A DNA stretch of 64,000 nucleotides from Chloroflexota bacterium (GTDB taxonomy: Bacteria; Chloroflexota; Dehalococcoidia; Lucifugimonadales; Lucifugimonadaceae), in contig JABIFF010000016.1 in NCBI GenBank assembly GCA_018650845.1, positions 1 to 64,000 on the forward strand, given 5' to 3'. This document shows, in pieces, positions 1 to 64,000 of the stretch. The position numbers and the translations under genes are program-made. Position 1 is the stretch's first letter. Each line of letters begins with the position of its first letter. The notes under the pieces are model-generated. The model worked only from the letters and a program-made list of their open reading frames with translations, did no database searches and was not told the origin of the DNA.

Positions 1-40
1 CCTCCCGAAGGAGGGAGGCAGAACGATACCTTCACTCGTT

Positions 41-111
41 GGCACTTGTCAGAAACACCGTTGTTACATGTTTGACGCATTAGTGCAACAACTCTGCAAC
101 TGTTGTGAAAC
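41..111 (+). promoter_or_regulatory. GlnR-like tandem operator upstream of amt (seven half-sites, 11-bp period)
   Basis: Seven 5-mers of the form GNN(A/G)C start exactly every 11 bp: GGCAC at 41, GAAAC at 52, GTTAC at 63, GACGC at 74, GCAAC at 85, GCAAC at 96 and GAAAC at 107. Six of the seven end in AC, so the array also reads as repeated AC-n9-AC. This is the arrangement known for actinobacterial GlnR boxes (gTnAC-n6-GaAAC repeated), bound by an OmpR-type winged-helix protein in front of ammonium transporter genes. Here it lies 169 bp before the amt start, and an orphan winged-helix gene sits between amt and glnK. That this protein binds here is inferred. The array could also serve a gene to the left of the window. 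Confidence 0.6.
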
Positions 112-279
112 ATACCGTTCCTAGAGTTCAAATCAGGCGAATGAGTGAGGAGACCAAAGTTCTATGGAACCAAGGTTCAACAATTCATCGCTTGTGTAGG
201 TGGACGTTGACCAAGTTGGCAGCAAACCACCTGAATTTGAGATTTGGTCACTACGGTGGCTTGAAAGGAACTACGGGCG

Positions 280-1626
280 ATGGAATACAACCCCATCTAC
301 CTGGACATCGTGTGGGTGCTGTTTGCAACAGTGCTCGTTTTCCTCATGCAGGCGGGTTTCGCCATGCTCGAGGCCGGTGCAACCAGGGCCAAGAACGCAG
401 CAAACATCATCATGAAGAACGTGATGGATATTTCCATCGGATCACTCGTTTTCTGGATGATCGGATTTGGGTTCATGTTCGGCGCCAACGAAAGTGGCCT
501 GATCGGAACCAGCAACTTCTTCTTGTCGGATATTGATCCGTCGACTGACACGGGAATGTTCGATTTCTCGTTCTTTATCTTCCAGACAGTGTTCGCAGCT
601 ACGGCAGCAACCATTATTTCTGGTGCAGTATCCGAGCGAACCAAGTTCGCCGCCTACTTGATTTACACAGTTGCAGTTACTGCCTTTATTTACCCGATCT
701 TCGGATCGTGGGTCTGGGGCGGGGGCTGGTTGAGCGAGCTCGGTGACAACGGCTTTATGGACTTTGCAGGGTCCACAGTTGTTCACAGTGTCGGTGGTTG
801 GGCTGCATTAGCTGGTGCGATCGTTGTCGGCCCCCGTCTCGGCAAGTTCATCGACGGTAAGCCTGTTGCAATTCCTGGTCACTCGATCACGCTTGCAGCG
901 CTTGGTGTGTTCATCCTCTGGTTCGGTTGGTTCGGGTTCAACGCCGGTTCAACTGTTTCAGGTAACGATGCTTCTATCGCAATTATTGCGGTTACAACTT
1001 TGCTAGCTGCCGCAGCTGGTTCAGTTGGATCCATGGCACTCAGCTACATCCTCTGGAAGCGATTCGATGCTTCGATGACCCTGAACGGTGTCATTGGTGG
1101 TCTGGTTGCTATCACCGCCGGTACGGCAAACGTGAGCCCGGCTATGGCAGTGATAATTGGTTTGATCGGTGGATTCGTTGTGGTTGCGGCAGTTGTACTG
1201 CTCGAACGCAAGCTAAAAGTCGACGACCCTGTGGGTGCTATCGCAGTTCACGGTTTCGCTGGTGCCTGGGGCACGATCGCAGTTGGTCTGTTCGCTTCAG
1301 CCTCTTACGGCGGAGTTGACGGTCTGTTCTTCGGTGGTGGAGCTGGACAGCTGATTGTTCAGATCACTGGTGTGGTCGCAGCGTTTGCGTTCGTATTCCC
1401 AACATCGTTCATCGTCTTCAAGGCGATCGACATGACGATTGGTATGCGAGCTTCAGACGAAGATCAGATTCGTGGACTCGACATTAGTGAGCACGAAGCA
1501 GCGGGTTACCCCGACTTCGCTCCGTCGATCCCACTGTCTAGCACTTCAACAGTTGTGCCAAGCGGAGCTGCGGTTCCGGCTGGTGCGGCAATTGACGAGA
1601 TACCAGAAAACGAAACAAGCGCCTAA
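280..1626 (+). CDS. amt: Ammonium transporter Amt
   Basis: Integral inner-membrane ammonium channel/transporter of the Amt/MEP/Rh family, 448 aa, about eleven hydrophobic segments. The conserved Asp of the periplasmic recruitment site is D161 (in DFAGSTVVH), and the twin pore histidines are H169 (VVHSVGG) and H324 (AVHGFAGAWG). The family's cytoplasmic tail signature (GLDxxEHEAAGY) is present near residues 394-405, the part PII proteins plug. The ATG at 280 has a GAAAGGA ribosome site 10 bp upstream. The extra 40-residue Ser/Pro/Ala-rich C-terminal tail is longer than usual. A regulator gene and glnK follow on the same strand, giving an amt-regulator-glnK module. Expression is probably nitrogen-controlled through the 11-bp ladder at 41-111. 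Confidence 0.97.
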   Translation: MEYNPIYLDIVWVLFATVLVFLMQAGFAMLEAGATRAKNAANIIMKNVMDISIGSLVFWMIGFGFMFGANESGLIGTSNFFLSDIDPSTDTGMFDFSFFIFQTVFAATAATIISGAVSERTKFAAYLIYTVAVTAFIYPIFGSWVWGGGWLSELGDNGFMDFAGSTVVHSVGGWAALAGAIVVGPRLGKFIDGKPVAIPGHSITLAALGVFILWFGWFGFNAGSTVSGNDASIAIIAVTTLLAAAAGSVGSMALSYILWKRFDASMTLNGVIGGLVAITAGTANVSPAMAVIIGLIGGFVVVAAVVLLERKLKVDDPVGAIAVHGFAGAWGTIAVGLFASASYGGVDGLFFGGGAGQLIVQITGVVAAFAFVFPTSFIVFKAIDMTIGMRASDEDQIRGLDISEHEAAGYPDFAPSIPLSSTSTVVPSGAAVPAGAAIDEIPENETSA

Positions 1627-1645
1627 ACATATTTCGCCATTGTTC

Positions 1646-1677
1646 CTCCGGCTTAGCCCCCTGAAGCCGAGCCGGAG
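1646..1677 (+). other. Hairpin between amt and the winged-helix gene
   Basis: CTCCGGC (1646-1652) can pair with GCCGGAG (1671-1677); an alternative pairing of CGGCTT with AAGCCG is also possible. There is no T-run after it, so it is more likely an RNA-processing or attenuation hairpin that lowers expression of the downstream regulator and glnK relative to amt than a full terminator. Confidence 0.35.
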
Positions 1678-1768
1678 CGGACGGTGTGCAGTATGAAATG
1701 GCTATTACTTACAAACGACTTATACGACTCAATTAAAATACGATCAGGCAGTTTCAAAGGTGACCAAG

Positions 1769-2083
1769 GTGAACGTAGAAAACGCACTCTCCTTAAACCA
1801 AAATCTGTTCCAAATCCTATTCAAGGGTAAAGTCCTAAATCTCACTCCACGTGAGTACGATCTGCTCGCAGTTCTCATGGAAGAATCACAACGAGTGGTT
1901 GGCAGGGCAGAGCTACTGCGTAGAGTGTGGATAAAGAGGACGCCCCTTGTGCGGGTAGTCGACACATACATCTGTCGGTTACGTGCGAAATTACAGGATG
2001 CGGGGCATCCCGGAATTGCCGTTGCGAGGAAGCGTGGATATCGCCTCATCGCATCGACAGACGAGTCGTCGGTCGCAATTTAG
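1769..2083 (+). CDS. Orphan OmpR/PhoB-type winged-helix DNA-binding protein (possible GlnR-like regulator)
   Basis: About 104 aa, consisting only of a Trans_reg_C winged-helix domain: the LTPREYDLL segment of the first helices, the recognition-helix region (VRVVDTYICRLRAKL) and the wing (VARKRGYRLI). There is no receiver domain; the frame upstream stays open to a TGA at 1694 but has no good start. I chose GTG at 1769 because AAAGG at 1756-1760 sits 8 bp before it; GTG at 1760 would add three residues. The gene lies between amt and glnK on the same strand, the setting expected for a nitrogen regulator. GlnR of Actinobacteria is also an OmpR-type protein that does not depend on a partner kinase, but it keeps a receiver-like domain. 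Target and signal are inferred from position only. Confidence 0.8.
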   Translation: MNVENALSLNQNLFQILFKGKVLNLTPREYDLLAVLMEESQRVVGRAELLRRVWIKRTPLVRVVDTYICRLRAKLQDAGHPGIAVARKRGYRLIASTDESSVAI

Positions 2084-2153
2084 TTCATGGCTTCTGGCTA
2101 GGCATTTCAATCGAATCGCCTGCCAGCGGCAAATATGAAAGGACGGGAGTCCG

Positions 2154-2495
2154 ATGAAAGAAATTACAGCGATTATTCAACCAGTTCGACTGGGACCAGT
2201 GCGTGAGGCACTGTCGTTGGTCGGAGTGACAGGTATGACAATCTCGGATGCACGAGGTTTCGGTACGCAGGGCGGTTCTCGAGACACCTACAGGGGTGTT
2301 GAATATCGAGTTGACTACGTGCCAAAGATTAAGCTCGACATCGTGGTTAGCGAGCCATTCGTTGAGCCGACTATCGATGCGATTATCGAGGCAGCTCGAA
2401 CCGACGTTGTTGGTGACGGCAAGATCTGGGTCAAGGAAGTCGAAACTGTCATCCGTGTTCGAACGGGTGAGAAGGACGAAACTGCCCTGAACTAG
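2154..2495 (+). CDS. glnK: Nitrogen regulatory protein P-II (GlnK/GlnB)
   Basis: 113 aa, full length for a PII trimer subunit, cytoplasmic. The T-loop reads YRGVEYRVDYVPK with the conserved Tyr at 51, the residue uridylylated in proteobacteria and adenylylated in actinobacteria. The B-loop/C-terminal signature GDGKIWVKEVETVIRVRTGE follows, so the ATP and 2-oxoglutarate site is intact. Linkage to amt argues for the GlnK role: binding to Amt to block ammonium entry when nitrogen is plentiful. An AAAGGA-GGGAG ribosome site precedes the ATG. No modifying enzyme (GlnD/GlnE) is in the window. Confidence 0.96.
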   Translation: MKEITAIIQPVRLGPVREALSLVGVTGMTISDARGFGTQGGSRDTYRGVEYRVDYVPKIKLDIVVSEPFVEPTIDAIIEAARTDVVGDGKIWVKEVETVIRVRTGEKDETALN

Positions 2496-2507
2496 GGTTG
2501 GCCCGTT

Positions 2508-2652
2508 GTCATTCTGAACTTGATTCAGAATAGTTCTCACTGGGTGTGATATTTCGATCTATGCGAAAACGTCGATGGGCGTGGAATGTTGTCGCTGGTT
2601 CGTTTGATCACTCGGCTTTGGCTGCCGATTCTGAATCAAGTTCAGAATGACA
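2508..2652. repeat. Inverted pair of 25-bp palindromic repeats (family A)
   Basis: A near-palindrome, GTCATTCTGAAC-TTGATTCAGAAT, occupies 2508-2532, and its reverse complement lies at 2628-2652, giving a unit of about 145 bp with inverted ends between glnK and the convergent TPP-enzyme gene. The same element occurs as a pair at 22775-22898, singly at 11140-11165 and in diverged form at 56634-56660. Similar TCATNCTGAAC...TTCAG repeats are scattered between genes in many bacteria. It may act as a bidirectional 3' hairpin or be a small non-autonomous mobile element. Confidence 0.8.
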
Positions 2653-2714
2653 ATGGCTCTTGTTTGTACCAAGTTCGCAAATAGCTCTATAGAAACGAGA
2701 TCGAGTTACCGCGT

Positions 2715-4523
2715 TTAGGTTGACGCTGGCGGTGGTTCGATCTCGTTTCGCGCCTGTTCATAATCGGCTCGACGATCTTCGAGATAGGTTGGGATAGGAA
2801 CGTCCCACCAGCCCACAACGGTACTTCCAGAATTTGGGAAGTCACGGGCCACTTTTACTTCGACTAACGAAGGTCCATCGTGTTCGAGCGCACGATTTAC
2901 AGCTGCCTGAATATCGGCCGGCTTATCGACCGATTCTGAGTACAAGCCGAAGCCTTTAGCGATTGCTACGAAATCGGGTGATTTGCTGTCGTCCCAATCG
3001 GTAGCCATCGCACGGTCTTCGCCAAATTCTGCCATCTGAAGGTCACGAATCGAGTACCAGCCGTAGTTGTTCAGCAGCACTACAACTACGTTGATTCCGT
3101 ATTCCATTGCAGTTGCCATTTCCTGCATCGTCATCATGAAATCGCCATCGCCAATTACGGCAACCACCTGCTTCTCGGGAGCTGCTAATTTGGCTCCTAG
3201 CGCAGCCGGGTATGCCCAGCCCATAGTTGAAAAACCACCTGAGGTGAGATTGGTTTTGGGTTCGTAGAACGGGAATTCGAGCACGCATGCCTGAGCATGA
3301 CCGGACGAGGTGACGACTATTGCATCACGATCCAGAGTTTCTCTTAGTTCTTTGTAGAAGCGCGGAACGGTTGACGGAATGGCTTCTGATTCGCGTAATT
3401 CTGCTGTTTCGTCGAGCCATGTTTGGCGTAGTTCTTGGATATCGGCAAAGTAGTCGGTTGCTTCGTAATTCGGAGTGTGTTCTTGCTGAACAAGCTCGGA
3501 ATTGATCACTGAAATTACTTGCGTGGCGTCGCCTTGGATGCCAAGTTCTAGTTCGTAGTTTTTTCCAAGTTCTCGTGAATCGATATCGATTTGTATGAGC
3601 TTGGTCGCGTCGGTTGCGAACGTTGTGTTTGCGCGGAACGACGAAGCGACCTGGTCGGTAAATCGAGTGCCTACAGCCAAAATAACGTCAGCTGAAGTTG
3701 TCAGTGCGTTTCCGATTGATGTGCCTTTTGTACCGAGATGCCAGCCGTATAGCGGGTGATCTTCAGGGAAGCATCCCTTGCCTTGAAGGGTTGTGACGAC
3801 TGCTGCACCGGTTCGTTCAGCGAGTTCGAGCAAGGACGGTTCTGCGTTTGCGAGAGTAACTCCGCCACCCGCGACGATTACGGGGCGTGATGCCGCTGCG
3901 AGTAGATCAGCTGCTGCCTCACTTGCTGCCAGAGCTTCGGTCGATAATTCTTCAGATTTTCCAGAACTTGTTGGTATGGGATCGGGAACTTCATCTGATT
4001 CAGCTTGAACATCCATCGGGAGGCTCACGAAGGTGGGGCCAGGTCGACCCGTCGTCATCTGCTGAAATGCGTCGGCAAGATCATCGTGTAACGCCTTTTG
4101 TGAACGAGGGCGATAGCTTGCTTTTACGAGCGGTTCGAGAACGGATGGCACATCGGCAGGGCGTTTTCGTTCGAGTTCCTGAAGAACTCCTCGTCCTTCC
4201 ATGTATGTATGGGTCTCGCCAGAAATCACGAGTGCTGCAGTTGAATCGACGTAGCTTGCGCCTAGTCCGATGGCGGTGTTGAGCGCTCCGGGGCCTATAG
4301 AAGTGAATACAGCTAGTGGCTTTCCTGAAACACGGTAAAAACCATCGGCGAGATGAACTGCGCTTTGTTCGTGACGAACTTGAAGAATCTTTATTTGATC
4401 TTGAACCGTGCGGAATGCGTCGATCATGGCAACGATGCCGTGTCCGGGAATGCCGACTAGATACGGTACTTCTTCAGCGAGAAGTCGGTCTCGAACTATT
4501 TCGCCACCGGTTCGATTCGTCAC
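2715..4523 (-). CDS. Thiamine-pyrophosphate enzyme, acetolactate-synthase-like
   Basis: 602 aa with the three-domain layout of the TPP decarboxylase/acetolactate synthase superfamily: pyrimidine-binding domain (about 1-170, with HEQ at 51-53 holding the cofactor-activating Glu52), central domain (about 195-325) and PP-binding domain (about 380-560). The GDG...NN thiamine-diphosphate motif starts at 458 and ends at NN485-486. It is cytoplasmic. It is not linked to an ilvN-type small subunit or other branched-chain genes, and the sequence diverges from classical IlvB, so a catabolic decarboxylase/ligase of 2-oxo acids (for example a sulfoacetaldehyde, glyoxylate or oxalyl type) is as possible. 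The substrate cannot be fixed from sequence. Confidence 0.85.
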   Translation of the reverse strand: MTNRTGGEIVRDRLLAEEVPYLVGIPGHGIVAMIDAFRTVQDQIKILQVRHEQSAVHLADGFYRVSGKPLAVFTSIGPGALNTAIGLGASYVDSTAALVISGETHTYMEGRGVLQELERKRPADVPSVLEPLVKASYRPRSQKALHDDLADAFQQMTTGRPGPTFVSLPMDVQAESDEVPDPIPTSSGKSEELSTEALAASEAAADLLAAASRPVIVAGGGVTLANAEPSLLELAERTGAAVVTTLQGKGCFPEDHPLYGWHLGTKGTSIGNALTTSADVILAVGTRFTDQVASSFRANTTFATDATKLIQIDIDSRELGKNYELELGIQGDATQVISVINSELVQQEHTPNYEATDYFADIQELRQTWLDETAELRESEAIPSTVPRFYKELRETLDRDAIVVTSSGHAQACVLEFPFYEPKTNLTSGGFSTMGWAYPAALGAKLAAPEKQVVAVIGDGDFMMTMQEMATAMEYGINVVVVLLNNYGWYSIRDLQMAEFGEDRAMATDWDDSKSPDFVAIAKGFGLYSESVDKPADIQAAVNRALEHDGPSLVEVKVARDFPNSGSTVVGWWDVPIPTYLEDRRADYEQARNEIEPPPAST

Positions 4524-4658
4524 TTGGTGTAATCCTCACCCAATATTTATATAGGCCGATTGCCACTCTGCAGCAACAACGTTCATTCTGAACATATCGG
4601 TCGGTACACTTGTTGGTACGTGAGCCGCAATCGTACCGGCTAAAAGGGCTGAAAGTTT

Positions 4659-5075
4659 TTGCCACAGGGTGCAAAACATAAATTGAAGCGAACGATTTCA
4701 TCGTTCGTTATTAGCTTTGCCCCTCTTTTGATGGTTATCGGACTGATGGCGCCAGTATTTGGCCCAGCTGTAGACCACCACTACGTCGATCGATCTCCCG
4801 CCCACGCTCACGTATTTGTTGGTGAAGATACAAACCTTCACGAGCACTCGTTGGTCAATCACGACCACGCTGCGGGCGAAACCACTAGCGACGGAATATC
4901 GGTTGCTAGCTCATCTGCTTCTTCGGCTCACGGCCCACTAACGTTAGATGGTGCCACTCTTGAGTCGTCGATCCCGAATTTCGACACCCATCTGGTCGCA
5001 ATTTATGTTGGAGAACCCCCTGTCCCCGACAATCAGGCGATCGCTCCCCTAGATAGACCTCCACGTCGCGTCTAA
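4659..5075 (+). CDS. Small His-rich exported or membrane-anchored protein, probable metal handling
   Basis: 138 aa from a TTG at 4659 with AAAAGGG about 11 bp upstream. A basic N-terminus is followed by one hydrophobic segment (about residues 13-36), then a periplasmic-type stretch rich in histidine (DHHYVD, HAHVF, HEHSLVNHDH), typical of metal-binding accessory proteins. No named family recognised. It is the first gene of a same-strand group with a cupredoxin-like protein and a CopC-CopD fusion, so a role as copper chaperone or sensor in the periplasm is a reasonable guess. The gene start is uncertain. Confidence 0.6.
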   Translation: MPQGAKHKLKRTISSFVISFAPLLMVIGLMAPVFGPAVDHHYVDRSPAHAHVFVGEDTNLHEHSLVNHDHAAGETTSDGISVASSSASSAHGPLTLDGATLESSIPNFDTHLVAIYVGEPPVPDNQAIAPLDRPPRRV

Positions 5076-5160
5076 CAACGCAACTTATTTAGGTTTATTC
5101 GAATTGATCGATTTCATGCACAAGATTCTGCGGTCGTCAGTTCATAGTCGGGAGCTTGAA

Positions 5161-6207
5161 ATGTCTTTATTACGTTGGCGCACACGCGCCGCACTTGTGC
5201 TTACTCTTGTGTTTGCTGTGCTCGGTACAAGCACTGCATTAGCCCATGAGGGGCGCGATGTTGGTGACTACAACTTTGTTGTTGGGTTTATCAACGAACC
5301 TGCCGTTGAGGGAATGCTGAACGGAGTCTCTTTGCGAGTTACTTCTTTGATCGTCGAGGAAGAAGACCACAGTGATCACGATGCTGGCATGGATATGGGC
5401 GACGGTATGGCCATGAGCGGCGATATCGATCTCGTTTCACACGGCGGCGTATTCGTCGATGAACTGGCTGCAGGGGCTAGTTACGAATTCATGTTCAATC
5501 ACGATTACGAGAATCTGACCGTTCCGTTCCATGCCCACCCGATCGAAACTCAAGGATCGATCATGGTTGGGCACGAGGGCGCTGATGTCGCCGAAGTCGT
5601 CGTCGAAATTCACGAAAACGGATTCCAGCCAGCAATGGTGATGATCAAGGCCGGTACAACGGTCAAATTTGAAAATCACATGAGCGAGGCTACTGTTGTG
5701 ATGAGCGGGCCTCTTGGCGACGCAGCACCGGCTGACATCGCGCCAACTCCGGCGAATGTTGTTCTCGGCATCACTACTCTTCAGGTTGAAGTGACTCACG
5801 TTGCTTCGTCTGTCGCACAAGTTATGGATTTGAAAGAAGCTTGGAATTCTCCGGGCCAGTACAAATCTGAGTTCATTCCAACATCACCAGGTGCCTACAA
5901 CTTCCGGTTCTTTGGTGAGATTGACGGTCAGGTAGTCGATGAGAGCTTTGAATCGAGCAATACAACGTTCGATGAAGTGACTCCGGCTAACGAGATTCAA
6001 TTTCCGGTTCAACTGGCTGCCCCACGTGAGATAGAAAACGCTGCACGTGGCGCACTCGATGCCGCTACTACCGCAGGAACCGATGCATCAGATGCTTCAG
6101 ATTCAGCTTCAACAGCCACATTGTTAGGTATTGTTGCGTTGATTCTTGGCTTGCTTGGTTTGGTTATGGGTGGTTTGGCATTCCAACGTTCAGGTAAAAA
6201 GGCCTAG
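5161..6207 (+). CDS. Cupredoxin-like, membrane-anchored copper-binding protein
   Basis: 348 aa from ATG 5161, which has GGGAG 7-8 bp upstream; a TTG at 5104 would add 19 residues and is less likely. A signal peptide ends at about ALA-HEG, so the mature protein would begin with His. A short His/Met-rich loop (DHSDHDAGMDMGDGMAM) follows near residues 74-90. The middle (about 145-260) resembles a cupredoxin fold (GFQPAMVMIKAGTTVKFEN), and one C-terminal transmembrane helix (about 318-340) ends in a basic tail, so the domains would be outside the membrane. The neighbours are a His-rich protein and a CopC-CopD fusion, so copper binding or delivery in the periplasm is likely. Electron transfer cannot be excluded. 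Confidence 0.7.
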   Translation: MSLLRWRTRAALVLTLVFAVLGTSTALAHEGRDVGDYNFVVGFINEPAVEGMLNGVSLRVTSLIVEEEDHSDHDAGMDMGDGMAMSGDIDLVSHGGVFVDELAAGASYEFMFNHDYENLTVPFHAHPIETQGSIMVGHEGADVAEVVVEIHENGFQPAMVMIKAGTTVKFENHMSEATVVMSGPLGDAAPADIAPTPANVVLGITTLQVEVTHVASSVAQVMDLKEAWNSPGQYKSEFIPTSPGAYNFRFFGEIDGQVVDESFESSNTTFDEVTPANEIQFPVQLAAPREIENAARGALDAATTAGTDASDASDSASTATLLGIVALILGLLGLVMGGLAFQRSGKKA

Positions 6208-6228
6208 CTAACGCTTTAGGAGAAAAAC

Positions 6229-6414
6229 ATGACGCCGATTTCGCTTGATACGACTTACATACCGCTGCTCCACGGAGCTGGAGGCGCGTATGACGAGGCG
6301 ATCATTTTTGGTGGGATCGGCGTCATATTAGTTGCTCTTGCATACCTTTCGTGGAGAGCTAGCAAGGGCAAAGAAGAACGACGTAAGAAGAGGAAGGCTC
6401 GTCGAAAACGTTGA
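6229..6414 (+). CDS. Small single-pass membrane protein of the copper cluster
   Basis: 61 aa. Residues about 25-43 form one transmembrane helix (IIFGGIGVILVALAYLSW), followed by a strongly basic cytoplasmic tail (KEERRKKRKARRKR). An AGGAG site sits just before the ATG, and the stop codon overlaps the TTG start of the CopC-CopD gene (TTGA), so the two are translationally coupled. No family recognised. It may be a small subunit or stabiliser of the adjacent copper transporter. Confidence 0.7.
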   Translation: MTPISLDTTYIPLLHGAGGAYDEAIIFGGIGVILVALAYLSWRASKGKEERRKKRKARRKR

Positions 6415-8765
6415 GTCGCCTGAATCGCTATAACGTTCTTAGATCGAAGGTTTTACTTGGGCTGATCGCGCTTGCAACTTTGCTTGCGCTGATCGGTTTG
6501 CCAACTGAATCGGTAGACGCTCACGCTAATCAGATCAATTCGGTTCCAGCTCCAAACAGCGAGCTAGAGACATCGCCAGATCGAATAATAGTTTGGTACA
6601 GCGAGCCTATTGAAGAAACGTTCAGCGTCGTAACGGTGCTGAACTCTGTCGCCGAACGAGTGGATCTTGATGATTCCGCACGTGATTCGTCAGAACCGTC
6701 GGCGATGTCGGTTGGGCTTCCACCGCTTGAAAACGGAACGTATACCGTCGTTTGGAAAAATCTTTCGGCGGTCGATGGTCACAAGGTGATCGGATCGTTC
6801 GTGTTTGCTGTTGGTGAGCCATTGTCGGCAGGAGCGCAGATCGCCGCAGCCGAGCAGCCATTGCTGCAGACAGTCGCCGATCCATGGTTGCGGTGGCTGG
6901 TATTCCTGACCGCTGCGATTGTCATTGGTGGGCTTACTTTTGAACTGATAATCGGCATTCCGGTTGTCTACGGTGAAGCGGCCAAAAATAGTTGGCAAGC
7001 GGCGGGCGTCGCGGTTTCTGCTGCGTGGTCAAAAATAGCTTTTGCTTCTCTTTTCGTGTTGATACTGGCGATGCTGGGTCAGCTACTCCAGCAAGCCAGT
7101 GTTCTATCTGGAAATTCCGCATTTGAGCCTGATTTCGAAGTGCTGCGATCTGTCGCGTTTGAAAGCGGGTGGGGACGTCTATGGACGTACCGTCTGATCG
7201 CTGCAATCGGAATCGGCGTTCTGTTCATTCTTGCGATACGCTCTGCTGCGCCTATCGAGGTGTATGAACCTGACGACGAAGACGACGAGCCAGAGCTAGA
7301 AAGTGCGTTGACCGCCGATTCGATAGTCGCTCAGATTGCCGCCGTTCTTGGATTGGTGTTCCTTGGATTGATTGCTACGAGCAGTCACAACGCTGCTGCG
7401 CCATCCGAGATCAAAATGCTGGCTACAGCAACCGATTTCATTCACCTCGTAGCTTCGATGGCGTGGCTTGGTGGAGTCATTTATCTGGCAATCGCCGTTC
7501 CAGTGTTCATTCGTGAATTAGGTAGCTCGAGGGCTGGTGCGTTATTTGAAGCTGCGATATCTCGATTCACAGTTTTGGGATTACTCAGCGCCGGTGTTCT
7601 GGTGATAACCGGAATCTTTTCTAGTTACATGCAGGTCACAGTTCCTGATGCGGTAGCAACTCCGTACGGCTGGTTCCTAGTTGGCAAATTGGCACTGATA
7701 GTTCCGCTGTTCGGATTTGCCGCCTACAACGGATTCAAGCTGGCGAAGCGGTTAGGTGTTGGTGGCGAAAAATCGCTTGGACGTTCACTTGTTATCGAAT
7801 CAGTAATCGCGGTGCTCGTCTTTGCTGCGGTCGGTTGGTTGGCGAGCTTAGAACCTGCGCGTCAATATGCTGGTCGAACTGGCATCGGGGCTGAAGACAA
7901 GGCTGCGTATCAAGACGTAGCTGATGGCACCGAGTTCGATATCAAGATCGATCCGGCTGAGGTCGGCAAGAACGATGTGATCGTTCGGATTACTAAGCCA
8001 AACGGCGAAGCTATCGACAACGCAGTCGATGTTCGCGTGCGCCTGAAATTTGTCGATGATGATTTGGGTGAACCGCTGGTTTCGCTTGAAGATACAGGCG
8101 CCGGTATTTGGCGTCTAAGCGATGCTCAACTGAATATCGCTGGTGAGTATCAGGCTGAAGTCGTGGTTCAGCGACCTGATGCTTTCGATTCTCGAACTGC
8201 GTTTAGGTTCGATGCTCGATCGACGGCTACTGCTGCCGATTCGATCAAGCCCGATATCGACACTGCGAATCTGTTGTTTGGGATTCAGCTTTTGCTGATC
8301 GGTGGATTGGTTGTTGTGCTCGGCGTACGAGGCAAGATTGTTCCATCTATATTCAAAAACTCGGGAGCACAAACAGGGCTTATGGCTCCTGGTGTTGTGA
8401 TTGCGGTTCTCGGACTGCTGTTCGTGTTGAACGTACAGGTGTTGCGAATTGGGCTGGCCGAAGATATCCGTAATCCGTTCCCGCCAACAGCCGAATCGGT
8501 TGCTATCGGTGGCCCTGCGTACGCCACGGCATGTGTGGCGTGTCACGGTGCGGGTGGATTGGGCGATGGTCCGGCCGGGGCAGGATTACCTAAGACTCCC
8601 GCCGATCTGCTCATTCACGTTCCGCTTCACAGCGACACGATTCTGTTCGAGTTCATTGATCACGGAATTCCACAGGCGGGCATGCCGGGACAAGCAGGCG
8701 TGCTAACTGAAGACGAGATGTGGCACTTGGTGAACTACTTGCGAGCCGAGTTCGACAGCAGGTAG
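6411..8765 (+). CDS. CopC-CopD-cytochrome c fusion protein (copper import / redox)
   Basis: 784 aa from a TTG overlapping the previous stop. Order: signal peptide (1-37); CopC domain (38-136) with mature N-terminal His38 and the D122-G-H124 pair, matching the Cu(II) ligands His1, Asp and His of CopC; CopD-like membrane domain with about eight helices (155-490), including an acidic loop near 282-297; a beta-rich YtkA-like extracytoplasmic domain (about 500-600); two further helices; and a C-terminal cytochrome c domain with CVACH haem site at 708-712 and a distal Met in GMPGQ. CopC and CopD fused is common; a covalently joined cytochrome c is unusual and suggests that copper uptake is coupled to a redox step or to copper-oxidase supply. 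Function is inferred from domains. Confidence 0.88.
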   Translation: MSRLNRYNVLRSKVLLGLIALATLLALIGLPTESVDAHANQINSVPAPNSELETSPDRIIVWYSEPIEETFSVVTVLNSVAERVDLDDSARDSSEPSAMSVGLPPLENGTYTVVWKNLSAVDGHKVIGSFVFAVGEPLSAGAQIAAAEQPLLQTVADPWLRWLVFLTAAIVIGGLTFELIIGIPVVYGEAAKNSWQAAGVAVSAAWSKIAFASLFVLILAMLGQLLQQASVLSGNSAFEPDFEVLRSVAFESGWGRLWTYRLIAAIGIGVLFILAIRSAAPIEVYEPDDEDDEPELESALTADSIVAQIAAVLGLVFLGLIATSSHNAAAPSEIKMLATATDFIHLVASMAWLGGVIYLAIAVPVFIRELGSSRAGALFEAAISRFTVLGLLSAGVLVITGIFSSYMQVTVPDAVATPYGWFLVGKLALIVPLFGFAAYNGFKLAKRLGVGGEKSLGRSLVIESVIAVLVFAAVGWLASLEPARQYAGRTGIGAEDKAAYQDVADGTEFDIKIDPAEVGKNDVIVRITKPNGEAIDNAVDVRVRLKFVDDDLGEPLVSLEDTGAGIWRLSDAQLNIAGEYQAEVVVQRPDAFDSRTAFRFDARSTATAADSIKPDIDTANLLFGIQLLLIGGLVVVLGVRGKIVPSIFKNSGAQTGLMAPGVVIAVLGLLFVLNVQVLRIGLAEDIRNPFPPTAESVAIGGPAYATACVACHGAGGLGDGPAGAGLPKTPADLLIHVPLHSDTILFEFIDHGIPQAGMPGQAGVLTEDEMWHLVNYLRAEFDSR

Positions 8766-8774
8766 ACCGCGAGC

Positions 8775-10004
8775 CTAGATGTCGTTGGTCACAGCTGCAC
8801 CGGCGTCAACCATTGCAGCTATTTCGTCAGCGCTGTATCCAGCATCGAGTAAAACTTCACGGGTGTGCTGCCCGAGCAATGGTGCGGGTTCGGTAATTCT
8901 TCCGGGTGTTCCGTATAGCTTGGCGGCGACACCGATGTTTTTGGTAGTGCCGGCAGTCGGGTGTTCGAGAACGGCTTCCATGCCTCTGTCTTGGATTTGA
9001 GGATCGGCCCAGATCTGTTCCATGTTGAGAATTGGGCCGGCAGGAACGCCTGCTTCTTCAAGAATTACCAGCCATTCGTCGGTGGTTTTCTTAGTGGTGT
9101 TTAGCTGAAGCTCTTCTTCGAGTTTTGCTCGATTTACGAGACGACCTGCGTTGTCTTTGTACTCTTCACGACCGATGAGTTCTTCGCAGCCAAACGCGTT
9201 TGCGAGTCGTTCCCAGTTTGGCTGGTTTGGCGCGCCGACAATGATGTGACCGTCTGATGTTTCCAAAGCTTGATAGGGAGCGGAATTGCGGTGAGAAGAT
9301 CCAAGCGGACCTGCAACTTCACCCGTTGCGAAGTAACCTGCCGATTCCCACACGGTGTAGGCAAGAGCCGCTTCGAGCAGAGATATTTCTAAATATTGTC
9401 CGTTGCCGGTTTTGAGTTTGTTGATGTAAGCGGTGAGAATGCCGTATACGGAGAACATTCCGGCGTTCATATCGGCAATTGGCACCCCGGCTTTTACGGG
9501 AGGAGTTCCAGGTACGCCCGTGAAGCTCATGATGCCGCTCATGCCTTGGGCGATCAGATCGTAACCACCACGCTTGGCGTAAGGGCCTGTGCGTCCGAAT
9601 CCCGATACAGAGCAGTAGATGATGCCGGGGTTGATGGCCTTCAAATCCTCGTAGCCGAGCCCGAGTCGTTCCATCACACCCGTGCGGTAGTTTTCGATGA
9701 CGATATCGGCATCTTTCACCAGCTTCTTCATCGCTTCGACGCCCGCAGGCTCTTTGAAGTTCAGCACCATGCTGCGCTTGTTGCGGTTCATGGCCAAGAA
9801 CGCAGCCGATTCGGTGTCGATAAACGGAGGTCCCATACGGCGAGTATCGTCACCACCGTTTGGCTTTTCGATCTTGATCACATCAGCTCCCATGTCGGCG
9901 AGGAGCATGCTACAGAACGGACCTGCGAGGATTTGTGAGCAATCTAGAACTCGCACTCCTTCGAGTGCTTCGGGCATGCCATTTGGATTCGGAAGGTTCT
10001 GCAT
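8775..10004 (-). CDS. CaiB/BaiF family CoA transferase (family III)
   Basis: 409 aa, cytoplasmic. The N-terminal signature (VRVLDCSQILAGPFCSMLLADMGADVIKIE) and the catalytic Asp in ADMNAG (D178) are present, as is the typical hairpin segment RNKRSMVLNFK. Family members move CoA between a carboxylic acid and an acyl-CoA donor, activating compounds such as carnitine, oxalate, bile acids or aromatic acids. The gene converges with the copper cluster and has no linked acyl-CoA dehydrogenase or hydratase, so the substrate is unknown. Such genes are present in many copies in SAR202-type genomes (general knowledge). Confidence 0.93.
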   Translation of the reverse strand: MQNLPNPNGMPEALEGVRVLDCSQILAGPFCSMLLADMGADVIKIEKPNGGDDTRRMGPPFIDTESAAFLAMNRNKRSMVLNFKEPAGVEAMKKLVKDADIVIENYRTGVMERLGLGYEDLKAINPGIIYCSVSGFGRTGPYAKRGGYDLIAQGMSGIMSFTGVPGTPPVKAGVPIADMNAGMFSVYGILTAYINKLKTGNGQYLEISLLEAALAYTVWESAGYFATGEVAGPLGSSHRNSAPYQALETSDGHIIVGAPNQPNWERLANAFGCEELIGREEYKDNAGRLVNRAKLEEELQLNTTKKTTDEWLVILEEAGVPAGPILNMEQIWADPQIQDRGMEAVLEHPTAGTTKNIGVAAKLYGTPGRITEPAPLLGQHTREVLLDAGYSADEIAAMVDAGAAVTNDI

Positions 10005-10200
10005 GGTTTTCTTTGTGCTGGTGTTGGGAATCGGACACTAATCGTTTGGTCGCGAGAAGTCGGTGCGAATTCTATTCTGATTCATCAAGCACTGGTAAGT
10101 GTTCGCTATGAACGGCAAGTATTAAAAACCTCTGATATAAAACCGCTAGATTATTTTGTTGGTCCATCAAGTGTGTATGCATGAATTGGGTCAACCGGTT

Positions 10201-10236
10201 CTCCCTCTCCAGAACGGGAGGGAGTTAGAGGGTGGG
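10201..10236. repeat. Palindromic intergenic repeat (family B, CCCTCTCC...GGGAG)
   Basis: An imperfect hairpin of the CCCTCTCCCNNNNGGGAGAGGG-type followed by a GGGTGGG tail. Related copies are at 11070-11105, 24216-24253 and 38806-38842, all between genes and in both orientations. It lies upstream of the SDR gene, so it could form an RNA hairpin in the leader. Confidence 0.65.
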
Positions 10237-10292
10237 TCGACTGCCCGGTGCTCAAGTGCGAATGCACGCTCGGCACTCTCAAGGAGAACAGC

Positions 10293-11057
10293 ATGTTCAG
10301 TTTGGAAAATAAAGTCGCATTCGTAACCGGCGGTAACGGCGGTATTGGGCTGGGCATGGCGAAGGGATTCGTCGATCAGGGTGCTTCGGTGGTGTTGGCG
10401 GCACGCACGGTATCGAAGCTGGATTCGGCAGTCGCTGAGATAACTGCTGCGGGCGCTGGAGATCGAGTGTTGGCGGTGCAGTGTGACGTGACTGATCGAG
10501 CCTCGATTCAGGCTGCGCTTGATGCTTCTGTCGAGAAATTCGGTGGAGTCGACATTGTTGTGAACAACGCTGGCACTAACAAGCGAGCCGATGAGCCGCA
10601 TCTTCTTTCGGAAGAAGATTGGCAAGACGTCATCGATACAAACCTAACCAGCATGCATAGCGTCACATCGTTGGCATTTCCTCTGATGAAACCACGAGGT
10701 GGTGGCAAGATCATCAACATTGGTTCGATGATGTCTATATTTGGCTCGCCATATGCGCCCGCTTACGCTGCTAGCAAGGGCGGAGTGGTTCAGTACACAA
10801 AGAGCTGTGCGATTGCTTATGCCAAGTACAACGTGCAGGTGAACGCAATTCTGCCGGGCTGGATTGTGACCGAGATGACCGATGAATTTGGTCGCCTATT
10901 TCCTGACCGCTACGCAGCGATTGAGGGTAGGACTCCGGCTGGACGTTGGGGCGAGCCTCAGGACTTGGCGGGAACTGCGATATTCCTCGCTTCTGACGCA
11001 TCGCAATTTGTATCCGGCGTATCGATTCCGATCGATGGTGGCTACTCGGTGCAGTAG
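10293..11057 (+). CDS. Short-chain dehydrogenase/reductase (gluconate 5-dehydrogenase-like)
   Basis: 254 aa classical SDR. The Rossmann motif TGGNGGIG is at 12-19, NNAG at 91-94, the catalytic Ser at about 145, and Y158-x3-K162 (YAASK). The C-terminal GVSIPIDGGYSVQ is typical. Asp/Arg choice after beta-2 (AARTVSK) is compatible with NADP or NAD. The start is the ATG at 10293 because AAGGAG lies 6 bp before it; an upstream ATG at 10248 has no such site. It resembles 2-deoxy-D-gluconate / gluconate 5-dehydrogenase type enzymes, in keeping with sugar-acid genes elsewhere in the window, but the substrate is not determined. Confidence 0.93.
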   Translation: MFSLENKVAFVTGGNGGIGLGMAKGFVDQGASVVLAARTVSKLDSAVAEITAAGAGDRVLAVQCDVTDRASIQAALDASVEKFGGVDIVVNNAGTNKRADEPHLLSEEDWQDVIDTNLTSMHSVTSLAFPLMKPRGGGKIINIGSMMSIFGSPYAPAYAASKGGVVQYTKSCAIAYAKYNVQVNAILPGWIVTEMTDEFGRLFPDRYAAIEGRTPAGRWGEPQDLAGTAIFLASDASQFVSGVSIPIDGGYSVQ

Positions 11058-11069
11058 AGGTTGTGTTTA

Positions 11070-11241
11070 CTCCCTCTCCCAGCGGGAGAGGGTTGGGGTG
11101 AGGGAGATTTCGTCAATGGCCTATATCTCTCCCAAAGCCGTCATCCTGAACTTGATTCAGGATATCTAAGCAGTACGAAGTACCTGCGCAACCCCTCGGC
11201 ACACCCAACCGCCGAAGGTCCCTCCACTTTGGTCGGGACGT
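11070..11241. repeat. Cluster of three intergenic repeats (families B, A and D)
   Basis: Between the convergent SDR and orn genes. 11070-11105 is a family B hairpin (CTCCCTCTCCCAGCGGGAGA and GGGTTGGGGTGAGGG tail). 11140-11165 is a family A near-palindrome (GTCATCCTGAAC-TTGATTCAGGAT). 11211-11241 carries the family D motif (CGAAGGTCCCTCCACTTTGG), also found at about 39065, 42425 and, inverted, at 24155 and 27717. Several families stacked in one spot suggests composite mobile or hitch-hiking repeats. Confidence 0.75.
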
Positions 11242-11255
11242 TGCTTGGCGGTTGC

Positions 11256-11810
11256 CTACTCTTCGCCAGCTTCTTTTTTGAAGATATTTTCGCGGTACCA
11301 CTTCAGTTCTTCGACGCTTTCTTTAACGTCGTTCATCGCCAGATGCGTGCCTTTTTTGGCTGGCGGCCTGACGCTCTTTGGGTACCAGCGTTCGATTACT
11401 TCTTTGAACGACGAAACGTCGATCATTCGGTAATGCAGGTAATCCTCAAAAGTCGGCATTTCCTTGTGCAGGAATCGCCGGTCGACCCAGATCGAATTGC
11501 CGCAGAGGGGCGCTTTGCCCTTTAGGGTCCACTTCTTTACGAATTCGAGAGTCTGGCGTTCAGCTTCGACGATATCGATTTCTGATGCCTCGATTCGGTC
11601 AAGCAGTCCAGATTTTTTGTGCTGCTTGGCAGGCCAATCTTCCATTCGTGCCATTTCTTCAGGCGTGCGGTGAATGGCGAGTTCGGGACCTTCGGCTAGG
11701 ACGTTGAGATCGGCGTCGGTTACGAGTGAAGCGATCTCGACGATCACTTGCTCGTCGCCGAGGCCGGTCATTTCAAGATCGAGCCAAACTAGATTCGTGT
11801 TTTTGGGCAT
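11256..11810 (-). CDS. orn: Oligoribonuclease (3'-5' exonuclease of di- to pentanucleotides)
   Basis: 184 aa, the normal length of Orn. DEDDh exonuclease: D11 and E13 in WLDLEMTGL, later acidic residues (SIWVDRRFL), and the terminal HLAMNDVKES motif with the catalytic His and Asp. It degrades the last short RNA fragments, including pGpG from c-di-GMP breakdown, which matters because a diguanylate cyclase is encoded 4 kb away. The enzyme is cytoplasmic and forms a dimer. It stands alone on the minus strand. Confidence 0.97.
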   Translation of the reverse strand: MPKNTNLVWLDLEMTGLGDEQVIVEIASLVTDADLNVLAEGPELAIHRTPEEMARMEDWPAKQHKKSGLLDRIEASEIDIVEAERQTLEFVKKWTLKGKAPLCGNSIWVDRRFLHKEMPTFEDYLHYRMIDVSSFKEVIERWYPKSVRPPAKKGTHLAMNDVKESVEELKWYRENIFKKEAGEE

Positions 11811-11983
11811 TTTTCGATTCTATGGCAGGAAAGGCGTAATTGGTGCGAAATGGGCGTACTCCTGTGGCTGGTTATTATCGCCTTAGTTTTGATAGATCTA
11901 GGCAGCGACCTGTTGTTAACCCGCTCGTACCGCGGCTATACTCCGGATTCGTACGATGCTTTCGTTATTTTAGGAGAACCGGC

Positions 11984-12742
11984 TTGCCAATTAATCGTAT
12001 TTTCGCGGCTAACAAAGAAGGTCGAAAAGCGCATTTCCTGCAGATGCACTTTCCTTCCACCGAACTTGTTGAGCTTGCTCTTCTGGTTGGCATGGACGGT
12101 GTCGATCTCGATGGCGAGCAGGGGCATTTTGACCTCTCTGAAATCGACGAAATCTGCCGCGTAGCAAACGCCGCTGGAATGACCGTTACGGCACGTGTGC
12201 CATCGGTAGATACTGTCCCGATCAAGCAATACCTAGCACGTGGAGTGCAAGGCATTCAGGGGCCTGGTGTTGAAAGCGGTGAGCAGGCGCAGATCCTTTC
12301 GGACGCGTGTTACTACACTCCCGAAGGCAAGCGTTCGTGGGGGCCCGGCAGAGGGCATTACTACGACTACCTGCCGACCATGAACGACAAGTTTGGCGGC
12401 AACAAGGGCTACATTGCCGATGCGAACGAAAACATGTTCGTGATCGCTCAGCTGGAGAGTCAGGCGAGCATCGATAATTTGGATGCGATTGTTGCTGTAT
12501 CGGGAATCGACTGCATCACGTTTGGGCAGAACGATATGGCTTCGTCTCTGGGTGTGCCTGGTGAACCCGCCCACGACAAGGTCAATGCTGCTCACGCTGA
12601 TCTAGAAAAACGGGCACGAGCCGCTGGAAAGCACCTGCTTTCAGATCGTGTCAGCTACGTTCGAGCTACCGTGGCTTTGCTAGACACGATGCGTGGCCAT
12701 TTGGCTGAGCATCGCGATGATGCTGTCGGGCATATCGGCTAG
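11984..12742 (+). CDS. HpcH/HpaI aldolase / citrate lyase family protein
   Basis: 252 aa from TTG 11984, which has TAGGAGAA 7 bp upstream; the frame is open further up but without a good start. TIM-barrel of the class II pyruvate aldolase type: metal ligands are likely the Glu of IAQLESQ and the Asp of TFGQNDMASSLG, with DGEQGHFD near 43-50 and the substrate-binding Arg in TARVP. Members cleave or form 2-keto-3-deoxy sugar acids and hydroxy-oxo acids using a divalent metal. That agrees with the sugar-acid dehydratase-like genes at 30-37 kb, but no pathway link is visible. A diverged relative runs off the right end of the window at 63527-64000 (shared GKRSWG segment). Confidence 0.88.
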   Translation: MPINRIFAANKEGRKAHFLQMHFPSTELVELALLVGMDGVDLDGEQGHFDLSEIDEICRVANAAGMTVTARVPSVDTVPIKQYLARGVQGIQGPGVESGEQAQILSDACYYTPEGKRSWGPGRGHYYDYLPTMNDKFGGNKGYIADANENMFVIAQLESQASIDNLDAIVAVSGIDCITFGQNDMASSLGVPGEPAHDKVNAAHADLEKRARAAGKHLLSDRVSYVRATVALLDTMRGHLAEHRDDAVGHIG

Positions 12743-12754
12743 AGACGATTGAGT

Positions 12755-14236
12755 TCAGCGCCGGTAGAGTACCGCTGCGTCAGAGAACCCTTGTAGAGAA
12801 TCGGCGCTGGTTCCGCGTACGAACTCGACTCGGATAGTTTCATTGTCAATCACTTGAGTAATGAAGCTTCCTAGCAACACGCCATCGCTGACTGATCGTT
12901 CTGCGTCGTCTTGAGTGAGCCTCGTGCGCCCGGTCAACTCGTAAACAACAATTCCATCTGCGGCTGTGACGCTCGCTGGATCGGGTGAGTTGTCCATTAC
13001 GGCGTAAACACCGCCGCAAGCTCGGCATTCTTCTGAGATCCAAATATCTCGACCTATAGAGAATCTGATCTGAGTGGGATCGACGTGGTCGTAGGCGATG
13101 GCGAGATGCCCGTTCCAATAACGACTTCGATCAGTGCCGCTGCCGCCACCGTAATCCACGGTTCCATCCATGAACCAGTTGCCAGCGAGAGTGCCCTCAA
13201 CGTCGTAGTCGATTTTGCCACCGTAAGGCTCGACTTGCCTGACGTTCTTCGCCAAGTACGCGGCTACGACTTCGTCTGACCAGTAATCGAACGGATCGAC
13301 GGTATGAACTTTCCAAGATTCACCGGAGTAGTGCTCGGGTATTTGGAATCCTGCGAGAGTCACGGTGTCGTCGTGAAGGCTGTAGTCGAAGCTTGACCCT
13401 GCGAATTCGGCAAATGGATCGCCTGCGTTGAGCTCGATCGGCGAATTAGGGTCTACGTACCAGTTTCCACCCGGTTCTATATCGCCAACTACGGCTGCTA
13501 TTTCGGGGATGAGATTGCCAACGTGAATATAGATGGAAAACAGAGTGCACGAGTGTGCTATTACAACTCGTAGATCGGGTGCTGTTAGTGAGGTGTCCCA
13601 GAACGGGGATTGATCCCTTGGAAAACGTCCGACAGATATTAATCGTCCTGCTGCCGGCGTTTTTACGAGTCCGGGTTGCTGTCCCTCGACGCTGAACAGA
13701 TACATGTGGTCGGTTGGCGTGACGTGGGAATCCCACATCCTTCCCATCGGCACGAGGATGTCGAACCGGTCGAGATCGTAAATAAATTCAGTTAGCTCGA
13801 CGTTCTCTTCGTTCTCACGGCAGCTGATCGGACCGAACATGGAGTTCACATTCGAATCTGATGTTTCAGCATTCTCGTTTGAATCGCTAGACGGCGAGTT
13901 CGATGGAGTTGATGAGGCCGATATGTGTGGAACCGGAGTCCTGGTAGCTTCCGGTGGGAGTGAACTTTGATCTGCAGAGCTAACTGAGGGGGCTGCCGGT
14001 TTGGAGGTTTCGGCCGGTGGTGGAGGCTGTTTAGCGTCATCGTCGGCAGTTTCAGATTCCAACTTGCTAGGGCGCTCAGCGAGTGCTGGCTCTTCAGGCG
14101 TCGTGGTGGCACGCGCTGAAGTCGCAAGATCAGCGCGCAGTTCAGGCGCTGAAAGTTCGGCATCTGAAACTGAACATGCAGCGATGACAAGAATTAATCC
14201 CGCAATCGCCCAAACCCTTGTGTCCCGCCATCTCAT
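12755..14236 (-). CDS. Large lipoprotein with degenerate M23-like peptidase fold
   Basis: 493 aa. Signal peptide with lipobox ending at C21 (LVIAAC), then a Pro/Ser/Thr-rich, acidic linker (about 25-135) that would span the cell surface layer. The following part has the pattern of LytM/M23 domains: MWDSHVTPTDHMY (about 162-174), a TPAAGRLISVG strand and VVIAHSCTLFSIYIHVG, where M23 enzymes have the GxxxHxGxD and HxH zinc residues. The zinc ligands are not all preserved, so it is probably a non-catalytic binding fold. The C-terminal half (about 320-493) is an unrecognised beta-rich domain with two Cys (EECRAC). No operon partner, although another lipoprotein gene follows upstream at 14346. Confidence 0.65.
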   Translation of the reverse strand: MRWRDTRVWAIAGLILVIAACSVSDAELSAPELRADLATSARATTTPEEPALAERPSKLESETADDDAKQPPPPAETSKPAAPSVSSADQSSLPPEATRTPVPHISASSTPSNSPSSDSNENAETSDSNVNSMFGPISCRENEENVELTEFIYDLDRFDILVPMGRMWDSHVTPTDHMYLFSVEGQQPGLVKTPAAGRLISVGRFPRDQSPFWDTSLTAPDLRVVIAHSCTLFSIYIHVGNLIPEIAAVVGDIEPGGNWYVDPNSPIELNAGDPFAEFAGSSFDYSLHDDTVTLAGFQIPEHYSGESWKVHTVDPFDYWSDEVVAAYLAKNVRQVEPYGGKIDYDVEGTLAGNWFMDGTVDYGGGSGTDRSRYWNGHLAIAYDHVDPTQIRFSIGRDIWISEECRACGGVYAVMDNSPDPASVTAADGIVVYELTGRTRLTQDDAERSVSDGVLLGSFITQVIDNETIRVEFVRGTSADSLQGFSDAAVLYRR

Positions 14237-14345
14237 ATTTTTACGATATCGACGATGGTGTAGGGCTGAATGTGGTTTTCTACTACGATTTGCTCAAAAG
14301 CTACGAATTTCGATGAGAATTACTTGGTCGTAGCGGTATGACTAC

Positions 14346-14960
14346 CTACGAGCCTGTTCCTGCGGCTCCCGATGCGAATTCCCACGTAATCAGGCTGCTA
14401 TCGGTGGTATCGCATGAATTGACGAATAGTTCGCGCCGTTTGTGAATGGCGTTGATGACATGGCCTTCACCCGGGGCAATGGCGATACACAAAGAATCCG
14501 CACCATCAGCCAAATGCCGGATTAAGCCATCGGCTTGCGGAGTAAATTTTTGAAGTGGTGCGTCAGAACATTCTCGTAGGAAAATCTGTGAGTCTTCCTC
14601 AAGTGATTCTGGCTGTACACAGAGATCGTACTCTTCCGAGTAAATCTGATTAGTAAGCGACAAGTACGTGTACTGCTGATCCCGATTATCGCTGGGCTTA
14701 CAGGTGTGCGCCTGTAGAGATTCCTGCAGCCTAATGTTCGATCCCCAACCTCGTATATCTAGGCAGTAGTGGTCGGGATCATCTAGCGGGGCGACTAACT
14801 TGATCAGGCGGTTGGGCGGGAATTCTGGAGACTCGCCAACTTGAGATTCGCCAACTTGAGATGGGACAGTAGGTTCCTGCGCAGGACTGCTTTCACACGC
14901 GGCGACAAGCACGAGCGCGATGCTAGCTATCACGATCCCTAGTTTCGTAAACCTGAACAT
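14346..14960 (-). CDS. Lipoprotein with ricin-type beta-trefoil domain
   Basis: About 204 aa from the ATG at 14960; a TTG at 15014 would add 18 residues. Lipobox ends at C22 (LVLVAAC). A short acidic spacer carries a perfect SQVGE tandem duplication. The rest contains three repeats, each with a Cys-Leu/Ile opening, a short Asn/Gly turn, a second Cys and an aromatic Q-x-F/Y/W-like end (for example HYCLDIRGWG...HTC, YDLCVQ...REC, DSLCIAI...NSC). This is the pattern of ricin-B beta-trefoil lectin domains, which bind carbohydrates. A surface glycan-binding role is inferred. The neighbour downstream on the same strand is another lipoprotein. Confidence 0.65.
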   Translation of the reverse strand: MFRFTKLGIVIASIALVLVAACESSPAQEPTVPSQVGESQVGESPEFPPNRLIKLVAPLDDPDHYCLDIRGWGSNIRLQESLQAHTCKPSDNRDQQYTYLSLTNQIYSEEYDLCVQPESLEEDSQIFLRECSDAPLQKFTPQADGLIRHLADGADSLCIAIAPGEGHVINAIHKRRELFVNSCDTTDSSLITWEFASGAAGTGS

Positions 14961-15087
14961 AGAATCCCATCGTTGGCGTAGTTTTGATCTGAATGAAGAG
15001 ACTACAGCAACCAACGTGTTTGGAAGAGGAATATATTGTGCGCAGCTTCAATTAGCGCATTCCTGCCATCAGCGAAAGACTCAATGA

Positions 15088-15837
15088 ATGATCATCAAAA
15101 CTCCTATTCCTAAAATCGATATTGAACGTCCGTCGGCCGATCTGATCAAGCGCTTGCAGGGGATCGGCAGTGCAATGGCCTCTGGTGAACTTCGGAAGCT
15201 TGGAATCAAGGCTTCGGTTCTGGACGGCATAAAGACGTTTACGCCCGGCACGACCGTCGTTGGGCCGGCGATTACTCTGCAGTACCTGCCAAAGCGGGAA
15301 GATCAGTACCCAGAAGGCGAATATAAAGATCCTGAATCACAGGTTCACCGCCACGCTCTGTACCACGCTCAGGCTGGCGACATCATCGTTGTCGATGGAC
15401 GGGGTGAGAACACGAGTGGTGTGTTTGGCGACATGATGCTTACGTACTTGAAAGGTCGAGGTGGTCTAGGGATCATCATCGACGGTGCGATTCGAGATAT
15501 TCGCGGAGCCAAAGAAACTGGACTTGGAATTTGGCTAACAGGCGTAACTCCTTACGCTCACACCCAGACTGTGCAGTTCCCATACGCGTACAACGTGCCT
15601 ATTGATTGCGCCGGAACGCTTGTGATGCCTGGCGACATTATGATTGCCGATGATGATGGTGCGGTTGTGGTTCCGAAAGAGCTCGCTGAGCAGTTGGCTA
15701 AGGCTGGCGGTGAGCACGCTGAATGGGAAGATTTCACGAAAATTAAACTTTCCGAGGGTGGAGATCTTCGAAAGTACTACCCGCTTTCTGAAGAAGGCCG
15801 GGCAGAGTACGAAGAGTGGAAGAAAACTAACGGGTAG
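15088..15837 (+). CDS. RraA-like family protein (metal-dependent aldolase/decarboxylase type)
   Basis: 249 aa. Core RraA / HMG-aldolase signature: GDIIVVDGRGENTSGVFGDM, then the LGIIIDGAIRDI segment with the Arg and Asp that hold the divalent metal and pyruvyl group in the 4-hydroxy-4-methyl-2-oxoglutarate aldolase / oxaloacetate decarboxylase relatives. The older database name 'dimethylmenaquinone methyltransferase' is misleading. The C-terminal extension (about 210-249) is longer than in E. coli RraA (161 aa), as in plant-polymer and aromatic-acid degraders. Likely an aldolase or decarboxylase for a dicarboxylic oxo acid; substrate unknown. Confidence 0.9.
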   Translation: MIIKTPIPKIDIERPSADLIKRLQGIGSAMASGELRKLGIKASVLDGIKTFTPGTTVVGPAITLQYLPKREDQYPEGEYKDPESQVHRHALYHAQAGDIIVVDGRGENTSGVFGDMMLTYLKGRGGLGIIIDGAIRDIRGAKETGLGIWLTGVTPYAHTQTVQFPYAYNVPIDCAGTLVMPGDIMIADDDGAVVVPKELAEQLAKAGGEHAEWEDFTKIKLSEGGDLRKYYPLSEEGRAEYEEWKKTNG

Positions 15838-16026
15838 TTCGACTTAATCGACTGCCATGAGCTTTTGAGACGCCGTGCCTGTTCCGATCTGCTGTGATAT
15901 ATACGTTTGAGTTAGTATCGTAGTTGTATCGGAGCGCGTCGTCTCAAAGGCGATGAGTGGCAGAATTAGCCAGCGACAGCGGCGAGTTGGAGAACAATCA
16001 TCGAACCCATTGATCTGAATCTAGTC

Positions 16027-16866
16027 ATGAAACTCGATGATCCTGTATTTGTTTCGGCTGACGATGGGGAGCTGGTTGAGTCGAATGATGTGTTCAAGGA
16101 CACTATCGGTGCCGACTCAAATTCTTCAACGGTTTTCGAAGTTTGGCCTGAACTTGAAGCGTTTTGGGGGCCAGCAAGCAAGCTCCATTCCGAGGGTAGC
16201 CAGTTAAGAGCGGATGTATCCGCCACCGGCTCGGATAATCGAAAGCTGATATTCGATGTGCGGCTCACGACCATTGATTCATTGGGAACGATTGTTGGTA
16301 TTTGCCGAGATGTAACTGCAGATCGATCTCGTGAGAAAGATTTTGAGCACCGCGCTGTGACAGATCAGCTAACAGGGGTGTTCAATCGTCACCAGTTAGA
16401 GTTGCTGCTAACGCAGTCGATACGGTCTGCCCGTCGTCAGAAATCTGTAGGCAGTTTTCTGTATATAGATATCGATGAGTTCAAACAGCTCAATGATGAA
16501 CAAGGTCATTCGGCAGGCGATGTGGTGCTCAAGAAAGTCGTGGAAGTGTTGACCCAAAATCTGCGTGACTCGGACGTTGTAGGGCGTTTGGGTGGTGATG
16601 AGTTTGGGGTGATCTTGCAGGGTGCAGATATCGATGCGTCGACGAAAAAGGCGAATCAACTGATAGAGACCGTTACGAATGCAACATCGTCGATGATTTC
16701 AGGATCCGTTGAACTCTCAATTGGTGCTGCGCCGTTCCCCGTTGACGGCTGGTCCACTCTCGATGTGATCGAATCCGCCGATAAGGCGATGTACGAGGCT
16801 AAGAAAATTTCGGGAAGCCGAGTTGAGGTGACTGATCGCAATCTTGGTTCACATTCAGGCGACTAA
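16027..16866 (+). CDS. PAS-GGDEF diguanylate cyclase
   Basis: 279 aa without transmembrane helices, so cytoplasmic. An N-terminal PAS-like region (about 5-100, ending in the PAC-like GICRDVTADRSREKDFE) precedes a GGDEF domain. The active-site motif GGDEF is intact at 189-193, and an RxxD inhibitory site (RDSD, 180-183) lies exactly five residues before it, so product feedback by c-di-GMP is predicted. DIDEFKQLND near 148-157 supplies the metal/substrate Asp. It makes c-di-GMP from two GTP. No ribosome site stands out at the ATG. The orn gene 4 kb away would finish c-di-GMP breakdown. Confidence 0.92.
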   Translation: MKLDDPVFVSADDGELVESNDVFKDTIGADSNSSTVFEVWPELEAFWGPASKLHSEGSQLRADVSATGSDNRKLIFDVRLTTIDSLGTIVGICRDVTADRSREKDFEHRAVTDQLTGVFNRHQLELLLTQSIRSARRQKSVGSFLYIDIDEFKQLNDEQGHSAGDVVLKKVVEVLTQNLRDSDVVGRLGGDEFGVILQGADIDASTKKANQLIETVTNATSSMISGSVELSIGAAPFPVDGWSTLDVIESADKAMYEAKKISGSRVEVTDRNLGSHSGD

Positions 16867-16935
16867 CACGAAGAAATGATTGATCGCTAGATAGATCGTT
16901 CAGTGATGATCGAACTATCTAGCCGAGAAAAAATT

Positions 16936-17436
16936 ATGCCGTTCAACGTAGTGTTGGTTGAGCCCGAAATTCCGCAAAACACCGGCAACATCATCAGATT
17001 GTGCGCCAACACTGGCGCTACGTTGCATTTGGTCGAACCACTGGCTTTCGATATGACCGAAAAAAGCCTACGGCGAGCTTCGTTGGATTACAGCCATCTG
17101 ACCGACGTTGTGATCCACAAATCAGTCGACGATATTTTCGAAACGCTTGATCTTGATAGGACTTTCGCGACCACGGTGGGCGGTAATAAAACCTACAACG
17201 AAGTTGAGTATCAGCCTGATGACACGATCATTTTCGGATCGGAAAGTCGGGGTCTTCCCGACGCTGTTCTATCTGCCATTGCTCCAGATAATCGACTAAG
17301 TATTCCAATGATGCCTTCGAACAGAAGTATTAATCTTTCGAACGCCGTTTCGCTGGTGGTTTACGAAATGTGGCGTCAGCAGTCGTTTGTTGGCGGCGAG
17401 CTTTCGAAACAGTCTTCACGACCGTACTTTTCTTAG
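16936..17436 (+). CDS. trmL: tRNA (cytidine(34)-2'-O)-methyltransferase TrmL
   Basis: 166 aa from ATG 16936, where the family normally begins (MPFNVVLVEPEIPQNTGNIIRLCANTG); an ATG at 16903 would add 11 unconserved residues. SPOUT knot methyltransferase: motif I NTGNIIRLCANTG, motif II IFGSESRGLP and motif III LSIPMMPSNRSINLSNAVSL, which form the SAM-binding knot. It 2'-O-methylates the wobble base of tRNA-Leu isoacceptors using SAM. Length matches TrmL (about 155-165 aa). It stands between a diguanylate cyclase and a convergent mutarotase gene. Confidence 0.94.
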   Translation: MPFNVVLVEPEIPQNTGNIIRLCANTGATLHLVEPLAFDMTEKSLRRASLDYSHLTDVVIHKSVDDIFETLDLDRTFATTVGGNKTYNEVEYQPDDTIIFGSESRGLPDAVLSAIAPDNRLSIPMMPSNRSINLSNAVSLVVYEMWRQQSFVGGELSKQSSRPYFS

Positions 17437-17468
17437 CTGGCGTGTTCGAGTAGGCGTTCTCGTTGTGG

Positions 17469-17813
17469 TTACTTAAACCATTCAGAATCGAAGGCAAGCG
17501 TTGCCACGTGCCACAGTTCGCTGTCGTTGGCTTCAGGGACTTTTTGCATGAACGACGACATGATTTGCTGCCATTCTTCGTTTCGCTTGGTGCCTTCGTA
17601 GCTCTTGAAATCTCGTCCTAGTTCGAAATCGTCCGGAACCGTTAAGTACATGAATAGATGATTCCCGCTTCGGAAAATCTCCATTCGCTCAACACCTAGT
17701 GCTTTGCGTTTTTCGTGCACCTCAGGCCAGGCGTTGCGGTGGTAATCCTCGTACTTAGCAATGATTTCAGGATCGTCGATTAGATCGACGACTTGTGCGA
17801 TGGATTTGGACAT
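17469..17813 (-). CDS. rhaM: L-rhamnose mutarotase (RhaM / DUF718 family)
   Basis: 114 aa, close to the 104 aa of E. coli RhaM. The dimeric alpha/beta-barrel signature is seen: VVDLIDDPEIIAKYEDYHRNAWPEV with the likely catalytic His25, then MEIFRSGNHLFMYL and the C-terminal ELWHVATLAF. It interconverts alpha and beta anomers of L-rhamnose (or related deoxysugars). No rhamnose isomerase or kinase is nearby; the divergent neighbour is an amidohydrolase. L-rhamnose or fucose from algal polysaccharides would fit with the sulfatases at 19.8 and 24.4 kb, but this is inference. Confidence 0.85.
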   Translation of the reverse strand: MSKSIAQVVDLIDDPEIIAKYEDYHRNAWPEVHEKRKALGVERMEIFRSGNHLFMYLTVPDDFELGRDFKSYEGTKRNEEWQQIMSSFMQKVPEANDSELWHVATLAFDSEWFK

Positions 17814-17908
17814 TTTCTCTTTTCGGTTCGTGTAGAGCAGGAATCACTGTCGGTGCAGTAGGATAGTCGCTCATTTTCGCTCTTGGTTCGTAATTGGAGA
17901 TTTGAATA

Positions 17909-19141
17909 GTGAACACGCAAGCGATTGTCGGATCGACGATCATCGACGGAACAGGTTCTGAACCTGTTACAAACGGCACGATTCTTATTCGAGACGGCAA
18001 GATCGTGGAGGTTGGCCCAGCTGGAAGCGTAGTCGTGCCACCCGACGCTAGCCCGATCGACGCCACCGGCAAATTTACTATGCCGGGGATTATCGATTCA
18101 CACGTGCATGTGAGTCCGAACCAAGATATTCCCGAAGACATTCGCCTGAATCTTCGTGTTGGTTTCAATGCGATAAACACGCTGAGGCAATCACTAGGTG
18201 CTGGGGTGACAACAGTCGTCAGCATCGGTGGTGGTCCGCCAGCTGTTGAGCTAACGAACGCTATCAACGAAGGCTATGTAGATCAGTGTGCAAATCAGAT
18301 TACTGCTGGGGTGGTGAATGCTTCAGGCGGACACGTGCGCGGCATTCATGCTGACGGCCCGTGGGAGATTCGAAAGGCCGTTCGTAAGCTCGCTTCTGCC
18401 GGTTGCACGATGATCAAAACCGCTGCAACGGGTGGTTTTCAGTGGGAGCACGAACGGGTGCACTGGCCTGACTACACCGAAGAGGAACTAACTGCGCTGG
18501 TGGATGAGGCTCGGATGCGCGATATGCCGGTTGCTGCGCACGCTCACGGCCACGAAGGCCTTAAATATGCTGTGAACGCCCGGGTGCACATGGTTCACCA
18601 CGGTGCGTTGATCGACGATGAGGGGCTTGAGGCGATAACCAAGGCTGATCTGTATTTCGTGCCGACGCTATTTACGACGAATCGTTATCGTATTTCCAAG
18701 ATCGAATACCCGTGGACTCGAGAGCGGATGAACGAGGCGTACCCGATTCATCGCGAGGGCGTTTCAAAGGCTCACAAGATGGGAACGAAGATCGCTTTGG
18801 GTACAGACGGTGGTCCCGGCGATGCGATGATCGAGATGTCTGAAATGGTCGACTGCGGTCTTTCGCCTATGGATGCAATTGTGGTTGGGACGCGAAACAC
18901 GGCGGATGCGTTGTCGATTTTGGATAAGGTCGGAACGGTTGAATCAGGCAAAGATGCCGATTTGCTGATCGTCGGCAAGAATCCGCTCGACGATATCGAC
19001 GTGCTGCAGGATCAGGACAATATCTCGCTAGTTATGACGCATGGCAAAGTGCAGACTACTTCCGAAGAGATGAAAACCTATCTCAACCCGCGACTAAGCG
19101 GTCCACCACGACGAATCGTTCGTGTGAATACCGAGATGTAG
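17909..19141 (+). CDS. Metal-dependent amidohydrolase (imidazolonepropionase/prolidase-like)
   Basis: 410 aa from GTG 17909 with GGAG 8-10 bp upstream. Amidohydrolase superfamily TIM barrel with flanking beta-domain: H65-x-H67 (DSHVHVS), a probable carboxylated Lys at K170 (MIKTAATGG), H211 in AAHAHG, H230/H231, and the terminal metal Asp in ALGTDGG. It hydrolyses C-N bonds of cyclic amides, dipeptides or similar. The sequence is of the 'amidohydrolase family' group that includes Xaa-Pro and ureidic hydrolases. It is divergent from the rhamnose mutarotase gene; substrate unknown. No signal peptide, so cytoplasmic. Confidence 0.9.
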   Translation: MNTQAIVGSTIIDGTGSEPVTNGTILIRDGKIVEVGPAGSVVVPPDASPIDATGKFTMPGIIDSHVHVSPNQDIPEDIRLNLRVGFNAINTLRQSLGAGVTTVVSIGGGPPAVELTNAINEGYVDQCANQITAGVVNASGGHVRGIHADGPWEIRKAVRKLASAGCTMIKTAATGGFQWEHERVHWPDYTEEELTALVDEARMRDMPVAAHAHGHEGLKYAVNARVHMVHHGALIDDEGLEAITKADLYFVPTLFTTNRYRISKIEYPWTRERMNEAYPIHREGVSKAHKMGTKIALGTDGGPGDAMIEMSEMVDCGLSPMDAIVVGTRNTADALSILDKVGTVESGKDADLLIVGKNPLDDIDVLQDQDNISLVMTHGKVQTTSEEMKTYLNPRLSGPPRRIVRVNTEM

Positions 19142-19181
19142 GGTGGGGTTCGGGCTGCCCTTCTGACATCCCCCCGGCAAA

Positions 19182-19220
19182 ACTACCTGCGTTCGGCTTT
19201 GTCGTATTCGGCGTAGATGT
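19182..19220. repeat. Left 39-bp direct repeat flanking the HNH gene
   Basis: Identical at 38 of 39 positions to 19814-19852 (single T/C difference at the seventh base). The other copy is the last twelve codons and stop of the sulfatase gene on the minus strand. This copy is detached from any sulfatase coding sequence and sits 40 bp before the HNH start. It marks the left limit of an inserted or duplicated segment of 632 bp. Confidence 0.9.
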
Positions 19221-19260
19221 CTCTGGTATAACAGCACTTGAATCCCTGAAAGGACACCCT

Positions 19261-19803
19261 TTGGCCATCTACAACACTGCTTCAGATTCGGCGAAGACTG
19301 CCGTACGTTCTTTCCTGACCAAACTCGGAGAACAATATTTGGGAAGATCGATTAACACTGGGTCGGGAAAAGGGAAGAAAGATTGGGCACGTATTAAGGA
19401 AACCGTGTTCGGAAACGCCTGTGCATATTGTGGCGTTTCCGATGTCGCTCTCGGAATGGAACACCTGATTATGTTCAATCGAGCAGAATGTGGGTTACAT
19501 CATCCTGGGAATCTGGTGCCGTGCTGTACGCCGTGTAATAAACGCGCTCGAGATGAAAATAAAGCCTACGTTGATTGGCGCACGCATCTTGAATCAAGAG
19601 ACATATCACGATCAGACAAAGACAAACGATTGCGCCGAATCGAAGCCCACATTGTTGCTGAAGATTACCCTGAATTGAGTGGTGACGAGCAAAAGGCTAT
19701 CGAGATACTGGCCAACTCTTTGTACTCTTCGATCCAGGCCGAAGTTCAGAAGTCTTTAGACATTTACTCCGAACTAGACGAGGCGTTAATTCATAGTAGA
19801 TAA
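19261..19803 (+). CDS. HNH endonuclease domain protein
   Basis: 180 aa from TTG 19261 with CTGAAAGGA 7 bp upstream. HNH beta-beta-alpha-metal fold with zinc ribbon: C54-x2-C57 (CAYC), E67-H68 as first catalytic His region, GNLVPCC with N84, and C89-x2-C92 (CTPC) followed by NKRAR. It therefore keeps nuclease residues. N-terminal and C-terminal helical parts (about 1-50 and 110-180) have no family I know and could recognise DNA. No methyltransferase or DNA-modification gene is close, which argues against a restriction system. It sits between 39-bp direct repeats, suggesting self-mobility. Confidence 0.85.
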   Translation: MAIYNTASDSAKTAVRSFLTKLGEQYLGRSINTGSGKGKKDWARIKETVFGNACAYCGVSDVALGMEHLIMFNRAECGLHHPGNLVPCCTPCNKRARDENKAYVDWRTHLESRDISRSDKDKRLRRIEAHIVAEDYPELSGDEQKAIEILANSLYSSIQAEVQKSLDIYSELDEALIHSR

Positions 19804-19813
19804 CGTGTGCTCT

Positions 19814-19852
19814 ACTACCCGCGTTCGGCTTTGTCGTATTCGGCGTAGATGT
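19814..19852. repeat. Right 39-bp direct repeat, within the sulfatase 3' end
   Basis: Covers the stop codon and the last twelve codons of the sulfatase gene read on the minus strand. It matches 19182-19220 at 38 of 39 bases. Because this copy is attached to the intact gene body, the sulfatase protein end is preserved. Confidence 0.9.
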
Positions 19853-21212
19853 AGGGGTGTTCGGGATCGTAGTGGGTTAGCGTGTCGGGATTGTCGACTC
19901 GTCCGTGTGGGCGAACGTCATTGCCTTCGATGCCGCTTACTTTGTCACCTAGATCTAAGCGACAAGCTTCGATCAAGCCATTGAGTCGTGCGACCACGTC
20001 TGGATGCTGATCGAATACGTTTGTGGTTTCACCGATATCGGCGCGTAGATCGTATAACTCGTTGATCTCTTCATCGAGTTTTCGAACGTGGAGCTTCCAG
20101 CGGTCGTCTCGTACCGCTTCGATGTTGTTTCGGTGGTAGTAAAAGAACTCTGTACGCGGTGATTCGGTTGGCTCCGTTGCGAACATCAGTGGCGAAACAT
20201 CTTTGGTATCGGTAGTTCGATCCTGAGGAACCTTGGCTCCGGTTAGGCCAGCGATCGTCCCGAAGAAATCGATCGACGACGTAAGTTCGTTTCGTACTTC
20301 TCCCGCAGGAATTTTTCCGGGCCAGCGCATGATGCAAGGAACGCGCTGTCCGCCATCCCACGTCTGGCCTTTTTGTCCACGAAGAGCCCCGTTGCTGCCG
20401 CCCTGATCTTGCAATCGAGAACCGTTGTCGCTGGTGAAAATCACGAGGGTGTTTTCGTCTAGACCCTGTCGTTTGAGTTCATCAAAAATTACTTCTGCAA
20501 CCCAGTCGACGCCTGCGACACATGCTCCGTAGTCGCCGTTTTCAGAAGCGTTCACGAGGTTCTCTGGTGCGTATAAAGGCAAGTGCACGTACATGTGGGC
20601 AAAGTAGAGGAAGAATGGATTTTCCTTGTTGCCTCGAATGAATTTCACCGCTTCTTCTGTGTAGCGCTCCGTGAGTGCTCGAAGATCGGGCTGTTCTTGG
20701 ATCACTTCCGAATCCCGAATTAGCGGGAGGGGTGGGCGACTTCGCAGTTGTTCTAGCCGATCGTGGTCGTCGATAGTTGGGTCTTCAACCTGTCGGCCCA
20801 TATCGTTGCTGTAGGGGAGACCGTAATAACTATCGAACCCATGATTTGTTGGCAGGAATTCTTTCTGGTCACCGCAGTGCCACTTGCCTATGATCTTGGT
20901 CGAGTATCCAACGTCTTTCAGAGCGCCTGCGATGGTCGTTTCATCAGGGTTTAGGCCGATAGCGTCGCCCGGAAACAGAACCCAGTAATCGTCAAACTCG
21001 CCAAAGCCAATTCGCTGAGCGTAGCAGCCAGTGAGGAGTGCTCCACGGGAGGGTGAGCAGACGCCTGAGGCTACGTAGAAATCGGTGAATCGCACACCCT
21101 CGGCAGCCATCTTGTCGAGGGCTGGGGTTTTGTTGATTTTGGATCCGTAGACGCCAAGATCTCCGTAACCAAGATCGTCGGTGTTGATGAGTACGATATT
21201 CGGCTGTGCCAT
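19815..21212 (-). CDS. Type I sulfatase (arylsulfatase A-like)
   Basis: 465 aa. The formylglycine signature CSPSRGALLTG is at C52, which must be oxidised to formylglycine for activity. NTDDLGYGDLG near 10-20 supplies the first metal Asp pair and FTSDNGS the second. No signal peptide is visible at the start (MAQPNIVLINTDD), so it appears cytoplasmic or incompletely annotated at the N-terminus. Hydrolyses sulfate esters, perhaps of algal or host glycans. No formylglycine-generating enzyme or anaerobic maturase in the window. The 3' end is the target of the 39-bp duplication. Confidence 0.94.
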   Translation of the reverse strand: MAQPNIVLINTDDLGYGDLGVYGSKINKTPALDKMAAEGVRFTDFYVASGVCSPSRGALLTGCYAQRIGFGEFDDYWVLFPGDAIGLNPDETTIAGALKDVGYSTKIIGKWHCGDQKEFLPTNHGFDSYYGLPYSNDMGRQVEDPTIDDHDRLEQLRSRPPLPLIRDSEVIQEQPDLRALTERYTEEAVKFIRGNKENPFFLYFAHMYVHLPLYAPENLVNASENGDYGACVAGVDWVAEVIFDELKRQGLDENTLVIFTSDNGSRLQDQGGSNGALRGQKGQTWDGGQRVPCIMRWPGKIPAGEVRNELTSSIDFFGTIAGLTGAKVPQDRTTDTKDVSPLMFATEPTESPRTEFFYYHRNNIEAVRDDRWKLHVRKLDEEINELYDLRADIGETTNVFDQHPDVVARLNGLIEACRLDLGDKVSGIEGNDVRPHGRVDNPDTLTHYDPEHPYIYAEYDKAERG

Positions 21213-21403
21213 TTGGCTCCCGTTTCTATTTCGTTGTTGCCCAGAAAACTTGGGACAGTTTGCACGTAAAAGATGGGTTCGAACAGCGATGCCGTAGTCA
21301 ATTTGCGTGCATCCATTGGAATCGTAACCAGCAACTGAGATATGGTCTGGTCATATCGTCTCGTTCAACAGGGCGGCTTATGGAGCCGTTTGGAGTCTTA
21401 TCG

Positions 21404-21751
21404 ATGCTGTTCTTCCTGCTCGCAAACCTAACCGATGACGGTCTTCAAGCCTGTGTCGAAAACCCAGACGCATTCGCCGAGGCGTGCGATTCGATCAATG
21501 TTCCGGGCGCACGTTTGCTTTCGCGCTACGCAACGTTGGGACAGTACGATTTCGTGGTGCTTGTTGAAGCCGATAGTGCGCAGACGATGTCGAGACTTTC
21601 GGTAGTGCTTGGTGCGAACGCTCATGTGCACGTGGAGTCGATGCAGGCGATTACGGCTCACTTGATGTCGGAACGAGAAGAGAAGCTTATTCACTCCGAT
21701 AATCCAGAGACGAAATCCGAACCGGCGGCACCTGCAGAAGCGGCAAGTTAG
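21404..21751 (+). CDS. GYD domain protein
   Basis: 115 aa from ATG 21404, with GGAG 8 bp before it; earlier in-frame starts lack a ribosome site and conserved sequence. Family GYD (ferredoxin-like alpha/beta fold): LFFLLANLTDDGL, the ARLLSRYATLGQYDFVVLVEA core with the G-x-Y-D/F motif, and the regular beta-alpha-beta end. Function of this family is unknown; some are grouped with dimeric barrel proteins and AsnC-like ligand domains. The C-terminal tail is Pro/Ala-rich and probably disordered. It is divergent from the sulfatase gene and may share its promoter region. Confidence 0.8.
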   Translation: MLFFLLANLTDDGLQACVENPDAFAEACDSINVPGARLLSRYATLGQYDFVVLVEADSAQTMSRLSVVLGANAHVHVESMQAITAHLMSEREEKLIHSDNPETKSEPAAPAEAAS

Positions 21752-21870
21752 CTGAATTATTTGCAGGGACTGTCTAGGCTTCCGCCGATTATCGTCGGAG
21801 CTATGGTGCTCAAGCCCTAACGGCCATCGGAACGAACGATTTACGAGTGGTGTTAGGGTAGGGTTTCGAG

Positions 21871-22743
21871 ATGAATTCGCTTCAAATCAATCTCTTCAAA
21901 AACTCTTACTGGAGTCTTTTACTCGTAGGGGCTTTCCTGCTGCTGATGACGGCCGCATGCAGCGACGATGAGGGCTTCAGGAACGACCCTCGTGATTCTG
22001 GACAGGGTGGCGGTAACTCTCAGCACGAAGGGGCTCCTGAGCCGGTTCCGACTGAAGATTTTGAACCCGAGCCTGGTCAATTGCCAGGCCGTACTCACGG
22101 CGATAGAACACACGGTATTTGGCCGCAAGTTTGGTCGCAACACGCTCCCACGATTCAAAGCTGGGAGTACAAGGTCAATTGCGGTCAGGCTGAATCGCAC
22201 ACGGAATCATGCTTCTTATCGGATCTGACATCGGTTCGGGTTACGACTCCTTCTGGTGAGTTGATTGAACTTGAGAAGGATTTCAATACAAACGACTTTT
22301 CAGGCGAGGTGACGCGAAGGTGGGTTTTGTATGGACCTGAGGACGGCGATTTGCCTGCCCGGGGCGACTACGTATTCAGCTATAGCCGTGGGGCGGAGCT
22401 GATTTACGAGCAAGCCATTCCTTACGATTCGGGAGTGATTTCGTATCCGACTGGGGTCGAATGGAAGCGTTCAGCGAACGACATAGTTGTGAACTGGATT
22501 CCGCCGCCTGAAGCTGCTGACGACATGCACTACAAGGCGTTGATTTGGCAGGTGGAAGATACTCCCGAGCTGTTCGTTTCCGACGTGTTTGATTGGGATG
22601 TCGATACGGCGGTGCTAAAAGATGTGCCGATGATCGTTGGCGGCAAATATTCGCTTAACGTGGCGATATATTTCGACGATGGCTACGCCTACAGCGAATA
22701 CGTTATTTTCGAGTGGCCAGAGCCGGGTGAGACGGGGTATTAG
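21871..22743 (+). CDS. Lipoprotein of unknown function
   Basis: 290 aa. Signal peptide with lipobox ending at C30 (LMTAAC), then an acidic, Gly/Asn/Pro-rich spacer (about 31-80). The globular part is beta-rich, with two Cys close to each other (NCGQAESHTESC, about 104-115) that could form a disulfide. The pattern (WVLYGPEDGDLPARGDYVFSY) resembles fibronectin-like beta-sandwich proteins, though no family is certain. Exported and lipid-anchored is well supported; role unknown. Confidence 0.7.
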   Translation: MNSLQINLFKNSYWSLLLVGAFLLLMTAACSDDEGFRNDPRDSGQGGGNSQHEGAPEPVPTEDFEPEPGQLPGRTHGDRTHGIWPQVWSQHAPTIQSWEYKVNCGQAESHTESCFLSDLTSVRVTTPSGELIELEKDFNTNDFSGEVTRRWVLYGPEDGDLPARGDYVFSYSRGAELIYEQAIPYDSGVISYPTGVEWKRSANDIVVNWIPPPEAADDMHYKALIWQVEDTPELFVSDVFDWDVDTAVLKDVPMIVGGKYSLNVAIYFDDGYAYSEYVIFEWPEPGETGY

Positions 22744-22774
22744 GCGTGACGTGAGGGTTGTCGATATGGAAATT

Positions 22775-22898
22775 GTCATTCTGAACTTGATTCAGAATCG
22801 ATTTCTAACGCCGAGTTCACGGTAGCTAGAAGATTAATCTAGTTCTGAAAGTTCGATTCGTCCGTAAGTAGATAATTCTGAATCAAGTCCAGAATGAC
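22775..22898. repeat. Inverted pair of family A repeats
   Basis: GTCATTCTGAAC-TTGATTCAGAATC at 22775-22799 and its near-exact reverse complement (one base changed) at 22875-22898 enclose about 75 bp. The arrangement equals that at 2508-2652 although the interior differs, so the ends are the conserved part, as in MITE-like elements or paired 3' hairpins. Confidence 0.8.
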
Positions 22899-22930
22899 AT
22901 AACGCCGCCAGCAATTCGTATACTCAATAC

Positions 22931-23920
22931 ATGTTTATTGGCAATGTCGAAGTAAAAGGGCTGGCGCGACTGGCCCCCATGGCTGGAATTTCTAACGCTG
23001 CGTACCGCATGGTTGCTCGCGAGTGCGGCAGCGCGCTTACAACCAGCGAAGAGATTGATGCTACGGGTCTGACTCGTAAGAATACGAAGACCCGTTATGA
23101 CATTGCGAAGTACCTGCCTGAAGAAAAGCCAATCGCACTTCAGATTCTCGGTGCCAACGCTGAAACGCTCGTTCCGGGAGCGCAGTGGTTGCAGGATCAA
23201 GGCGCAGACATCATCGATTTGAACATGGGTTGCCCTGTTCAGAAGATCACGAAGACGGGTCGTGGTTCGGCGATGATGAAGGATGTTGCTAAAACCGCCA
23301 AGATTCTCGAAGCGATGCGGGCTGTATTGACCGTTCCGTTCACGATTAAGATTCGCAGCGGTTGGGACGAAGAACATTTGAACGCTGTTGAAGTTGCCAA
23401 GATGGCTGAAGACGTTGGAGTGGATGCGATTACCGTTCACCCACGAACCCGCACGCAGCAGTTCTCAGGTCTTTCCAAGTGGGAGATGATCACTCAAGTC
23501 GTCGATGCTGTAAATATTCCGATTACTGGCAATGGCGATGTGAAATCGATGTCAGACGCTCGACGAATGGTCGCTGAAACCGGCGTTGAGTCGGTGATGA
23601 TTGGTCGGGGTGCCATGGGTAAGCCGTGGGTGTTCGACGAGTCGTTCGAAGATCTTTCAGAGATCGATAAGTATGAATATCAGACTCGAGTGATCAATCG
23701 TCACACCGCACTAATTATCGAGCTATTCCCTGAGAATGTTGGACTGATTCAGATGCAGAAGCATCTCTCGTGGTACGCCGGTGGGCGAGATCGGGTTCGA
23801 CAGTTCAGGGTGGAACTGTTTGGCGCCGATACCTACGAAGAAACTCGAGAGATTTTCGACCGTTACTGGGCGTCAGTCGATCCCGCGAATTCTGAACAGC
23901 CGAATATGGCTGCTGTTTAG
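22931..23920 (+). CDS. dus: tRNA-dihydrouridine synthase (DusB type)
   Basis: 329 aa. FMN-dependent TIM barrel with N-terminal LAPMAGISNAAYR, catalytic Cys101 in LNMGCPVQKITKTGRG, phosphate-binding ITGNGDV and MIGRGAMGKPW. Reduces specific uridines in tRNA to dihydrouridine with NADPH. Length and motifs match bacterial DusB. The gene is preceded by a repeat pair rather than by a clear operon. Confidence 0.94.
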   Translation: MFIGNVEVKGLARLAPMAGISNAAYRMVARECGSALTTSEEIDATGLTRKNTKTRYDIAKYLPEEKPIALQILGANAETLVPGAQWLQDQGADIIDLNMGCPVQKITKTGRGSAMMKDVAKTAKILEAMRAVLTVPFTIKIRSGWDEEHLNAVEVAKMAEDVGVDAITVHPRTRTQQFSGLSKWEMITQVVDAVNIPITGNGDVKSMSDARRMVAETGVESVMIGRGAMGKPWVFDESFEDLSEIDKYEYQTRVINRHTALIIELFPENVGLIQMQKHLSWYAGGRDRVRQFRVELFGADTYEETREIFDRYWASVDPANSEQPNMAAV

Positions 23921-23954
23921 CAGACGGCGCGTTTCATTCGGTGGCCGTGAGTCA

Positions 23955-24041
23955 CTAGAAATTCCAGACGATCTGAACCATCAGTAGCAAGATGATGATC
24001 AGTGTCGTTGCTGCAGCCGGTACCGCTATTAATCTACCCAT
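23955..24041 (-). CDS. Possible 28-aa hydrophobic small protein
   Basis: A short frame from ATG at 24041 to TAG at 23955 encodes 28 residues beginning MGRLIAVPAA, continuing with a 15-residue hydrophobic run (TTLIIILLLMVQIVW) and ending NF. It has the form of a single transmembrane helix and is followed by stop codons, but no strong ribosome site is seen. It could be a small membrane peptide or chance. Tentative. Confidence 0.3.
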   Translation of the reverse strand: MGRLIAVPAAATTLIIILLLMVQIVWNF

Positions 24042-24154
24042 ACTTTGAGTTTTGGGCTTTCCCAGTCGAGATAGATTTCGCGTCTCTGGGTGCTAGCTAC
24101 ACAATTTTGTTTTGACGGCGCGCTGGCAGCGAACGGGCATGTTCGACATCCCGA

Positions 24155-24253
24155 CTCCTGTGGAGGGATCTTCGGTGGATGGGTTGTGGGGTCGACCTGT
24201 CGCAGTCGGAGATATCACCCTCACCCCAGCCCTCTCCCACTAGGAGAATGGGG
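24155..24253. repeat. Repeat-rich spacer between dus and sulfatase genes
   Basis: The 430-bp space 23921-24350 holds an inverted copy of family D (24155-24180, TGTGGAGGGATCTTCGGTGG) and a family B element in reverse orientation (24216-24253, CACCCTCACCCCAGCCCTCT then CCCAC-TAGGAG). Apart from the tentative small frame at 23955-24041 I see no other gene. Confidence 0.65.
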
Positions 24254-24350
24254 TAGGACAGGCGCGACCCTACCCCAGATCCCTCGGCTCCGATGACTTC
24301 GCTCGGGAAATCTATTGGTTGCTGCCAGGGACGGAGGCGGGGATAGCTGC

Positions 24351-25823
24351 CTAAACCGTTGGTAGCGGCATGTCGTCGCCGGTTTCGTCTTGCCAGATTC
24401 GAATGCGAGCTGCCATTTGGCGAATTCGATCTTTGTGTTCTGGTTCGTTGAACAAGTTAGTTAGTTCAGCGGGGTCGCTATTCAAGTCGTACAACTCGCA
24501 CTGGTCGCCAGGTGAAAGATTCAGCTTCCAGCGATCGCCAGTCACAACTCCACGCCACGGAATCGAAACCATTCGGTTGATTTCTGGCGATCCCAAGTTC
24601 CGGTCGCCCATGCCGTTCCATTGGATGAACACATCGTTGTCTGAAAGGTCTTCTTCACCACGTAGAACTGGTCGGAGCGACTTGCCTTCGAGGTGATCTG
24701 GAATATCGCTTCCTGAAAGATCGAGCAGCGTGGGAACGAGGTCGACTTGCCCAACAGAACCTGGGATTCGTCGTGGCTGCATATCGGTCATCCACGGCAC
24801 ATACATCAGGAATGGCACGTTCGAGGCTTCTTCGTATAAAGAACGCTTCTCGAGCATGCCGTGATCGCCGCCCATCTCGCCGTGCTCGCTAGTGAACACG
24901 ATGATCGTGTTGTCGGCCTGTCCGCTCTCTTCGAGCGCCTCGAAAATCTTGCCGAGCTGGTTGTCGACAAGCGTTACGTTGGCGAAATACTGTGCCCGTA
25001 GCGTCCGGAAGCCTTCTTCGGTAGTGGTGTCGTGGAAATCTCCACCAGCCTCGCCTAGAGGGTTGTTTCCGCCACCCATGTAGTAGTCGGATCGTAATCG
25101 GTTCACCAAAGAACCGGAGTCGGGTCGAGTTCGGAAGCCGGGACCAACTTCGATCTCGTCTGGATCGTAAAGATCGTTCAATGGGCCTGTGTAAGGCGGG
25201 TGCGGCTCGAAGAAGTTCACGTAGAGCATCCACGGCTGTTCGGCGTGTCGGCCTTCTGGATATTCGGTGATGAACTTCGATGCGGTGTGACCCAAGAACG
25301 CAGCTTGGGTTTGCTCTTCTGTTAGTTCCGCTGTGCCAGTCCATGCTTCGTACGACATCGACATTGAAGGCGGTTCGACACCGTGGTCGATGAGCCACTG
25401 GTTGTAAGGCGCTTCCTGATACCGATATTCCTTGCGAGTAATTCGTACTCGCTGGAAATCTTCAACGGCTTCCCATTTGTCGAATCCGTGCTGAGCGGTC
25501 ATATCGTCGCCCAAGTGCCACTTGCCCATGTGGGCGTTGTAGTACTCGTCGTTGATCATGTCGCCGATAGTTTGGATGTCACGCGAAAGCGGAATATTGT
25601 TCCGCTGAAGTCCCGTATTGTACGGGTACAGACCCGTCATGATCGATGCACGAGCCGGGGTACAAACCGGCTGTGTTACGTAGGCGTTTTCAAATACGAA
25701 ACTCTTTTCGGCTAGCTTGTCGAGATTCGGAGTTTTGATCCAGTTGTTGCCGTAGGCAGCCATCGAATCTCGACGCTGCTGGTCGGTGAGAATAAAAAGA
25801 ATATTCGGCTTACGTTCTTGCAT
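24351..25823 (-). CDS. Type I sulfatase (choline-sulfatase/arylsulfatase family)
   Basis: 490 aa. Formylglycine signature CTPARASIMTG with C54. ILTDQQRRDSMAAYG near 11-25 gives the first metal Asp (D14) and a DQ pair typical of the choline-sulfatase/heparan-like subgroup; FTSEHGEMGGDHGM gives the later metal-binding loop. No signal peptide. It belongs to a different sulfatase subfamily from the one at 19815, so the two probably differ in substrate. It is followed by no associated glycosidase. Formylglycine maturation must be supplied from outside this window. Confidence 0.93.
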   Translation of the reverse strand: MQERKPNILFILTDQQRRDSMAAYGNNWIKTPNLDKLAEKSFVFENAYVTQPVCTPARASIMTGLYPYNTGLQRNNIPLSRDIQTIGDMINDEYYNAHMGKWHLGDDMTAQHGFDKWEAVEDFQRVRITRKEYRYQEAPYNQWLIDHGVEPPSMSMSYEAWTGTAELTEEQTQAAFLGHTASKFITEYPEGRHAEQPWMLYVNFFEPHPPYTGPLNDLYDPDEIEVGPGFRTRPDSGSLVNRLRSDYYMGGGNNPLGEAGGDFHDTTTEEGFRTLRAQYFANVTLVDNQLGKIFEALEESGQADNTIIVFTSEHGEMGGDHGMLEKRSLYEEASNVPFLMYVPWMTDMQPRRIPGSVGQVDLVPTLLDLSGSDIPDHLEGKSLRPVLRGEEDLSDNDVFIQWNGMGDRNLGSPEINRMVSIPWRGVVTGDRWKLNLSPGDQCELYDLNSDPAELTNLFNEPEHKDRIRQMAARIRIWQDETGDDMPLPTV

Positions 25824-25971
25824 TTTTTAATCTTGCTTCTGAAATTGTTCTGAGATTGGGCGTTGTATTCGATTTGGTAAGTGAAAATTTTTGGGTCTAA
25901 GTGTTACCAGCCACCGGAAGGGTACGGCAATCCCGCTCGCGCGCAAGCTTGGGCGAGACTAATCTTCAACT

Positions 25972-26547
25972 ATGGGCATACTGCTGCACGAACAACTTGA
26001 GACTGAACGAACTCGCCTCACGCCTTTAACAGGTGAAATAGCCGATGCAATGATGGCTAGCGATGGCGAATCGTTGCTTTCGGAATCGCGCCTCAAGTTT
26101 CCTCAACCGTTCCAAGTGCCGCCCATGATGCACGACGACTACTTGCAAGCTGTTTCGCAGCGGTTGCAGTACGAGCCGGGGCAGGTTGGCTGGTGGGGCT
26201 GGCTGTTCTACGAGAAGGAATCTCGAAACGTGCTTGGCACGGTTGGTGTGAGTGGTCCTCCTGATGACACCGGATCAGTCGGAATTGCATTCTCTATTTA
26301 CGAAGACCAAGAGAACAATGGCTACACCAAAGAGGCGACAAAAGCTGTTGTCGATTGGATTCTGGCTCAAGAGGGTGTGAAGTCACTTCGAATGACCATT
26401 CATCCTAAGAATTTTGCCGCCGTTCGAGTCGCCCAGCACTCCAAATTCGAACTCAAGGGAACTGTTGTCGACAATGTTGTTGGCGAAGTTCACCTTTACG
26501 AGGCGAAGAAGCGAGTGATTCTTCCGCCGCCTTCTGCCTTGGTTTAG
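25972..26547 (+). CDS. GNAT family N-acetyltransferase
   Basis: 191 aa. RimJ/RimL-like acetyltransferase: ETERTRLTPLTG start, a core VGIAFSIYEDQENNGYTKEATKAVVDW with the acetyl-CoA binding region in beta-4/alpha-3, and the LRMTIHPKNFAAVRVAQHSKFEL motif that closes the fold. Cytoplasmic. Acetylates an amine on a small molecule or a protein N-terminus; substrate unknown. Confidence 0.87.
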   Translation: MGILLHEQLETERTRLTPLTGEIADAMMASDGESLLSESRLKFPQPFQVPPMMHDDYLQAVSQRLQYEPGQVGWWGWLFYEKESRNVLGTVGVSGPPDDTGSVGIAFSIYEDQENNGYTKEATKAVVDWILAQEGVKSLRMTIHPKNFAAVRVAQHSKFELKGTVVDNVVGEVHLYEAKKRVILPPPSALV

Positions 26548-26691
26548 TTTCTTCGCTGCGAGCCCTGAATAACGAGGATTCATCGTTCAAGTCGTGACCT
26601 TCGGCTGATCGCGCCATAGAATTAGTTCATTATTTATTTCGTGGACGTTCTTGGACGTTTTTCCGGCATGGGTGTCGGAGTGGAGAATTAG

Positions 26692-27093
26692 TTGACCGAT
26701 AAGCCTGTTGAAACCTCAGAAGTTAAGTTTGAATCGACCGGGAAGAAGAAGCGCGAGACTCGACCCTGGGGTTCGTACGAAGTGCTTACGAGTGGCCCTG
26801 GGTTCCAGACTAAGCGTTTGACTGTGAAGGCAGAAAAGCGACTTTCGCTGCAGTGGCACCGTCATCGTGACGAAACTTGGGTTGTTGCCCGTGGCACAGC
26901 CGAAGTAACCGTTGGCGAAGAACAGCACACACTGGGCCGTGGAGAGACGATGTTTGTCGCTCGCAACATTCACCATCGCATCGCAAACATCTCATCTGTA
27001 GAGCCGCTTGAAATCATTGAGATTCAGACTGGCGACTATCTTGGCGAAGACGATATCGTTCGGGTAGAAGACGACTTCGGCAGGGCTGAATAG
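26692..27093 (+). CDS. Cupin, type II phosphomannose isomerase/ManC C-terminal-like
   Basis: 133 aa from TTG 26692 with TGGAGAA just before. The sequence RPWGSYEVL...FQTKRLTVKAEKRLSLQWHRHRDETWVVARGTAEVTVGE is the C-terminal cupin of bifunctional mannose-1-phosphate guanylyltransferase/phosphomannose isomerase, with metal ligands in HRHRDE, a Glu and a His in NIHHRIAN. Only this domain is present; no nucleotidyltransferase half is linked. It would interconvert fructose-6-P and mannose-6-P if active alone. The same strand group leads to the putative selenoprotein after 124 bp. Confidence 0.82.
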   Translation: MTDKPVETSEVKFESTGKKKRETRPWGSYEVLTSGPGFQTKRLTVKAEKRLSLQWHRHRDETWVVARGTAEVTVGEEQHTLGRGETMFVARNIHHRIANISSVEPLEIIEIQTGDYLGEDDIVRVEDDFGRAE

Positions 27094-27217
27094 GATGCTC
27101 ACGCTGCATCTGTCGGGTATAGTGCCGCATCTCAAGGGTGGCGGAACAAACGCCACCTGATGTTCGACAGATTTTGTTGGTAGCTAGTTTTGGCGTCCAA
27201 CGATGGAGAGATACTCG

Positions 27218-27688
27218 ATGGGCCAGCTTCTAGTAGACGATCAATTTCCAGATATCGAGTTGTCGATTGCCGGCGGCGGCACTGTATCGCTTCCGGGCGA
27301 TACCGCTGGCAACTGGACGTATGTGCTGTTCTATCGTGGAGGCTGGTGACCGTACTGTACTCGGCAGTTAGCCGATGTAGAAGAATGGTTTGAGCGACTC
27401 CAAGAGTTTGATATCAAAATCGTCGCTGGAAACGCAGATGGTGATTCCGATACTGTCCAGACACACGCTGATCACGATCTATCGTTCCCTATAGCGCATA
27501 GCGTTCCTGTGGAAATCGGTGAGAAGATTGGCGCTTGGATTGGCGAGCGGCAGGGCAAGGCGATGATTCAGCCGTGTGAGTTCGTGCTGAGACCCGATGG
27601 AACTGTTGCTGCTTCGATGTACGCGACGACTCAGCTAGGGCGAATGTTGCCTGAGGCGATCTGGAACTTTGTAAAAGCGAGAATATAG
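27218..27688 (+). CDS. Probable selenocysteine-containing peroxiredoxin-like (AhpC/TSA) protein
   Basis: One frame from ATG 27218 (GGAG 9 bp upstream) to TAG 27686-27688 encodes 156 residues if the in-frame TGA at 27347-27349 is read as Sec. It then reads FYRGGW-U44-PYCTRQL, the peroxiredoxin/thioredoxin-like catalytic loop in which the family has Cys (C-P-Y-C). Sec44 and Cys47 would form a U-x-x-C redox pair. Downstream of the TGA the frame stays open for 112 codons with conserved family features (DIKIVAGNADG, FPIAHSVPVEIGEKIG, FVLRPDGTV). A hairpin right after the TGA fits a bacterial SECIS. Likely a thiol/selenol peroxidase or reductase in the cytoplasm. A gene broken by a stop is the alternative. 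selA, selB, selC and selD are not in the window. Confidence 0.78.
27358..27379 (+). promoter_or_regulatory. Candidate bacterial SECIS hairpin
   Basis: Within the coding sequence, TACTCGGC (27358-27365) pairs with GCCGA-(T bulge)-GTA (27371-27379) around the five-base loop AGTTA (27366-27370). Sixteen bases separate the TGA from the loop, and the second loop base is G. Both features match the general bacterial SECIS pattern (short distance, G among the first two loop bases), which SelB recognises to insert selenocysteine. Pairing was done by hand, not by folding software. Confidence 0.65.
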
Positions 27689-27716
27689 TTTGCTAGTTCA
27701 ACCCGCCGGCATTCCG

Positions 27717-27745
27717 GCCCCTGTGGAGGGACCTTCGGTAGGCTC
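27717..27745. repeat. Inverted copy of family D repeat
   Basis: CCCCTGTGGAGGGACCTTCG is the reverse complement of the motif at 11211-11241 and closely matches 24155-24180. It lies in the short gap before the GMC dehydrogenase gene. Confidence 0.55.
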
Positions 27746-27829
27746 GGTATTTCGTTAGCGGAGTGTCGCCCAGCAATAGTCCTTCGCAGATTGGCTCAAA
27801 ACGTTGGGGATAGGTAGCCTTGCCCGCCT

Positions 27830-29443
27830 ATGACTACTGATCACAATACCGACCGTATAGCCGATGTTCTAATCATTGGCGCTGGTGCATCTGGAGCTGC
27901 AGTCGCTGCTTCGCTAGCTGAGGCAGTATTCGATGTGGTTTGCATCGAGCAAGGCCACTGGCAAGACGCTTCCAAATTCCCTACAACCGAGCCGGATTAC
28001 GAGCTGAGGCGTATGAGTTCGTGGTCGATCAACCCGAACAAGAGGAAGCTGCCCGAAGACTATCCAGTAAACGTCAACGACTCAGCGATCGAGCCGGTGA
28101 TGTTCAATGGGGTTGGCGGAAGCACGATTTTGTGGGCGGCGCACACGCCACGATTACATCCCTCTGATTTCAAAGTTAAAACGCTTGATGGCGTAGCTGA
28201 TGACTGGCCGATTTCGTATGAAGATCTCGAGCCGTGGTACGACCTTAACGACCATGTAATGGGTTGCGCAGGAATCGCCGGAGATCCGGCTAACCCGCCT
28301 CGTTCGCCACGTCAGATGCCTCCTGTTCCATTGGGCAACGACGGTGAAATGTTGGCTGGTGCTTTTGATCGACTCGGGTGGCATTGGTGGCCTTCCGATA
28401 ACTACGTCAACACGACCCGCTATGGCGAAGGTCGTGATGCGTGCAACTTCTGTGGTCACAATATGATGGGCTGCTACCAACGGGCAAAATCATCGACTGA
28501 TCTGAACTACTGGCCGCGTGCTATCGATCAGGGAGCAGAGCTTGTAACCGGTGCTCGCGTACGAGAAATAACCACCGATTCGGCGGGCAAAGCAACCGGC
28601 GTGAATTATCTCGATAGAGAAGGCAATGATCAGCATCGACAAGCTCGGGCTGTGGTGGTTGCTGCGAACGGTGTTGGTACTCCGCGAATGCTTCTGATGT
28701 CGGCTTCGGAAAAACACCCAAACGGATTAGCCAACTCTTCAGGGATGGTCGGTAAAAACCTGATGTTCCACGTGTACGCCGGTGTCACCGGTGTGTTCCC
28801 TGATCATGAAGAGCCGTGGGTTGGACCTGCCGCCAATATGATCATGTCGCAGGAGTTTTACGAGACTGATTCCGATCGGGGATTCCTTCGAGGTTACTCG
28901 TATCAAACAGGTCGAGGGCAAGGGCCGGGATCAGTCGCACGAGGAGCCAATGTTCCGTGGGGTGCCGATCATCACAAGCAACTGGAACGACGCTTGGGCA
29001 ATACTGTCGGGCTTGGTGCGATTGGCGATGATCTGCCCGAGGAGCACAACACCGTCACGCTTGATGATCGCTTAGTCGATAGTTCTGGTCTTCCCGCTCC
29101 AAAAATAACTTACAGAGTGAGCAAGAATTCACGAGCGCTTCTCGATCATTCACTTGTGCAAGGCCAAAAGCTGCTAAAAGAAGCTGGCGCTGAAGAGGTC
29201 GACGTAAATCGATTCTCACGAGAGGCTGGCTGGCACCTGATGGGCACGGCTCGAATGGGTGATGATCCAGAGCGATCTGTAGTCGATAGCAACGGGCAAT
29301 CTCACGATATCGACAATCTTTTCATCGTCGATGGAAGTGTTTTCGTTACCGGTGGTGCTGTGAATCCGACGCCGACTATTCAGGCCATCGCTCTTCGTAC
29401 TGCTGATTACATCGCAACTCACCGTCAGGATTTGAAAGCTTGA
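27830..29443 (+). CDS. GMC family oxidoreductase (FAD-dependent dehydrogenase)
   Basis: 537 aa. FAD-binding GAGASG at 17-22 (G-A-G-x-x-G), a middle Cys-rich segment (CNFCGHNMMGC) and the GMC C-terminal domain with catalytic H469 (WHLMGTARMG) and N512 (NPTPTIQAIALR). Family members oxidise alcohols or sugars such as gluconate, glucose or choline. The next gene overlaps by ATGA and encodes a gluconate-2-dehydrogenase subunit 3-like protein, so this is the large catalytic subunit of a periplasmic-type dehydrogenase; however no twin-arginine leader is seen at either start. Electron acceptor subunit (cytochrome c) not in the window. Confidence 0.92.
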   Translation: MTTDHNTDRIADVLIIGAGASGAAVAASLAEAVFDVVCIEQGHWQDASKFPTTEPDYELRRMSSWSINPNKRKLPEDYPVNVNDSAIEPVMFNGVGGSTILWAAHTPRLHPSDFKVKTLDGVADDWPISYEDLEPWYDLNDHVMGCAGIAGDPANPPRSPRQMPPVPLGNDGEMLAGAFDRLGWHWWPSDNYVNTTRYGEGRDACNFCGHNMMGCYQRAKSSTDLNYWPRAIDQGAELVTGARVREITTDSAGKATGVNYLDREGNDQHRQARAVVVAANGVGTPRMLLMSASEKHPNGLANSSGMVGKNLMFHVYAGVTGVFPDHEEPWVGPAANMIMSQEFYETDSDRGFLRGYSYQTGRGQGPGSVARGANVPWGADHHKQLERRLGNTVGLGAIGDDLPEEHNTVTLDDRLVDSSGLPAPKITYRVSKNSRALLDHSLVQGQKLLKEAGAEEVDVNRFSREAGWHLMGTARMGDDPERSVVDSNGQSHDIDNLFIVDGSVFVTGGAVNPTPTIQAIALRTADYIATHRQDLKA

Positions 29444-29868
29444 TGACAACTAATCTTGATACCAATCTCCTTTCTGCGGCACTGGATCGGGTTCTTCCAC
29501 CAGTCGACGATCTAGCCGGCGCGGGCGCTATGGGGCTCGCAGAGGTGGTTGTAGAACGATCACGAGCAGACGATCGGTTCTGGGATGCGCTGTCGACCGT
29601 AATGAACGCATTGTCTGTTGGCGAGTTTTTATCTGAGGACGGAGACGGACAGGACGGCGCTATTCGCGCTGTGGAAAGTTCCGACCCAAATGCATTCACG
29701 CTCTGGCTAGATGTCGTTTACTCGATCTACTACATGCAGCCGGAAGTACACAAGCGATTGGGTTGGCATGGTCGTGCACCGCAGCCCGAGGGAAACTCGA
29801 TGCCGCCGTGGGACGAATCTATCCTCAGCAATATTCGCAAACGCGAACCGTTCTGGCGCAAGGTTTAG
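29440..29868 (+). CDS. Gluconate 2-dehydrogenase subunit 3-like protein
   Basis: 142 aa, ATG overlapping the stop of the GMC gene (ATGA), so translationally coupled. The pattern LLSAALDRVLPPVDDLAGAGAMGLAE at the start and the FTLWLDVVYSIYYMQPEVHKRLGWHGRAPQPEGNSMPPWD end are typical of the small subunit that accompanies GMC dehydrogenases and helps folding or export. Helical, soluble. No Tat signal is visible, unlike classical members. Confidence 0.82.
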   Translation: MMTTNLDTNLLSAALDRVLPPVDDLAGAGAMGLAEVVVERSRADDRFWDALSTVMNALSVGEFLSEDGDGQDGAIRAVESSDPNAFTLWLDVVYSIYYMQPEVHKRLGWHGRAPQPEGNSMPPWDESILSNIRKREPFWRKV

Positions 29869-29900
29869 TCGACCCCACGACAGAACGATTCTTGTAGTTC

Positions 29901-31028
29901 CTACTTCAGGGCCACGCTACCGTCTTCTCGGATCGGTGGTGCTACGAGCGCAGGATCGAACGGGTGCATTGCTGGGGCATCTTCGTTGAAGATGACTCCG
30001 AGTCCGGGCTTCTCTGAAGGCGTGTACCAGCCACGTTCGAGCTTGATGATTTCGTCGGTCATGTCGCGACGTGGCGGAACTTCTTCCTGCACCGATTCCT
30101 GAACGTCCCAAGACGGTGATGCTGTACCGATAGCGATACATGCTGCCGTGGCGATAGGTCCTTGGAAGTTGTGTGGGCAGATCTTGATGTGGTGCGCTTC
30201 CGCGATAGTTGCGATCTTCTTCACACCGGTGATTCCGCCGGCAACAGCGATATCAGGCTTGAAGAACGCTGGCTTGGCAAGTTCTGCATATTCTCGGAAC
30301 TCCCAGATGCCCATGTTTCGTTCGCCAACTGCGAGTGGAAGTCGCAATTTGGCTGCGACATCGCCCATTGCCACGACCGAATCGGGAACGATGGGATCTT
30401 CGATGAAGTATGGGCGTAGCTTGGCTACTTCTTCGCAGAATGCAATCGCTTCGTGCGGCTGCATGTTGCGGTGAATTTCGATTCCGATATCGAAGTCCCA
30501 GCCAACGGTTTCTCGAACTGCTTCGGCCATTTCTACGGCTAAGCCGATCATCTTGGTGTAAGTCAGTTCAGCCCAGTTTTTAGGCATGGGCGTGAATTTT
30601 AGTGCTGAGAATCCTTGGTCGAGAGCCTTCTTAGCTCCAACTGCACATTCTTCAGGAGTGTTGCCGCCAATTCCCTGCGCGATGCCACGGATTTTCTGGC
30701 GAACCTTACCGCCAAGCAAATCCCAGACCGGAGCCTGAAGCCGCTTTCCCTTGATGTCCCAAAGCGCCATGTCGATGGCACTAATCGCACCGCCGATGCT
30801 GTTACCTCGGAAAGCCGAGTTGTAGCGCCAGAGATAGCTCCATATGTGTTCGATGTCACCAGCATCCATACCGATTATGGCGTCGGCGAAACCGTGGATG
30901 GTTGCTTCAGCAGCTTTCGGGTATGACCAGTAACACGATTCGCCGATGCCTTCGGTTCCGTCTTCAGTCGTGATTTTTACGACCAGATATCGGGCTACGA
31001 AGAATGTTTCTATCTTTGCAATTTTCAT
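29901..31028 (-). CDS. Enolase-superfamily enzyme (mandelate racemase/galactonate dehydratase-like)
   Basis: 375 aa. N-terminal capping domain and TIM barrel. Metal ligands would be E184 (in IGIEIHRNM), E210 (FIEDP) and E236 (GERNM); H186 and H286 (CPHNFQGP) are the acid/base candidates. This H/E/E plus His arrangement is that of D-galactonate and D-mannonate dehydratase-type members, which remove water from sugar acids. Reading the first ligand as Glu where most dehydratases have Asp is notable. It lies next to a Gfo/Idh/MocA dehydrogenase gene and three more members of the same superfamily. Substrate is unknown. Confidence 0.9.
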   Translation of the reverse strand: MKIAKIETFFVARYLVVKITTEDGTEGIGESCYWSYPKAAEATIHGFADAIIGMDAGDIEHIWSYLWRYNSAFRGNSIGGAISAIDMALWDIKGKRLQAPVWDLLGGKVRQKIRGIAQGIGGNTPEECAVGAKKALDQGFSALKFTPMPKNWAELTYTKMIGLAVEMAEAVRETVGWDFDIGIEIHRNMQPHEAIAFCEEVAKLRPYFIEDPIVPDSVVAMGDVAAKLRLPLAVGERNMGIWEFREYAELAKPAFFKPDIAVAGGITGVKKIATIAEAHHIKICPHNFQGPIATAACIAIGTASPSWDVQESVQEEVPPRRDMTDEIIKLERGWYTPSEKPGLGVIFNEDAPAMHPFDPALVAPPIREDGSVALK

Positions 31029-31073
31029 GTTTTAACTTCAGTTGGAGGCGATGTTGCCTGAAATGGTTGAGCG

Positions 31074-31100
31074 TCGTCCTTCGAGAGCCTCAGGATGACA
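31074..31100. repeat. Family C repeat (TCCTTCGAGAGCCTCAGGATGACA)
   Basis: TCGTCCTTCGAGAGCC-TCAGGATGACA occupies the gap between the enolase-type gene and the Gfo/Idh/MocA gene. Relatives are at 38982-39011 and 42331-42360, where they are part of longer composite repeats. Confidence 0.6.
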
Positions 31101-31123
31101 TTTTCAGATTGATTGGAAAGAGA

Positions 31124-32374
31124 CTAAATATTCCAGTGGGCGTTGATGCTGGCTTCGTACTGTGCTGTTTCTTCGTTCTCGATTTCTTCGACCGTTACGG
31201 CCCGTCCGAGTACCGAAGATTCGAGTGCGGCGTTGCAGACAGCGAGGTCTTTTCGACCAACGTATGCATCTACTTCAGGCTTGGTTCCATCGGCGATGCA
31301 TTGGCCTAGTTCGTAGTACTCGAGAGCCACCAGGAATCGGTCAGCGTCTTCGAACGGAGTGTCGTACGAACCGAGTCGGTCTGAACCGAATAGTCGAGCT
31401 GGTAGTTCGTCGAGGTGGAAGTCAGGAACGAGTTCTAGAACATCGTCACCTGAAACTTCGCCAACCCCATCGATAGTGAGTTTTAGCGGATTGCCTCGAC
31501 GCTGTTTGGCAGGAGCCATCGAACCTTTGCTGCCGTAGATCATTGCGTACTCGGTGGTTTCACCGTGGGCAGCGAACATCGAAGTCCATTGCCCAACTGC
31601 ACCGCTCTTGAACTTGAGAGTTGAGATGACCATATCTTCAGCATCGGCATCGATTTCATCTGGCACTTCGTTTGCCCAGTGCTCGTAGAAGTTGGCGACA
31701 CCGATCTTTTCGCCTTTGTATCGCTTCGGTTCCCAGACCTTGGATACTGCGTAGACCTCTTCGATATCGCCCAAGTAGTACATCATTTGGTCGACAGCAT
31801 GGACTCCCGCATCAACGAAAATTCCACCGATGTTCTTGTAGTGTCGCCACGGCCAAATGATGATGTCGTTGCCGCCACGGGCAGAGCCAAGTAGGAAGCT
31901 GTACGGGTCGCCAATAGCACCTGCATCGAGCAGTGCTTTGTTTAGTCGGCACATAGGGTCACGTCGTTCTTGCTCGCCGACGCTGAGCACCTTGCCACTG
32001 CGCTTCCAGGCATCGATAACTCGGTTGCAGCCTCGAACGGTGAGTGAAAGCGGCTTTTCGCAAAGTACGTTGTAGCCAAGATCGAACGCCATTTCAGCGA
32101 CGAGATGATGTGAGCCTGAATCGGTGGTGATATCGACAGCTTCGATATCGGGTCGCATCTTCTTCATGGTTTCCATGGAAGTGAATATTTCAGGGCGACT
32201 GCCCAGCATTTCCTCGGTCTTATCGGCGAGGTGAATGGCGTTTTCTTCACGGGTGTCGCAAACAGCGACGAGTTCGACGTTCGCCATGCCGCTTTCGTAA
32301 AGGGCGCCCAGCGCTCGAAGGTGTCGACCGCCCATGCCGCCAGCACCGACTATCGCAATTGGAATTCTGACCAT
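31124..32374 (-). CDS. Gfo/Idh/MocA family NAD(P)-dependent oxidoreductase
   Basis: 416 aa. Rossmann GAGGMGGRHL at 10-19 and the EKP catalytic-type motif at 106-108 (NVLCEKPLSL). A C-terminal alpha/beta domain follows. Family members oxidise or reduce sugars and inositols, often 1,5-anhydro or 3-keto sugars. Flanked on both sides by enolase-superfamily genes on the same strand, so it is probably part of one sugar-acid degradation route. Length is somewhat longer than glucose-fructose oxidoreductases because of an insertion in the central beta-sheet. Confidence 0.9.
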   Translation of the reverse strand: MVRIPIAIVGAGGMGGRHLRALGALYESGMANVELVAVCDTREENAIHLADKTEEMLGSRPEIFTSMETMKKMRPDIEAVDITTDSGSHHLVAEMAFDLGYNVLCEKPLSLTVRGCNRVIDAWKRSGKVLSVGEQERRDPMCRLNKALLDAGAIGDPYSFLLGSARGGNDIIIWPWRHYKNIGGIFVDAGVHAVDQMMYYLGDIEEVYAVSKVWEPKRYKGEKIGVANFYEHWANEVPDEIDADAEDMVISTLKFKSGAVGQWTSMFAAHGETTEYAMIYGSKGSMAPAKQRRGNPLKLTIDGVGEVSGDDVLELVPDFHLDELPARLFGSDRLGSYDTPFEDADRFLVALEYYELGQCIADGTKPEVDAYVGRKDLAVCNAALESSVLGRAVTVEEIENEETAQYEASINAHWNI

Positions 32375-32400
32375 TGATTTGGTTCCTTAGTATCTGGTTT

Positions 32401-33534
32401 CTATCTGTCTTGAACGCTGCCGTCGAAGCCGATTGGGGTGTCGAGGATTTTTGGATTTTCGGGTCCGGAGAGGGCGGCTTCGTTTAGTTCGATGCCGAGT
32501 CCTGGGCCTTCTGGAACGATGAGGTAGCCGTCAACGAGTTCAAGCGGAGTGACTAGAAGATCGCTCTTTGGAGGCTCGGATTCACCGGTGTACTCCTGAA
32601 GTGCGAAGTTCGGGATGCAGGCGTCGAGTTGAACACATGCTGCTGTACTAACCGGAGAAAGCGGGTTGTGAGGAATGACCTTCACGTGCTTCGCTTCTGC
32701 CATCGCAGCGACTTTCTTCGATCCTGAGAGTCCACCACATAGGCAGAGATCGGGTCGGATGTAAGAAGCGGCGTTAGCTTCGAGAAGCTGTTCGTATTCG
32801 AAGATAGTCGTGAAACGTTCACCAGTTGCGATCGGAATGTTGCACTGATCGGCGACATCTCCCATTCGGGCTGGGCTGTCTGGAAGCATAGGGTCTTCAT
32901 AGAAGAACGGGTTGAACTGTTCGAGTCGTCGGCCCAGCCAAATGCTTTCGGCGGGTGCCATCTGTCGATGAATTTCAACACAGATATCTACTTCGCCACC
33001 GACTGCCTCTTTCACAGCGCCAACACGGTCGACCGCTTCATCGGCCCATTCGGTGTATGACTTGTGGAGGTAGTAATCGGGCGGGAACGGTGTGAACCGA
33101 ACGGCAGTGAATCCGTCTTTGACCGCAGCTTGAGCGCTCGCAACGAGGTCGTCTTTGGTTGTGCCGCCAACGTGCATGTAGCAGCGGACTTTATCGCGAG
33201 TCTTGCCGCCCATGAGATCGTAAATCGGCACCCCGAGCCGTTTGCCCTTGATGTCCCACAGTGCGATGTCGATGGCACTAAGTGCACCCTGAACCACTGA
33301 GCCCATGAAGTGGGACGAGCGATATAGCCACTGGTAGTGGTGTTCGATGTAATCGGGATTCTTGCCCTTGAGGTATTCGGCCATCGTATCGACCATCGTC
33401 TTGGTAGGCCGCTGCCAGCCGTGAACTCCGCCTTCACCGATACCGACCGTGCCGTCTTCGCAGTAAATGCGAATCAGCAGCCAGCGGTCCCAAAGCATCG
33501 TTTCTACTCGTTCAATCTTGGTTGGTGCTGGCAT
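32401..33534 (-). CDS. Enolase-superfamily enzyme (second mandelate racemase/MLE-type)
   Basis: 377 aa from ATG 33534; an upstream in-frame start at 33705 would add 57 poorly conserved residues and is unlikely. Motifs: VEIHRQM (metal Glu plus His), FYEDPM, ATGERF and IPHNPLSPV. The pattern is the same as in the gene at 29901, so they are paralogs with the same chemistry but clearly diverged. Likely a dehydratase for an acid sugar. Same strand and close spacing with the Gfo/Idh/MocA gene suggest an operon. Confidence 0.9.
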   Translation of the reverse strand: MPAPTKIERVETMLWDRWLLIRIYCEDGTVGIGEGGVHGWQRPTKTMVDTMAEYLKGKNPDYIEHHYQWLYRSSHFMGSVVQGALSAIDIALWDIKGKRLGVPIYDLMGGKTRDKVRCYMHVGGTTKDDLVASAQAAVKDGFTAVRFTPFPPDYYLHKSYTEWADEAVDRVGAVKEAVGGEVDICVEIHRQMAPAESIWLGRRLEQFNPFFYEDPMLPDSPARMGDVADQCNIPIATGERFTTIFEYEQLLEANAASYIRPDLCLCGGLSGSKKVAAMAEAKHVKVIPHNPLSPVSTAACVQLDACIPNFALQEYTGESEPPKSDLLVTPLELVDGYLIVPEGPGLGIELNEAALSGPENPKILDTPIGFDGSVQDR

Positions 33535-33723
33535 TTTGAAATGGTTCCGTTTCTGTATGGATGCGGTGTTCGGGCGAGCTTTCGTCGGTAAAAAGCCTTT
33601 GTTAGCCGAGAAGGTAGCTCGGAATCGGGGCGGATACAAGATCAAATCGGTTTGTGTTGCGGTCTCAGCGGGGTTATAACCACGGCAGAAACAGAGTGAT
33701 GACAAACGAGAGAGAAGAATTTT

Positions 33724-35220
33724 TTGCTTGATCTAGTGATTAAGAACGCAAAAGTAATCGATGGTTCGGGGTCTGGGGCGCTGGTGCTGGACGTCGGAAT
33801 TGAGGGCGACAAGATCGTTGCGATTGCGCCATCGATAGAAGCTGAATCAGCAGAAACTCTCGACGCGACGGGACTCGTGCTTTCTCCCGGATTCATCGAT
33901 GTCCACTCGCACGATGATTTCCATGTGCTGATCGAACCCGAAGTTCGTCACAATATTCTTCAGGGAATAACGACTGCGATTGTCGGTAACTGTGGCTTCG
34001 GAGCCGCAGGTTCTGAGGCTGGCAAAATCCAGATGAAGGCGATCAACGAGCCTTCTGCTGAGTTGCCTGATTGGGCGGGGTATGCCGGATATCTGGATGA
34101 GGTAGACAAGACTTCTCCAGTGTTGAATGTTGCTGCTCTGATAGGTCATCACACCGCACGGCGCGAAGCTATGGGGGGCGTGGAAGATCGTCCGCCAACT
34201 GCTGACGAACTCTCCCGAATGCTGGCGAACGTGAGCGAAGGCATGGAGGCTGGTGCGGTTGGAATGTCGACGGGGCTTGTTTACGAGCCGGGTAGGTATG
34301 CGTCGACTGAAGAAGTCGTGGCGCTAACAAAGGTCGTCGGAAAGCACGGCGGTCTTTATGTATCGCACATGCGAGATGAGGGTTCAGGGCTTCTCGATTC
34401 AGTTCGAGAAACACTTCATATCGGAGAGGCTGCGGGAACGGCGGTCGAGGTATCGCATCACAAATCGGTTGGTAAAGACAACTGGGGCATGGTCGCTCGA
34501 TCTCTCGAAATGATCGAAGATGCCGTTGCTGACGGTCGTGATGTAACTGCCGATCAGTATCCGTATACCGCTCGAAGCACGATGTTGTTCGCACTTGTGC
34601 AGAACGGAACGTTCAACTCGACCCCGGGCGGAGCTATGGGCAAGTCTTCACCAGACGAAGTGCTGTTGTGCTCGGTTCCGGGTCAGAGCGATTTCGAAGG
34701 TCGCACACTGCAGAGTTTCGTCGAAGAGTTTGATTTGCCGGGTGAAGAAGCTGCGAACAAGCTGCTTCGCGACTACTCAGGCGATATTTTGGTTGCAGCT
34801 TTTGGCATGGACGAAGGCGACGTTCGGATGGTCATGGCGCATTCGTCGACAATGATCGGAACCGATGGGCTAGATCGTGGCTCGAAGCCGCATCCGCGTG
34901 CATGGGGCACTTACCCTCGGGTGCTAGGAAAGTACGTTCGAGAAGAGGGTGTGATCTCTCTTGAGAACGCCATCTACAAGATGACTCACATGCCTGCTGA
35001 GAAGTTTGGCATAGCCAACCGAGGCTTGGTCAAAAAGGGCTACTACGCTGATCTTGTGTTGTTCGATCCGGATACTGTGATCGACCAAGCCACGTACGAA
35101 AATTCTCGCGTGGGACCGAAAGGCATGCCGCATGTGATTGTGAACGGGAAGTTTGCAGTTCGGGATGGCGAGCATGCAGGTTCACGATCAGGTCGTGCCA
35201 TTCGTCGGGGACAAATTTAG
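33724..35220 (+). CDS. N-acyl-D-amino-acid deacylase (D-aminoacylase)
   Basis: 498 aa from TTG 33724. Amidohydrolase-superfamily D-aminoacylase: H61-S-H63 (DVHSHDD), C90 in GNCGFG which replaces a metal ligand in this family, YVSHMRDE with a catalytic His, SHHKSVGKDNWG and the Asp region MAHSSTMIGTDGL. Hydrolyses N-acyl-D-amino acids or D-hydantoin-like compounds; cytoplasmic. It is divergent from the enolase-type gene, and same-strand with the two enolase paralogs after it. This connects amino-acid-derived N-acyl compounds to the cluster, though substrate is unproven. Confidence 0.92.
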   Translation: MLDLVIKNAKVIDGSGSGALVLDVGIEGDKIVAIAPSIEAESAETLDATGLVLSPGFIDVHSHDDFHVLIEPEVRHNILQGITTAIVGNCGFGAAGSEAGKIQMKAINEPSAELPDWAGYAGYLDEVDKTSPVLNVAALIGHHTARREAMGGVEDRPPTADELSRMLANVSEGMEAGAVGMSTGLVYEPGRYASTEEVVALTKVVGKHGGLYVSHMRDEGSGLLDSVRETLHIGEAAGTAVEVSHHKSVGKDNWGMVARSLEMIEDAVADGRDVTADQYPYTARSTMLFALVQNGTFNSTPGGAMGKSSPDEVLLCSVPGQSDFEGRTLQSFVEEFDLPGEEAANKLLRDYSGDILVAAFGMDEGDVRMVMAHSSTMIGTDGLDRGSKPHPRAWGTYPRVLGKYVREEGVISLENAIYKMTHMPAEKFGIANRGLVKKGYYADLVLFDPDTVIDQATYENSRVGPKGMPHVIVNGKFAVRDGEHAGSRSGRAIRRGQI

Positions 35221-35316
35221 GTAAATCGTTCGAAATTGGGAGTAGACTGCGCCCGAATATCAGCGTCCGCTCAGTGCATGGGACTGGACGGCGCACCAGA
35301 CCGCTAAGGAAATCAC

Positions 35317-36504
35317 GTGCCAGAAATCATCGAATCGATCACGGTTACGCCGATACCGTCGAGCTATCAAAAAGAGCTCGGCAAAAACGCATACATCGAC
35401 AACATTGGTACGCAGCGACTTGAATGGGTTGTTCGTGCAAAAAGTTCAAGCGGCGCCGAAGGTATTTCGATTGCGAATCGCCTGATGCGTGATGGCTCGG
35501 TCGAGAGCATGCTGGCGCACATTAAAGGCGCACTACTGGGGCGTGAAATCGATGACCTACTAGAGATTTCCAATGGTGTGGTTACCGGGGCAGGACCGGG
35601 TATGGATCGCTGGTACCGTCGAAACGGCTGGATGACCATTCTGGCGTTCGATCTTGTTGGCAAGGTTCGCGGAGTTTCGGCAATCGATTTACTCGGTGGA
35701 AAAAAGCACGATTCAATTCCTGCTTACGACACCACTCTCTATTTCCAAGATTTCCTGAATCCTGAAAAGGGTGCACAGCAGGTTGGAGACGAAGCTGCCA
35801 AAGCTGTTGCTGATGGCTGGCGGGCGCTGAAGCTCAAGATGGGCAGAGGCGGCAAGTGGATGCTGCCAGAAGCCGGAATGCGGCGTGATATTGAAGTAGT
35901 TCAGTCGGTTCGTGAATCGGTTGGGCCAGACGTAAAAATCTACGTCGATGCGAACTTTGGCTACGACGGGCGTCTTGATCTTCTGGATGAGTACATCAAG
36001 GAAGTCACTCCTCTCGATATCTTCTGGTTCGAAGAGATGATCACCCACGACGTCGACGGCTACAAGGCGATGCGAGAAATGCTGGCAAAGTACGGTTCTT
36101 CAGCTTTGCTCACGTGTGGTGAAGTAGACCGAGATCCGATTTCCGAAGTGTTCCAAGATTTGATTGATGATCGACTGATCGATGGCTACCAGCCCGACAT
36201 CGTAGGTCATGGCTTTTTGGGTTGGATGGATATTGAACGTCAGCTAAAGGGCACTGGTGTTCGAACGATTCCGCACAACTTTGGCAACGGCTGCTTTGGG
36301 AGCTACGCCAGCATCGTTTGGGGAGCGGCTTCAGAGACTTATGTTTCGCTTGAAGATGAACGCAATCTTGCGCACTATCTGACTCCACTGCCTGAGTTCA
36401 CGAATGGGGCGTACGCACTGCCGACCGGACCGGGATTGGGTGTTGATATCGATGAGGCCGGCTACGCTCCGCATGCCAAGCATGAGAACAGGATGGAGGC
36501 GTAG
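35317..36504 (+). CDS. Enolase-superfamily enzyme (KxK-type, third paralog)
   Basis: 395 aa from GTG 35317 with TAAGGAAA 5-6 bp upstream. Barrel residues: KLKMGRGGKW with the K-x-K pair, YVDANFGYDGR with the first metal Asp, WFEEM with the second Glu, CGEVDRD with a third acid, and TIPHNFGNGC with a late His. The K-x-K motif places it closer to mandelate racemase / muconate lactonizing enzymes than to the two on the minus strand. The stop is 2 bp from the start of the next gene, and the two share long similar stretches (DTTLYFQDFLNPEKG and DSSLYFQDLVNPAEG), so they are a tandem duplication. Confidence 0.9.
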   Translation: MPEIIESITVTPIPSSYQKELGKNAYIDNIGTQRLEWVVRAKSSSGAEGISIANRLMRDGSVESMLAHIKGALLGREIDDLLEISNGVVTGAGPGMDRWYRRNGWMTILAFDLVGKVRGVSAIDLLGGKKHDSIPAYDTTLYFQDFLNPEKGAQQVGDEAAKAVADGWRALKLKMGRGGKWMLPEAGMRRDIEVVQSVRESVGPDVKIYVDANFGYDGRLDLLDEYIKEVTPLDIFWFEEMITHDVDGYKAMREMLAKYGSSALLTCGEVDRDPISEVFQDLIDDRLIDGYQPDIVGHGFLGWMDIERQLKGTGVRTIPHNFGNGCFGSYASIVWGAASETYVSLEDERNLAHYLTPLPEFTNGAYALPTGPGLGVDIDEAGYAPHAKHENRMEA

Positions 36505-36506
36505 TT

Positions 36507-37730
36507 ATGACCACTTCAACTCTAGACAGTCACGTCATAAATAAAATTACGATTACGCCGATTGAAACCTACTTTGGCGCTCCCGGCAAAGGACGCATAG
36601 TTGGTCGTAACGCCAAGATGGAGAATTATGGTCACAACCAGCGAGAGTGGTTGCTGCAGGTATTCACCGATTCGGGATTGGTGGGTTTGAGCAATGCTCG
36701 ACCTGCCATGAACCGTGGCGGAATTCTCGGTATATACAACGATTTTCAAGATCTGATCGGCAAGAAACTTTCAGATTTCTTCAGCGTTTCGGGGGGACGA
36801 GTAACGAACGTAAGTCCTCGATGGTCTGATTTGTTCGACCGTTACGGATTTCTGGATGTAGCACTCTTCGACCTGATCGGACGGGCGCTTGGAACACCTT
36901 CGTACAGTCTTCTTGGCGACAAGGTTCGAGACAAGGTCGAAGGCTACGATTCGAGTCTTTACTTCCAAGACCTCGTGAACCCTGCCGAAGGTGCGAACGC
37001 CGTGGCTATCGAAGCCGCTGAGGCTGTCGAAAAGGGCTGGCGGGCGATGAAGCTCAAGCTGGGTCGACCCGGCAAGTGGTTCGAGCCAAACGCCGGAACT
37101 CGACGTGATATCGAAGTTGTCGAATCAGTACGGGCGACTGTTGGCGACGATATAAAAATTCTTGTCGATGCCAACAACGGCTATGACGGTCGTATCGATC
37201 TGTTGGAAGACTTTGTTCGTGGCATCAGCGATCTGAACGTTATGTGGATGGAAGAGATGATCACCGAGAGCATCTCTGATTACCAGAAGCTGAAGGAATT
37301 CAGAGACAAGTACACGCCGAAGACGATGATCGTCGACGGCGAGAGTCACAAAGGTCGCCAGACTATCTACTGGCAGCTAATGGAACAGGGACTGCTCGAC
37401 GCAATTCAGCCCGACATGCTTCACATGGGATTCTGGCAATTTCACGTGCTGGCACGCGATATCGAGGAATCGGGAGTGGATACCCTGATTGCTCCACACA
37501 ACTACAACGCTGCCTATTTGGGGCTTCGCGCCGACATTCATTTCGGTGCCGCCACAAAGCGGTTTGTGATTGCTGAAGATTCAACGCTCGATTTCGATTT
37601 GTATCAGGGCGATGAGTATGCATTTGAAGATGGAATGTACACAGTGCCTGACTCGCCGGGGCTGGCGGTGAGCATTGATCAGGAACTTTACGATCGTGTG
37701 TACAGACAGCACGAAACAGTTATTAGCTAG
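36507..37730 (+). CDS. Enolase-superfamily enzyme (tandem fourth paralog)
   Basis: 407 aa. KLKLGRPGKW (K-x-K), LVDANNGYDGR (first metal Asp), MWMEEM, VDGESHKG and IAPHNYNAAYLG. Paralog of the previous gene, with conserved segments (RRDIEVVESVR) but a different active-site loop after the third ligand (GESHKGRQ instead of GEVDRDP), which hints at a different substrate. Two base pairs separate the genes, so they are co-transcribed. The next gene, an epimerase, follows 28 bp on. Confidence 0.9.
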   Translation: MTTSTLDSHVINKITITPIETYFGAPGKGRIVGRNAKMENYGHNQREWLLQVFTDSGLVGLSNARPAMNRGGILGIYNDFQDLIGKKLSDFFSVSGGRVTNVSPRWSDLFDRYGFLDVALFDLIGRALGTPSYSLLGDKVRDKVEGYDSSLYFQDLVNPAEGANAVAIEAAEAVEKGWRAMKLKLGRPGKWFEPNAGTRRDIEVVESVRATVGDDIKILVDANNGYDGRIDLLEDFVRGISDLNVMWMEEMITESISDYQKLKEFRDKYTPKTMIVDGESHKGRQTIYWQLMEQGLLDAIQPDMLHMGFWQFHVLARDIEESGVDTLIAPHNYNAAYLGLRADIHFGAATKRFVIAEDSTLDFDLYQGDEYAFEDGMYTVPDSPGLAVSIDQELYDRVYRQHETVIS

Positions 37731-37758
37731 CCAACGACATTAGGAAATTTTAAGAACT

Positions 37759-38790
37759 ATGAAAGTACTGATTACGGGTATCACGGGACGTGTGGGCGCG
37801 AATATTGCGCAGAATTTCCTCGAAAGAGGGCACGACGTGCGCGGCATGGTGTGGTCGGGCGATCCTCAGGCAGAGAAGATGAAGGCCGTTGGGGCTGAGA
37901 TTGTCGAGGGCGATCTGGCCAGTTCTTCAGATGTGAATGCAGCGGTCGATGGGCAGGAAGTTATCTTGCATTTGGGTGCGGCTTTTCAGGCTGGAGGACC
38001 GTTCACTCCGGAGCAATATTTCGATACCAATGTGAAGGGTACTTTCAACATTCTTGAGGCCTCTAAGAACCTCGGGGCTCAGTTGAAGCACGTGTTCATT
38101 ACGAGCACCGATGCGACGATGTTTAAGTACCCCGAAGGCGGTATTGCCGAGCCGATTGCTGAGGATTCTCTCCCGCTTTCGACTACCGATTGGTACGGCT
38201 ATTCGAAGGTTCTCTGCGAGAGCTTGTTGAACCGCTATCACGCCCAAGACGGTCTACGCGGAACGATCATTCGATTCGCCAACGTTTGGGGTGCTGGTGA
38301 GATTCTTAATTTCAGACAATTCCACCTGAGCCACTTCTTGACGCAGTTCGAAAGTCGAACCGATGACGCTGGTAAGGCAACTTACGCGGAACTTCAGGCT
38401 GAAGCTGCTAAGAGTGATGGCGGTCCACGATTGATCGTTGCGCGAGATGTGAATGGTCGACCGTGGAAGAAGCATCAGGTTGAAGTTCGTGATCTTGTTC
38501 ACGCGTACGAACAGGCTGTTGGCAATCCTAATACGTTCGGAAATGTCTACCAGTTGGGATCGAAAGAGCCGTTCACTTGGGACGTGCTAATTCCGTATAT
38601 ATCGGAGAAGACTGGCATTCCGTATTCAACGGTTGATCTGCCAACGAATCCGACGTTCTATGAGTACGATCTTTCGGCTGCGAAAAACGATTTCGGATAC
38701 AACCCGACTCTTTCGTTGAACGAGATGGTTGATGAAGCGATTCGCTACAACGCTGAAGGCGGCGGCGGAATTATTCCAACGAAGGTTTAG
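37759..38790 (+). CDS. NAD-dependent epimerase/dehydratase (extended SDR)
   Basis: 343 aa. Rossmann GITGRVG at 7-13, and active-site Y146-x3-K150 (YGYSK). TSTDA near 116-120 gives the catalytic Thr/Ser. Extended SDRs act on nucleotide-sugars or cyclic sugars as epimerases, dehydratases or reductases. It ends the enolase-containing gene group on this strand, so it may work on the same free or acid sugar. Specific name not possible. Confidence 0.9.
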   Translation: MKVLITGITGRVGANIAQNFLERGHDVRGMVWSGDPQAEKMKAVGAEIVEGDLASSSDVNAAVDGQEVILHLGAAFQAGGPFTPEQYFDTNVKGTFNILEASKNLGAQLKHVFITSTDATMFKYPEGGIAEPIAEDSLPLSTTDWYGYSKVLCESLLNRYHAQDGLRGTIIRFANVWGAGEILNFRQFHLSHFLTQFESRTDDAGKATYAELQAEAAKSDGGPRLIVARDVNGRPWKKHQVEVRDLVHAYEQAVGNPNTFGNVYQLGSKEPFTWDVLIPYISEKTGIPYSTVDLPTNPTFYEYDLSAAKNDFGYNPTLSLNEMVDEAIRYNAEGGGGIIPTKV

Positions 38791-38805
38791 TTCTTCTGTG
38801 AGTCT

Positions 38806-39095
38806 GCCCCACCTCTTCCAGTGGGAGAGGGTTGGGGCGATGGTGAAATCGCTCGGCGGAACAATCTTATTTCCTGAGCGGCACCCGAAGGATCTGGTGC
38901 GGCGGGGTGATGTGGCAAGTGCTCACTAACGACGGATCGCTCTCTCAAGCTGCCCTAAGCTGAACGATGTGGGCGTTTGTCTGCCGTCCTTCGACGGGGC
39001 TCAGGATGACACTTGGGATGTGGGTGGACTAGGTGAATGGTGAAAATTGCCAGTCCTAGCGTCACCGACGAAGGTCTCTCCACTTTGGTCGAAAC
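38806..39095. repeat. Composite intergenic repeat (copy 1 of a ~225-bp module)
   Basis: The 331-bp gap 38791-39121 starts with a family B hairpin (38806-38842) and continues with a long imperfect match to 42228-42450: CTGAGCGGCACCCGAAGGAT, GCTGAACGATGTGGGCGTTT, the family C block CCGTCCTTCGACGGGGCTCA and the family D block CGAAGGTCTCTCCACTTTGG, in the same order. The two copies share the order of blocks though spacing and single bases differ. No gene is recognised in the gap. Confidence 0.7.
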
Positions 39096-39121
39096 ATCTG
39101 AGTTTGGGCGTCCGCGAAAAG

Positions 39122-39661
39122 CTACGGCCTGACGCGGTTCATGGCGACGTACATTCCGACGCCTAATCCGATGTAGGCGACGATGTTTAAGAACACGCCG
39201 TTCCAGACACCGAGCATCGAAGCTACGGTGAATCCGACAACCCATATGCCAAACATCGTCATTGCCGCGACTATGCGGAGTCGTGCATCGAGCTTGTACT
39301 TACCGGCTCTACGGACGTAGTCGCCCACCGGTGATCCGCCTAAGGCTATGACGAACGATGCTGCGACGTTTCCGATCATGAAGCCGAGCGGAAGCACCCA
39401 TAGAACCCAAACGATGATTGCGTACGCTACTCCAAAGCCGATAGCTCCAATAATCGACAGCAGGATTACCCGCGACAACTCAGCTGGAGTCGATCGGAAG
39501 ATCGGTGCCTGTCCGATGCTTGCGCAATCGGGGCATCGTGCACCAACTGGCGATTGCACCATGCACTGGGGGCAAATCAGATCGCCACAACGTGAGCAGC
39601 CGAGATTGGATGCGGTGTCGGGGTGTCGAACGCAGGCGCTTTGGAAGGTGTCGTTAGTCAT
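39122..39661 (-). CDS. Membrane protein with N-terminal B-box-type zinc finger
   Basis: 179 aa. The first 50 residues carry a regular Cys/His series (ACVRHPDTASNLGCSRCGD, LICPQCMVQSPVGARCPDC) of the B-box / zinc ribbon type. Three to four transmembrane helices follow (about 64-175). Such proteins occur in Chloroflexota and Actinobacteria with unknown role, sometimes near cell-envelope genes. It sits next to plsY on the same strand, with 64 bp between. The zinc finger would face the cytoplasm. Confidence 0.75.
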   Translation of the reverse strand: MTNDTFQSACVRHPDTASNLGCSRCGDLICPQCMVQSPVGARCPDCASIGQAPIFRSTPAELSRVILLSIIGAIGFGVAYAIIVWVLWVLPLGFMIGNVAASFVIALGGSPVGDYVRRAGKYKLDARLRIVAAMTMFGIWVVGFTVASMLGVWNGVFLNIVAYIGLGVGMYVAMNRVRP

Positions 39662-39725
39662 TGGCGAATCAGGATACCGGCAAATTGTGTTTTTTTACTG
39701 GGTGATGCCGGGATTTGGTAAATCG

Positions 39726-40391
39726 TTACTGGTCGATCCACTCTTCTCGGTTGGCTATATCTCTGTCGAACACTACCCGGGTAAGTAGCAGGCGAGCTGA
39801 AATCGTTCCTGAGGTATCTCGTAGAGAGTTAGATGTCATTCGTTTGAATGCGGTTATGAGAGCGAATACAGCCGAGAAAATTACGAGTTCGACCGGGAGG
39901 TTAAGTAGAGCTGCCCATATCGGCATCATGATCACTGCGATTAGCCACCAAACGGCTGAATCTTTCCACGGGGTGAACAGTACTCCCAGTGCGGGAACTG
40001 ATCCGTAGACGATGAGCAGTGGGAAGTCGAGAGCGAGAGTCGTGCCAAGCACAGTCGCCATTCCTCGACCGCCCTGGAATTTTGCGAACACCGACCAGTT
40101 GTGACCAAGAATTGCTGCAATCGCTACTGTTGCTTCAGTGCCGACTCCGAGATCGAGATAGCGGCTTGAAACGAGAAAAACTGGCAACGATCCTTTTACA
40201 AAGACGTCAAACACGACGACGGGTGCTGCCCACTTTGCGCCTACCTGTGAAGTTAGGTTCGAGGCGCCGACGTTGCCGGAGCCATGCTGTCTGATATCGA
40301 CTCCACCGACCCATCTACCTATGAGGTACGAAGTCGGAATTGAACCCACTAAGTAGGCAGCTACGATGGCGATAGTGGTCGTTACATCCAT
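39726..40391 (-). CDS. plsY: Glycerol-3-phosphate acyltransferase PlsY
   Basis: 221 aa, multi-pass membrane protein. Motif GSGNVGASN and the GGRGMATVLG loop of acyl-phosphate dependent PlsY are present, as is GSIPTSYLIGR at the start. It transfers an acyl group from acyl-phosphate to glycerol-3-phosphate, the first step of phospholipid synthesis. The C-terminus is longer than usual by about 20 residues (LLTRVVFDRDIANREEW). It lies 6 bp after the PHP-domain gene, on the same strand. Confidence 0.93.
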   Translation of the reverse strand: MDVTTTIAIVAAYLVGSIPTSYLIGRWVGGVDIRQHGSGNVGASNLTSQVGAKWAAPVVVFDVFVKGSLPVFLVSSRYLDLGVGTEATVAIAAILGHNWSVFAKFQGGRGMATVLGTTLALDFPLLIVYGSVPALGVLFTPWKDSAVWWLIAVIMMPIWAALLNLPVELVIFSAVFALITAFKRMTSNSLRDTSGTISARLLLTRVVFDRDIANREEWIDQ

Positions 40392-40397
40392 CGGGAT

Positions 40398-41354
40398 TTA
40401 CTTCAATCCTGCTGGAACGCTACCGATGTTCGAGCCGTGCATCTGCTTTGCTCGATTTAGAAGTTTTTCAACGGTATCGGGAGGCGGACCATTGGTGCCC
40501 GGAAGAGTTTCGTTCTTTGCGCCGAGGGCGTGATAGTCGGTTCCACCTGAGGGAACAAGATTGTGCCGAGTGGCGATATCGAGAAATGAATCACGCCGAC
40601 CGCTGGAGTATTTCTCTGCGTAGACCTCGATGCCCACGAGTCCGGCTTCGACTAGCTGTTTCACCAGCTTGCCTAGCTTGTTCACGGTTCGAGGGTGGGC
40701 AATCGCCCCGATTCCTCCTGCCGTGTGGATCATCTCTAGCGCTTGCACAGGATGCAGTTTTGGTCGTGGAATTCGGGCGATGCCCTTGTCGCCCAAAAAA
40801 CGATCGAACGCTTCGGCAACGGTATCGACGTGTCCAGCTTCGACCATTGCTCGGGCGATGTGCGGGCGCCCTACGGAGCCTTTCGCCATTTCGACGACAC
40901 GTTCCCACGAAACAGGGCGTTTGATTTCGGTGAGCTTGTCGACCATCGCTTTTGCAACATCGACTCGTTCGATTCGAAATTGTTCCAATTTCGTTTGCAG
41001 CTTTGGGTTTTCAGGATCGATGAAGTAGCCGAGCAGGTGCAGTTCAGATTCGTCGTCGGCGGTGCCAAGTTCGATTCCAGGGATGATCGTGAGATGCTCG
41101 TGCGCCTCGGCTGCTTCGACTGCTTCGGCGACTCCGTTTGTCGAATCGTGATCGGTTACGGCGATAGTTCGAAGAGTCGTCGATGAAATCTGGTCGATCA
41201 GTTGCTTTGGTGTGAGCGTGCCGTCAGATGCTGTCGTGTGCAGATGAAGGTCGACCTCTACCGGCCATTCGGGTCTGACTACGGGAGCGGACGGGTTGTA
41301 ACGACTGCCTTCGGCGTTTTGGCCCGCTGAGTTTTGGTTAGCGGAGTCGCTCAA
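40398..41354 (-). CDS. PHP-domain metal-dependent phosphoesterase (TrpH/YciV type)
   Basis: 318 aa. Polymerase and histidinol phosphatase fold: HLHTTASDG (H-x-H), TDHDSTNG, PGIELGT and later IAHPRT and a C-terminal DYHAL. The family includes 3',5'-nucleoside bisphosphate phosphatase and RNase AM (YciV), which trims 5' ends of rRNA and degrades short RNA. Start overlaps the ymdB stop by ATGA, and the cluster rny-ymdB-PHP is RNA-linked, which favours a nucleotide/RNA role over other PHP functions. Cytoplasmic. Confidence 0.88.
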   Translation of the reverse strand: MSDSANQNSAGQNAEGSRYNPSAPVVRPEWPVEVDLHLHTTASDGTLTPKQLIDQISSTTLRTIAVTDHDSTNGVAEAVEAAEAHEHLTIIPGIELGTADDESELHLLGYFIDPENPKLQTKLEQFRIERVDVAKAMVDKLTEIKRPVSWERVVEMAKGSVGRPHIARAMVEAGHVDTVAEAFDRFLGDKGIARIPRPKLHPVQALEMIHTAGGIGAIAHPRTVNKLGKLVKQLVEAGLVGIEVYAEKYSSGRRDSFLDIATRHNLVPSGGTDYHALGAKNETLPGTNGPPPDTVEKLLNRAKQMHGSNIGSVPAGLK

Positions 41355-42130
41355 ACTTCGATCTGCCTATCGACTCGTTCAACCGAGTTGGCGAGTCCGG
41401 TTGCTGGATCGATATCGATTAGCACGGAGTTGAAATTGATGAGTCCGCTTCGTACTGGCTGCATGCGTTGACGTCGACTCGTTAGGAATCGGTTTAGTGA
41501 GCCCTCTACTTCGACGCCAAGAATGGAATCGACAGCTCCGACCATGCCGAGGTCGGTTACAAATCCTGTGCCATCGGGAAGAACTTTGCAGTCGGATGTC
41601 GGCACGTGGGTGTGGGTTCCGACTACGGCTGCAACTCTGCCATCGAGGTGCCATGCGAGGGCGCCCTTTTCTGAGGTGGCTTCAGCGTGGAAATCGACCA
41701 CGATTGGCTTGCCCTGGCCGAATCCGCCAGCGAGTAGGTCGTCGACGATGGCGAACGGCGAATCGAATTCCCCGACCCACACACGTCCAATGAGATTGAT
41801 TACGGCTACAGGGCCTGAATCGTCGGTAGAGCCTCTGCCGGGCGAACCTAGCGGGTAGTTGAGGGGCCTGAGAACAGGGAGGTAAGGATCGTCGAGGTGT
41901 TCGATGAACTCTCGTTTGTCCCAAACGTGGTTGCCGGTGGTGATGACGTCGGCTCCGGCTTCGGTCATTTCGGCTACGGTGTCGACGGTGAGCCCAATGC
42001 CAGCTGCGAGGTTTTCGCCTTGTAGAGTGACGAAATCGATGTCGAGTTCGGCTCTCAGATCCCGGAGCAGTTTGGTAACGGCTTTTCTTCCGCCGCTTCC
42101 GACTACATCGCCGATCATCAATACACGCAT
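41351..42130 (-). CDS. ymdB: YmdB-family metallophosphoesterase (2',3'-cyclic nucleotide phosphodiesterase)
   Basis: 259 aa, TIGR00282 type. Calcineurin-like metal motifs: GDVVGSGG (first Asp at 8), the Glu-Asn of GENLAAG, TGNHVWDK, DFHAEATSEK and GTHTHVPTSD. In Bacillus YmdB hydrolyses 2',3'-cyclic nucleotides and affects biofilm/motility switching; it is encoded next to the RNase Y gene. The same neighbourhood is found here, with rny upstream across a terminator and a PHP gene downstream overlapping by 4 bp. Confidence 0.93.
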   Translation of the reverse strand: MRVLMIGDVVGSGGRKAVTKLLRDLRAELDIDFVTLQGENLAAGIGLTVDTVAEMTEAGADVITTGNHVWDKREFIEHLDDPYLPVLRPLNYPLGSPGRGSTDDSGPVAVINLIGRVWVGEFDSPFAIVDDLLAGGFGQGKPIVVDFHAEATSEKGALAWHLDGRVAAVVGTHTHVPTSDCKVLPDGTGFVTDLGMVGAVDSILGVEVEGSLNRFLTSRRQRMQPVRSGLINFNSVLIDIDPATGLANSVERVDRQIEV

Positions 42131-42227
42131 AAGGGTCTTTCTAGGTTTGTTGGGAGCGTTGGTTGCTCGAACTCAACAACTTTAACAAGCTTGAGAGGTT
42201 GTTGCTGTTAGGAGTTGGATGCGATCC

Positions 42228-42450
42228 GATTTCCCGAGCGGCAGCCGAAGGATCTGGGGTGGTGGGGTTATGTTGCACTTTCTTGCTGGCGATGGGCGGG
42301 TTTCTCAGGCTGAACGATATGGGCGTTCGGGTGCCATCCTTCGAGAGCCTCAGGATGACATTTGTGTTGTGGGATTTATTGGTTATTGGTTTCGACTGCC
42401 AGTCGCCACGTCACCACGTCCCCACCGAAGGTCTCTCCACGTTGGTCGAG
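42228..42450. repeat. Composite intergenic repeat (copy 2 of a ~225-bp module)
   Basis: Lies in the 467-bp gap between ymdB and rny. It matches the order of blocks at 38870-39095 (CCCGAGCGGCAGCCGAAGGA, GCTGAACGATATGGGCGTTC, CCATCCTTCGAGAGCCTCAG, CGAAGGTCTCTCCACGTTGG). A further family-D-like stretch at 42497-42530 follows. No gene is recognised here. Confidence 0.7.
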
Positions 42451-42541
42451 AAGTCGATTGTGGGCTGTTGGGAGTTGTTGGCGTATGTCACGTTCTGGGT
42501 CCCTCCACTTCGCTTTGCTACGGTCGGGATGACGGTTAACG

Positions 42542-42571
42542 AAACAGACCCGGCAACTGCCGGGTCTGTTT
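42542..42571 (-). terminator. Rho-independent terminator after rny
   Basis: A perfect 13-bp stem AAACAGACCCGGC / GCCGGGTCTGTTT with loop AACT, 27 bp beyond the rny stop when read on the minus strand. The terminal run is short (TTT then C), so termination may be partial. It could also act from the other direction. Confidence 0.75.
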
Positions 42572-42597
42572 GCTTTATTACTTCTACGAAGCCAGCC

Positions 42598-44127
42598 CTA
42601 TTGAGCTACTTCGATTGATCGGGATTCCCTGATTACTACTACTCGGATTTGACCCGGGTAGGCGAGGGTTTCTTCGATCTTCGCAACGATGTCTCGTGCC
42701 AGAGCGGCTGCCGTTACGTCGTCGACGTTTTCAGGATCGACGAGTACTCGAACTTCACGACCTGCCTGAATAGCGTAAACACGTTCAACACCTTCGAATC
42801 CTCGGGCCACTTCTTCAAGTGCTTCGAGTCGTTGGATGTAGTTTTCGACCGTGTCGTGCCTTGCGCCTGGTCGGGCTGCGCTAATGGCATCGGCTGCTGC
42901 TACGAGGAACGATTCGACCGTTGTCATTTCACGGTCATGGTGTTCTCGAATTGCCGTAACTACACGATCTTTCTGACCGTATCGTTTTGCAACGTCAGCA
43001 CCAATTTCTGCGTGAGGTCCATCGACTTCATGCGTCAGGGCCTTACCGATGTCGTGAAGGAATCCCGCGGTTTTCGCAATCTGAGGATCAGCTCCGATTT
43101 GCGATGCGAGAATTCCAGCGGCGAGACCGACTTCAACCGAGTGCTGAAGAACGTTTTCGCCGTAGCTATAGCGGTATTTGAGCCGTCCAATCAGTTTGAC
43201 CAGTTCGGGGTGCAGACCTTTTACGTCGGCATCGAACATTGCTTTTTGTCCGGCTTTGCGAACTGTTTCATCGACTTCAGTGCGTGCCTTTTCGACAGAC
43301 TCTTCGATTCGAGCAGGATGAATCCTGCCGTCTTGAATGAGCTTTTCTAACGCAAGTCGTGCGACTTCACGCCTGATCGGATCGAAACAAGAAATCGTGA
43401 TCGCTTCGGGGACGTCGTCGATTATTAGATCGACACCCGTTGCAGCCTCGATTGCTCTGATATTTCGACCTTCTCGGCCGATTAGGCGTCCCTTCATTTC
43501 GTCGTTTGGCAACGAAATGCTGGTTACTGTCGCTTCTGAAACTACTTCGGCCGCGAGTCGTTGCATGCTTGCAGCGAGAATTACGCGAGCTTTATCGTCA
43601 GCTTCGTCCTGTGCCTCTAGTTCAGCATCCCTATAGCGGCGTGCTAATTCGAACTGGATATCTTCTTCAGCTTGGTCGAGCAGTTCTTGCCTGGCATCGG
43701 CTACTGAAAGGCCCGAAATAGTTTCGAGTCGTTCACCAGCCTGGTGCCTCAAATCTTCAACAGCCGATCGTTCATCGGCGATTTTGTTTTGTTGATTTTT
43801 GAGGCCAGATTCCAGTTCTTTAACCGAATCTGTTCTGCCTTGCAGAGTTTCTTCTCGAGCTTCGAGTCGACTCTGTTGGCGTTGATTTTCTAACTTCTGC
43901 TCGTTGAGCTTTGCTTCTGCGTCGGTACGCACCTGAAGCGCTTGCTCTTTTGCTTCGAGAAGAATCTCCTTGCTTCGAGCGTTCGATCGACGCATCTGTT
44001 GCGCAGATGCCTCTTCGACAGCTCGTTGTGATTTTGCCGATAGGAGGTTGTGAAGTAGGAAGCCAATTACGCTACCAATCACAACCGCAACTAGGGCTAC
44101 TAGGACGGCTATTAGGATGGTGTCCAT
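42598..44127 (-). CDS. rny: Ribonuclease Y
   Basis: 509 aa. N-terminal transmembrane anchor (about 3-27), a long coiled coil (about 35-190), KH domain with GRLIGREGRN at 213-222, and HD domain with GFLHDIGKALTH (H358, D359). This is the full length and order of RNase Y, the membrane-bound endonuclease that starts mRNA decay. ymdB follows after an intergenic repeat region, as in Firmicutes. No clear degradosome partners in the window. Confidence 0.97.
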   Translation of the reverse strand: MDTILIAVLVALVAVVIGSVIGFLLHNLLSAKSQRAVEEASAQQMRRSNARSKEILLEAKEQALQVRTDAEAKLNEQKLENQRQQSRLEAREETLQGRTDSVKELESGLKNQQNKIADERSAVEDLRHQAGERLETISGLSVADARQELLDQAEEDIQFELARRYRDAELEAQDEADDKARVILAASMQRLAAEVVSEATVTSISLPNDEMKGRLIGREGRNIRAIEAATGVDLIIDDVPEAITISCFDPIRREVARLALEKLIQDGRIHPARIEESVEKARTEVDETVRKAGQKAMFDADVKGLHPELVKLIGRLKYRYSYGENVLQHSVEVGLAAGILASQIGADPQIAKTAGFLHDIGKALTHEVDGPHAEIGADVAKRYGQKDRVVTAIREHHDREMTTVESFLVAAADAISAARPGARHDTVENYIQRLEALEEVARGFEGVERVYAIQAGREVRVLVDPENVDDVTAAALARDIVAKIEETLAYPGQIRVVVIRESRSIEVAQ

Positions 44128-44289
44128 CCGTGCCCTCCTGAGCCAGTGAGTATTTTATTTTTCTTAAAGTTTTCTGCGCATTGCGTGGCAAACTGCCTCG
44201 CTGCGCGAGTGAATGGTAAGTTCGCAAGCGGTTTCGTGCAAGGAGTTGAACTGGGAATCCGGTTCAAGGCGGAAGATTATTGGCACAAA

Positions 44290-44320
44290 AAAACGCCGCA
44301 ACCAATGGCTGCGGCGTTTT
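44290..44320 (-). terminator. Rho-independent terminator of the bL25 gene
   Basis: AAAACGCCGCA (44290-44300) pairs with TGCGGCGTTTT (44310-44320) around ACCAATGGC. On the minus strand the stem is followed by a seven-T run (TTTTTTTG), making it a strong terminator for rplY ending at 44359. Confidence 0.88.
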
Positions 44321-44358
44321 CGATTTTCTTATTACTAAGAAGCTGAGAACAGAAGGAT

Positions 44359-45042
44359 TTACTCTTCTTCTCCGTCGGCCGACTCTTCTGAGTCTCCGTC
44401 GGCAGCGTCTTCGCTGTCTTCGCCTTCTTCGCCTTCAGCGGCCGCTTCAGCAGCTGCATCATCATCAGCAGATACACGTGGTGGCTGAATCCAAGCGATT
44501 CGATCTTCTTCTGGTCCGGCAAGCGTAACTCCAGCAGGAAGTTTTACTTCGCCAGCTGTAATTGCGGAGTCGATCTCCATTAGGCCTGAGCAGTCGACAA
44601 CGATTTCGTTTGGAACGTCGAACGGCTTTGCTCGAACAAGAATTTCGAATGAACCCTGAGTAACAACACCAGCACCACCGGCAGTACCAGGAGCGTCTTC
44701 CTGACCGGTTAGTGAAACTGGAACAGGAGTTTCAACTTCCTGTTGAACGTCGACTCGTTGGAAGTCAACGTGCTGCACATCTCCAGAAACAGCGTGTCGT
44801 GCGATTTCTCGAACGATTGTTACGGTGTCTTTTCCACCGGCAACCTTGAGGGTTACTGGAGTGGTTCGTCCTGCTGCACGGAGGACGGAAATAAGTTCTT
44901 TGAGATCGGCTTGAAGCGATTCAGAGTCTTCATTAAGACCGTACATGTGGACGGGAGAGATTCCCTGGCGTCGGAGCGCTCGATTCTTTTTACCGAGGGC
45001 TGTTCGTTGTTCAACTTTGAGTATTATCGCGTCTGTAGCCAT
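44359..45042 (-). CDS. rplY: 50S ribosomal protein bL25 (Ctc type) with long acidic tail
   Basis: 227 aa from ATG 45042, which has GGGAG 9 bp before it; an ATG at 45051 lies too close to that site. N-terminal 5S rRNA-binding domain (EQRTALGKKNRALRRQGISP) and the Ctc C-terminal beta-domain (DFQRVDV...VPVSLTG). About 35 residues of a very acidic, Ala-rich tail end the protein (about 192-227; EGEEGEDSEDAADGDSEES). Some Ctc proteins have acidic tails of similar kind, but the length is on the upper side. A strong terminator follows. Confidence 0.93.
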   Translation of the reverse strand: MATDAIILKVEQRTALGKKNRALRRQGISPVHMYGLNEDSESLQADLKELISVLRAAGRTTPVTLKVAGGKDTVTIVREIARHAVSGDVQHVDFQRVDVQQEVETPVPVSLTGQEDAPGTAGGAGVVTQGSFEILVRAKPFDVPNEIVVDCSGLMEIDSAITAGEVKLPAGVTLAGPEEDRIAWIQPPRVSADDDAAAEAAAEGEEGEDSEDAADGDSEESADGEEE

Positions 45043-45383
45043 TGCGATCATCTCCCATTTTCTGGATTGGGGACCGAAAACCGGTCTTACCGATAGTGAA
45101 ATTAGTATTTGCGAGCGCTACTAAGGTTAGATTCCTCGTGCGCACAGCTATTAACAGTACCACTAAGTACGAGATTCGCACTGATTATTTGATACTGCGC
45201 TCGAGTGCTGGCAAGAGCTTATTTGAAATGTCTACTCACGAGGTCAGGAAACGCTTCCCGGTGGTATGATTACGAAGTACGAACGTTCAATTTGAATTGA
45301 ACTTGTCTCGGATGTGGGTGCATTAGTCGTTAAATGGCTTTTGGTAATCGCTTCGCACTGAATCGACTAGTGGAGATCTGATC
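45043..45383 (+). promoter_or_regulatory. Intergenic region with palindromic operator candidate (45285-45302)
   Basis: The 341-bp divergent space between bL25 and the Rrf2 gene contains a perfect 8-bp-arm palindrome, GTTCAATT-TG-AATTGAAC, at 45285-45302, about 81 bp before the Rrf2 start. A TTGAAC at 45297-45302 could be the -35 box of its promoter. Rrf2 regulators commonly bind AT-rich dyads of this size and control their own gene, so it is a candidate autoregulatory site. No other gene seen in the space. Confidence 0.45.
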
Positions 45384-45827
45384 ATGCTTGTGCCAATGAA
45401 GGTGGACTACGGGGTTAGAACCCTGGTTTATCTCGCGCAGCAAGACGATTCAGAATTCACTTCTACATCCGACATCGCTCGTGCTCAGCACATTCCAGAA
45501 CCCTACCTATTGAGAATCTGCTCAGAACTTCAAAAATCTGGGCTTATAGAATCTCGCCGAGGTCCGCAGGGTGGTCACAAGCTTGCGAAAGCTGCCGTTG
45601 ATATATCGGTACGTGACGTTGTGAATTCGGTCGACTATTCCTTAGCTCCCATCGACTGCGTCGAAGAGCCAGATGGCTGTAGGCTCTCTGGGGCTTGTTC
45701 GCAGCGCGAGCTCTGGAGTGATGTCGAGGTGATGCTGCTAGAGCACTTGAGCAAAGTAAGAATCAGTGAATTGATGAACCAGCAGATGTCTATGGCATCG
45801 TCTGCGCCAGTCAAAACAAGCTTCTAG
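45384..45827 (+). CDS. Rrf2 family regulator with Fe-S ligand cysteines (IscR/NsrR-like)
   Basis: 147 aa, ATG with TGGAGA 9 bp upstream. The winged helix is at the N-terminus (YGVRTLVYLAQQ, ILARAQHIPEPYLLRICSELQKSGLIES with R59-G-P-Q-G-G wing). Three cysteines, C92, C99 and C105 (DCVEEPDGCRLSGAC), lie where IscR and NsrR hold a [2Fe-2S] cluster, with spacing 6 and 5 instead of 5 and 5. It therefore senses Fe-S or redox/NO state rather than cysteine as CymR does. The downstream genes are an E1-like enzyme and cysteine synthase, which fits control of sulfur or Fe-S supply. Confidence 0.9.
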   Translation: MLVPMKVDYGVRTLVYLAQQDDSEFTSTSDIARAQHIPEPYLLRICSELQKSGLIESRRGPQGGHKLAKAAVDISVRDVVNSVDYSLAPIDCVEEPDGCRLSGACSQRELWSDVEVMLLEHLSKVRISELMNQQMSMASSAPVKTSF

Positions 45828-46072
45828 TTAGAAATCCAATTACGGGTTGCATCTAGAACGTTAGAACTGAATCTAATTGCACAATTAGCTGCTTGAATCT
45901 GCTGGTTGGCGCGTTTCGTTTTCAAGAAACTGATAAGTAAATGGCGATATACGTCGATCTGCGGAGTAGAATTCATAGGTATTGCCCCGTTTGAACTCGG
46001 TTTGCGCAAAGAAATAGCGTTTTATCGGTCTATTTATCGGGACAAGAATAAGTAAGAGGAAATTTTAGGGAC

Positions 46073-46930
46073 ATGGCAGAGACCAACGGCTTTACGCCAC
46101 TCACGCCCGGACAGGTACAGCGATACAGCCGTCACCTGATCATGGACGGCGTTGGCAGCGTAGGCCAGCGAAAATTGATCGATTCGAAGGTGCTAATCGT
46201 CGGTGCTGGTGGACTTGGTTCACCGGTAGCGTTGTATCTCGCACTTGCTGGAATCGGAACACTCGGTATTGTCGATTTCGACACCGTTGACGTTTCAAAC
46301 CTTCAGCGACAGATTCTGCACACTGATGCAGACGTTGGACGCCCAAAGGTTGTTTCGGCTAAAGAAACAATTAACGCGCACAACCCGGAAACGAACGTAA
46401 TCCTCCACGAGGAACCGATTAATTCCGACAACGCGATGGACATCATCCCCAACTACGACATCATCGTGAACGGGGCGGATAACTTCGCAACTCGATATCT
46501 TGTAAACGACGCAGCTTTCCTTTCTGGTAAGCCGCTTGTCGATGGCGCCATTTTGGTGTTCGATGGACAGGCGACTACTTATCAGCCGGGTAGTGGTTGC
46601 TACCGCTGCATGTTCCCAGATCCACCACCTCCGGGTGAAGTTCCGAACTGTTCAGAAGCTGGCGTAATCGGCGCACTTCCAGGACTTGTCGGTTCGATTC
46701 AGGCGTTGGAAGTCATCAAGCTCGCAATGGGCGTTGGTGAAACGCTCAAGAGCCGAATGCTTTTGATCGATGCATTGACGATGGATTTCCGTGAGATAAA
46801 GATTCGCCAGAATCCTGATTGCAAACTTTGCGGAGAGAATCCGTCGGTAACAGAATTGATCGATTACGAGATTTTCTGCGGCATTCTCCCTCCTGTTTCA
46901 GCAGAAGAGCAGATGGTGTCGGCCGATTAA
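46073..46930 (+). CDS. moeB: MoeB/ThiF-family adenylyltransferase (E1-like)
   Basis: 285 aa. ATP-binding GAGGLGSP at 44-51, the D-x-D/N-x-Q core (VDVSNLQRQILH), a zinc site made of C176-x2-C179 and C250-x2-C253, and the Cys193 region (PNCSEAGV). The C-terminal CGENPSVTELIDYEIFCG is the MoeB/MOCS3 pattern. It adenylates the C-terminus of a ubiquitin-like sulfur carrier (MoaD, ThiS or CysO). No rhodanese domain is present. Its location just before a cysteine synthase on the same strand recalls the CysO/Mec system in which a protein-bound thiocarboxylate supplies sulfur, but no carrier gene is seen. Confidence 0.88.
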   Translation: MAETNGFTPLTPGQVQRYSRHLIMDGVGSVGQRKLIDSKVLIVGAGGLGSPVALYLALAGIGTLGIVDFDTVDVSNLQRQILHTDADVGRPKVVSAKETINAHNPETNVILHEEPINSDNAMDIIPNYDIIVNGADNFATRYLVNDAAFLSGKPLVDGAILVFDGQATTYQPGSGCYRCMFPDPPPPGEVPNCSEAGVIGALPGLVGSIQALEVIKLAMGVGETLKSRMLLIDALTMDFREIKIRQNPDCKLCGENPSVTELIDYEIFCGILPPVSAEEQMVSAD

Positions 46931-47034
46931 TCGGCTGGCGCTTCGCCATCGGTAACACGGTGGCGAAGCGCAAGTAATCAACTCGCTAGCTGAACGCAAT
47001 ACCCTGAAATAAAACATTCACGAAAGATATTTTC

Positions 47035-48012
47035 TTGGCCTCAACTCTTGTCGCGCCGTTAACGGCGGTTAAATCAGACGCACTACACGCCATTGGTAAT
47101 ACGCCGTTGGTGGATGTGTCGATCCTGAGTCCTGATCCCAAGATCAAAATCTACGGCAAGCTGGAATCAGTGAACCCAACCGGTTCGGTCAAAGACCGTG
47201 CAGCTCGATCGCTGATTCAGACTGCCGAGAGTGAAGGCAAGATCAAGCCCGGCGATACGATTCTCGAAGCCACTTCTGGCAACACGGGTCTAGGCCTAGC
47301 GATGATCGGACGGATCAAGGGCTACACCGTAAAAGTTGTGATGCCTGCGAGCGTTCCGCCAGAACGTGTGAACTTACTTCAGGCGTTTGGTGCCGAAGTA
47401 ATTCTTTCGCACAAGGACAAAGGCACAAACGAATCGATTATCGTCGCCAAGCAGTTGGCTTCCGAAAATCCTTCGTATTACATGCCTTTTCAGTACGGGA
47501 ACCAGGCGAACCCGAACGCCCACTACACTACGACTGGTCCTGAGATCGCTCGTGACATGCCTGACGTCGACGCATTCGTCGCCGGTCTAGGCACGGGTGG
47601 AACGTTGATGGGCGTGGGTAAGGCTCTTCGAGAGCACAACCCAAAAGTCGAGATCGTTGCAACTGCGCCGCATCCTGATGACAAGGTGCAGGGCCTGCGT
47701 TCTATTGAGCACGGATTCATTCCACCGATTCTCGATCTCGACAAGCTCGACGGTCGAATTCTTGTCGATGGTGAAGAAGCGTTCTACTGGACGCGTCGAT
47801 TGCTTACGGATGCCGGTTACTTCGTAGGAGTTTCCTCGGGAGCTACTTTCGCTACTGCTCGCAAGATTGCGCAGAAGTGGTCGAAAGAAGGCCGTGAAGG
47901 CAAGATCGTTTGCATGTTCGCTGATGGCGGATGGAAGTATCTTTCGACCGGCATTTACGGCGAAGATTTCAAGTTCAAGCAGTCGGAAATCGAAGGCAAG
48001 ACTTGGTGGTAG
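47035..48012 (+). CDS. cysK: Cysteine synthase (O-acetylserine/cystathionine-beta-synthase family)
   Basis: 325 aa from TTG 47035 with GAAAGA 8 bp upstream. PLP-lysine K53 in PTGSVKDR, phosphate-binding TSGNTG (80-85) and the GTGGTLMGVG glycine loop. Makes cysteine from O-acetylserine and sulfide, or from O-phosphoserine and a thiocarboxylate carrier. The presence of an E1-like gene immediately upstream makes the CysM-type reaction worth considering. A near-perfect terminator follows 40 bp downstream. Confidence 0.92.
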   Translation: MASTLVAPLTAVKSDALHAIGNTPLVDVSILSPDPKIKIYGKLESVNPTGSVKDRAARSLIQTAESEGKIKPGDTILEATSGNTGLGLAMIGRIKGYTVKVVMPASVPPERVNLLQAFGAEVILSHKDKGTNESIIVAKQLASENPSYYMPFQYGNQANPNAHYTTTGPEIARDMPDVDAFVAGLGTGGTLMGVGKALREHNPKVEIVATAPHPDDKVQGLRSIEHGFIPPILDLDKLDGRILVDGEEAFYWTRRLLTDAGYFVGVSSGATFATARKIAQKWSKEGREGKIVCMFADGGWKYLSTGIYGEDFKFKQSEIEGKTWW

Positions 48013-48051
48013 GCATTTAGCCACCCCACAGCCTAATTTAGAGTTAGTATC

Positions 48052-48083
48052 ACGACCCCCAACCGAATTCGGTTGGGGGTCGT
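48052..48083 (+). terminator. Rho-independent terminator after cysteine synthase
   Basis: A 32-bp perfect palindrome (arm ACGACCCCCAACCGAA) followed by TTTGTTTG. It ends the E1-like/cysteine-synthase unit. A possible TTG start of the next gene at 48073 falls inside its right arm, so that start is excluded. Confidence 0.92.
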
Positions 48084-48126
48084 TTTGTTTGTGGTGCCAA
48101 TGGCACGTTCCCTTGAGGGCTTAGAT

Positions 48127-49569
48127 TTGTCAGATAGTTCATTGAGTGCGTCGGAAAAATCGGATCTTGTTTTCAAGAATGCTCGTGAGCAGGCTAAGTT
48201 GATCGCCGATGGTGAATTGACGTCCGAAGAACTGGTTCATGCGCACTTGGATCAGATCGAACGAGTGAATCCTTCCGTAAACGCGATGGTGACGATGGTC
48301 GCTGATTCAGCTCTTGATCAGGCGTGCGAAGCCGATATGGCTCGTATGAATGGCGAGGAGATGGGGCCGCTTTACGGACTGCCAATCGCTGTCAAAGATC
48401 TGCAGAACACGAAAGGGATTCTCACTACTCAAGGTTCGCCGATTTACAAGGATTTTGTTCCTTCGAGCGATGCTTTGATTGTCGAGCGGGTGAATAAGGC
48501 CGGTGCGATTGTCATTGGTAAATCGAACACTCCCGAATTTGGCGCAGGATCGCAAACGTTCAACCCTGTGTTTGGTTCAACTAAGAATCCATACGACGTG
48601 TCGAAAACGTGCGGTGGAAGTTCCGGTGGCGCCGGTGTGGCGTTGGCAACTGGGATGACGACTATCGCTACTGGTTCGGACTTGGGTGGTTCGCTTCGGA
48701 ACCCTGCTGCGTGGTCAAACGTTGTTGGTATTCGACCTTCTCCGGGGCGAGTTCCGGCTGTAGGTGGTGATCTCGGCTGGTCGACGCTTTCGACGGACGG
48801 CCCTATGGGGCGAACAGTTGACGACGTTGCGTTGCAACTCAGCGTGATGGCTGGAAACGATGTTAGATCGCCGTTGTCGTTGCGGGAATCGGCGGCTGGG
48901 TATGCGGGCTCGCTCGAACGAGATTTTAAAGACGTGCGAATTGCTTGGAGCAAGGATCTGGGCGGTCGACCTATCGACGCCGAGAATAGTCGAGTTACCG
49001 AGTCCCAGAAGCATGTATTCGAGAATTTGGGGTTGATCGTTGAAGATGACGAACCCGATTTTTCGACCACCGATGAAATTTTTCAGGTTCTGCGGGCGTA
49101 TAGCTTTGCTGTGAAACATGAAGGCCATTTGCGAGATCATCCCGAACTGTTGAAAGAAACGGTTCGCTGGAACGCTGAGCAAGGACTCAAGCAATCGGCT
49201 ATCGACGTTGCACACGCTGAGCAGCTTCGCACCCGATTGTGGGAGCAGCTGATGGTGTTCTTCGACAAGTACGAATTCCTTGCTTTGCCCGTTACATCGG
49301 TGCCGCCGTTCTCGATCGATCTGGAGTACCCGGCCGATATCAACGGCATCGTGCCTGAAACGTATCTCGATTGGATGTGGCCGTGCTACACGATCTCGGT
49401 AACGGGGTTGCCGGCGATGTCGGTTCCTGCTGGATTTACGAAAGATGGATTGCCGGTTGGATTGCAATTAGTGGGGCGACCTCGTGATGAGATGGGGCTG
49501 CTGCAACTGGCGAGTGCGTTTGAGGGCGAGACGAATTTCTACAAACAACGACCGGGTGTGGTTGGGTAG
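48127..49569 (+). CDS. Amidase (amidase signature family)
   Basis: 480 aa from TTG 48127 with GAGGG 7 bp upstream; ATG 48100 is an alternative without a ribosome site. The Ser-cisSer-Lys triad is visible: Lys in PIAVKDLQ and Ser/Ser in GGSSGGAGVALATG...GSDLGGSLRNPA. Hydrolyses amides to acids and ammonia, cytoplasmic. It resembles general amidases and 6-aminohexanoate-like enzymes, not GatA, since no gatB or gatC is linked. An SDR gene follows after 26 bp on the same strand. Confidence 0.9.
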   Translation: MSDSSLSASEKSDLVFKNAREQAKLIADGELTSEELVHAHLDQIERVNPSVNAMVTMVADSALDQACEADMARMNGEEMGPLYGLPIAVKDLQNTKGILTTQGSPIYKDFVPSSDALIVERVNKAGAIVIGKSNTPEFGAGSQTFNPVFGSTKNPYDVSKTCGGSSGGAGVALATGMTTIATGSDLGGSLRNPAAWSNVVGIRPSPGRVPAVGGDLGWSTLSTDGPMGRTVDDVALQLSVMAGNDVRSPLSLRESAAGYAGSLERDFKDVRIAWSKDLGGRPIDAENSRVTESQKHVFENLGLIVEDDEPDFSTTDEIFQVLRAYSFAVKHEGHLRDHPELLKETVRWNAEQGLKQSAIDVAHAEQLRTRLWEQLMVFFDKYEFLALPVTSVPPFSIDLEYPADINGIVPETYLDWMWPCYTISVTGLPAMSVPAGFTKDGLPVGLQLVGRPRDEMGLLQLASAFEGETNFYKQRPGVVG

Positions 49570-49595
49570 TTTTTTGCGAGATAGGGAGTTACGGC

Positions 49596-50396
49596 ATGGA
49601 TCTAAAACTTATCGGTAAGCGTGCGGTGGTTACTGGTGGTAGTCGTGGAATCGGCAAGGCGATTGCACGGATGCTCGCCGAAGAGGGGGTATCAGTTGTA
49701 ATTTCCGCACGGAGCGAAGAAGCTCTCGATGCGACTGCCGACGAACTGACTAACGAAACTGGCTCGATAGTCGCAGGCGTGGTCGCCGACACCGGCTCAG
49801 ACGAAAGCGTTCGAAATCTAGTTGCCAAAGCAAAAGAAATCCTTGGTGGCATAGACATTCTCGTGAATTGTGCTGCACGTCCCGGTGGGCAGAGCACTGT
49901 GCCAACGTTGGCTGGTGTCACGGCCGAAGAGTTCAACGATCATATGAACGTAAAGGTCATGGGCTATCTTCGTTGTGCGAGAGAAGTCGCACCTCTGATG
50001 ACCGAGCAGGGCTGGGGGCGAATCATCAATATCTCGGGTTTGGCGTCTCGTAGCAGCGGCACTGTTGTCGGCTCGATGCGAAACGTCGCGGTATCTGCGA
50101 TGACTAAGAATCTCGCCGACGAACTTGGTCCGCACGGCGTGAACGTAACCGTGATTCACCCGGGGCTGACTCGCACCGAAGCAACAGAAGGCGTTATTGC
50201 CAAGCGTGCTGCTGCCGAGGGTATTAGCGAAGACGAAGTCGAGAGCAAGATGGCTCAGGGCAACTCTTCTCGGACGATCATCGATTCATCGGATATCGCC
50301 TACGTAGTAGCGATGCTCGCGTCACCACTATCGATAGCGATCAATGGCGATGGAATTGCGGCGGGCGGCGGTGTTGGCACGGCGATCTACTACTAG
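49596..50396 (+). CDS. SDR-fold protein lacking the catalytic Tyr and Lys
   Basis: 266 aa with a clear Rossmann fold: TGGSRGIG at 13-20, DTGSD, NCAARPG at the NNAG position and the end LSIAINGDGIAAGGG. In the segment where classical SDRs have S-Y-x3-K, this protein reads GTVVGSMRNVAVSAMTKN: Gly where Tyr is normal and Asn where Lys is normal. The rest of the helix is well preserved, so the loss is not due to frameshift. It may be a pseudoenzyme or use another acid. ATG has GGGAG 9-10 bp upstream. Preceded by an amidase gene. Confidence 0.85.
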   Translation: MDLKLIGKRAVVTGGSRGIGKAIARMLAEEGVSVVISARSEEALDATADELTNETGSIVAGVVADTGSDESVRNLVAKAKEILGGIDILVNCAARPGGQSTVPTLAGVTAEEFNDHMNVKVMGYLRCAREVAPLMTEQGWGRIINISGLASRSSGTVVGSMRNVAVSAMTKNLADELGPHGVNVTVIHPGLTRTEATEGVIAKRAAAEGISEDEVESKMAQGNSSRTIIDSSDIAYVVAMLASPLSIAINGDGIAAGGGVGTAIYY

Positions 50397-50538
50397 GTAG
50401 AAGGTAGCTCGGATGACTGTGTTGCCCAATCTGCAAGTATGATTGTGTAGCTCTGGCACGGGGATTACCTATTTTCGCGTCAGAAAAAGAAGATCAGTCC
50501 TCTCTTTCAGCAGAGAGATTTACGGAGAATCCCGCCAG

Positions 50539-51315
50539 ATGACCAAGCTTGCCGCTAACCTTTCGATGATGTTCACCGAGGTTGATTTCCTCGACCGATT
50601 TGAAGCGGCTGCTAAGGCCGGATTCAAGGGTGTTGAGTATTTATTTCCGTACGACTTCCCTGCTGAGCAGATCAAAGAGAAGCTCGATGAGAACAACCTG
50701 ACACAGGTGTTGTTCGACTTTCCGGCTGGCGATTGGGATGCTGGTGACCGCGGTTGCGCATCGTTCCCTGATCGCGTTGGCGAGTTTCAGGATGGAGTCG
50801 GCAAGGCTGTTGAGTACGCCAAAGTACTTGGTTGCGAACGGCTTACCGTTCTCGCAGGAAAAGCAACTTCTGGCGTTAGTGCCATTACGATGCATGACAC
50901 GTTGATCGATAATCTGAAGTTCGCTTCGAACGCTGTAGCTGGAACCGATATCACTGTTCTGCTTGAAGCGATCAACACGATCGATATTCCTGGCTACTCG
51001 GTGTTCCGCACGAACCAGAGCCGGGCTGCTGTTGAGGCTGCAAACGCCGATAACGTGAAGGTTCAGTACGACATTTACCACATGCAAATCATGGAAGGCG
51101 ATGTGACCAGGGCTATTGACGCCAACATGGATGTGATTGGTCACTTCCAGCTTGCAGACAACCCGGGGCGACACGAGCCGGGCACAGGCGAAATCAACTA
51201 CGATTTCCTACTGCCGTACATCGATTCAAAGGGCTATGACGGATGGGTTGGTTGCGAATACGCTCCAGCTGGCGACACCGTTGCTGGCCTGCTCTGGGCT
51301 GCGAAGTACCTGTAA
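50539..51315 (+). CDS. hyi: Hydroxypyruvate isomerase-like TIM-barrel protein
   Basis: 258 aa from ATG 50539, chosen because GGAG lies 11 bp upstream and because homologs begin MTKLAANLSMMF. AP-endonuclease-type TIM barrel. Family signatures: FKGVEYLFPY, VLLEAINTIDIPGY, YDIYHMQIMEGD, FQLADNPGRHEPGTGEINY and GYDGWVGCEYAP, the last with the catalytic Glu. Hyi isomerises hydroxypyruvate to tartronate semialdehyde; relatives act on tagatose- or 2-oxo-sugars. A second gene for the same family follows after a hairpin. Confidence 0.9.
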   Translation: MTKLAANLSMMFTEVDFLDRFEAAAKAGFKGVEYLFPYDFPAEQIKEKLDENNLTQVLFDFPAGDWDAGDRGCASFPDRVGEFQDGVGKAVEYAKVLGCERLTVLAGKATSGVSAITMHDTLIDNLKFASNAVAGTDITVLLEAINTIDIPGYSVFRTNQSRAAVEAANADNVKVQYDIYHMQIMEGDVTRAIDANMDVIGHFQLADNPGRHEPGTGEINYDFLLPYIDSKGYDGWVGCEYAPAGDTVAGLLWAAKYL

Positions 51316-51317
51316 GA

Positions 51318-51337
51318 CGACCAGCCTTAACTGGTCG
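51318..51337 (+). terminator. Weak terminator hairpin between the two hyi-like genes
   Basis: CGACCAG (51318-51324) and CTGGTCG (51331-51337) flank the loop CCTTAA, followed by ATTTCATATT. The stem is short and the T-run broken, so attenuation rather than full stop is likely. Confidence 0.5.
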
Positions 51338-51441
51338 ATTTCATATTCATGAGTGATTCGCCCCAGAAAGTCTCACTCTCGACTTGACGACTGTTTTGTG
51401 CCTAGTGTTATTTCACCGTGGCGCCGCTATTAGGGATAAAT

Positions 51442-52215
51442 ATGCCGAAGCTTGAAGCTAATTTGCAGTGGATGTTCAACGAGTACGATCTGATCGATCG
51501 ATACGACGCTGCGGCGCGTGCAGGGTTCAAGGGCGTAGAGCTTCAGGCTCCTTATTCGCTAGAGATCGACCAGATTGTCGAACGGCTTCAGAAGAACAGT
51601 CTTGAGCACGTGATTATCAATTCACCTGTATCCGATCCCGACACTGGAAAGGGCAATATTTCACTTCGAGCCGATCGCAAGGATCTGTACAAGGAACGAA
51701 CTGCTCAGGCAGCCGAATATGCATCTGGACTGGGTTGTATCGGTGTGAACATCGGCTGTGGTCCAATCGACGACATCGACCCTGAGGAGGCGCACGAGAC
51801 GTTTATCGCAAACATCCGTCATGCTGCTGAAGAGCTTGGCAAAGTTGGCGTTGTAGCGTTGGTCGAGCCGATCAACACTCGTGATCAACCGGGATTTTTC
51901 GTCAACACATCAGCGGGTGCGATGGATGCGATTGCTGAGGCGGATCACCCAAATTTGGCGCTGTTGTACGACTTCTACCACATGCAAATCATGGAAGGAG
52001 ATCTGACGCTTACAGTGAAAGAACTTCTACCTTCGATCAAGCACATTCAGATTGCTGACAATCCTGGTCGACATGAACCGGGCACTGGTGAGATCAATTA
52101 CGACCATATTTTGGCTCATCTCGATGAAATTGGTTACGACGGCTGGGTTGGTTGTGAATATGGCCCGAGCGGAAACACAGAGCAGACACTTGGCTGGGCT
52201 TCAGGCTGGCTCTAA
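51442..52215 (+). CDS. hyi: Hydroxypyruvate isomerase-like protein (tandem paralog)
   Basis: 257 aa from ATG 51442 (AGGG 6-7 bp upstream); a GTG at 51418 would add eight residues. Same family as the preceding gene, sharing YHMQIMEGDL, IADNPGRHEPGTGEINYD and GYDGWVGCEYGPSG, while the first half differs more. A duplicated pair with divergence in the substrate-lid region suggests two related substrates. The next gene is PEP carboxylase. Confidence 0.9.
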   Translation: MPKLEANLQWMFNEYDLIDRYDAAARAGFKGVELQAPYSLEIDQIVERLQKNSLEHVIINSPVSDPDTGKGNISLRADRKDLYKERTAQAAEYASGLGCIGVNIGCGPIDDIDPEEAHETFIANIRHAAEELGKVGVVALVEPINTRDQPGFFVNTSAGAMDAIAEADHPNLALLYDFYHMQIMEGDLTLTVKELLPSIKHIQIADNPGRHEPGTGEINYDHILAHLDEIGYDGWVGCEYGPSGNTEQTLGWASGWL

Positions 52216-52256
52216 GCGTTGAATCGTTATATTCGACCGGATGTGAGGTTGCGGTA

Positions 52257-55019
52257 ATGAGCACTCAAGACATAACTCAGTTCGATAGTGAAGACGCTGA
52301 TCTTCGAGCCGATATTCGACGCATGGGCGACATGCTCGGCGAGACGTTGCGCAGCTTGTGGGGCGAAGAGCTTTATGAGCTAGTTGAATACGTTAGGTCA
52401 TCGACTCGAACTCTGCGTGAGTCACCGAATCCTGAGCTTCGTGAAGAGCTAATCAAGAAGCTCGATGAAACCGAACTGTGGCACGTAATTCGAACTGTTC
52501 GTGCATTCACGAGCTATTTTCATTTGGCGAACGTTGCCGAGCAGCACCACCGAATCGAGTTCAAAGGCGTTGCTGGCGCTCGACGCGAATGGCTCGAAGA
52601 GGCGTTTGATCGAATCCGCGAAGCGAATGTTCCTGCCGAAGAGATTGGCGACGTTGTTAATCGTCTCGAAGTTAGACCCGTCTACACGGCTCACCCTACC
52701 GAAGCTGCCCGCCGTTCAATATTGAACAAACTTCGTCGCACTGGCGAACTGCTTAACGAGCGTTCGAATCCTCGATTGCTGGAATCGGAAACTCGCCGTA
52801 TAGATCGACGATTGTCGGAGGTTGTGGAAGAGATTCTTCAGACCGACGAACTTCGGCACACACGTCCTGAACCTGCCGCCGAAGCTCGCAACATCATGTA
52901 CTACATGGAAGACATGTTTACGTTTGCGATTGCCGAGGTTGAAGAAGCACTCGATGATCAACTTGAAACGTTCGGAATCACTCGAGAGCCAACAGCTCGT
53001 TCGATGCGATTTGGAACTTGGGTTGGTGGTGACCGTGATGGAAACCCGAACGTCACCCACGATTTAACAAGGAAGATTCTCGATCTACAGCATGAACGTG
53101 CGCTAAAGATGTTCGCACCGGCTGTTGCTCGATTGGCCCAGACGCTGAGTCAGTCGACACGAATCGTTGAGATTACGAAAGAGCTGGAAGATTCGCTTCA
53201 AAAAGATCGGGCAGAACTACCGTCTGTGTGGGACGAGTTCTGGAACCTCGATGAAGACGAGCCTTACCGTCTCAAATGTGCGTTCATTTACGAACGCCTG
53301 CTCAACGGAATCGCTGTCGCCGAGGGATCGGCTAAGAGCAAGCCACGCTACGCGAACGTTCAGCCATTGTTGGCCGATCTTCAGTTGATGCTCGATTCGC
53401 TTGAGGCAAACGAAAGTGGTGCTTCAGCAAATGGTGAAATACGTCGACTGATGCAGCGTATTTCGGCGTTTGGAATGACACTCGCCACGATGGATATACG
53501 TCAGCACGCCGATGTAACTGGTGGTGCTGTGAACGAACTGATCGATAGGGTGGATTCGATTGAAGGCGGCTTCGGTAGTCTTTCGATGGACGAACGCTCG
53601 GAACGACTTGTAAAAGAGCTGAATTCGAAACGAGTGCTTAGCTCTAGAGCGATAACGTTCTCACCCGCTACTACGGAAATTCTCGATTTGGTTGAAACGG
53701 TCAGGCAAGCTCAGGACGAGTACGGCCAGCCAGTTATCGAGAGTTGGATAGTCGCGATGACTCGTGATATCGACGATCTGCTTGCAGTACTAGTTCTCGC
53801 TAAAGAGGCGGGACTTGTAGTGCCGGAAGAGGGCATTGCACGTATTTCTGTAGTGCCGCTATTTGAAGAAATTGAAGACCTTCGTCGCAGCCATGAAGTG
53901 ATGGATCGCTTCTTGTCGATTCCCGAGATCAAATCACTCGTGACGACCGCTGGTGGCGTAGTTGAAGTGATGCTTGGCTATTCAGATTCGAACAAAGACG
54001 GCGGAATAACAACTTCGCAGTGGGAGCTTTACAAAGCTCAACGTGAATTGCGAACGATTGGCCAGAAGCACGGCGTTTCGATGCGCTTATTCCACGGTCG
54101 TGGTGGAACTGTGGGACGAGGTGGTGGCCCTACGAGCGACGCCATTATGGCTCAGCCGTATGCGACGGTGGATGGTCGAATCAAGATCACCGAGCAGGGC
54201 GAAGTTATTTCTGATAAATACGGTTTGCCTGAACTTGCACGTAACCACCTTGAACTATCTGTTGCTGCAGTAATTGAAGCTTCGCTTCTTCACGCTGAAC
54301 CGCACCACTCTGACGAAAAACTCGAAGAGTGGTTCAAGGCGATGGATTGGATTTCCGATAAGGCATACGCGAAATATCGCAGCCTGATCGAAACTGACGG
54401 ATTCGTGGATTACTTCATGGATTCGACGCCGGTTGAAGAATTGGCCGGTATGAACATCGGCTCACGTCCTTCGAGGCGTGCTTCTGCCGACGGTTCGCGC
54501 AGCATCGACGATCTTCGAGCGATTCCGTGGGTGTTCGGCTGGATGCAGAGTCGCCAGATCGTTCCCGGCTACTTCGGAGTGGGGCATGCCTTGCGGGAAG
54601 CCCGAGAAGCTGGAATGGAAGATGTTCTTTCCGAGATGTTCAACGAATGGGCGTTCTTCAATACGTTTATTTCCAATGTTGAAATGACGTTGGTGAAGAC
54701 GAGCATGGAGATCGCAGGTCGATACGTCGACACGCTGGTAGACCCGAGTCTGCACCACATATTCGAAGGCATTAAGGAAGAGCGAAATCGTTCGGTCAAC
54801 GAGCTTATTCGAATAACTGGTCAGGAGAATTTGCTTGATCACCAGCCAGTGTTGAAGCGAACATTGGCAGTTCGTGAGTACTACGTCGACCCGTTGAACT
54901 ATTTGCAGGTTTCGTTGCTCGCTAGGCGTCGTTCGACTGAGGATAACGATCCGTCGGTAGAACGTGCGTTGTTGCTTTCGATTAACGGTGTAGCTGCCGG
55001 ATTGAAGAACACGGGCTGA
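52257..55019 (+). CDS. ppc: Phosphoenolpyruvate carboxylase
   Basis: 920 aa, the full length of bacterial-type PEPC. Catalytic His146 in YTAHPTEAARR, the GGDRDGNPNVT loop, the LGYSDSNKDGGI motif and FHGRGGTVGRGGGPT, plus the C-terminal KNTG end. Fixes bicarbonate onto PEP to form oxaloacetate, an anaplerotic step feeding the TCA cycle, which also contains the nearby sucCD. pgpA follows after 5 bp. Confidence 0.97.
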   Translation: MSTQDITQFDSEDADLRADIRRMGDMLGETLRSLWGEELYELVEYVRSSTRTLRESPNPELREELIKKLDETELWHVIRTVRAFTSYFHLANVAEQHHRIEFKGVAGARREWLEEAFDRIREANVPAEEIGDVVNRLEVRPVYTAHPTEAARRSILNKLRRTGELLNERSNPRLLESETRRIDRRLSEVVEEILQTDELRHTRPEPAAEARNIMYYMEDMFTFAIAEVEEALDDQLETFGITREPTARSMRFGTWVGGDRDGNPNVTHDLTRKILDLQHERALKMFAPAVARLAQTLSQSTRIVEITKELEDSLQKDRAELPSVWDEFWNLDEDEPYRLKCAFIYERLLNGIAVAEGSAKSKPRYANVQPLLADLQLMLDSLEANESGASANGEIRRLMQRISAFGMTLATMDIRQHADVTGGAVNELIDRVDSIEGGFGSLSMDERSERLVKELNSKRVLSSRAITFSPATTEILDLVETVRQAQDEYGQPVIESWIVAMTRDIDDLLAVLVLAKEAGLVVPEEGIARISVVPLFEEIEDLRRSHEVMDRFLSIPEIKSLVTTAGGVVEVMLGYSDSNKDGGITTSQWELYKAQRELRTIGQKHGVSMRLFHGRGGTVGRGGGPTSDAIMAQPYATVDGRIKITEQGEVISDKYGLPELARNHLELSVAAVIEASLLHAEPHHSDEKLEEWFKAMDWISDKAYAKYRSLIETDGFVDYFMDSTPVEELAGMNIGSRPSRRASADGSRSIDDLRAIPWVFGWMQSRQIVPGYFGVGHALREAREAGMEDVLSEMFNEWAFFNTFISNVEMTLVKTSMEIAGRYVDTLVDPSLHHIFEGIKEERNRSVNELIRITGQENLLDHQPVLKRTLAVREYYVDPLNYLQVSLLARRRSTEDNDPSVERALLLSINGVAAGLKNTG

Positions 55020-55024
55020 TCAAG

Positions 55025-55534
55025 TTGTCGAGTTCACCTACGTCATCACAAAAGAGCCCCGCTGTTTCGTTCATCGCTGAAACGATTGCGACCGGACTTG
55101 GCTCGGGCAAATGGCCGTTTGTTGCGCCAGCGACTGTTGGAACATTTGCTGCTTTAGTGGCTTACTGGCTATTAGATGCGGCCGTTTTCAATGGTAGCGG
55201 CGATTCGATTTGGTTCTTTGCGCTGATTGCCGTGGTGACGGCTGCTGGAATTTGGGCGACTGACTATATCGACAACCCGGGCGATCACGATCCCAAGCGT
55301 GGAGTAATCGACGAGTGGGTTGGTGTGTGGGTTACGGTGCTGTTCTTGCCGGTGACTTGGCAGTGGATGGTCGCTGGGTTCTTTGTGTTCCGGCTCTTCG
55401 ACATTCTGAAGCCGCTTGGCGTTCGACGAATCGAAGCATGGCCCGGCGGTTGGGGCATAATGTTCGACGATATTGCCGCTGGCGTAATTGGTGTTGTGCT
55501 GCTGAACGCAGTGCGGTTGGCGTTCTTTAACTAG
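55025..55534 (+). CDS. pgpA: Phosphatidylglycerophosphatase A
   Basis: 169 aa from TTG 55025. ATGLGSGKWPFVAPATVGTF, the DEWVGVW loop with acidic metal ligands, FRLFDILKPLG and the WPGGWGIMFDDIAAG end are the PgpA signature. Four transmembrane helices. Dephosphorylates phosphatidylglycerophosphate to phosphatidylglycerol. Five bases separate it from ppc, so co-transcribed. Its end overlaps the stop region of a convergent hydrolase by 4 bp. Confidence 0.94.
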   Translation: MSSSPTSSQKSPAVSFIAETIATGLGSGKWPFVAPATVGTFAALVAYWLLDAAVFNGSGDSIWFFALIAVVTAAGIWATDYIDNPGDHDPKRGVIDEWVGVWVTVLFLPVTWQWMVAGFFVFRLFDILKPLGVRRIEAWPGGWGIMFDDIAAGVIGVVLLNAVRLAFFN

Positions 55535-56349
55535 CCCTTACTCTGCTTGCGAAGCACCTGTTTGAAGAAGGCGTTCACTAGCTGGACGAATCGTTCTGGT
55601 TGAGCATCGTGCATGCCGTGTCCGACGTCGTCCCACTTCACGTAGCGACCCTGCTTGAGCAGATCGTCGGCATGAGTGGCTTCAGAGTCGCTGATTGCGG
55701 CTCCCATGTCGGGACTGGCCTGCATCAGGAGTACAGGCTGTTCGATCGCCTCGAGCACTGCGTCCGGATCCCATGACTCGCCGAGTCGACCATCGGCCGG
55801 AAATGCCCATACCTCGGGATCGACTTTAGTCATATTGATAGCTCTATTAGCGATCTGTTCGTCAGATGAATTCTTATCTGCTTTGCGAAGCTCGATAGCG
55901 GTGTCTTTGACACTGAGATTCTTCATACGAATCTCGTAGTTTGTGTTGAACTGATCAGTTTTATCTACGTACAACGGCGGGTCTTCGAGAACGGCTGCAG
56001 CTACAAGCTCTGGAGTGACCGCACAGACACCGCTGGCGGTTACTGCACCTAATGAGTGTCCGACCACATATGCAGGCTCGCCGACTACGTTTCTGAGGAA
56101 TTCAACGTCCTCTATCGGGTAGTCGATAAATCGGTAGGAGTTGGAGATGTCGCCAGTATCGCCGTGACCACGGAGATCGAGGGCATATACATGCCATGAC
56201 TCGGCGAATTGATCGATTACCGATGACCAGTTGACCCACCGGCCGCCGATGCCGTGGATTAGTACCAGTGGAGGTCCGTTATCGGGTCCTTCCGCGTAGT
56301 TCACTTGTACGGTGCTGGCTGCGAATTTTTTCTCTGGGTAGTTGGTCAT
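55531..56349 (-). CDS. Alpha/beta-fold hydrolase
   Basis: 272 aa. Nucleophile elbow GHSLG with Ser99, oxyanion HGIGG near 32-36, and the terminal His in GHGMHD. Acts on esters or C-C bonds; no signal peptide, so cytoplasmic. Close relatives are the epoxide hydrolase / meta-cleavage product hydrolase type. A second member of the fold lies 340 bp upstream on the same strand with repeats in between. Confidence 0.88.
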   Translation of the reverse strand: MTNYPEKKFAASTVQVNYAEGPDNGPPLVLIHGIGGRWVNWSSVIDQFAESWHVYALDLRGHGDTGDISNSYRFIDYPIEDVEFLRNVVGEPAYVVGHSLGAVTASGVCAVTPELVAAAVLEDPPLYVDKTDQFNTNYEIRMKNLSVKDTAIELRKADKNSSDEQIANRAINMTKVDPEVWAFPADGRLGESWDPDAVLEAIEQPVLLMQASPDMGAAISDSEATHADDLLKQGRYVKWDDVGHGMHDAQPERFVQLVNAFFKQVLRKQSKG

Positions 56350-56398
56350 TGGGTTATCGTAGCAGGAGCGTATGGGTGGTTTGCGGTACGTACGCCTC

Positions 56399-56660
56399 TG
56401 TCATTGCGAGGACCGAAGGATGAGTGACGTGGCAATCAGTAGCTATGAGCAACGCTGCATTCGAGTTTGGCGACCAGTTTTCTTTAGAACACGGTTCATC
56501 CTCAGGTACTAGAGATTCAGCTGTGAAAATTGCGTTGCGTTCGACAGTTGATTGCCACGGCGTCCTATTGGACTTCTCGCAATGACAAGGTTGGATTGTG
56601 GCTACATCCTAAGGTCGTTCAGTTCGAGCGATAGATGCTGAAAATGAATTCAGCGTGACA
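56399..56660. repeat. Inverted pair of TCATTGCGAG...GTGGCAATC repeats (family E) plus family A relic
   Basis: TGTCATTGCGAGGACC...GACGTGGCAATCA at 56399-56439 is repeated in reverse complement at 56548-56588, making a 190-bp unit with inverted ends. Next to it, 56634-56660 is a diverged family A palindrome (GATGCTGAA...TTCAGCGTGACA). The 337-bp gap between the hydrolase genes holds nothing else that I recognise. Confidence 0.7.
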
Positions 56661-56686
56661 GGGTCGAGAAAGCTATGGCTACCGCA

Positions 56687-57514
56687 CTACTCAGCCCAGA
56701 AGCGTTTGGTGGCTCGGATGAAGTCGTGGTTTCGAGCGATGTGGGGTGAGTGTCCGACTTTAGGCCATGTGAGCACTCGAATATCGGGGATGAGTCCTGC
56801 GACTCGTTCAGATTCTTCTTCGGAGAGGATTCCGCCTTTATCGGAGGCTCCGTTGATCATCAGGGTTGGGCACTTGATCGAGCTGAACATATCGTCGAAG
56901 GTTTCTTCGTCTTCCCTGCTGCTTACAGGACCTTCTTCCAAAGCGGGATCCATCTGGAACCACATCACTGCGATGCGTTTGATGGAATCTTCGGAGGCCC
57001 CGGCGTATTGCTCGGTCACGGCTGGAATTAAATCTTCAGGTGTTCGTGCATCACGGATTTGCTGCGCCCTTAGACCACGTTCTTCTGCTGGGCGTTTGCG
57101 TGCCTCTTTACGAACTTCGGAGTTGGCTCCTGAGTATGGCTCGACGAGAATCGCCTTCGAGATTAGCTCAGGGTGAGCGGCGGCGACTGCAGCAGTAACC
57201 CACCCACCAAGGGAATGGCCTATCAGGTAGACAGGTTCGTCGCTCAGCTTGGGAATTACCGCAGCTATGTCATCGGCCCAAGTTTGCCTTGAAGAGCCTT
57301 TGCCGTAACTGCCAGATCGTCCCATTGCTCGTAGATCGACTGCGAACACGTGGAATTCAGCAGCGAGTTTGTCGACTACCCGTCCCCACGTATTCCAGTT
57401 CGATCCGTAGCCGTGCACGAGCACCATCACTGGCGCGTCTGCTGAAGGCGAATCGAACTCCGCCACGTTCAGAGCGACATTGCCGGTATGAACGTAGCGT
57501 TCTGTAAACGTCAT
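56687..57514 (-). CDS. Alpha/beta-fold hydrolase (second)
   Basis: 275 aa. Nucleophile elbow GHSLGG with Ser101, HGYGSNWNTW oxyanion region and late His (KVGHSPHIAR). Similar to other bacterial esterase/haloperoxidase-type hydrolases. It is 26 bp from sucD on the same strand, so it may be a downstream member of the sucCD operon. Confidence 0.88.
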   Translation of the reverse strand: MTFTERYVHTGNVALNVAEFDSPSADAPVMVLVHGYGSNWNTWGRVVDKLAAEFHVFAVDLRAMGRSGSYGKGSSRQTWADDIAAVIPKLSDEPVYLIGHSLGGWVTAAVAAAHPELISKAILVEPYSGANSEVRKEARKRPAEERGLRAQQIRDARTPEDLIPAVTEQYAGASEDSIKRIAVMWFQMDPALEEGPVSSREDEETFDDMFSSIKCPTLMINGASDKGGILSEEESERVAGLIPDIRVLTWPKVGHSPHIARNHDFIRATKRFWAE

Positions 57515-57540
57515 TAGTGAAGTCAGCCCTAGCTCGGTTA

Positions 57541-58413
57541 TTAGCCGAGCACTTCCTTCATCTTGGCGCCGATCAAAGCAGGAGATTCAACGACGTGAAC
57601 CCCGGCTGCTTCAAGAGCCTTGTTCTTCTCGGAAGCAAGTGCTGCCTTACCGGTGATGATTGCTCCGGCGTGGCCCATGCGCTTGCCTGCAGGAGCCGAT
57701 GATCCGGCAATTGCTGCAACGACAGGCTTGGTTACGTGTTCCTTGATGTAGTCGGCTGCGAGCTGTTCTCGGATTCCGCCGATTTCACCGATGAGCACGA
57801 TTGCTTCGGTTTCGTCGTCGGCCTGGAACAGTTCGAGTACGTCGGTGAAGGTTGTTCCGTGAACGGGGTCGCCACCGATTCCAACACAGGTCGATTGACC
57901 CATGCCGTGCTGCACAAGCTGGGCAATTGCTTCGTATGTGAGCGTGCCAGATCGTGAAACAACTCCGACGTTGCCGGGCTGAACGATATTGCCGGGAACG
58001 ATTCCGACTTTGGCTTTCGATGCTGGGCTAAGTACGCCGGGGCAGTTTGAGCCGATGAGTCGGGTTGGCTTGTCTTTGATGTACTGCATGACTTTCACCA
58101 TGTCGAGTACTGGAACGCCTTCGGTGATGCAGACCACGAGTTCGAGACCCGCGTCGACCTGCTCAATGATGGCGTCCATAGCAAACGGCGCTGGAACGAA
58201 GATCACTCCAGTGTTTGCTCCGGTTTCTTCAACAGCTTTTGCAACTGTTGAGAAGTAAGGAACTTCATCTTCAAATTTCGTACCGTCGCGGCCCGGGTGA
58301 ACTGCTGCCACCATGTTCGTGCCGTATTCACGGGTTCGGTTTGCTTGGAAACTTCCGTCGCGGCCGAGACCCTGAACGAGGAGTCGTGTGTTTTCTCCAA
58401 CAAGAATAGCCAT
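57541..58413 (-). CDS. sucD: Succinyl-CoA synthetase alpha subunit
   Basis: 290 aa. CoA-binding Rossmann-like N-terminus ([17 protein letters not shown]) and the phosphohistidine motif [12 protein letters not shown]. Makes succinate and ATP/GTP from succinyl-CoA with SucC. Start codon shares one base with the sucC stop (TAATG-type coupling). Confidence 0.97.
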
Positions 58414-59600
58414 TAGTTGGATCCTCCAAGTTCTAGTAATTTTTCTTTCAACACAACGGCTGCGCCGGCTAAGTCTGGTGCGCCTGTGATGTTGAGTCCT
58501 GAATCTGCGAGAATTTTGATTCCCTCTTCAGCGTTTGTTCCACGCATTGCAACGACCATCGGAACGGTTGCGTTGGTTTCTTTCGCTGCCGCAACGATGC
58601 CCTGAGCGACAATGTCGGAACGGGCGATACCTGCGAATAGGTTTACGAGGATCATTTCAACATCGTCATCGTCGATGATGATTTTGAAGGCTTCTTCGAT
58701 TCGGTCTTGGTCGGCTGATCCACCAATGTCGAGGAAGTTAGCAGGGTCGGCACCAGCTGCCTTGGTGATATCCATGGTCGCCATAGCGAGTCCGGCTCCG
58801 TTGACCATGCAGCCAACTCGTCCGCCTTCCAGCTTCACGTAAGCGAGATCGGCCTTGTCGGCGCGTTGCTCAAGTGGGTCTTGCTGGTTAGGGTCACGTA
58901 GCTTCGCAAGGTCAGGGTGTCGGAAGAGCGCATCGTCTTCGACGTTTATCTTGGCGTCGAGAGCGATGACTTGGTCATCTTCAGTGATGACCAGAGGGTT
59001 GATCTCGACTAGCGAACAGTCGTTTTCGATAAATACGTTGTAGACATCGGTGATCAGCTTCGTGGTTGCTCGAACTGCCTTTGCAGGAACTTCGAGTGCG
59101 AGTGCGATGTCACGGGCGTGGTAGGTGGTTAGCCCGATGAGTGGATCGCCAGCAACTCGGAAGATTTTTTCGGGAGTTGATTCTGCAACTTCCTCGATTT
59201 CCATGCCACCTTCGGTGCTTGCCATTACGACTGGAGCACCGACATCGCCATCGATAACGATCGAGAGATATAGCTCATCTTTGATATCGAGAGTTTCAGC
59301 GATCATCACCTTGTCGACCGGAACGCCATTCGCACCAGTCTGCTTGGTGACGAGTCGGGTGCCGATGAGTGATGCGGCAACTTTTTCAGCTTCTTCCGGA
59401 GAATCGACTAGCTTTACGCCGCCGACTTTTCCTCGTCCACCTGCGTGAACTTGAGCCTTTACGACTACTCGTCCCCCGATACGGGAAGCGATTTCTTTCG
59501 CTTCAGCAGGTGTGGATGCGACCTCGGCGTGGGGTGTTGGTACACCGAACTTGTCGAGGATTTCTTTCGCCTGATACTCGTGGATATTCACGAATGACAA
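58413..59600 (-). CDS. sucC: Succinyl-CoA synthetase beta subunit
   Basis: 395 aa. ATP-grasp domain with HEYQAKEIL start, [17 protein letters not shown] and the nucleotide-binding loop. C-terminal [17 protein letters not shown] and [15 protein letters not shown] typical. Full length. Overlaps sucD, which it precedes in the operon. Confidence 0.97.
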
Positions 59601-59773
59601 CTCGCTTTATGTTTCTTAGCGACCCCGCGAATACTTTCGAAATATTTATTCTGCGGTTGGGTGCTCATAATCAAGCACCGCGAATCATCGTACCGAGGGC
59701 AGTGGCAGGTGTCTACGGAATCCGTGTGTGGCGTAGTGGTGAAGTTCGAGTTCGCGAGCAAAATTAAACAAAA

Positions 59774-59797
59774 CGAACCCGCAAACATGCGAGTTCG
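59774..59797 (-). terminator. Terminator after cheX
   Basis: CGAACCCGCA pairs with TGCGAGTTCG (one mismatch) around AACA. On the minus strand it is followed by TTTTGTTTAATTTTG, a good T-rich tail, 36 bp beyond the cheX stop. Confidence 0.8.
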
Positions 59798-59832
59798 ATT
59801 TGAAATATTCGATTTATCAGAAAGAGAAGCGG

Positions 59833-60318
59833 TTAGGCTGCTTTTTCTACGTATCGAGCGTTCTCAGAAAGACCGATCCTGGCGGTTAGCGTGCCCAGGT
59901 CACTCTTGAAAGTAACGAGGATCTGCTTCGGGACAGTCGATGTGAGCGTCGAGCCACGTGGCTCGATGATTACTGGTGGGCTGATGTCGCAGGTGAAACC
60001 GTTCGACGCCAGCTCAGTTGCTGCGTTACCGGTGATGACGTTTGCGATTTCACCGAGGGCAGAAAGTGCCATCGGATCACGTGCATCCATGTCTTCACCG
60101 ATCATTCGCTTTACGACTTCCGACGATACTTCGTCGCTGAAACCGTAAAGTACGTTTCCTTCTAGTTTTCCGCTTACACCAATGATGGCGGTGATGTCGT
60201 CAGTTGTGTACTGGTATGACACAGCCTCTGCACCGGCGATTTCTAGTGGTACACCGAATTCCTTTTGCCACACCATCTGTGCAGGACCTAGGAATGGGTT
60301 AACAAACTCTTGCCGCAT
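59833..60318 (-). CDS. cheX: Chemotaxis protein CheX (CheY-P phosphatase family)
   Basis: 161 aa. The active helix E-x2-N signature is in ALGEIANVITGNAA. The fold is that of CheX/CheC-type phosphatases, which dephosphorylate response-regulator receivers. No other chemotaxis or flagellar genes are in the window; the neighbour upstream is a hybrid histidine kinase with a receiver domain, so a stand-alone role in a signalling pathway is possible. Confidence 0.9.
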   Translation of the reverse strand: MRQEFVNPFLGPAQMVWQKEFGVPLEIAGAEAVSYQYTTDDITAIIGVSGKLEGNVLYGFSDEVSSEVVKRMIGEDMDARDPMALSALGEIANVITGNAATELASNGFTCDISPPVIIEPRGSTLTSTVPKQILVTFKSDLGTLTARIGLSENARYVEKAA

Positions 60319-60617
60319 GAGTCAGAACCTTGACCTTGTTTCAAAAAATTCATTGCCGCCCCCGTTATAGGGATGGTTGCCCCATCTGGGACGGACTATC
60401 GAAGTGACGGATCAAGGTGAATGCATCACAGTTGCTCCGTTCAATGTTGTTCAATCTAAAACCACTTTTAGGCTGCCACATCAGTAAAAGTACCTAGTAA
60501 GCACAATGGGAAATTGCGCGCCGGCAAATGGAATTGCCGATTTACAAGGTGCTCTCGCAGAGATTTAACGAAGGTGTGCGCACTACGCGCCGTGCCGTTT
60601 GGTTAGATTGGGGCGGG
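60319..60617. other. Intergenic space between cheX and the hybrid kinase genes
   Basis: About 300 bp upstream of cheX and downstream of the kinase gene. It presumably carries the cheX promoter, since both genes lie on the minus strand. I find no gene, strong hairpin with T-run or member of the repeat families in it. Confidence 0.5.
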
Positions 60618-63407
60618 CTAGTCTTGCCTAGTAACGGGAGCTTTGTTTCTCGCTACCACGGCCATTAAGGCGGTGATGTCGGCAAGGCGAGGCGGTTTAT
60701 TGAGGATGCCGACGACTCGGGTCGAGATCGTATCTACGTCGAGCTGGCTGTTGGCCCATCCGGTCATAAGGATGACTTCGGTATCGGGTGATTCGATTTC
60801 AATAAACTCAGCCAGCATTCTGCCGTTGAGCTCTGGCATTTCTATATCGGAGACGACAACGTCGAATGGCGATCCTGCTTTGAAGTTCTCTATAACGAGT
60901 TCCGATGCTTCCGGTCCGCCGGGAGCTACTTCTACGGTATGGCCTTCAGCTGTGAGCATTTCTTGGACGACCATGCGGAGCATTGGTTCGTCGTCGACCA
61001 CGAGTACGTTGAGGTGGGCTCCTTCAGACGGTTGATCGACTGATTGTGATTTTTGAACTTGAGTTGGGCCATCAACCGGGAAGGCTAATCGGACGATTGT
61101 TCCTTTTTCATCACCCGGCAGTATCGAAACTGCGCCGGAGTGGCGTTGCATCACCTGCTGAACCATTGGAAGGCCTAGCCCTGTGCCTCCTTCGCCTTTA
61201 GTGGTGAAGAAAGGTTCGAGAGCTCGTTGAGCCGTTTCGCTGCTCATTCCAGCGCCTTGGTCTATGACGTCGATGACTACCTTTTCCGGGCTGGCAGTAT
61301 CGTTTTCCGCAGTTGGTATTGGCTGGGTGTATCCAGCAATGACAATTCGACCGCCGTCGGGCATCGCATCAACAGCGTTCAATACAAGGTTTGTAAGGGC
61401 TTCACGGATTTCAGTATCGATGCCGGGAATCTGTGGAAGCACTCGTGCGAAATCGGTCGAAACTCTTATTTGGCGACCACTTTCTAGTTGAGCGCGCCAT
61501 CTTGGGCGAGTGAGTTCTATCGTTTCACGAACCAGTTGGCGTACGTCTACAGGTTCGAAGCTCAGGCTGTCGGATTCGCGATCGCGGTAGAGCTGGCGCA
61601 TTCGTTCGACGATTCGAGATATGTCGAGAGCGGCCAGTCTTATGAGTTGGAGAAGTTTTTTAGAGTGATCGTCCATGCCCGACGAGTTTTGAAGGAGCAT
61701 GTCTGAAAATCCGACGACTGGGGAGAGAGCGTTGTTGATGTCGTGGGTGATACCGCTCGCCATTTGGCCCAGAGCTCTGAGACGTTCCTGGCGCATGGCT
61801 TGTTGCTGAGTTTCGACTAGCTCGGCGTTGATCACTCGGAGATTTTCGACTAGCCGGGCGCCGTAGATCGCTTGAGCTACCGATGCTCCGACCGCGTTCA
61901 TTAGTTCTACTTCTGCGGGACCGAGAGATCCAGATTTACTTCTTGCCACTACGATGGCGCCGTAGGTTTCTCCGTTTGCTCGCAGGGTGTGCCCAACAAC
62001 TGAGTAGAGGCCTGCGGCTGCAAATCTGTAGGCGAAATCGTCGAGATGCCCACCGGTTTCAGAGAGGTTGTGTGCTCCACTTTCGTCGTTGGGATTCAAA
62101 ATTATTGAATCGAAAACGGTCGAATCTTTCGGAATGGGTGGAGGAGTATGCGAGCCTGCGACCGCTGTGACTATGAACTCGCCTGATGTCGGATCGAGAA
62201 CAAGCCCTAGCACGCTATCGGCGGGTAGTAGGTCGGCGAGTCGAGATGTGACGACGTTCATGGTTGAATCGACGTCGTGAGTTTCTAGGATCGCTGTGGT
62301 GATGACGTTTAGTGTGGTGATTCGGGCGAGTCGGCGTAGTGCTGCTGATGCTTTTCGTTGATCGGTTACGTCACGGAGGATCACCAATCTTCCGGTTGCG
62401 ACTTGTTTGCCGCTATTGTTCGAAAGTGCTGTGACAGTTGGTGAGTATGTCGTTTCTTCTAATCCGGATTCGTTTGTGAACGTTAGATCTTTGACCACTG
62501 AAGCTGGAGATCCTGTACAGAGATCGTGTTCAGATAGATCACCGGGCAGTGCATCGCATAGGTGTTTGCCGATCAGATGCCCGTCGGTTGATAGAACGAG
62601 TTTTTCGGCGGCAGGATTGGTGTCGAGAATGTGCCCTTCAGAATCGAGTACGAACATCGCGTCGGGAATATTTTCAACGAGAATATCGAGAGCAACTGGT
62701 ACCAAATCGAACAGCTTGTGCCGCACGTATCCGTAGGCGACTATGACCCCTGAAATGGCGAACGACATTGGGGTTGGGTCGAAGTCGCCGAGCGGGTTTA
62801 GATCGGTGAGAAACAGAAGATTTGCTGCGAGAGGGATTGTTCCTGCTGCGATCGTGGCGATCATCTGGTTTCGGAACATCGAAGTTTCAGTAAACGCTCG
62901 ATACAGCAGGAAGCCGAATCCACCGAAGAACGCTAGATACGAGTAAACCCACGAAACCCAGAACCATGCTCCCCGATCGAAAACCACCGACACGCTTCCC
63001 GTATCACCAACGATTTGCGCATCGTGCCACATGAGGTTGTGTGAACCGTTTGTGGCCGTGAGCACTACGGTGATAGCTGGTATCACGAGAAGGGTTATTA
63101 GGAATCGAGAAGATACCGTGCGGATTCTGCCGGTGAGGTGAGCGGCTGTGATGAACCAGAAGACCGGAACTGTGGAAATTCCGACGTATTCAAGCGGGAC
63201 GAGAAGAAGCTTGTCATCGATATCTTCGAGAAGAACTTCGATAGCGTACCCGCCGGACCAAATGGCGGCGGCGATCATTAGCCACGCTACGGATGCGGCA
63301 CCTGGCGCCTGACGGCGGTTCCACATTAGAGCCGTCATCACAAGCGCGATGACTGCTCCAGCGAATGTGGCTGCTGCAACGAACGATGATGTTTCGAACA
63401 TTGCCAT
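60618..63407 (-). CDS. Hybrid sensor histidine kinase (7TM, PAS, GAF, HisKA, HATPase, receiver)
   Basis: 929 aa. Order: seven-helix N-terminal HisKA_7TM region (about 5-225), PAS (about 240-350), GAF (about 375-525), HisKA with H-box GITHDINNALSP (His555), HATPase with GAGMSSETAQ and GEGGTGLGLPMVQQ loops (about 650-775) and a C-terminal receiver (about 805-920) with phospho-Asp D854 and conserved Lys904. The inner membrane sensor would respond to a small ligand and pass phosphate to its own receiver. An outer partner was not found, though CheX may remove the phosphate. This is the largest signalling protein in the window. Confidence 0.94.
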   Translation of the reverse strand: MAMFETSSFVAAATFAGAVIALVMTALMWNRRQAPGAASVAWLMIAAAIWSGGYAIEVLLEDIDDKLLLVPLEYVGISTVPVFWFITAAHLTGRIRTVSSRFLITLLVIPAITVVLTATNGSHNLMWHDAQIVGDTGSVSVVFDRGAWFWVSWVYSYLAFFGGFGFLLYRAFTETSMFRNQMIATIAAGTIPLAANLLFLTDLNPLGDFDPTPMSFAISGVIVAYGYVRHKLFDLVPVALDILVENIPDAMFVLDSEGHILDTNPAAEKLVLSTDGHLIGKHLCDALPGDLSEHDLCTGSPASVVKDLTFTNESGLEETTYSPTVTALSNNSGKQVATGRLVILRDVTDQRKASAALRRLARITTLNVITTAILETHDVDSTMNVVTSRLADLLPADSVLGLVLDPTSGEFIVTAVAGSHTPPPIPKDSTVFDSIILNPNDESGAHNLSETGGHLDDFAYRFAAAGLYSVVGHTLRANGETYGAIVVARSKSGSLGPAEVELMNAVGASVAQAIYGARLVENLRVINAELVETQQQAMRQERLRALGQMASGITHDINNALSPVVGFSDMLLQNSSGMDDHSKKLLQLIRLAALDISRIVERMRQLYRDRESDSLSFEPVDVRQLVRETIELTRPRWRAQLESGRQIRVSTDFARVLPQIPGIDTEIREALTNLVLNAVDAMPDGGRIVIAGYTQPIPTAENDTASPEKVVIDVIDQGAGMSSETAQRALEPFFTTKGEGGTGLGLPMVQQVMQRHSGAVSILPGDEKGTIVRLAFPVDGPTQVQKSQSVDQPSEGAHLNVLVVDDEPMLRMVVQEMLTAEGHTVEVAPGGPEASELVIENFKAGSPFDVVVSDIEMPELNGRMLAEFIEIESPDTEVILMTGWANSQLDVDTISTRVVGILNKPPRLADITALMAVVARNKAPVTRQD

Positions 63408-63526
63408 GTGAATGGTGCCTAGGGGTGGAACGGGATGTGGGGTTGGAGATTACGAAGCTGCGACTTTGATCGCCATTACGAACGTTCAAAGCCTTTTCAT
63501 GCAGTTTCGACAAGGAACAGACTACA

Positions 63527-64000
63527 TCAAGCCTTTGGTATTTCGATCAGTACAGTCGCACCCATGTCGAGGTATTTGTTGCGAAGCTCGGGCTGGTAAC
63601 TGCGAATGCATAGTTTTGTATCGGTGCCTTCGAGCAATTTCAAAACATGCTCAATGCAGTCGTCATCTGTCTTTAAAGGATGCTGAGGATTTGCTTCGCG
63701 GTTAAACGAAAGATCGGCAGGTCCCCAAGAGAGGCAATCGACACCAGGGCGTGCAAACGTTTTTGCTCGCGTAACCGCGCTCAGCGATTCGATTTGTAGC
63801 CACAGAACGCCGTAATCGTTCCAGAAGTCAGCATATTCGTTGCGGTCGGTGTAATCGGCGCGCCATGAAGTGGGCGGTCCTCCCCAAGATCGTTTTCCTA
63901 CTTGTGGGTAGTAGAAGTAATCGAGTGCTTCTTGGGCGGTTTCTTCAGTTTCTGTTTGAGGTATTTCTACTCCGGCTGGACCGAGATCGAGAATGTTGCC
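63527..64000 (-). CDS. HpcH/HpaI aldolase family protein, 5' part missing at window edge
   Basis: Reading the minus strand from 64000 to a TGA at 63527-63529 gives 157 codons of open frame with no start, because the gene continues past the window. The sequence carries GNILDLGPAGVEIPQ, FYYPQVGKRSWGGPP, WLQIESLSAV and CLSWGPADLSFN, which match the HpcH/HpaI barrel (metal Glu in LQIES, metal Asp in GPAD). The same blocks are in the gene at 11984. It looks like a family member of the 2-oxo-acid aldolase group. Confidence 0.85.
   Translation of the reverse strand, partial: GNILDLGPAGVEIPQTETEETAQEALDYFYYPQVGKRSWGGPPTSWRADYTDRNEYADFWNDYGVLWLQIESLSAVTRAKTFARPGVDCLSWGPADLSFNREANPQHPLKTDDDCIEHVLKLLEGTDTKLCIRSYQPELRNKYLDMGATVLIEIPKA

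Follow-up and report, generated by a model that had tools for sequence, protein, structure and literature searches.

The window, a 64,000-nucleotide stretch of DNA from a Chloroflexota bacterium, carries on its forward strand at positions 27218-27688 a single frame of 156 codons that is interrupted solely by a TGA at 27347-27349. The TGA is codon 44 and is followed by 112 further codons and a final TAG. A Shine-Dalgarno-like GGAGAG (27205-27210, forward strand) lies 7 bases upstream of the ATG at 27218, and a second in-frame ATG occurs at 27203. The sequence-only reading, which had proposed a candidate peroxiredoxin-like selenoprotein here, had described this frame, the place of its TGA and the ribosome site in the same terms, and each of these was confirmed. 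Translated through the TGA, the 156-residue product matches the AhpC/TSA domain (PF00578, E 1.1e-19, 71 bits against a cut-off of 26) and contains the motif FYRGGW-U-PYC, whose predicted active-site segment UPYC is encoded at 27347-27358. In the stretch 3' of the TGA the other two frames are closed by 7 stops (frame +1) and 8 stops (frame +2). Standard gene calling had been expected to miss or split such a gene. Accordingly, the peroxiredoxin-like gene is missing from a table-11 list of the window's open reading frames of 80 amino acids or more, which means that ordinary gene calling would drop or truncate it, and in two relatives (L039 and L040) a same-strand listing with a floor of 100 amino acids shows only a 103-residue piece 3' of the TGA. 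When the 64-kb window was scanned by coding score for TGA codons that are read through, this gene was the sole result, but the scan run for TAG and TAA over the whole contig yielded four or more candidates lying in the window and resembling 5' extensions or joined neighbouring genes, so it is not specific and counts as weak evidence.

Pfam analysis of the window proteins identified two co-directional genes upstream on the forward strand, encoding a GNAT acetyltransferase (25972-26547) and a mannose-6-phosphate-isomerase-type cupin (26692-27093), and comparison of the reading-frame lists by eye found this order kept in the two relatives L039 and L040. Between the peroxiredoxin-like gene and an enolase-superfamily gene, positions 27830-29868 hold a GMC oxidoreductase gene and then a 142-residue reading frame with no Pfam match; both are absent at the corresponding place in L039 and L040. 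A link of the peroxiredoxin-like gene to the GMC oxidoreductase was rejected, since the two adjoin in the window and not in these relatives. PADLOC returned nothing, and neither did Rfam applied to the window at its gathering threshold.

An ordinary nonsense mutation, in a pseudogene or through a sequencing error, would also produce the broken frame that a table-11 gene caller sees, and the source assembly is fragmented (2,477,300 bases in 24 contigs, 87% complete), but the conservation of the TGA argues strongly against such an origin. We searched 60 genomes, the organism's own (G000) and 59 relatives, and found matches to the protein in 41 of them. At E <= 1e-20 there were 26 matches, 23 with exactly one TGA, the other three being a copy with serine at the Sec position and two partial matches. 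TAA or TAG was present in two of the weaker matches: the one in G018 is a remnant, and the one in G001, a weak match, combines two TGA with a single TAA. Among 23 extracted loci, 21 including the window cover the motif (L029 and L031 match the C-terminal part only and stand outside the TGA count), and in all 21 (the window plus 20 relatives) the TGA occupies the identical column, within WUxYC; in none has it moved to another position. Two public contigs of Chloroflexi bacterium also carry the gene and were not counted in addition to G009 and G007. The codons beyond the TGA tell the same way: over 109 codons, eight relatives were compared with the window, and dN/dS was 0.02-0.17 in the six comparisons that allowed dS to be computed, ratios that are rough because dS is near saturation. 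Judged by these ratios, the codons 3' of the TGA are under purifying selection. With the covarying hairpin described below, we regard a nonsense mutation as having next to no chance of being the right explanation.

A wider search of 400 genomes of the phylum gave a match at 1e-10 in 25. Besides the window's own locus there were 27 loci, 18 of which were extracted; those left out (L087-L094 and L098) have one TGA each. A second group in the phylum carries FYRGHWUSHC in 10 of the 10 loci read. Five homologues of the FYRGxWCPxC type have cysteine at the TGA column, with CPYC in G412, G376, G418 and G106 and CPFC in G335. In an alignment of 25 protein sequences, from which L011 and L019 are absent, the invariant positions are P26, R40, G41, W43, U/C44, C47, L51, Q118, G141 and R142; both columns of the UxxC/CxxC pair are thus invariant in 25 of 25 when Sec is counted as Cys, the one tandem copy that begins with serine lying outside the alignment. 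That copy, WSPYC in G027, directly follows its Sec copy: locus L070 (G027:C43:44000-52000) holds at about 3914-4918 a UPYC Sec copy and then, head to tail, the WSPYC copy, an apparent replacement of Sec by Ser beside the Sec form. A tree was built from 35 rows (27 Sec, 7 Cys and 1 Ser; L019, L029, L031, L078, L080, L082, L083 and L084 are not included); its labels require four changes, the well-supported branches force three changes for Sec, and the Ser copy clusters with two Sec copies. Elsewhere among the relatives, runs of three adjoining peroxiredoxin-type matches with one TGA each, at G019:C1:2060314-2062077 and G028:C35:229296-230830, are possible tandem selenoprotein clusters. The remnant in G018 (G018:C56:183191-183316, L035) is the C-terminal part of a peroxiredoxin-like gene placed right after the TAG of a leucyl-tRNA synthetase-like frame; as a paralogue with UGYC in the organism's own genome follows a leucyl-tRNA synthetase-like gene on contig C9, L035 may have been left by a deletion.

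Directly 3' of the TGA the RNA is predicted to fold into a bacterial SECIS hairpin (27348-27390, forward strand), a structure that the sequence-only reading had also pointed out, with a G in its loop 16 bases after the TGA. Its core, UCGGC-AGUUA-GCCGA (27361-27375), pairs an upper stem of 27361-27365 with 27371-27375 around the apical loop AGUUA, which begins after 16 bases from the TGA and has its G at 27367. The published bacterial SECIS model, as given in the excerpt of a 2026 review used here, has a loop of 3-9 nt, an upper stem of 4-16 bp, a G in loop position 1 or 2, a UGA-to-loop distance of 16-37 nt and a minimum free energy of -7.5 or below (PMC13188914). The hairpin falls within all of these limits, with a loop of 5 nt, a stem of 5 bp, G second in the loop and followed by U, a spacing of 16 nt and -14.0 kcal/mol on 42 nt. 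A 45-base fold reached -17 kcal/mol (z -4.0), a stability equalled by one shuffle in 200, and only 4 of 500 synonymous recodings were as stable as the hairpin of the window (best 0.8%). The same comparison with recodings favoured the hairpin at <=0.05 in 14 of the 21 loci; in the other seven (L014, L019, L021, L022, L023, L025 and L030) it was no better than recodings at 0.05.

Covariation of the stem was assessed on 29 distinct TGA segments, four identical segments having been dropped. Paired cells amounted to 93.8% against 78.9 ± 1.9 in shuffles, cells changed on both sides numbered 20 against 6.0 ± 2.5, and the covariation score of 0.430 exceeded all 500 shuffles (0.161 ± 0.025), versions slid along the alignment giving at most 0.080. 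Two of the five measures fell within the shuffles, namely pairs changed on both sides (2, attained in 279 of 500 shuffles) and further pair types (7, attained in 59 of 500). Pair 18-26 is instructive: it joins the third, silent position of an Arg codon to the second position of an Ala codon, and in four sequences both positions have changed, replacing G-C by A-U or U-A and turning the Ala into Val or Asp. The same pair is broken in 6 of the 29 sequences, four of them from the UGYC clade, in three of whose members a shifted register of 3 bp with the loop AGUU is predicted; pair 16-28 is broken in 3 of 29. Stability and covariation thus lend support to a functional SECIS element.

The genome also encodes the components needed to read such a signal, all four selenocysteine genes having been found even though the assembly is incomplete: a tRNA-Sec (66.4 bits, confirmed by ARAGORN with anticodon TCA, that is UCA), SelA on contig C6 (E 3.3e-155), SelB on C13 (E 1.4e-98) and SelD on C21 (E 2.2e-110), whose gene has its own TGA in CAGUAGK. 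The tRNA-Sec appears in two copies of equal score, at the end of C3 (G000:C3, 107167-107260) and the start of C17 (5-98), which may be a single gene at an assembly overlap. A further match to tRNA-Sec of about 50 bits in this genome was identified by ARAGORN as tRNA-Ser, so matches near 50 bits are unsafe. Among the 60 genomes SelA was over the cut-off in 53, all but G022, G023, G024, G026, G032, G033 and G052; SelB was likewise over the cut-off in 53, in a different set, being present in G026 and not in G056. Homologues bearing the TGA were found in 31 of the 53 genomes with SelA (the own genome included) against none of the seven without it (Fisher p 0.004, relatedness ignored), the latter figure being weaker than it looks since only two of those seven genomes have any match at all. 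Across PF00578 more broadly, 26 of 56 matches in five Sec genomes contain one TGA against 0 of 12 in G023 and G024, where neither SelA nor SelB is over the cut-off (p 0.0015), and for DSBA matches the figures are 9 of 10 against 0 of 3 (p 0.014), both Fisher values ignoring relatedness. Inside the 68 PF00578 matches of these seven genomes, TAA or TAG occurs in none.

These observations bear equally on a reassigned code, in which UGA would be decoded as an amino acid other than selenocysteine. The UGA-decoding tRNA that was found is tRNA-Sec, the remaining Sec machinery accompanies it, the column is Cys in the homologues, the other genes inspected in this genome have their UGA at Cys-type active sites, and two relatives of the gene, L017 and L021, themselves terminate in TGA; we therefore consider reassignment scarcely credible. 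The reading that we prefer, and to which we assign a probability of about 97% on the strength of sequence comparisons, is that the gene truly encodes a bacterial selenoprotein, with Sec as residue 44 of a product that is probably a peroxiredoxin-like oxidoreductase or peroxidase.

We found nine credible selenoprotein genes in the organism's own genome, the peroxiredoxin-like gene and eight more on contigs C5, C6, C9, C17 and C21. Contig C9 holds the UGYC paralogue, a peroxiredoxin-type protein with TGGU and a PrdB/GrdB-like protein with IUPVC (GRDB model 37.8 bits, cut-off 22; PrdB model under its cut-off), C5 a peroxiredoxin-domain protein with AYWUTFC, C17 and C21 the DSBA proteins with UPWV and USHC, respectively, C6 a UINC protein whose C-terminal part is long and C21 also SelD. 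PF02627 had no match in this genome. A codon-score scan of C5 and C9 (371 kb) gave 11 TGA candidates, five of which we accept as credible since their TGA falls in a Cys-type motif; the remaining six lack such a motif, and most of them resemble 5' extensions, a sort of candidate that the scan also yields for TAG and TAA. A rough extrapolation from five in 15% of the assembly yields about 30 selenoproteins, an estimate biased upward because C5 and C9 were picked for holding matches. With nine credible genes the genome surpasses the published threshold of six for a selenoprotein-rich organism, as stated in excerpts of two surveys (PMC5029168, PMC1794560). In the same excerpts, the 2016 survey places most selenoprotein-rich organisms in Deltaproteobacteria, Clostridia and Synergistetes, and its main text does not contain the word Chloroflexi (PMC5029168); the 2006 survey gives 3 selenoproteins for Chloroflexi (PMC1794560). 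NCBIfam includes a family of Rcas_1661 thioredoxin-like (seleno)lipoproteins, and we claim no novelty for selenoproteins of Chloroflexota as such. On balance we lean towards a selenoprotein-rich lineage, with at least nine and perhaps a few tens of such genes in about 2.5 Mb, several peroxiredoxin- and thioredoxin-like Sec families, and among them a FYRGxWUxxC subfamily that has Sec at a non-peroxidatic position, has switched among Sec, Cys and Ser and lacks a curated model in NCBIfam.

The sequence-only reading had placed the TGA at the peroxidatic, catalytic cysteine of FYRGGW-x-PYC. The cysteine column itself is supported by the Cys homologues, but profile alignment to solved peroxiredoxins sets C47, the predicted resolving cysteine, on the peroxidatic Cys and U44 on the Thr of TxxC, so the label peroxidatic is off by three residues. 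In the same alignment R40 falls on the Pro of the motif, and the Arg of ARxVF is replaced by P119. With Sec first in UxxC, at the Thr place of a true peroxiredoxin, the protein is best described as a peroxiredoxin-like UxxC oxidoreductase; the canonical peroxiredoxin and PrxU signature, PxxxTxxC(U) with a catalytic Arg, is absent, and the PrxU model scores 30.7 bits against a cut-off of 270. Canonical chemistry, with C47 attacking the peroxide and Sec44 merely assisting or resolving, would suit the PF00578 match, the rank of peroxiredoxins as the top-scoring solved relatives and the alignment of C47 with their peroxidatic Cys; the three substituted motif positions, the low PrxU score and the presence on C9 of a separate TGGU peroxiredoxin-type gene make it, in our judgement, an improbable account. 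A structure prediction from three sequences was poor (mean pLDDT 49).

In the selenoprotein reading, SelB with Sec-tRNA-Sec would bind the hairpin just 3' of the UGA and the ribosome would insert Sec at residue 44, as the machinery and the conserved element suggest. Given the invariant UxxC in an AhpC/TSA fold, the product would be a small peroxiredoxin-like thiol:disulfide oxidoreductase or peroxidase, in which the Sec selenolate may attack a peroxide or a disulfide, C47 may form a selenenylsulfide in resolving it, and a reductant of the thioredoxin type could regenerate the enzyme. The locus is a well-supported case of a gene lost by ordinary annotation, it adds a subfamily without an NCBIfam model over the cut-off, and its naturally occurring Sec, Cys and Ser variants lend themselves to comparing what is gained from selenium.

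Other bacteria were already known to have peroxiredoxin-like UxxC selenoproteins, which have appeared in the literature since 2005 or earlier. In the excerpts considered, the Sargasso Sea paper describes peroxiredoxin-like selenoproteins with a thioredoxin-like UXXC instead of TXXU (PMC1088965), the GOS paper lists Prx-like 1 (pfam00578, UxxC) (PMC2398784) and the 2026 review lists a Prx-like thiol:disulfide oxidoreductase (PMC13188914). With these, as excerpted, the protein described here has in common the AhpC/TSA fold, a Sec-first UxxC, a bacterial SECIS and Cys homologues; it differs in that neither the protein, nor its paralogue, nor a Cys homologue reached the cut-off of any NCBIfam model, and the likeness of the FYRGxWUxxC subfamily to the published proteins is one of description. 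The Sec-type peroxiredoxin (TxxU; NCBIfam PrxU) shares the fold and the place of the active-site motif, but here Sec occupies the Thr position, Cys is kept at the peroxidatic position, and the Pro and Arg positions differ. A SelL-related redox protein (NF040769) matched weakly around the motif, at 13.9 bits far under the cut-off of 120. The peroxiredoxin-like AhpC/TSA family cd02970 presumably has a motif of the YRGxWCPxC type like that of our protein. In contrast to the UxxS form of cd02970 in the review excerpt (PMC13188914), to which the comparison is again by description, the protein encoded in the window has UxxC.
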